IMG/VR virus record: IMGVR_UViG_3300020442_002628
Location: 1 to 20,261 of that record
Length of the DNA: 20,261 bases
Strand: one strand, 5' to 3'
DNA from: a virus
Under the pieces are notes generated by a model. That model saw nothing but the letters and a program-made list of their open reading frames with translations. It was not told the origin of the DNA and searched no databases. Shown here in pieces: positions 1 to 20,261 of the stretch (its first letter is position 1; each line of letters starts with the position of its first letter). A program made the translations under genes and the position numbers.

Positions 1-236
1 AGGTCAATCTTGTGGTCGGGCTTGTGTGCTGCTACCACCTGACGCACGGTAGCCTTGCGGAGCGGAGCCTGACGGCGTTCCTGCTTGGCAAGCCATACCC
101 ACATCCCCTTGCGTTGGAAGGGTTCGCCGTTACTGTCAACCCCTGCGCTGGTGATGATGTCGCTATTCCATGCCCAGTTGCCGTCTGCGCCTTGAGGGAT
201 GCTTGGTTCGAGTTCGTTGTTTTGTATTGTTCTCAT
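1..236 (-). CDS. Hypothetical protein, C-terminus cut off by the window edge
   Basis: The leftward frame is open from an ATG at 236 to the left edge, giving 78 codons and no stop. The product begins MRTIQNNELEPSIPQ, has a tryptophan-rich stretch (NWAWNSD, GMWVWLAKQ) and then a basic segment (ERRQAPLRKATVRQVV). I recognise no family. An in-frame ATG at 254 is possible, but 236 is preferred: the preceding bases contain GAGAGAC, and the neighbouring leftward gene also has GAGAGAC followed by ATGAGAA at its start. This suggests matched ribosome-binding sites. It lies 54 bases downstream of the 64-aa gene on the same strand, so the two may be co-transcribed. Confidence 0.6.
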   Translation of the reverse strand, partial: MRTIQNNELEPSIPQGADGNWAWNSDIITSAGVDSNGEPFQRKGMWVWLAKQERRQAPLRKATVRQVVAAHKPDHKID

Positions 237-290
237 CTGCTGTAAGTCTCTCATAAAAAAAGGTTTTAGCCTAGCAAAAGTTATTCACAA

Positions 291-485
291 TTAGGCAAGC
301 TCGATGCTCTTGATGGTGCGAATCTGCCATTCGCATTCTGGCGTCCTGCGCCAACGGCTGAAGCCTTTGTTGTTCTCAATGATGCGGCGAGCATGGCCCT
401 TGTCCCGTGCTGCGATGAACACGGTGCTGTCGTTGTCGAAGGTTACAAGCCAAGTGACTTCTGGTAATGGTGGTAGGTTTCTCAT
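291..485 (-). CDS. Small hypothetical protein (64 aa)
   Basis: This leftward reading frame begins MRNLPPLPEVTWLVTF and ends IKSIELA. A longer open frame extends back to 629, but the ATG at 485 follows GAGAGAC at a suitable distance, while the extra upstream residues are lysine-rich and unlike a folded start. The middle (FDNDSTVFIAARDKGHARRIIE) reads like a small alpha/beta domain. The C-terminal part is basic and aromatic (FSRWRRTPECEWQIRTI). I recognise no family. It resembles the small accessory proteins common in early regions of phage genomes, but no function can be assigned. Confidence 0.6.
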   Translation of the reverse strand: MRNLPPLPEVTWLVTFDNDSTVFIAARDKGHARRIIENNKGFSRWRRTPECEWQIRTIKSIELA

Positions 486-496
486 TTGTTTGTCTC

Positions 497-529
497 TCAC
501 TGTCTGGATACAGTATGCCATAACAGTGA
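497..529. promoter_or_regulatory. Inverted repeat, possible operator
   Basis: TCACTGT (497-503) and ACAGTGA (523-529) are perfect inverted arms 19 bases apart. A second small dyad, ATAC-A-GTAT (508-516), sits almost at the same centre. The site starts 12 bases upstream of the leftward gene's start codon, which is where a repressor would act. That it binds a regulator is inference only. Confidence 0.3.
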
Positions 530-593
530 CAGAAAAGCGAGAACAATCCAGGCAATTTATTAACATTTTTTTTGCTGCTGTGAGCATTTTCTT

Positions 594-637
594 CTTGACA
601 TTCCGCCGGGCAGCCCGGCCGTTTGTCAAGCTTTTTC
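594..637 (+). terminator. Long GC-rich inverted repeat, possible rightward terminator
   Basis: Arms 594-611 and 613-630 pair at 15 of 18 positions (outer CTTGACA/TGTCAAG, inner GCCGGGC/GCCCGGC) around a single central base. CTTTTTC follows on the plus strand, so it resembles an intrinsic terminator reading rightward. No rightward gene precedes it in the window. It would therefore act on antisense or read-through transcription entering the cluster at 708, or it may be a protein-binding site between divergent genes. Confidence 0.4.
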
Positions 638-692
638 TTTGAAAAAAAACCAGGTTTTTTTGAAAAAAGTTCTCGACTTTTGCGGCGGATTA

Positions 693-701
693 TGGTTTAA
701 T
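693..701 (+). promoter_or_regulatory. Extended -10 promoter placing the start near the ATG
   Basis: TGG followed by TTTAAT (696-701) matches an extended -10 element (TGn plus hexamer). Six bases separate it from the ATG at 708, so initiation would fall at or next to the start codon. CTCGAC (672-677) is a weak -35 candidate with an 18-base spacer. No Shine-Dalgarno sequence precedes this gene. Confidence 0.5.
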
Positions 702-707
702 CTACTC

Positions 708-914
708 ATGAAGTTTGAGACAGGAACACAAGTACAACACAGAGACAACCCCAACTGGCGAGCCGTTGTGGTGCGCGACACCAACCCACGCAAGCCAGTA
801 AACGGTTTTCTGTTAGTCAATCACAACGGGCGCGAGTCACTCATGCCCAAGTCCACGGTTAAGGTATCCTTCTACTTGGACGCCAAGAAAGAATTTGGAG
901 AATTTGTAGACTAG
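708..914 (+). CDS. Small hypothetical protein (68 aa), possibly leaderless
   Basis: The product starts MKFETGTQVQHRDNPNW and contains RAVVVRDTNPRKPVNGFLL, then SLMPKSTVKVSFYLD. The alternation of polar and hydrophobic residues and the GTQVQHRD...NWRAVVV pattern suggest a small beta-barrel of the SH3/KOW-like kind. That is an impression from composition, not a confirmed match. The frame extends upstream to a TTG at 639, but that would translate the poly-A tract. The ATG at 708 directly follows a good extended -10 box, so it is preferred. This is the first gene of the rightward cluster. Confidence 0.6.
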   Translation: MKFETGTQVQHRDNPNWRAVVVRDTNPRKPVNGFLLVNHNGRESLMPKSTVKVSFYLDAKKEFGEFVD

Positions 915-928
915 GACAGCGGATGTCC
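914..928. repeat. Short hairpin between two small genes
   Basis: GGACA (914-918) and TGTCC (924-928) form a perfect five-base stem with a five-base loop, starting on the last base of the preceding stop codon. There is no T-tract after it, so it is at most a weak terminator. It lies just upstream of the next gene's -10 box and could equally be part of a regulatory site. Confidence 0.3.
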
Positions 929-937
929 TACCCCCCA

Positions 938-946
938 TGCTATACT
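938..946 (+). promoter_or_regulatory. Second extended -10 promoter near an ATG
   Basis: TGC followed by TATACT (941-946) is a strong extended -10 element, again exactly six bases before an ATG (953). No canonical -35 hexamer is visible at 16-18 bases upstream, which is typical for extended -10 promoters. The geometry repeats that seen before the gene at 708. Confidence 0.55.
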
Positions 947-952
947 AATCAC

Positions 953-1111
953 ATGATGAAAATGAAAAACGAAGAAATGGAATTGATAAACGACAACGGC
1001 ACTTGGAAGATCAAGTGGAACGACGGATTTGAACGCAGCTTTGAATCCTACTTTAAGGCAAGGCTTCACTTTGTAGCCTTGGTGAATCAACAGATCGCAA
1101 TGGAGCGTTAA
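953..1111 (+). CDS. Small hypothetical protein (52 aa), possibly leaderless
   Basis: The protein starts MMKMKNEEMELINDNGTWKI, continues with KWNDGFERSFESYFKARLHF and ends QQIAMER. Three ATGs (953, 956, 962) lie close together; 953 is the first after the extended -10 box. The open frame runs back to 923, but that start would lie inside the promoter. The N-terminal half looks like a short beta hairpin (GTWKIKWNDGFERSF) and the C-terminal half like a helix. No family is recognised. The next gene follows after four bases. Confidence 0.6.
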   Translation: MMKMKNEEMELINDNGTWKIKWNDGFERSFESYFKARLHFVALVNQQIAMER

Positions 1112-1115
1112 GACC

Positions 1116-1406
1116 ATGAAGAACTATTACATTAAACTCTCAGCATTCGAGAAGAAAGTGACCAAGGGTTACAATGGCCCTGACAATGTTTGCGCTCACT
1201 TCAGAAGTGAACACGAGCCAGCTACTAGCCCGTTCGTTAAGGACATGACCAATGCCATTGACCTTTATTACAATCAGAACAAAAGGTACTGGAACGGTTA
1301 TGTGGTTGGCGACCTGTACGTTCAGACAGGACGCGAAGAAGTAGATTGCATGAGTCCCGCTTACTTTGAGGGACACCGTAGCAAACCCGTTTACAAAAAG
1401 GTATAG
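1116..1406 (+). CDS. Hypothetical protein (96 aa)
   Basis: This unrecognised small protein begins MKNYYIKLSAFEKKVTKGY and ends GHRSKPVYKKV. It is rich in tyrosine and charged residues, has two isolated cysteines (about residues 26 and 78) and shows no membrane segment or known motif. GGAG ten bases or so upstream serves as its ribosome-binding site. It is packed into the small-gene cluster, four bases after the preceding gene and two bases before the next. A minus-strand frame of similar length overlaps it, but that one has no upstream signals. Confidence 0.65.
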   Translation: MKNYYIKLSAFEKKVTKGYNGPDNVCAHFRSEHEPATSPFVKDMTNAIDLYYNQNKRYWNGYVVGDLYVQTGREEVDCMSPAYFEGHRSKPVYKKV

Positions 1407-1408
1407 CA

Positions 1409-1627
1409 ATGAAAAACATTAACGCAGTATTAGACACAGACGAAAAGTACATCACCATTGACGGAGTGCTTCACTCGGTCATCGACCATCGCAGCTTTGA
1501 TGACTTCGGCGGCACGCTTGAGAGCTTCAAGGTTATGGATGTGATGGCTAACGTGCGCGTGGTTTACACGAACGATGACGCGCTGACATTCTTCGAGGAC
1601 GAGTTCGCTCCCGACTACGAAGTTTAA
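1409..1627 (+). CDS. Small acidic hypothetical protein (72 aa)
   Basis: The product begins MKNINAVLDTDEKYITIDG and ends FFEDEFAPDYEV. It is strongly acidic, especially at the C-terminus, and has alternating beta-like segments (YITIDGVLHSVID, VRVVYTND). AAAGG seven bases before the ATG supports the start. Two bases separate it from the preceding stop, so it is co-transcribed with it. Small acidic early phage proteins sometimes mimic DNA or inhibit host enzymes, but nothing here identifies a target and I recognise no family. Confidence 0.65.
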   Translation: MKNINAVLDTDEKYITIDGVLHSVIDHRSFDDFGGTLESFKVMDVMANVRVVYTNDDALTFFEDEFAPDYEV

Positions 1628-1683
1628 CCTTGCATCGGTTACAAGGTTCAGGCATACTAGAGAGAGTTAAAGGAAAACAAACT

Positions 1684-1875
1684 ATGAAGATGAAAGAAGT
1701 AAAGAACGGTTCGTTGTATTACAACGAGGAGAACGACAGGGTAGAGCGTGTTGTTGGTCGCATCAGTGATCAGCGCGTAGTGACCTACGTCCACAAGACT
1801 GACTATCAGTATCCGCAGGCGCGTAAATTGCGCATCGCCAGCGGTTCTGAGGTGTCAGATTATCTTACGAGTTAA
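1684..1875 (+). CDS. Small basic hypothetical protein (63 aa)
   Basis: The protein starts MKMKEVKNGSLYYNEEND and contains RVERVVGRISDQRVVTYVH and QARKLRIASGSEVSDYL. The frame is open from 1630, but the ATG at 1684 is preceded by AAAGGA at a good distance and gives a more natural start. It looks like a small SH3-like or beta-barrel fold (KNGSLYY...VERVVGR...VVTYVH), a shape also suggested for the 68-aa product earlier in the cluster. No family can be named. It is the last gene of the rightward cluster, directly followed by a strong hairpin. Confidence 0.6.
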   Translation: MKMKEVKNGSLYYNEENDRVERVVGRISDQRVVTYVHKTDYQYPQARKLRIASGSEVSDYLTS

Positions 1876-1883
1876 GAAGCACG

Positions 1884-1924
1884 GGGTGCGGGTAGGGTTT
1901 TCGTCGTTTTACCTACCCGCGCCC
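1884..1924 (+). terminator. Strong hairpin after the small-gene cluster
   Basis: GGGTGCGGGTAGG (1884-1896) pairs with CCTACCCGCGCCC (1912-1924) over 13 base pairs with one G-U, around a 15-base loop. It starts nine bases after the last stop codon of the cluster. No U-tract follows, so it is not a textbook intrinsic terminator. It may still pause or end transcription, or protect the 3' end of the mRNA. Confidence 0.5.
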
Positions 1925-2052
1925 TGCCCTATCCACCCCCATAGGCCACCCCTATTTTAAAAGTCTAATTTAATAGGGCAAAAAAAAATTGAGGGGCGGT
2001 GTCAAATATCATTCTCCCCGAAACAATACCCCCCACCCCCATTTCAAACGGT
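1925..2052. other. Non-coding stretch with C/G runs and a second hairpin
   Basis: No gene is visible here. The stretch carries repeated C-runs (CCACCCCCATAGG, CCACCCCTAT, CCCCCCACCCCC), a GAGGGGCGG run and a hairpin CCCTATT (1950-1956)/AATAGGG (1972-1978). Nine A residues follow the hairpin on the plus strand. This arrangement is not a terminator in either direction. The region separates the GC-richer small-gene cluster from the AT-rich glycosyltransferase gene. Confidence 0.5.
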
Positions 2053-2080
2053 TTAGACAAACGGCGCGTTTAGTTATAAG
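2053..2080 (+). promoter_or_regulatory. Putative sigma70-type promoter
   Basis: TTAGAC (2053-2058) and TATAAG (2075-2080) are separated by 16 bases and lie 28 bases upstream of the next start codon. The match is moderate. It would drive the GT9-like gene and probably the small membrane protein after it. Confidence 0.4.
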
Positions 2081-2108
2081 TTAAGGTGAAAAAAACCAGG
2101 ACGGATAT

Positions 2109-2969
2109 ATGGAAATTATCAATTGTCTAGAAACAAACAAAAAGATGTCTGCTTACATAGAGGAGCAAAAGCCAAAACGTGTGCTTTTAGCTTTTTTGCA
2201 TGGATTAGGAGACTTTCTGGGTTTTCGCGGGGTATATAGATATCTTTCTGATAAGTATCCAGATGTAGAGTTCACATACGCTTTAGACAAAAACATGGGT
2301 TATGAAAAGTTTTTGGTAGAAGGAGAGAAATACGTTAGCGTAAACAGAGAAAACATAAATATAGATAATTATGATCTTGCGTTCTATATTGCATATACTC
2401 AAAACAGAGAAGGAGAAATAAGCAAAGCTGAAAATTGTATGATAGAGGAGGTGGGAAGCTTTGAAGCCCTACCGAGACCGCATCAGCCGTTGCCCGTAAT
2501 GGCCTCACGTTTAGTTACAGTGCATTTTTTTAGCACTTGGGGGCCATCAGCCTTCGGTATGGTTGGACGCGAAGAAACGGCGCATAAAATCTGGAGTGAG
2601 ATCATACAAACGGGGCTGATTCCAATAGAGACAAACTTTGAACACAAATATACAAACCCACAAAATAAAAACTTTGATTGGATAAATGCTCATGTGAGAG
2701 GAGTTAAATGCGGGGCTGAAAACTTAATTTCTTTGATTCAGGGTAGTTTTGCTTTTATTGGGGTGATTTCGGGGAATATACATACTGCTTTATCTTGTTT
2801 GCCTAGAGAAAAAGTATTGGCTTTGACTACATATATGCCGTCTAGAGCTTTAGGTGAGGATGTACCCTCCATAAATATAGATAATTATAAAGAAGGTAGC
2901 GTATATAATTGGTTAGTGAGCCTTGATAGAAAAAATTTACAAAATGATTGGACAAATTACGAGATATAA
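2109..2969 (+). CDS. GT9-like glycosyltransferase (heptosyltransferase-like fold)
   Basis: The N-terminal segment (KRVLLAFLHGLGDFLGFRG, about 23-41) matches the start of GT9/heptosyltransferase GT-B proteins, where a GxGD loop follows the first strand. Near the C-terminus FIGVISGNIHTALSCL (about 217-231) matches their hallmark GvdSGxxHxA nucleotide-sugar site, with Ser221, Gly222 and His225. At 286 residues it is shorter than bacterial enzymes of about 320-350. GT9 enzymes transfer sugars to lipopolysaccharide cores. A phage copy might modify host surface glycan, DNA or a phage protein; which one is unknown. AGGA upstream supports the start. It appears more AT-rich than the cluster before it and has its own promoter, suggesting separate acquisition. 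Confidence 0.6.
   Translation: MEIINCLETNKKMSAYIEEQKPKRVLLAFLHGLGDFLGFRGVYRYLSDKYPDVEFTYALDKNMGYEKFLVEGEKYVSVNRENINIDNYDLAFYIAYTQNREGEISKAENCMIEEVGSFEALPRPHQPLPVMASRLVTVHFFSTWGPSAFGMVGREETAHKIWSEIIQTGLIPIETNFEHKYTNPQNKNFDWINAHVRGVKCGAENLISLIQGSFAFIGVISGNIHTALSCLPREKVLALTTYMPSRALGEDVPSINIDNYKEGSVYNWLVSLDRKNLQNDWTNYEI
2354..2372 (+). repeat. 19-base direct repeat, copy 1
   Basis: CATAAATATAGATAATTAT occurs here and again at 2870-2888, exactly and in the same reading frame. Both copies encode INIDNY within the GT9-like protein. Confidence 0.7.
2870..2888 (+). repeat. 19-base direct repeat, copy 2
   Basis: Exact second copy of the 19-mer at 2354-2372. It encodes INIDNY near the C-terminus of the GT9-like protein (about residues 255-260), against about 83-88 for copy 1. 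Confidence 0.7.
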
Positions 2970-2984
2970 TTAAGATATTGACCT

Positions 2985-3245
2985 ATGAGTAACACCAAGA
3001 AGAGTGACGCTCCTTTTAAGGGTAAGCGAACAAAGTCCAAGACCGCGAAAAAGAAGAGTCTTGGCGAAAAACTAACAACTGTTAACACTACCTATGCAAG
3101 ACTCGCTATGATCTTGCTTGCTGTTAACTTTGCCTTGACTGGTTACGCTGTGTATTCCATCACACAGATTCAATCGACTCAAATGGACTCCACTCCAAAT
3201 GAGGCAACCAGCCAAGGTGCTCAGGTCGCATCTACTGAGCAATAA
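2985..3245 (+). CDS. Small single-pass membrane protein (86 aa)
   Basis: A lysine-rich N-terminus (about 1-30, KGKRTKSKTAKKKSLGEK) is followed by one hydrophobic segment (LAMILLAVNFALTGYAVYSI, about 40-59) and a polar tail. The positive-inside rule places the basic part in the cytoplasm and the short tail in the periplasm. No enzymatic motif is present. It could be a membrane-bound accessory protein, a lysis-inhibition or exclusion factor, or holin-like, but there is no specific evidence for any of these. It lies 15 bases after the GT9-like gene and is followed by an intrinsic terminator, so the two probably form one transcription unit. Confidence 0.7.
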   Translation: MSNTKKSDAPFKGKRTKSKTAKKKSLGEKLTTVNTTYARLAMILLAVNFALTGYAVYSITQIQSTQMDSTPNEATSQGAQVASTEQ

Positions 3246-3271
3246 ACCAAAGTCGCAATGACTGAAGTTAT

Positions 3272-3303
3272 GAGGGCCGTGTTAATTCGCGGCTCTCTTT
3301 TTT
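3272..3303 (+). terminator. Intrinsic terminator overlapping the end of the opposite gene
   Basis: GAGGGCCG (3272-3279) pairs with CGGCTCTC (3290-3297) with one G-U, a 10-base loop and six T residues after it. The stop codon of the leftward lipoprotein gene lies in the loop, so the 3' stem arm also codes for that protein's last residues. Confidence 0.85.
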
Positions 3304-3806
3304 ATTAGCAATGTTTTTACAATTGTGGTTGAAGTCGAGAAAAAGTTTTCTATTGTATCTTTACTTTTAGTTGGGTATGTAACCCAGTGATACGTATGAA
3401 AATCCTTTTTAATTAAAACAATAGCAACATCCCCCGCTTTTAACTTATCGAATTCTGTTTGTTCAACAGTAAAGCCTTTTGAAGTAAGAAAATTAACTAG
3501 CTCATGCGGCCAAGTAATTTCCATCGCCTCTTGATTAAAGACGCTCATTATTACTCTCATGAGGTTTCCGCTTTTTTGAATTTCCCTACTTATCTCTATG
3601 TCTGAATATGTAACATTTAGATGCGAAAATTCTTTGAGTGCATTCTCGATAGCGTTTGGCCCACAAGATATGTAGTGCCTTTTAAACGCCCCAGAATCGT
3701 CTGTAACGAACGTTCCGCTCTTCAGAGCCCCACAACCGCAGAACAGTATAAGCAAGAGCAATACGAACGGAAGCACGTACTTTTTGAGTGTAGGTTTTAT
3801 ACTCAT
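3282..3806 (-). CDS. Putative lipoprotein resembling C39/papain-fold cysteine peptidases
   Basis: The first 25 residues are a basic-hydrophobic signal (KPTLKKYVLPFVLLLLILF) ending in FCGC, so lipid attachment at Cys25 (or Cys23) is likely although the lipobox is not canonical. The mature part has SCGPNAIENALKEF (Cys48), the Cys-Gly-Pro signature of C39-like papain-fold peptidases. A later FHTYHWVTYP with His140 and a following Asp150 fit the usual Cys...His...Asp order. Domain length is about 125 residues, normal for C39. C39 enzymes cleave bacteriocin leaders; stand-alone exported ones are poorly known. It has its own promoter motif and opposes its neighbours, so it is an independently expressed accessory gene. 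Surface exclusion or cell-envelope processing are possible roles. Confidence 0.6.
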   Translation of the reverse strand: MSIKPTLKKYVLPFVLLLLILFCGCGALKSGTFVTDDSGAFKRHYISCGPNAIENALKEFSHLNVTYSDIEISREIQKSGNLMRVIMSVFNQEAMEITWPHELVNFLTSKGFTVEQTEFDKLKAGDVAIVLIKKDFHTYHWVTYPTKSKDTIENFFSTSTTIVKTLLIKKRAAN

Positions 3807-3814
3807 ACATTATT

Positions 3815-3822
3815 TTACACAA
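3815..3822 (-). promoter_or_regulatory. TTGTGTAA box, leftward (lipoprotein gene)
   Basis: The minus strand reads TTGTGTAA eight bases upstream of the lipoprotein ATG, preceded by TAGTTT. No Shine-Dalgarno site lies between box and ATG. It forms an inverted pair with the box at 3835-3842. Confidence 0.55.
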
Positions 3823-3834
3823 AAACTAAAGGAA

Positions 3835-3842
3835 TTGTGTAA
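3835..3842 (+). promoter_or_regulatory. TTGTGTAA box, rightward (PhoH gene)
   Basis: The octamer lies 14 bases upstream of the PhoH start. The following bases (TTCTCAATAAGCCT) resemble those after the portal-gene box. Together with the leftward copy it makes a perfect inverted repeat with a 12-base spacer, consistent with divergent promoters. Confidence 0.6.
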
Positions 3843-3856
3843 TTCTCAATAAGCCT

Positions 3857-4648
3857 ATGAAAAACAGAGATGGCGCTCACAAGCCTATCAAAATCCGAGG
3901 CGGCAAAGAACTAGCGACTGAAGTTAGAAAAGATAACTGTGACGAAAACCGTTTTATTGCCGAAAACCCAATTAAAAGACAAATCAGAGTAAACCAATTC
4001 CCTTGGACTGAAAAACAGAAAGACTTTTTTAGAGTAGCTTTACATCCACACACAAGAATAATCTTTGTAAGCGGGCCAGCGGGCACATCTAAAACTTTGC
4101 TGGCAACCTACTGCGCTCTTCAGTTACTCAATCTCAAGTCTATTGAAGAGATTATGTATCTACGGTCTGCCGTAGAATCATCAGACAAAAGCCTTGGTTA
4201 TTTGCCGGGTAACGCTGATGAAAAGCTAAAGTTTTTTAATTTGCCATTCTTAGACAAACTCACAGAGCTTTTGACAGGAAAGCAAGCCGAAAAGCTAGAG
4301 CAAGAAAATAGAGTCTCTATGTTCCCCGTAAACTTTGCGCGGGGTATGAACTGGCAAGCTAAATGCGTTATTCTTGACGAAGCGCAAAATTCAACAGAAA
4401 AAGAAATAATGACTGTTCTCACCCGTTTGGGTGAAGGTAGTCGCGCTTTCATTCTAGCTGATCCTATGCAAACAGACCTTAAAGGGTGTGATAAAACAGG
4501 CGGCTACCAAAACCTAGCGCAAATCTATTCTGACGAAGACTCTCTGCAACATGGTATTTATCACTTTACTTTTGATGAAGATGACATCATGCGCTCTGAG
4601 CTTGTTAAGTTCTTGATCAAGAAGCTAAACGAATCAAAAAGCAAGTAA
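3857..4648 (+). CDS. phoH: PhoH-like P-loop ATPase
   Basis: Residues 70-80 contain the Walker A loop GPAGTSKT (73-80) and 170-178 the Walker B CVILDEAQN, followed by the family's LTRLGEGSRAFILADPMQTD segment. This is the PhoH ATPase core, which spans most of the 263 residues. A basic N-terminal extension of about 45 residues precedes the QFPWTEKQKDFF start of the domain. PhoH proteins are cytoplasmic ATPases linked to phosphate starvation and RNA metabolism, and phoH is a frequent marine-phage gene; its exact role in phages is unsettled. The gene follows a TTGTGTAA box without a clear Shine-Dalgarno site, and a weak terminator hairpin follows it, so it may be monocistronic. Confidence 0.92.
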   Translation: MKNRDGAHKPIKIRGGKELATEVRKDNCDENRFIAENPIKRQIRVNQFPWTEKQKDFFRVALHPHTRIIFVSGPAGTSKTLLATYCALQLLNLKSIEEIMYLRSAVESSDKSLGYLPGNADEKLKFFNLPFLDKLTELLTGKQAEKLEQENRVSMFPVNFARGMNWQAKCVILDEAQNSTEKEIMTVLTRLGEGSRAFILADPMQTDLKGCDKTGGYQNLAQIYSDEDSLQHGIYHFTFDEDDIMRSELVKFLIKKLNESKSK

Positions 4649-4651
4649 ACG

Positions 4652-4669
4652 AAACCCTAATGGTTTTTT
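4652..4669 (+). terminator. Weak terminator after PhoH
   Basis: AAACC (4652-4656) and GGTTT (4662-4666) form a five-base stem with a five-base loop running into a T-tract (4664-4669), three bases after the stop codon. The stem is short, so efficiency is uncertain. Confidence 0.4.
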
Positions 4670-4704
4670 AATTACTTTTAAATATTTTTAATTATAACAA
4701 GTAA

Positions 4705-4735
4705 CACGAACAAGTGTTCGTGGGTATGTTTACCC
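4705..4735. terminator. Two adjacent hairpins between convergent genes
   Basis: CACGAACA (4705-4712) and TGTTCGTG (4715-4722) are a perfect eight-base inverted repeat. Directly beside it GGGTA (4722-4726) pairs with TACCC (4731-4735) around TGTT. They sit between PhoH and the convergent HExxH gene, ten bases beyond the latter's stop. On the minus strand a T-rich stretch follows, so they may end the leftward transcript. Confidence 0.45.
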
Positions 4736-4744
4736 TATCTACCT

Positions 4745-5050
4745 TTATTCTTCTTGGGGGTTTTTCTTGGCTTTACGCCATCCTTGGGAGTAAAGGAATC
4801 TAGTCACAGTGTTACCAAACTTAGTAACGTTTTCTTCTGATGCTTCCCAAAAAAATGCGTGAGCAAACTCATGAATCATGGTGTTCATAAGCTGTCTCTC
4901 CGTTTGGTTCGGATTAACTAAGATTTTCGGGTCATCTTCTGATGGGTCAAAGCAGAGCCCCACAGCATTGTAGGCTTTAGGCGGTTTCTTCAAAATCACC
5001 TCGTATCTTACTTTTCCATCATAAGTTCTGAATACAAAAGGCTTTTTCAT
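4745..5050 (-). CDS. Small HExxH putative metallopeptidase
   Basis: The 101-residue product has MIHEFAHAFFWEASEENV, giving a zincin-type HExxH (His60, Glu61, His64) with acidic residues Glu69, Glu72 and Glu73 available as a third zinc ligand. The segment before it (ILVNPNQTERQLMNTMIHE) is typical of compact SprT-like or related zinc peptidases in which a strand precedes the active-site helix. A C-terminal basic tail (WRKAKKNPQEE) follows. Small phage proteins of this kind have no settled substrate. TAGG about nine bases before the ATG may be the ribosome-binding site. The gene diverges from the operon at 5109 and converges on PhoH. The zinc-peptidase fold is likely; catalytic activity is unproven. 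Confidence 0.7.
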   Translation of the reverse strand: MKKPFVFRTYDGKVRYEVILKKPPKAYNAVGLCFDPSEDDPKILVNPNQTERQLMNTMIHEFAHAFFWEASEENVTKFGNTVTRFLYSQGWRKAKKNPQEE

Positions 5051-5097
5051 GGTGTATACCTAATTACATTAAAAATAGAAAAGTTTGTTAAAAAAAA

Positions 5098-5103
5098 TAT
5101 AAT
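5098..5103 (+). promoter_or_regulatory. Consensus -10 box five bases before an ATG
   Basis: A perfect TATAAT hexamer lies within an A/T tract, five bases before the ATG of the zinc-ribbon gene. No clear -35 hexamer is seen 17 bases upstream (ATAGAA). In this AT-rich context a chance match is possible. If used, transcription would begin at about the start codon and drive the whole sigma-terminase operon. Confidence 0.45.
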
Positions 5104-5108
5104 TTATT

Positions 5109-5504
5109 ATGAACATTTATTGTAAGTCTTGCGGGTCGCCTAACGCTTATGGCTCAAAAAAGCCTAAATTTTGCAGTAGTTGTGGCTCTCCTCTTGATTC
5201 TACGGCTAAAGCTAAAGTTCAGCCCGTAAAGCGTTCTGCACCGAAAAATCAGGTCATTGCTCAAGAATCTTACGAAGATGAAGAAATTCATGAAGATTCC
5301 ACTCAAATTCCAAATATTTCCCGTTTAGAAGCTGATATAGACTCAGGTAGAATGCAGGGAGTGAAAATTGGTGAAATCGCTGGTACGGCCACTGAAAATG
5401 ACGACGCATACATTAGACCTCAAGATGATAAAGTGAGCCCAGAAGAAGCCCTGAAGCAATTACAGCGCGAAGGCGGAAGCATCAGGCAAAAGGGAAGCTC
5501 TTAA
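5109..5504 (+). CDS. Zinc-ribbon protein with acidic linker
   Basis: The first 27 residues (YCKSCGSP ... FCSSCGSPLD) form two CxxC knuckles, a classic zinc ribbon. A basic linker (KAKVQPVKRSAPK) and a long, acidic, probably disordered middle (SYEDEEIHEDSTQ) follow. A conserved-looking segment (ISRLEADIDSGRMQGVKIG) and a predicted helix (SPEEALKQLQREGGS) end the 131-residue protein. Zinc ribbons of this type are found in transcription and translation factors. Its stop overlaps the sigma-factor start (TAATG), so the two are translationally coupled and a shared task in transcription is plausible. A T4 gp33-like co-activator role is speculation, since no sequence similarity to gp33 is visible. 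Confidence 0.7.
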   Translation: MNIYCKSCGSPNAYGSKKPKFCSSCGSPLDSTAKAKVQPVKRSAPKNQVIAQESYEDEEIHEDSTQIPNISRLEADIDSGRMQGVKIGEIAGTATENDDAYIRPQDDKVSPEEALKQLQREGGSIRQKGSS

Positions 5505-6193
5505 TGCCAAGAAAGCCTAAAAGGCCAAAGTTTGAAGAATGCATCGAGATAATCGACCAAGAGATTAAAAAGCGAAGGAACAAATGGAACCTAACCGCTT
5601 TAGCTTGGATGGATTTTGATGATGTCTCTCAGATTCTGAGGTTTCACATATTTAAGAAATGGGACATGTATGATCCGTCTCAGCCTCTCACACCCTGGGT
5701 AAACAGAATCATCTCCAACCAGATCAAAAACCTTATAAGGAATAACTATGGTAATTTTACTAGGCCATGCCTAAAGTGTGCTGCCGCAGAGGGTTTTGGT
5801 GGGTGCAGTATTTACGGAGACCAAGACAACAAATGCCCTTTGTTCGCTAAATGGGAAAAGACTAAAAAAAGAGCCCATGACGCCAAACTACCTTTGGCTT
5901 TGGAAAATCACACAAAAGAGGTATCTTCTATGGGTGGAGACTTTTTTGACGTTGAAGTAGCCGCAGACAAATTGCATAAGAAAATGAAAACGATTCTTAA
6001 AGCTAACGAGTTACAGGTTTACGAGTTACTTTATATTGAAAATTTAGAAGAAGAAGAGGTGGCCAAAAAAATGGGCTACAAAACTACAGAAAAAAATCGA
6101 CAGCCGGGTTACAAACAAATCAAGAACATCAAAAAGTCTATTCTCATAAAAGTCAAAAAAGAGATAGAGAGAAGTGGTGCGGATATTTTTTAG
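5504..6193 (+). CDS. Phage RNA polymerase sigma factor (diverged sigma70, gp55-like role)
   Basis: Residues about 31-85 (AWMDFDDVSQILRFHIFKKW, then YDPSQPLTPWVNRIISNQIK) match sigma region 2: an acidic helix, the QxxRxxIxxKxxxYD pattern and the W...RII..Q..N-IR helix that binds core polymerase and the -10 element. Region 4 is visible at about 163-220 (LKANELQVYELLYIENLEEE, AKKMGY, then a basic helix), a helix-turn-helix. Between them Cys89, Cys92, Cys101 and Cys111 form a probable zinc site. It most likely directs host RNA polymerase to late phage promoters. The start overlaps the preceding stop, with AAGGGA upstream. The identification is strong; promoter specificity is inferred. Confidence 0.85.
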   Translation: MPRKPKRPKFEECIEIIDQEIKKRRNKWNLTALAWMDFDDVSQILRFHIFKKWDMYDPSQPLTPWVNRIISNQIKNLIRNNYGNFTRPCLKCAAAEGFGGCSIYGDQDNKCPLFAKWEKTKKRAHDAKLPLALENHTKEVSSMGGDFFDVEVAADKLHKKMKTILKANELQVYELLYIENLEEEEVAKKMGYKTTEKNRQPGYKQIKNIKKSILIKVKKEIERSGADIF

Positions 6194-6194
6194 C

Positions 6195-7292
6195 ATGTCG
6201 GAACTAACAAAAGACCAAAGGCATCAGGCGGCTTTAGACCTGTGGAGAGAAAGAGAGTCAACGGGTGAACCTGCCCCTTCATTACCTGACTTGATTAAGG
6301 CGGCTTACCCAGACAAGCCAGAGCTTGATGGCAGAAGTAAGGAAGCTAGAGAGCTTAAAGCGTACCTAGCAGAGCTACAGATTCACGCAGACGGGTCTCA
6401 CGTTTATCACCCCAAAGAAATCGAGCCGCTAACCGAAGAACATAAAGAGTTTATCACTAATAATGTTGGCACTATGAATCCTACTTACCTAGGAAGAGTA
6501 ATGCACAAAGATGAAAGTATAACACCGCTCGATGGAAGAGTACGACAAATTGTAGACTTTATCGAAACCTTACCTCAAAACATAGTTAGTCAAAACACGG
6601 AGATCGTACCAGACCCAGCTTATACCCCGCCTAAAACATTTGATAAGACACTACAGCTAGTCAACAAGTACATACATGAAAAAATAGAAAAGAAAAAAAT
6701 CACTGGCCGACAAAAGAAAGAGATCAACGCCCTAATGGGTTATATCAACACAGTGAGATTTGTTCACCAAGTAAGTACGTTTGACAATAACATGGATAGA
6801 GAGCTATTCCAGTCCAGCTTTGTTCGTTACACGAATGATAAGCCAGACTTAACACAGGAAGAAGTAGATCAGTATATAGTATTATCTACCGAGGTAGTTA
6901 TTGGTTCTAGCATTCAGGCTCGCTCTGAACGACTGCAACAACTGCTTGACAACGCAGCAGAAGACAGTGAAGGTAGGCGGTTAGCGATGGGTTTAGTTCA
7001 GGCTATTAGCGCAGCACAGACGGAGTACAACCAGTGCGTCGGACGGCAGCATAAACTACTGGGTGATCTAAAAGAAAAGAGAAGCGACAAACTAAAAAGC
7101 CAAATAAAAGAAAGTGCAAGCGTTGTTCACCTTGTGCAAATGTGGAAAGAGGAAGAATCAAGAAAGAAACTTATCGCTTTAGCAGAGCTACGTAAAAAAG
7201 GAGTCAAAAAAGAGATACAAAAGCTATCTTCTATGGATGAAGTAAAAGCTCGGATAATGGGCATAAGCGAAGATGAGGTGTTAAATGGTTAA
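6195..7292 (+). CDS. Candidate terminase small subunit or packaging-associated protein
   Basis: No catalytic motif is recognised in this largely helical, charged protein of 365 residues. An N-terminal part (LTKDQRHQAALDLWRERES, then PSLPDLIKAAY) and PLDGRVRQIVDFIETLP could be helix-turn-helix DNA-binding regions. The C-terminal half is strongly helical (ERLQQLLDNAAEDSEGRR, QMWKEEESRKKLIALAELRK). Its place two genes before the large terminase fits a small terminase, but usual small subunits are shorter (about 150-200 residues), so this is positional inference. The ATG at 6195 lies one base after the sigma stop; an in-frame GTG at 6174 following GAGATAGAGAGAA is the alternative. It overlaps the next gene by eight bases. 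Confidence 0.5.
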   Translation: MSELTKDQRHQAALDLWRERESTGEPAPSLPDLIKAAYPDKPELDGRSKEARELKAYLAELQIHADGSHVYHPKEIEPLTEEHKEFITNNVGTMNPTYLGRVMHKDESITPLDGRVRQIVDFIETLPQNIVSQNTEIVPDPAYTPPKTFDKTLQLVNKYIHEKIEKKKITGRQKKEINALMGYINTVRFVHQVSTFDNNMDRELFQSSFVRYTNDKPDLTQEEVDQYIVLSTEVVIGSSIQARSERLQQLLDNAAEDSEGRRLAMGLVQAISAAQTEYNQCVGRQHKLLGDLKEKRSDKLKSQIKESASVVHLVQMWKEEESRKKLIALAELRKKGVKKEIQKLSSMDEVKARIMGISEDEVLNG

Positions 7293-8220
7293 GTGTAAAG
7301 TTTGCGGAAAAGAGTTTGATTCAGACAGGCAATTGCACGCCCACTTAAAGGCGCACAAAATGCGTGTCATTGAATATTATCAGTCACAGTACCCAAGGTA
7401 CGATAAATTTGATAATACAATTATAAAGTTCAAAAGCAAAGACCAGTATTTCGCTAGCGACTTCAATTCTAGAACTAATTTAAAAAACTGGATAAAGTCT
7501 GCTCCTAAAGAAGAGGCTAGAGAATACTGCAAGAACCTTCTTGTAGAGAGAAAAAAGAAAAAAAACCTAGAATATGCCCCGACTCAAGTAGAACTTAGAA
7601 CTTTACTAATCCCGCCCATTCAATGTTACAACGAACTGTTTGGAGATTATTATGATCTATGCACCGAGCTAGGTTTTAAAACTGACTATTTTAATTATGA
7701 CAAAATTATCACTGGCTCAGAAATCAATAACTCTAAAAAGATTTACATAGACACTAGAGAAAAAAAGCCTTTAAATTTCAAAAATGTGGAAACCGAAGTT
7801 AGAACTTTGAAGTTTGGCGACTACGCTTTTAGCGACGAAGAGGCTTCTTGCAAGTGTTATATAGAGAGGAAATCAACTAGCGATTTTATAGGGACTTTAA
7901 GCGGGGGCTACGATAGGTTTTGCAGGGAAATAGAAAGAGCACAGCAAGCTAATGCTGGATTTGTTATCCTAGTAGAAGAAACCCTTAGTAACTGTTTGGG
8001 CTTTAACTACTTGCCTCATGTTTACAAAAAAGGAACCAAAGTAACTCCAGAGTATTTGTTTCATAACGTAAGAAGACTAGGTCAAACTTACCCCTTCATC
8101 CAATTTCTGTTTGTAAAAGGCAGAGTCAAAGCGGCAGAAACTGTTCAGAAAATATTTACATCTGGATGCGCGTTTAAAAGCGTGGATTTACAATTGGCCT
8201 ACGATACTAAGAAATTGTAA
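7285..8220 (+). CDS. C2H2 zinc finger-ERCC4 domain nuclease
   Basis: Residues 4-24 form a classical C2H2 finger (Cys4, Cys7, His20, His24). The domain at about 150-260 is an ERCC4/XPF-type nuclease: IYIDTRE (Asp156), FGDY (Gly178-Asp179) and IERKSTSD (Glu194-Arg-Lys196, Asp200) reproduce the GD...ERK...D active site, followed by GYDRFCREIERA and VILVEE. The middle (about 50-145) is basic and unassigned. ERCC4 nucleases cut branched or flapped DNA. Placed eight bases inside the preceding gene and overlapping the large-terminase start by one base (TAATG), it may trim replication intermediates before packaging, the job endonuclease VII (gp49) does in T4. Function is inferred from the fold and position. 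Confidence 0.85.
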   Translation: MVKCKVCGKEFDSDRQLHAHLKAHKMRVIEYYQSQYPRYDKFDNTIIKFKSKDQYFASDFNSRTNLKNWIKSAPKEEAREYCKNLLVERKKKKNLEYAPTQVELRTLLIPPIQCYNELFGDYYDLCTELGFKTDYFNYDKIITGSEINNSKKIYIDTREKKPLNFKNVETEVRTLKFGDYAFSDEEASCKCYIERKSTSDFIGTLSGGYDRFCREIERAQQANAGFVILVEETLSNCLGFNYLPHVYKKGTKVTPEYLFHNVRRLGQTYPFIQFLFVKGRVKAAETVQKIFTSGCAFKSVDLQLAYDTKKL

Positions 8221-10043
8221 TGTGGTATTCTCCTGAAAAATACGATAAGGAATTCGAAAACCTTAACGACCAATTCTTGTCCCTGAAGGGAGAGCTTGAC
8301 GATAAAGAAGCCAAGATATCTTTAGCTAAATTTTTAAGAGCAAACTTAGGTTTTACCACCGAGCTTATCTCTGGCATCAAACTCGCAGCCTATCAAGAGG
8401 CCACCCTAAAAGGAATGATGAACCGCAACTTCTCTATGTGCGTATGGGGGCGTGGCTGCGGAAAGACTTTTATAGCTTCTGTGTTTTGTTTTCTTCAATG
8501 CATTTTTGAACCTGGCACTAAAATTTTGATTGCTGGCCCTACATTTCGTACTGCTCGATTTATATTCAATAACTTAGAAAAGCTTGTAGAGTCTAAAGGG
8601 GCTGAATTGTTGTCTCAATGTTTTGGCGCGAAGTCTAAACGGAACGATCAGTTTGAGTGGTCTATCAACGGTGGAACAATAACTGCTATCCCACTCAACG
8701 GTGAAAAGATTCGTGGTTTTCGCGCTAACGTACTGGTGCTTGACGAGTATCTTTTGTTGCCCGAAGACATCATCAAAACTGTCTTAATGCCATTCTTGGT
8801 TGCTCCCCAAAACATGAAAGAGCGTTTAGAAATTAGAGAGATGGAAACTAGGCTAATCGAGCAAGGAGCGATGAAAGAGGAAGACCGCATGGTTTTCGAG
8901 AACAACTCAAAGATGATTGCTTTATCGTCTGCTTCGTATACATTCGAAAATCTTTTTAAGACCTACAAAGAGTGGATGGAAAAAATACAAAACGAAGAAA
9001 CCTCTGACGCTAGTTATTTTATATCTCAAATGAGTTATGAAGCTCTGCCAGAGGAAATGGTTGACCCGACTATTATTGAAGAAGCCCAAACTGGGGGCGT
9101 GTCAAATTCTTCTTTCCAGCGAGAGTATTGCGCTCAATTTACGGATGGCTCGGACTCTTACTTCAGTGCAAAGAAAATGCACGAATGCACGATACCAGAC
9201 GGAGAAGAACCTACGCTTAGACTTTCAACTCAAGACGGCGCTAAATACATAATCGCAATTGATCCATCGTTTTCCAACAGTCCTAGCTCTGACTATTTTG
9301 CTATGACTGTAATGGAATTAAATGAGGAGAACAAAACTTCCACATTAGTTCATAGCTACGCGGTGGCTGGCGGCGACCTAAAAGACCATATAGCCTACAT
9401 GCACTACCTAACCGAAAGCTTTGATGTGGCTATGGTTATCATTGACAACGCGGGGTATCAATTCCTTGATAGTTGTAATGAGAATGAAAAATTCAAAAGA
9501 AAGCCTCTTAAGTTCATAGACTTTAACAGCGACACAGAAGGAGCCGACTACGAGAAAATGCTCCGTCAAGCAAAAAGACAATACAACAAAGAAATGGGCT
9601 TTATATGCTTTAAGCAGGTTTTTACTACAAATTTCATAAGAAACGCAAACGAATACCTACAGGCTTGCATTGATCACAAGAGGGTGTGGTTTGGCTCTAG
9701 AATCGTTCCTAACCCTGACGCTTTCATGAGGGAGTCCAATAAAAGACTCGCCCTGACTTACCCAAAGGGAGAGGGTATATTGGATTTGATTGAAAATCAA
9801 GATAATCTAGTATATCAAACAAAAAAGCAATGCGCCCTTTTAGAAGTCACTTCCACAGCTAGAGGCACTCAATCTTTCGATTTACCGCAGCATTTGAAGA
9901 GAAATACTTCAGCCAACAGAGCCAGAAAGGATAATTATACAACCCTAATGCTTGGCAACTGGGCCGTTAAATGTTATTTTGATATGATGGATTTGGGAGA
10001 AATCAACGTAAATTCGACTTTTAGCCCAATGATGATACAATAA
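8220..10043 (+). CDS. terL: Terminase large subunit
   Basis: The ATPase half has Walker A WGRGCGKT (76-83), Walker B VLVLDEYL (171-178) and a coupling motif SSAS (about 236-239). The nuclease half has an RNase H-like fold with IIAIDPSFSNS (Asp348), MVIIDNAGY (Asp409) and a C-terminal RKDNYTTLML segment (about residue 570) supplying the third acidic residue. At 607 residues it has normal length and both activities look intact. The protein docks on the portal, translocates DNA into the prohead and cuts concatemers. Its start overlaps the nuclease stop by one base. A TTGTGTAA box begins one base after its stop, so the portal gene probably has its own promoter. Confidence 0.96.
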   Translation: MWYSPEKYDKEFENLNDQFLSLKGELDDKEAKISLAKFLRANLGFTTELISGIKLAAYQEATLKGMMNRNFSMCVWGRGCGKTFIASVFCFLQCIFEPGTKILIAGPTFRTARFIFNNLEKLVESKGAELLSQCFGAKSKRNDQFEWSINGGTITAIPLNGEKIRGFRANVLVLDEYLLLPEDIIKTVLMPFLVAPQNMKERLEIREMETRLIEQGAMKEEDRMVFENNSKMIALSSASYTFENLFKTYKEWMEKIQNEETSDASYFISQMSYEALPEEMVDPTIIEEAQTGGVSNSSFQREYCAQFTDGSDSYFSAKKMHECTIPDGEEPTLRLSTQDGAKYIIAIDPSFSNSPSSDYFAMTVMELNEENKTSTLVHSYAVAGGDLKDHIAYMHYLTESFDVAMVIIDNAGYQFLDSCNENEKFKRKPLKFIDFNSDTEGADYEKMLRQAKRQYNKEMGFICFKQVFTTNFIRNANEYLQACIDHKRVWFGSRIVPNPDAFMRESNKRLALTYPKGEGILDLIENQDNLVYQTKKQCALLEVTSTARGTQSFDLPQHLKRNTSANRARKDNYTTLMLGNWAVKCYFDMMDLGEINVNSTFSPMMIQ

Positions 10044-10051
10044 TTGTGTAA
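10044..10051 (+). promoter_or_regulatory. TTGTGTAA box before the portal gene
   Basis: The octamer begins at the first base after the terminase stop codon and ends 12 bases before the portal ATG. The intervening ACTCAAAACAGCA-like bases contain no Shine-Dalgarno site and resemble those downstream of the PhoH box. Confidence 0.6.
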
Positions 10052-10063
10052 CTCAAAACAGCA

Positions 10064-11974
10064 ATGACAGGTAAAAGGAAAAGCACTAGGAAGGCAAAAG
10101 TTGAGGAAGAGACTAAACCGTTAATGGTTTCTGAGGCTTCTGAATCTTTGGCGTCGGCAAGCACTAGCACTACAACACCCACTCGTAGAAACCTTGCTGG
10201 CAACATCACTAGAACGGACAGATATAAGAATATCTCCGATGGTTTGATTCCTTACAAGTATACCCCAGGCGTCGGAGCGGTTAATCGCTCAAACATTGAC
10301 ATAAGAGACGCTGTAATTTTATGCCAGAAAGCCTACTACAACTTTGCCGCTTTTAGAAACGTCATCGACTTAATGACAGAGTTTTCAATTAGCAATCTTT
10401 ACTTTAAAGGCGGAACTAAAAAGTCTAGAGATTTTTTCGACGCCTTTTTCAAGAAGTTAAATATCATTGGTTTTCAGGACAAGTTCTTTAGGGAGTTTTT
10501 CAGATCAGGTAATGTTTTCGTTTATAGGTTTGATGGCAAAGTCCGCCCAGAAGACATGAGCAAGATCACGCAAATGTATGGCGCTAGTTTTGCTGCTGAC
10601 AATACTATACCTGCGAGATATATGATCCTTAATCCTGCTGATATTCAGCTTACTGGTTCTGCTGCGTTCTGGAACGGTAATTATTACAAGGTGTTTTCAG
10701 ACTACGAGTTGTCTAGGCTGCAAAACCCTCAAACAGAAGAGGATCGTGAAATTTTCGACTCGCTCGACCCAGACGCGAAGAAAATGCTAAAGTCAAACAA
10801 GCGCTCTAAAATTGTATTAATGAAGCTTGACCCAGACAAAGTAAAACCAATCTTTTACAAGAAGCAAGATTACGAGCCATTTTCTGTGCCGTTGGGCTTC
10901 CCTGTGCTGGAAGACATCAATTATAAAGCGGAGCTAAAGAAGATGGATATGGCTATAGCTCGCACTATGCAGCAAGCTATTCTTTTGGTTACTATGGGAA
11001 CTGACCCAGAGAAGGGCGGCGTGAACCAGAAGAACTTAGAGGCCATGCAGACTTTATTTCAAAACCAGTCGGTAGGTAGAGTTCTTATTGCTGACTATAC
11101 TACGAAAGCAGAATTTGTTGTTCCTAACATTGGTTCGTTACTCGACTCAAAGAAATACGAAGTTGTAGATAGAGATATTCAGCTTGGCTTAAATAACATC
11201 TTAGTCGGAGAAAGCACGTTTGCTAATCAAAACGCAAAAATCGACTTATTCATTGCAAGACTAGAGCAAGCAAGAAATACCTTCATGGAAGACTTTTTGG
11301 TTCCAGAAATAAAAAGAATTTCCAAGTCTATGGGGTTCAAGAGCTACCCTACGCCCTACTTTGACAGGATCACATTGAGAGACGATACGAACATGCTGCG
11401 TATCTACAATAGACTTATTGAGTTGGGAATCTTAACTGCTGAAGAAGGTCTTGAAGCAATCGACACAGGCAGGCTCCCTGATAAGGATATGTCTCTCAAG
11501 TCTCAGGAAGAGTTTAAGGAGCTAAGGGAACAAGGGCTATACGAGCCGCTTATTGGTGGCAAAAACCAAGCGGAAATTAAAAAAGAAGCTGGAAGACCAG
11601 AAGGTGAGCCAGCACCTACTCCAGAGCAAAACCCCGCTGGGCAAGGAGAGCAGTCCAAGGCTGTAAACTACAGCTTAACAAAGGTCACAGATAATTTAAC
11701 AAAAGCTTCAAAGCTATTCAAAACTGTAGAGGCTAGTCTTAGAAAGAAGCACAAAATTAAACGATTAACTAAACAACAAAAGCAAGTCGCAGAAGAAATT
11801 GCTTGCGTTATCATTGCAAATGAAAACCCAAAAGATTGGGAAGGAAAAGTTTCTCAGTACGTGCAGAAGCCTATTGACACTAACCCCGACAGAATAGCTG
11901 AAGTTAGAGAAGTTGCTTTTGAGCATCAAGTAGATGACTACTTAGCAAGTATTCTTCTCGCAAGCAAGGCGTAA
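10064..11974 (+). CDS. Portal protein
   Basis: The 636-residue product has the features of a portal: a disordered Ser/Thr-rich start (about 1-45), then RDAVILCQKAYYNFAAFRNV and IDLMTEFSISNLYFKGG (about 82-120), the wing-domain pattern in which residues describe current and previous active states, and a FFREFFRSGNVFVYR segment typical of the family. Further on VPLGFPVLEDINYKAELKKM and the helix-rich RTMQQAILLVTMG stem follow. The C-terminal 120 residues are basic and helical (KASKLFKTVEASLRKKHKIK). It would form the dodecameric ring that connects terminase, head and tail. Position directly after the large terminase supports this. No other function is apparent. Confidence 0.85.
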   Translation: MTGKRKSTRKAKVEEETKPLMVSEASESLASASTSTTTPTRRNLAGNITRTDRYKNISDGLIPYKYTPGVGAVNRSNIDIRDAVILCQKAYYNFAAFRNVIDLMTEFSISNLYFKGGTKKSRDFFDAFFKKLNIIGFQDKFFREFFRSGNVFVYRFDGKVRPEDMSKITQMYGASFAADNTIPARYMILNPADIQLTGSAAFWNGNYYKVFSDYELSRLQNPQTEEDREIFDSLDPDAKKMLKSNKRSKIVLMKLDPDKVKPIFYKKQDYEPFSVPLGFPVLEDINYKAELKKMDMAIARTMQQAILLVTMGTDPEKGGVNQKNLEAMQTLFQNQSVGRVLIADYTTKAEFVVPNIGSLLDSKKYEVVDRDIQLGLNNILVGESTFANQNAKIDLFIARLEQARNTFMEDFLVPEIKRISKSMGFKSYPTPYFDRITLRDDTNMLRIYNRLIELGILTAEEGLEAIDTGRLPDKDMSLKSQEEFKELREQGLYEPLIGGKNQAEIKKEAGRPEGEPAPTPEQNPAGQGEQSKAVNYSLTKVTDNLTKASKLFKTVEASLRKKHKIKRLTKQQKQVAEEIACVIIANENPKDWEGKVSQYVQKPIDTNPDRIAEVREVAFEHQVDDYLASILLASKA

Positions 11975-11985
11975 GGTCGTGGTAA

Positions 11986-13734
11986 ATGCCAAACAGGATA
12001 ATATACAACGCCCAAGATTTATTCTTCGGGTTGCCAAGCGGAGTAGATAACTTTCCGCTAGTTACTGGTTTTCTTTCTGACGGAAACACAGGCACGTTCG
12101 AAGTCCTCAAAAGAATTCATAGAGTCCAAAGCTTTAACTACGATATCACCACCAATAGAGAAGATATTGGTTTAGTCGGGAAATCCTCTTTTGACTCGCA
12201 TACTCTTTCTAGCCCACCAGATGTAAACGGTAGTATCTCATATTTTATCGAAGGGCTAAGTAATGAGAAAAAAATGGGGTTCAATGTTCTCACTAGCGGA
12301 GCGACAAACTTACCCAATAAAGAGTTTACCTACAACTTCGTAGACGGAAATAAAAAGCAAAATATATATTTAGCTGTCAACAAGTCTGGAGAAAACGCCC
12401 GAAGAACCCCAGCGTATGATCCCAGTGAAATCCCAGATTTAATTTCTTCTGGTAGAGCGTTAGAGATGACTACCCAGCAAGTAGATAATTTGGGTATGTT
12501 AGTTTTTCAAAACGCTTACATAAACGACTACGCCTTAGATATAACAGTTGGTAATTATCCAAAAGTTGACGTTGGCTTTGTGGCTGACAATGTAATATTT
12601 CTGGGGTCTGGATCAGGAATCAAAACGCCACTCATAAACAGTCAAGACGCTGAAGTTGAATACGGGGATAAAGAGCTAATTATCCCAAAGAATTACGCAA
12701 GGCGAAACGCGAACTTTGATGTAAACCACACTTTCAGACCAGGAGATGTTGAGATTGCGATATCCAAGCGAGCAGCGGACGAAGATATTTTAGTTCAAAA
12801 CGACATGGAAAGCTCCACCGACTTTGTTGGCTTTCATGGGGCCACAGTGGCTTTAACTTCTTCAGAGCAATACCAAGGCTTACAGTCTTTACAGGTTAAT
12901 CAAGCCTCTTCAATTACTAATGGTAATTATGGTGGGGCAATGATACGTGTCCCAATACAACAAATGGTGGTTGGAGAATATTATACCTACGAATTTTTTG
13001 TTAAAGCCAACACTACCAAACCAGAGGGAGAGCTACTAAACGTAAGCCAAGATGGGATACCAGGCACATTTAGTTTAAATCAGTTTGTGGGTAATGCTTG
13101 GACTAAAATACAAATAAGAAAAAAACTAACTTCCGCCCCATCCAGTAGCAATAAAGTTTTCAATATTTTCTTTGGTAGCGCACCTAGCTTAATTTTTTAC
13201 GTTGATTCATTCAAGGTCTACAAAGACGCAGAAAACGAGCCTGTTCAATTTTACAGAGATATCTTCCAGTCGGTTAAGATGAGCATACCAATGAGTAGAG
13301 AAAACCTATCTTGCATTGGTCATAAATACCATGTAGACAGAAACTTAACTTTACCTCTTAAATCCACGGTTACAATTGATATGATTGAAAGTGGGTCAAA
13401 TTATCAAATCTCTGGCAACTTCTTAGATAATCTACGCAGAGATGAAAAGTACGACATGAGTTTGACCTTTAGAGACAGTCAAGGTAATCAGGGCATGAAG
13501 TTCAACATATTCGGCAGCAAATTTGAGGGCGCAGCTTACAACTCAGACATTGGGTCAAACAAAACTGTTTCCACAACATTTACGATGTCTAATGATTATG
13601 ACTTTGCTAGAAGTGTAATATCTGCTGAAGGTCAAGGCTTGTTTATCCTAGATCATTTAGTGGACGATAATTTAAACATATTAACCACAGACGGCGGTGA
13701 TCCGATGATCGACGAAACCCCATTCTTGTTCTAA
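11986..13734 (+). CDS. Tail tube-like protein with an inserted sugar-binding-type domain
   Basis: The flanking parts look like a phage tail tube protein: RIHRVQSFNYDITTNREDIG, VNGSISYFIEGLSNEKKMGF (about 81-99) and, after the insert, SVKMSIPMSRENL and KYDMSLTFRDSQGNQGMKF. Between residues about 270 and 415 lies a separate jelly-roll module (NDMESSTDFVGFHGATVAL ... LQSLQVNQAS ... YYTYEFFVKANTT ... FYVDSFKVYKD) with the pattern of carbohydrate-binding modules of the CBM4/9 type. Such modules on virion surfaces can bind sugars on the host or in mucus. The gene starts 11 bases after the portal stop and its own stop overlaps the fibre start (TAATG). The tail-tube call rests on sequence pattern alone. 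Confidence 0.55.
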   Translation: MPNRIIYNAQDLFFGLPSGVDNFPLVTGFLSDGNTGTFEVLKRIHRVQSFNYDITTNREDIGLVGKSSFDSHTLSSPPDVNGSISYFIEGLSNEKKMGFNVLTSGATNLPNKEFTYNFVDGNKKQNIYLAVNKSGENARRTPAYDPSEIPDLISSGRALEMTTQQVDNLGMLVFQNAYINDYALDITVGNYPKVDVGFVADNVIFLGSGSGIKTPLINSQDAEVEYGDKELIIPKNYARRNANFDVNHTFRPGDVEIAISKRAADEDILVQNDMESSTDFVGFHGATVALTSSEQYQGLQSLQVNQASSITNGNYGGAMIRVPIQQMVVGEYYTYEFFVKANTTKPEGELLNVSQDGIPGTFSLNQFVGNAWTKIQIRKKLTSAPSSSNKVFNIFFGSAPSLIFYVDSFKVYKDAENEPVQFYRDIFQSVKMSIPMSRENLSCIGHKYHVDRNLTLPLKSTVTIDMIESGSNYQISGNFLDNLRRDEKYDMSLTFRDSQGNQGMKFNIFGSKFEGAAYNSDIGSNKTVSTTFTMSNDYDFARSVISAEGQGLFILDHLVDDNLNILTTDGGDPMIDETPFLF

Positions 13735-16700
13735 TGCCTACTAAAATTAGAAATGTCGAATTGCTAACGCTCGCTAGAAGCGATGCGGGTACTCCTGTAT
13801 TGGGGCATGTTGGTGTTGGTATCGACGCTAACTTGATTCAAGATTTCGAGATGGGCCTTTCAAGGGTTAGCTCTGCGGCTCAATTTAATTTAGCTCTTAA
13901 TGTAGAGGGAGCAACGACCAATACTGCTCACTACGGTGGTATCGCTTTTACTCAAGGTGCTAGCGCTGACACTGTAATGGCTTCTATCAAAGCGGTTAAT
14001 ACTAGTGTTGATGGTTATGTTGATCTTTCTTTTAATACTAGGAGCGTTACTAACGCTTTGCTTATTGAAGCTGACGGAAGCGTCAGCACTAATGGCCGTC
14101 TTGATGTTAACCATGACACGGTAAAGCTGTATAATAGCGCAAACACTAACAATACTTATTTCTTTGCCGAAAATACTGGTGCTGGTAATGCTGGCATAAA
14201 ATTAAAAAACAGTCAAGGCGAATTTACCATTATTGCTAATGATAGACTGAGGTTTATAAGTGATGATAGCCCGACTACTGAAGTATTGTCTCTTCATCCA
14301 GATGGAAGTGTTGGCATAGGCACGGGGTCAAGTACGCCCGATGGAAACCTTGAGATTAAAAGCGATGGATCAGATGCCGCTGGAGCACATTTAATTTTAA
14401 CACACGCAAACAGCAACAGCACTGATATAGTTAGTACGATTGCCTTTGCTAATAATGCTGGCTCTGTAGCGCACATTCGAGGTGGAACCACAAGCGCAAA
14501 TGATAACGGATACATTTCGTTCCAAACTGATAATTCAGGAACAACCGCTGAACGACTACGAATTGATTATGATGGACAGACTTACTTTTACGGTCAACTA
14601 AATATACCTGGCGGCAGTGGGTCAACAACAAACCGATTAAATTTCAATTATAATTCAAGTAATGGTGTTGCTGAAATAGCTCCCGACAGTAGCAGCGGAC
14701 ACACTGAATTAAAGTTTTCTACCTGCCTCTCTGGAACTAAATCCGAAAGAATGCGCATACATCATGACGGAAAAGTTGGCGTAGGCACGGGATCAACCGC
14801 ACTAACCGAATTACTAGAAGTCAATGGCAACGTAAAAGCAACAAAATTCATTGGCCCACTAGAAGGTAACGCAGACACAGTAACTACAAACGCCAACCTA
14901 ACAGGAGATGTTACTTCTGTAGGAAACGCTACTTCTATTGCTGCTGGTGTGATTGTAGATGCGGATATTAAATCTGACGCGGCTATCGCGTACTCTAAGT
15001 TGGGTGCAATCCCTACTTGGAACCAAGACACAACAGGCAATGCCGATACAGCTACAGCTTTACAAACCCAAAGAAACATAGTTGTAGGAAAATCCGCCGC
15101 AGGGGCTGGCGACATTGATGCTATTACTCAATCATTCGATGGCAGTACAAACATTAGTTTTGACTCAACACTTAATTCTCATTTACCCGCCGATCTCAGG
15201 AATACCACTAGCACTAATATAGCCGACGAGCCAGGTAACACTGCTTTAAAAATTATTGGTAGCGCTTCAAAAGCTGTTCAGTTAAAAATAAATCGTCAAG
15301 GGTTGATTGTAGGTTTTGACGAAGCTACGATAACTGGTGGAGGAGGCGGTGGTTCATCTTTTGATGTAACACTTAACGATGAGATATATTTTGATGCTGC
15401 TTATACCGACCAAACAACAAAGACAATAGATTCTTCTAACCCCTCTTTTGGTCTTCACTTCAACAGTGAGGCTTTATTTACATCTTTGACAGAAACAGGC
15501 GGTACAATGTCGGTAACAATCGGCGGTACAACCAAAACATTAGATTTACCCGATGCTAGTTTTACTCAGCTTGATTTAGACGGAAGCACTTTGCGGGTTA
15601 CGGTTGGCGGCACACCAAAAACTGTTGGTTTAAGTAGCATAAGCGTAGCCAACGCCACGAACGCTACTAATGCAGACAACATTGCGATAAGCTCAGAGAA
15701 CACTAACGCCACAAGATATTTAAGTTTTGTGGACGGCACGAGTGACGACAGAGCTTTAAAGGTGGATGCAGGATTAACTTACAACCCAAGCTCCAACACT
15801 TTAACCACTACAACTTTCTCTGGAGCTTTGAGCGGTAATGCTACTACGTCTAGTGGACTGCTGGTTGGTTCTACTACATATACTCCATCAAGCTCGGCAA
15901 CTGGAGGCGTGTCTTTGGTATCAAGAAACTCAAGCAATGAAGTCTCTATAGCCAAACTAATTTTGTCCGACAACACCACATCATCTAATTTAGATGTGAT
16001 AGTTGGTAAGATAAGTGGCAGTGATCTTTTGCGTGAGTTTTCAGTTGATCAAGTAAGAAATTTTATTGACCCAGACAATACTCGTTTTTTGCCCAGCCCA
16101 ACAAATGGGGTTTATCCATTAACTGTATCAAACGCCGCTTCTGCTGATGGCGCAACTACCGCTGGCTCTGCGGGCTCTATAAGCGCGGGCGTAGGTGATC
16201 AGGCGTTCTCTGCGGTGACTGCCGATGGCTTTGTAAAATTATCAGGCGGCAATGGAACTTTGTCCGTTGGTGCTTTAGCTGAAGGTGACATTCCTGACAA
16301 TAACGCTAACACAACAGGCAAAGCTAATACCGCTGGAACTGCTGATGTAGCTGACACAGTAACATTTGGCAGTGCTAATATATCAGCTAGTCACGCTAAC
16401 ACCGCTTCTACTTTGGTGGTTAGAGGCGCTGATAACTCAATCAACGTAGGAGCTTTGGCTTCAACAAATATTACAGCCCAAAGCTTGGAATTAACCAATG
16501 CCTCCGCCGCCCTAAAGGTTCAAGAAATAATCCCTCGCGGAAGCGGTAGCATGTTAAACTTTGGCACGAGCGGTAGCGGCTGGCCAGGATTAGGAGAGCC
16601 CACTGACACTGGGGTAGGCCCAAATTATTATGTAAAAGCTAGCACTCAAATAGGTAATCCTAACTCAAATACTGAGGGAGCTTTTAGGAATGGCTACTTT

Positions 16701-17072
16701 GGCGAAGTATACTCCTTTGATGGTATCACTTCAGCTTCTGATTCAAGGATAAAAGAAAACATAGAACCCCTTTCTTTGGGGCTTGACTTTGTGAGGCTTC
16801 TTGAGCCTAAAAAATATACTTGGAAAAAATCTGATACGCCTAGAATTAAATTTGGAGCATTGGCTCAAGAAATAGAGCAAGTAATAAACCAACTCACCGA
16901 AGAAGAAACGTCTTTAATCAATATATCAAATTATCACGAGAACACCGAAGAGCAAAATGAACAAGCCTTAAAGGGTGTTTCACAATCTCAAGTTATGTGG
17001 GTTTTGTTTAACGCTGTAAAACAATTAGACGCAAAAGTGCAAGAGCTCGAAAAACAATTGGACAAATCCTAA
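13734..17072 (+). CDS. Tail fibre or spike with C-terminal S74 self-cleaving chaperone domain
   Basis: The 1112-residue protein is Ser/Thr/Asn/Gly-rich and repetitive. Several units contain a DG-[SKQ]-V-G-[IV]-GTG turn (DGSVGIGTGSS, DGKVGVGTGS) and ERLRIDYDG/ERMRIHHDG, as in trimeric beta-structured fibres. A GGGGG hinge lies near residue 540. The end (about 1000-1112) is a peptidase S74 intramolecular chaperone domain: Ser1002 and Lys1007 in SDSRIK are the expected catalytic pair, followed by GALAQEIEQVI and a final coiled coil (LDAKVQELEKQLDK). The domain drives trimer folding and is then cut off just before Ser1002. The protein probably binds the host receptor. The start overlaps the preceding stop. 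Confidence 0.88.
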   Translation: MPTKIRNVELLTLARSDAGTPVLGHVGVGIDANLIQDFEMGLSRVSSAAQFNLALNVEGATTNTAHYGGIAFTQGASADTVMASIKAVNTSVDGYVDLSFNTRSVTNALLIEADGSVSTNGRLDVNHDTVKLYNSANTNNTYFFAENTGAGNAGIKLKNSQGEFTIIANDRLRFISDDSPTTEVLSLHPDGSVGIGTGSSTPDGNLEIKSDGSDAAGAHLILTHANSNSTDIVSTIAFANNAGSVAHIRGGTTSANDNGYISFQTDNSGTTAERLRIDYDGQTYFYGQLNIPGGSGSTTNRLNFNYNSSNGVAEIAPDSSSGHTELKFSTCLSGTKSERMRIHHDGKVGVGTGSTALTELLEVNGNVKATKFIGPLEGNADTVTTNANLTGDVTSVGNATSIAAGVIVDADIKSDAAIAYSKLGAIPTWNQDTTGNADTATALQTQRNIVVGKSAAGAGDIDAITQSFDGSTNISFDSTLNSHLPADLRNTTSTNIADEPGNTALKIIGSASKAVQLKINRQGLIVGFDEATITGGGGGGSSFDVTLNDEIYFDAAYTDQTTKTIDSSNPSFGLHFNSEALFTSLTETGGTMSVTIGGTTKTLDLPDASFTQLDLDGSTLRVTVGGTPKTVGLSSISVANATNATNADNIAISSENTNATRYLSFVDGTSDDRALKVDAGLTYNPSSNTLTTTTFSGALSGNATTSSGLLVGSTTYTPSSSATGGVSLVSRNSSNEVSIAKLILSDNTTSSNLDVIVGKISGSDLLREFSVDQVRNFIDPDNTRFLPSPTNGVYPLTVSNAASADGATTAGSAGSISAGVGDQAFSAVTADGFVKLSGGNGTLSVGALAEGDIPDNNANTTGKANTAGTADVADTVTFGSANISASHANTASTLVVRGADNSINVGALASTNITAQSLELTNASAALKVQEIIPRGSGSMLNFGTSGSGWPGLGEPTDTGVGPNYYVKASTQIGNPNSNTEGAFRNGYFGEVYSFDGITSASDSRIKENIEPLSLGLDFVRLLEPKKYTWKKSDTPRIKFGALAQEIEQVINQLTEEETSLINISNYHENTEEQNEQALKGVSQSQVMWVLFNAVKQLDAKVQELEKQLDKS

Positions 17073-17095
17073 CAAGTGATTATATTAAATCAATT

Positions 17096-17266
17096 ATGAG
17101 CGAAGAAACTAAAGAGCAGCCAAAAGTCCCTCAAGAACTAGACCTACAGCAGTCTTTCAATCTATTAGTCAATTTAGCAAGACAAAGCAAGCTCACATAC
17201 GAAGAGCACGCTTTAGTCGATAGGTCAGTGCAAAAACTAGCAGAAAAACTAGAAGTCAATAGTTAG
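17096..17266 (+). CDS. Small acidic helical protein (56 aa)
   Basis: This short frame begins MSEETKEQPKVPQELDLQQS and continues with FNLLVNLARQSKLTYEEHAL, then VQKLAEKLEVNS. The sequence reads as two amphipathic helices joined by SKLTYEEHA, with no cysteine or membrane segment. The ATG follows the fibre stop by 23 bases; TATATT nearby is a possible -10 box, and no strong Shine-Dalgarno site is seen. It ends just before an intrinsic terminator, so it is the last gene of the portal-fibre unit. The helical pattern would suit a small virion or chaperone protein for the fibre, but no family is recognised. Confidence 0.65.
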   Translation: MSEETKEQPKVPQELDLQQSFNLLVNLARQSKLTYEEHALVDRSVQKLAEKLEVNS

Positions 17267-17288
17267 TCATAAATACTCATAATTAAGA

Positions 17289-17315
17289 AAGGGCGCTTTT
17301 TGGCGCTCTTTTTTT
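17289..17315 (+). terminator. Intrinsic terminator closing the portal-fibre unit
   Basis: AAGGGCGC (17289-17296) pairs with GCGCTCTT (17303-17310) with one G-U and a six-base loop. T residues follow (17311-17315). The last two Ts are also the first two bases of a TTGTGTAA box, so termination and the next promoter are joined. Confidence 0.88.
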
Positions 17316-17321
17316 GTGTAA
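17314..17321 (+). promoter_or_regulatory. TTGTGTAA box overlapping a terminator
   Basis: The octamer starts within the terminator's U-tract and ends eight bases before the ATG at 17330. No Shine-Dalgarno site lies between. The overlap supports a role in starting a new transcript directly after the old one ends. Confidence 0.6.
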
Positions 17322-17329
17322 CAATATAT

Positions 17330-17662
17330 ATGAAAAACCTAATTTCATGGGCTAAACAAAATATTCTTTCGCTAGCTCAAACCATAATGCTGTTCTTCAC
17401 CGCGATTGTGCTCGCCGTACTCTTGAATAACCAAATCAAAACATCTGAGGTTCATCAGCTAAACGAAGAGCTAACTCAAGAGGTGAGAACCCTAGATAGA
17501 GACACCAACGAAATCATGATTAAGATGATTGAACAACGTGGTCAGATTATGCAAATGGGCGCAACTATCGAAGAAGCCAATGAAATTATTCAAAGCTTGG
17601 TTGGCAGATTGCAGCAAATGCAGCAAGAGCTTAACAAGGCAAAGGGGCGCAGTGAATCATAA
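17330..17662 (+). CDS. Membrane-anchored coiled-coil protein, possible i-spanin
   Basis: An N-terminal membrane helix (LAQTIMLFFTAIVLAVLL, about 15-32) is followed by a long coiled coil (about 35-105: VHQLNEELTQEVRTLDRDTN, then EIIQSLVGRLQQMQQELNKA) and a short basic end. The 110-residue length and type II topology (short cytoplasmic start, periplasmic coil) fit inner-membrane spanins, which work with an outer-membrane lipoprotein to fuse membranes at lysis. No o-spanin or endolysin is visible beside it, so a different membrane scaffold role is equally possible. An upstream TTG at 17300 would lie within the terminator and is rejected. The gene has its own TTGTGTAA box. Confidence 0.65.
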   Translation: MKNLISWAKQNILSLAQTIMLFFTAIVLAVLLNNQIKTSEVHQLNEELTQEVRTLDRDTNEIMIKMIEQRGQIMQMGATIEEANEIIQSLVGRLQQMQQELNKAKGRSES

Positions 17663-17704
17663 AAATGCATAATTATTTATATTTTTTTAGTAAAATGTCC
17701 ATAT

Positions 17705-17713
17705 AGTGTGTAG
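17705..17713 (+). promoter_or_regulatory. Degenerate TTGTGTAA-like box
   Basis: AGTGTGTAG (17705-17713) differs from the TTGTGTAA box at both ends but keeps GTGTA, and it lies 15 bases before the ATG at 17729, within the spacing range of the exact copies. TTATAA further along (17718-17723) could be an alternative -10 box. Confidence 0.25.
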
Positions 17714-17728
17714 TTTATTATAACCGCT

Positions 17729-18235
17729 ATGGATAACCTTGATTACGAACTTTCGGGACAGAACGCCTCTAGGGATAGAGGACAAAATTTTGTGATCGAG
17801 GTTAAACCTCAAGAAGCTCAAGATCAAGACTCTGCGGTTGAGTTTTCTGTGGGCATAATCAACGCTCTTGTAGAAAAAGTTGAAGCCCATAATTCTTCTC
17901 AATCTAAAAAAGTAACACTTCATCAATTAAAAAAAGTCTTCTGCGATAGCCTTGAAGACTACATGCAAAACGAAGACGTTAGTAATACAGAGTGGGCTTT
18001 TGCTAAAGTAAATTTATATTTAAGGATAGCTTCGGGTGAACACGCTGGAACCGTAAATGTGGTTAATACTTGTAAAAAACCTAATTTAATCGAAGTTTCC
18101 GCTAATTGGCTACCCAGCCAAAAAGATATTGATGCAGCAAAACTAATCGTTGAAGAAAATAAATTAGATTACTCTTTCAAGTCTATCGACGAGCTTTATA
18201 TTAACTTCCAACCAATTCAATGGGAAATTGACTAG
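17729..18235 (+). CDS. Hypothetical protein (168 aa) in the structural region
   Basis: I recognise no family. The N-terminal part (about 1-35) is polar and probably disordered (ELSGQNASRDRGQNFVIEVK). The central region has helices (FSVGIINALVEKVEAHN, LHQLKKVFCDSLEDYMQN) followed by WAFAKVNLYLRIASGEH and alternating beta-like segments (TVNVVNTCKK, LIEVSANWLP). Only two cysteines are present and no membrane segment. The placement between a membrane protein and capsid genes suggests a virion or assembly role, but this is position only. A degenerate promoter-like box precedes it, and an exact TTGTGTAA box starts four bases after its stop codon. Confidence 0.7.
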   Translation: MDNLDYELSGQNASRDRGQNFVIEVKPQEAQDQDSAVEFSVGIINALVEKVEAHNSSQSKKVTLHQLKKVFCDSLEDYMQNEDVSNTEWAFAKVNLYLRIASGEHAGTVNVVNTCKKPNLIEVSANWLPSQKDIDAAKLIVEENKLDYSFKSIDELYINFQPIQWEID

Positions 18236-18239
18236 TTTT

Positions 18240-18247
18240 TTGTGTAA
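18240..18247 (+). promoter_or_regulatory. TTGTGTAA box before the capsid genes
   Basis: The octamer lies 21 bases before the ATG at 18269, the longest spacing of the set. It is the only box followed by a clear Shine-Dalgarno site (GAGGAG). Its upstream context (TAGTTT) matches that of the leftward copy near 3822. Confidence 0.6.
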
Positions 18248-18268
18248 ATTTAGAGGAGTTTTCAGTCT

Positions 18269-18535
18269 ATGAATAATGATCATTTAAACGTAAATAATAT
18301 CGCTTGTGGAGGAACAGCGAAGGTTTCCGCTGATAGCGGTAACTTTTTTCGTGTTACCGCCATTCATAATGGCCACACTTCTGCTTCCACCGTAACTTTT
18401 GCCGATGATTCGGCTTTAAACACAATCACTGTAGGCGCGGGTGCTAGCGTCGATTTGGGCGTTGCGCCAATCGTATGCAAAAGCTTTACCCCAGGCCACG
18501 CTGCAATTTCAGTTTTTTATCATAAGAGAGGCTAA
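18269..18535 (+). CDS. Small beta-rich protein (88 aa), possible head decoration
   Basis: The product begins MNNDHLNVNNIACGGTAKVS and is rich in small and beta-forming residues (FFRVTAIHNGHTSASTVTFA, TITVGAGASVDLG, ISVFYHKRG). It has a compact Ig- or jelly-roll-like pattern with no membrane segment. Expression looks strong, with a clear GAGGAG ribosome-binding site and a promoter box directly upstream. It sits two bases before the protease-scaffold gene and shortly before the probable decoration protein, so a capsid accessory role is likely by context. I recognise no specific family. Confidence 0.65.
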   Translation: MNNDHLNVNNIACGGTAKVSADSGNFFRVTAIHNGHTSASTVTFADDSALNTITVGAGASVDLGVAPIVCKSFTPGHAAISVFYHKRG

Positions 18536-18537
18536 AC

Positions 18538-20040
18538 ATGGAAGAATTGAAATACACAACAATTTTTAGCTCCACAATCAAGCCCTTGGTTTCCGAGGAG
18601 AAAGACAAATACCTAGCTATGGCTAGCTTGCTTGACGTAGGAGATTTTATTCCAGAGGTAGACACCGAGAAGAACATTGATCTTTTGCCTATCGCTTTCA
18701 ACGCTTGCGTTGCGAATAGAGTAAATAAAAACGGAGATGTTATCGATACTCCTACTGCTCTGGAAATTTACGAAAACTTTATCAACAAACCAATTAACAT
18801 CGAGCATAATAGAGATCGAGTGGTTGGTGCAATCCTGACCGCTGGTTTCAGCGAGTTTGGTACAGACAAGCAAATCACAGCGGAAGAGCTAAAAGACCAC
18901 AAAGGCCCATTCAATATTACTTTAGGCGGTATTGTTTGGAAGGTCGTAAACTCCAATTTAGCTAAAATGATCGAAGATTCTGCTGATCCCACTGGAGATA
19001 GTTACCAAAAAATCTCTGCTAGTTGGGAATTAGGCTTTTCTGATTATGATTTAGTCGTTATCGAAGGTGAAGAGAAAAACATCGAAAACGCGGAATTTGT
19101 GACTGAAATAGAGAAAGTTGGACAGTTAAAGGCGAATCTCAAATCTTTGGGAGGAACTGGAAAGCTGGAAGACGGACGAAGCGTTTATCGCAGAGTCACA
19201 GAGCAGGTTGTTCCTCTTGGTATTGGCCTCACGGAAACCCCAGCGGCAGACGTGCAGGGAGTAGCGATACAAAAGGAGCAGAAAGAAGAAAAACAGGAAG
19301 AAGTGAAATCTAGCGAAAAATTAGAAAAAACTTCTCAATCTAGTGATAACAATGTAAATAATAACAATCAATTGGTTATGAAAATCGAAAGCATCAAAGA
19401 TATCAATGATGAGTCGTTGAAAACGCTAGAAGCATCTGCCGTTCATGATTTCATTCAAGAACAACTTCAGAAGGCTTCGGAAGATTTCTCTGCTCAGAAG
19501 AAAGAAAAAGAAGAAGCTTTGGAAGCCTCTGAAACTAAACTCAAGGAAATTGAAGAAGAGCGTGAAGCTCTCAAAAAGGAACTTGAAGATGTTCAGGCTG
19601 GTCTTTCTGAGCTTAAAGATAAAGAAGAAGCACGTCTCGCTCAAGAGAAATTCAATGAGCGTATGGCTTCTTTCGACGAAGAATTTAAACTCACCGATGA
19701 AGATCGTGAAGTAATCGCCAAAGATGTCGCTGACATGGATGACGACGCTTTCGCCGCTTACGGTGAGAAAATGAAGGTTCTTTTGAAGGACAAGAACAAG
19801 AAGGCTCTTGAAGAGAAGAAAAAGGAAGAGGACGCGAAAGCTGCCGAAACCGAAGCTTCTGAAGAGGTTGTTGCTTCTGAGTCCGAGGAAGAAACTTCTG
19901 AAGAGATCGTAGACGAGGCTATTGACAATGCCGAAGTGGAAGACAGCGCAATTGCTGCCACCACCGACGCTCAAGAAGCCAGTGTTTATGATAAATACAA
20001 AAACGCTTTCAGTATCGATAATTTCGATTTGAATAACTAA
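18538..20040 (+). CDS. Prohead protease fused to scaffolding domain
   Basis: The first about 240 residues look like a capsid-maturation protease of the herpesvirus/T4 gp21-like group. NACVANRVNKNGDVIDTPTA leads to FINKPINIEHNRDRVVGAIL with candidate catalytic His90, and YQKISASWELG holds candidate Ser160/Ser162. After a polar Gln/Glu/Asn linker (about 245-279) comes an acidic coiled-coil scaffold (about 300-375) and a highly acidic end (EEVVASESEEETSEEIVDEA). The protein would act as core for shell assembly, then digest itself and neighbouring proteins. AGAGAGG seven bases upstream marks the start. An in-frame ATG at 19378 after the linker could give a separate scaffold. It directly precedes the probable decoration-protein gene. 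Confidence 0.78.
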   Translation: MEELKYTTIFSSTIKPLVSEEKDKYLAMASLLDVGDFIPEVDTEKNIDLLPIAFNACVANRVNKNGDVIDTPTALEIYENFINKPINIEHNRDRVVGAILTAGFSEFGTDKQITAEELKDHKGPFNITLGGIVWKVVNSNLAKMIEDSADPTGDSYQKISASWELGFSDYDLVVIEGEEKNIENAEFVTEIEKVGQLKANLKSLGGTGKLEDGRSVYRRVTEQVVPLGIGLTETPAADVQGVAIQKEQKEEKQEEVKSSEKLEKTSQSSDNNVNNNNQLVMKIESIKDINDESLKTLEASAVHDFIQEQLQKASEDFSAQKKEKEEALEASETKLKEIEEEREALKKELEDVQAGLSELKDKEEARLAQEKFNERMASFDEEFKLTDEDREVIAKDVADMDDDAFAAYGEKMKVLLKDKNKKALEEKKKEEDAKAAETEASEEVVASESEEETSEEIVDEAIDNAEVEDSAIAATTDAQEASVYDKYKNAFSIDNFDLNN

Positions 20041-20057
20041 TATAGGATATATATACT

Positions 20058-20261
20058 ATGGCAACTCAGTTACAACCATTCAGACAATATAACGAAAACG
20101 ACGTTATTAATTTGTTTACCTATGACGGTACTTCGGTTGACGCTGGTAGACTTTTGAAGCTCGATTCGAGCAATCAATGGTCTGGTCTTGGGGCTGACGA
20201 TTACGTCGATCTCGGGTCCGATACTGGCAACAGCTACTCTAATGTCGTTCCACTCAATACT
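20058..20261 (+). CDS. Probable head decoration protein, cut off by the window edge
   Basis: The frame opens at an ATG 17 bases after the protease-scaffold stop and runs 68 codons to the right edge. It begins MATQLQPFRQYNENDVINLF and continues TYDGTSVDAGRLLKLDSSNQ, the pattern of small beta-rich capsid decoration proteins: a conserved ENDVINLF start, then G-T-x-V-x-A-G-R-L-L-K. AGGA lies about ten bases upstream. These proteins usually sit between scaffold and major capsid genes and cement the shell after expansion. Because the C-terminus is missing, it cannot be excluded that this is the start of a longer capsid or other virion protein. Confidence 0.6.
   Translation, partial: MATQLQPFRQYNENDVINLFTYDGTSVDAGRLLKLDSSNQWSGLGADDYVDLGSDTGNSYSNVVPLNT

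Follow-up and report, generated by a model that had tools for sequence, protein, structure and literature searches.

Here we report a putative late transcription system of an uncultured phage family, found in a stretch of 20,261 nucleotides from IMG/VR virus record IMGVR_UViG_3300020442_002628 (the window, that is, the whole stretch of DNA that was analysed). The window encodes a protein of 229 amino acids that, judged by profile matches and a fold model, is a phage-encoded sigma factor with the sigma2-linker-sigma4 architecture of ECF sigmas. The best explanation of the findings as a whole, to which we give a probability of about 0.7, is that this protein is a phage late sigma factor working with the host core RNA polymerase on -10-type late promoters that carry the hexamer GTGTAA. 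The evidence comprises the domain architecture of the protein, the invariance of four cysteines in its linker, the enrichment and position of the GTGTAA box, its co-occurrence with the sigma gene, and the temporal layout of the genomes.

The phage family that encodes this sigma is uncultured and numbers hundreds of members in IMG/VR, where a scan found 471 stretches encoding relatives and a second query found an overlapping 361. If the reading is right, sequence alone has yielded both a sigma factor and the promoter sequence that it reads, for a phage family of which no cultured member was found. In that case a phage sigma would contain a complete metal site between sigma2 and sigma4, and the way in which a sigma that keeps its sigma4 domain works on promoters without a -35 element could be tested in a natural system.

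The sigma protein and its four-cysteine linker

The gene and the parts of its product lie at the following positions.

5504..6193, plus strand: ECF-like phage sigma factor gene, 229 aa (Pfam and fold matches; exact ORF)
5531..5746, plus strand: sigma region 2, residues about 10-81 (Pfam match at 36-81)
5768..5854, plus strand: four-cysteine module, residues 89-117, C-x2-C-x8-C-x9-C-P-L-Y/F, then W117 (invariance)
5951..6172, plus strand: sigma region 4-like helix-turn-helix domain, residues 150-223 (VIA-align, conservation)

An earlier sequence-only reading had claimed sigma regions 2 and 4 for this protein and named a profile search for sigma homology as a check. That search gave a Pfam match above the gathering score, to Sigma70_r2 at residues 36-81 (E 2.3e-5); the same family was matched in 44/44 members of a non-redundant alignment of relatives. 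Region 4 is marginal by sequence (Sigma70_r4_2 in 2 of the 44 relatives, best E 0.036) and was supported by fold: residues 152-223 of an AF2 model, built on the 44-row alignment, match M. tuberculosis SigD4 (3vfz) over 62 residues at 1.6 A with a Z of 9.8 (VIA-align). This domain also contains the best-conserved stretch of the relative alignment, GYKQIKNIKK. Among PDB structures, the model is matched best by sigma factors or RNA polymerase complexes, and most named top matches in a viral structure library are sigma factors as well. Helices are confidently predicted within residues 10-79 (38-51 and 62-79 in region 2) and 150-223, and residues 82-147 are poorly predicted; the mutual placement of sigma2 and sigma4 is unfixed in the model, with a whole-chain rmsd of 12-17 A to the fold matches. 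In the model and its fold matches the layout is of ECF type, with two domains, no regions 1.1 and 3, and the cysteine linker alone between them. A weak phrog_4046 match (E 0.006) that spans the cysteines and region 4 was dropped because only 2/44 members showed it.

The window protein has cysteines at positions 13, 89, 92, 101, and 111, and none C-terminal of 111. Cys13 is not conserved among relatives. The other four stand exactly where the sequence-only reading had put them, between regions 2 and 4, and they are invariant: the pattern C-x2-C-x8-C-x9-C-P recurs with fixed spacing in 87/87 distinct relatives (158 loci, whose 87 distinct proteins share 57-99% identity with the window sigma). 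The first linker cysteine follows directly on region 2.4 (NLIRNNYGNFxRPCLKC). Taken alone, the cysteine segment gave no significant match in Pfam or PDB sequences, and AF2 confidence in the module is low (pLDDT about 50-60; 53 in a segment model of residues 76-150). The insert had been described as standing in place of region 3; because ECF sigmas lack region 3 in any case, the module does not replace it, and the segment is better described as an ECF-type linker.

The invariance and spacing of these cysteines are most naturally read as a metal site, and zinc binding by the module is plausible. Situated directly after region 2.4, the module would most likely be folded round one zinc ion and would probably stiffen the linker. 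In sigma70, region 3.0 reads the TG of extended -10 promoters; the module lies in the place of region 3.0 and the box starts with GTG, and we hypothesize that the module may help to read or hold this upstream GTG. We consider unlikely the fullest form of the idea, in which the four cysteines make a metal-dependent, possibly metal- or redox-sensing DNA reader that replaces region 3.0, reads GTG, and allows work without a -35 element, so that late transcription across the family would be metal-dependent and would partly give leaderless mRNAs.

Another, somewhat unlikely possibility is that the cysteines hold an Fe-S cluster or copper, or act as a redox switch, and thereby gate late transcription, instead of forming a structural zinc site. 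Relatives often carry an added fifth cysteine at position 108 (53/87 distinct proteins), but this residue is variable, and a weak Pfam match to PF03692, the zinc- or iron-chelating CxxCxxCC family (5/44, best E 0.017), is insignificant. CorE, an ECF sigma whose activity is copper-dependent, has a CXC motif in the same linker, and the fourth linker ligand here is a cysteine followed by proline, an arrangement frequent at Fe-S sites. Four invariant cysteines with a CxxC pair are, however, just as typical of zinc.

The GTGTAA box and its probable link to the sigma

The octamer TTGTGTAA, previously taken as the box consensus, occurs in five copies in the window, a number reached by 2/100 shuffles, and all five lie 8-21 nt upstream of ORF starts.

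3815..3822, minus strand: putative late box TTGTGTAA, divergent partner of the next, upstream of ORF 3282-3806 (minus strand), spacing 8 nt, predicted leaderless
3835..3842, plus strand: putative late box TTGTGTAA upstream of phoH
10044..10051, plus strand: putative late box at the terL-portal junction
17314..17321, plus strand: putative late box with a spacing of 8 nt to the ORF whose ATG is at 17330, predicted leaderless; adjoins a terminator-like hairpin with a T-run
18240..18247, plus strand: putative late box upstream of ORF 18269-18535

When 8-mers upstream of ORFs were counted without a preset motif, TTGTGTAA came out for the window, and several other family contigs gave words of the GTGTAATA type. 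Across the family the octamer gives way to a shorter consensus: the conserved core is GTGTAA, usually followed by T-W-W, and the leading TT is not conserved. Fourteen contigs contain 119 cores at most 40 nt upstream of ORF starts, a density of 37 per 10 kb; inside genes the density per 10 kb is 0.85 in sense and 1.08 in antisense orientation, and unrelated hexamers of similar composition are not enriched to this degree in the same contigs. At the terL-portal junction the core precedes the portal gene in 44/44 distinct junctions, whose portal proteins are 53-98% identical; the upstream side is terL coding sequence, and the spacer is otherwise unconserved.

The enrichment of GTGTAA was 55x and 31x in two sets of sigma-family loci, which partly overlap the earlier box data, and 0.2x and 2.2x in control sets of 35 T4-like loci and 34 loci of other phages, respectively, neither of which contains a sigma relative by tblastn. 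As a positive control of the script, the known T4 late promoter TATAAAT was enriched 27x in the T4-likes, and 1.2x and 0x in the sigma family. Since the controls without the sigma stay low, the enrichment goes with the family and not with AT-rich intergenic DNA.

Two opposed boxes about 12 nt apart occupy 3815-3842, between ORF 3282-3806 (minus strand) and phoH, and this divergent arrangement recurs in relatives. At 17287-17321 a terminator and a putative late promoter stand back to back, the T-run of the hairpin leading straight into the box (…GGCGCTCTTTTTTTGTGTAA), as they do in relatives (L117 at about 1866; G009 at 21256).

The window boxes are very probably promoters served by the sigma. 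The sequence-only reading had already named the sigma as the candidate to read the box, and this proposal gains from the lineage-wide co-occurrence, the conserved position, and the clean controls, while the consensus attached to it needed the correction given above. From co-occurrence and position we infer that this sigma, rather than another phage factor, reads GTGTAA.

It appears quite unlikely that GTGTAA is a late promoter read by a different factor, either a zinc-ribbon protein encoded beside the sigma or an activator with host sigma70, and that the sigma serves other promoters. The phage family is cohesive, with sigma, box, and all else occurring together and no outgroup found that has one without the other, so co-occurrence alone does not separate the sigma from other factors; moreover, the box has an extended -10 look (TG-TAATAT) that activator-helped sigma70 could read, and the zinc-ribbon partner is adjacent and equally conserved.

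5109..5504, plus strand: small gene that overlaps the start of the sigma gene; its product has a zinc ribbon with 2 x CxxC at the N-terminus, an acidic linker, and a conserved tail

The tail motif of its product is F-x-KEAG-x-x-R. An ORF ends beside the sigma start in 69/80 relatives, nearly all of them of the zinc-ribbon family, and tblastn matches of the protein number 91 loci, some overlapping. It is a candidate coactivator, anti-sigma, or other partner of the sigma. Against a different reader, the sigma (A1) profile matched once per contig in 14 large contigs and picked out no second sigma-like protein. A separate sigma regulon is likewise not visible, because the 8-mer counts gave no other lineage-wide upstream motif save host-type TTGACA/TATATT promoters. 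In phage phiEco32, an ECF-type phage sigma goes with the same layout of host-type early and phage-type late promoters (PMC4331800).

Anatomy of the putative promoters and temporal layout

With the G of the core as base 0, bases 6-8 are mostly A/T, and among promoters with a spacing of at least 10 nt, 60% have T at base 13 and 80% have a purine at base 14. The distance from core to ATG has a single sharp mode at 8 nt (19/112 promoters, compared with 0 at 7 nt and 3 at 9 nt), although ORF starts were set mechanically as the first ATG, which adds noise to the spacing. At a spacing of 8 nt, base 14 is the A of ATG itself. The T/purine signature and the spacing mode therefore agree, and we infer transcription +1 at base 14 from the G of GTGTAA. 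With +1 at this base, the A of ATG would itself be the start at about one promoter in six, including those at 17314 and 3815 (minus strand) in the window, and these late mRNAs are predicted to be leaderless and would be translated as such. The profile aligned on the box contains no -35 motif, only a weak AT-rich patch at -27..-22; a -35 element at variable spacing would be smeared by this alignment. That sigma4 is conserved although no -35 motif accompanies the box counts against the late-sigma explanation.

Highly improbable is the idea that GTGTAA acts in translation, as a ribosome-binding or start-context signal: the box does lie 4-34 nt before start codons, often closer than a normal leader allows, but it precedes a small share of genes, mostly at operon heads and after terminator-like hairpins, its distance to ATG varies widely apart from the one sharp mode, the T/purine signature keeps to +13/+14 regardless of where the ATG stands, and the T4 late promoter was placed alike in the same enrichment test.

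Under the late-sigma explanation, early genes would be transcribed from host sigma70 promoters, and the sigma would be made from such a promoter early or in mid-infection. Its sigma2 would then engage the beta-prime clamp helices of the host core enzyme, probably together with sigma4 on the beta flap, and the sigma would direct this RNA polymerase to the -10-type element GTG-TAA-T-W-W, 14 bases upstream of a purine start. These promoters would work without a fixed -35 element, and the structural genes would be switched on late.

Host-like sites of the form TTGAC-N16-19-TA...T near ORF starts number 43 upstream and 14 downstream of the sigma gene, compared with 20 and 86 for GTGTAA boxes (Fisher P 1.8e-12, which is overstated because contigs overlap, namely G001 with G013, and G007, G011, and G014 with one another). 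Boxes are also found at some early-region genes, and sigma70-like sites at some genes downstream. In a 77-kb contig of the family, the box-preceded genes include those for PhoH, portal, tail fibres, and ferredoxin. A box also stands in front of the sigma operon of some relatives (G006, G010, and the 77-kb contig), which might allow self-reinforcement. In the window, the operon has a sigma70-like site in front of it.

5076..5103, plus strand: weak candidate for a host sigma70-like promoter of the zinc-ribbon/sigma operon, TAGAAA-N16-TATAAT

Promoter-like sites in the window are no commoner than in shuffles, and the candidate is therefore weak. An RNA polymerase RpoB domain was absent in six contigs, including those of 162 and 172 kb, in a search that matched all control genomes; a search for T7-type RNA polymerase was uninformative, as its controls gave no match either. 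The early block of one 68-kb relative (G002; L093-L096) contains ten near-identical promoters, TTGACA-spacer-TGCTATATT or TTGACA-spacer-TGTGCTATATT, before small ORFs.

Known sigma systems, phage family, and host

The plan is like that of phiEco32 (Kuravirus; a relative occurs in phage 7-11), whose gp36 is also a single small phage-encoded ECF-type sigma. Late structural genes of phiEco32 are transcribed from gp36 promoters with the 9-bp consensus tAATGTAtA, and its early genes from host sigma70 promoters of the TTGACA/TATAAT type (PMC4331800). The two systems differ in the box (TAATGTATA in phiEco32, GTGTAATAT here) and in the cysteines, of which gp36 has none, and the leaderless spacing predicted here is not described for phiEco32 in the available part of that source. 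Comparisons of gp36 with the sigma family by hmmsearch and hhalign stayed at background.

T4 gp55 had been offered as the model for the window protein. It consists of sigma2 only, with gp33 as a split sigma4 mimic and gp45 as a clamp activator (PMC2988020, PMC7892883), whereas sigma2 and sigma4 are joined in one chain here. Because gp55 lacks the sigma4 fold present in the window protein, it is not the nearest model, and the ECF architecture is closer. Comparisons of gp55 with the window sigma by blastp, hmmsearch, and hhalign gave nothing beyond background. A C-terminal IDI-hydrophobic motif is common in the family but absent in some members, and it does not resemble the clamp-binding SLDFLYE of gp55; a search for gp45-family clamps in six contigs gave no match, but none in the controls either. 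Like the boxes here, T4 late promoters are -10-type elements just upstream of genes and have no -35 element (PMC2988020), and the two were placed alike in the enrichment test. The T4 promoter TATAAATA is nonetheless a different sequence, as the TATAAAT values in the sigma family indicate.

The linker architecture, which the sequence-only reading had called unusual, has its nearest precedent in CorE (ECF238, Myxococcus xanthus; CorE / CorE2), another ECF sigma with a cysteine motif between sigma2 and sigma4, where the CXC is needed for activity (PMC8999054). CorE combines its CXC with a C-terminal Cys-rich domain, whereas here there are four cysteines, all in the linker. CorE also differs in role: it regulates stress responses in a bacterium, whereas the window protein is probably a late sigma of a phage.

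The window sigma had no match in 50,697 phage records; the sigma of a distant member, searched against the same records, matched Vibrio phage sigma-like proteins at E about 5 only. The window TerL is just 20-30% identical to its matches in cultured phages. No paper on the GTGTAA box or on the sigma of this family was found in the open-access literature. The sole match in genome collections is NZWA01000041 (L116, L117-L120), the 77-kb phage-like contig, which is binned in a Flavobacteriales MAG. A Bacteroidota host was considered and doubted: TAnnTTTG is not enriched in the sigma family (0.6x), whereas promoters of the form TTGAC-N-TA...T are (12.9x). Because the family lacks Bacteroidota promoter signatures, the Flavobacteriales bin may be wrong.

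Three other window genes deserve mention. ORF 3282-3806 (minus strand), which would be box-driven and is predicted leaderless, encodes a lipoprotein-like product with a CGP motif and a later His that recalls C39-like cysteine peptidases and has no Pfam match. The gene at 7285-8220 (plus strand), which in the family always stands between sigma and terL, encodes an ERCC4-type nuclease whose N-terminus carries a C2H2 zinc finger. The product of 13734-17072 (plus strand) is tail-fibre-like, with 1112 aa, and its C-terminus (SDSRIKENIEPL...) resembles, by eye, a self-cleaving S74 chaperone domain.
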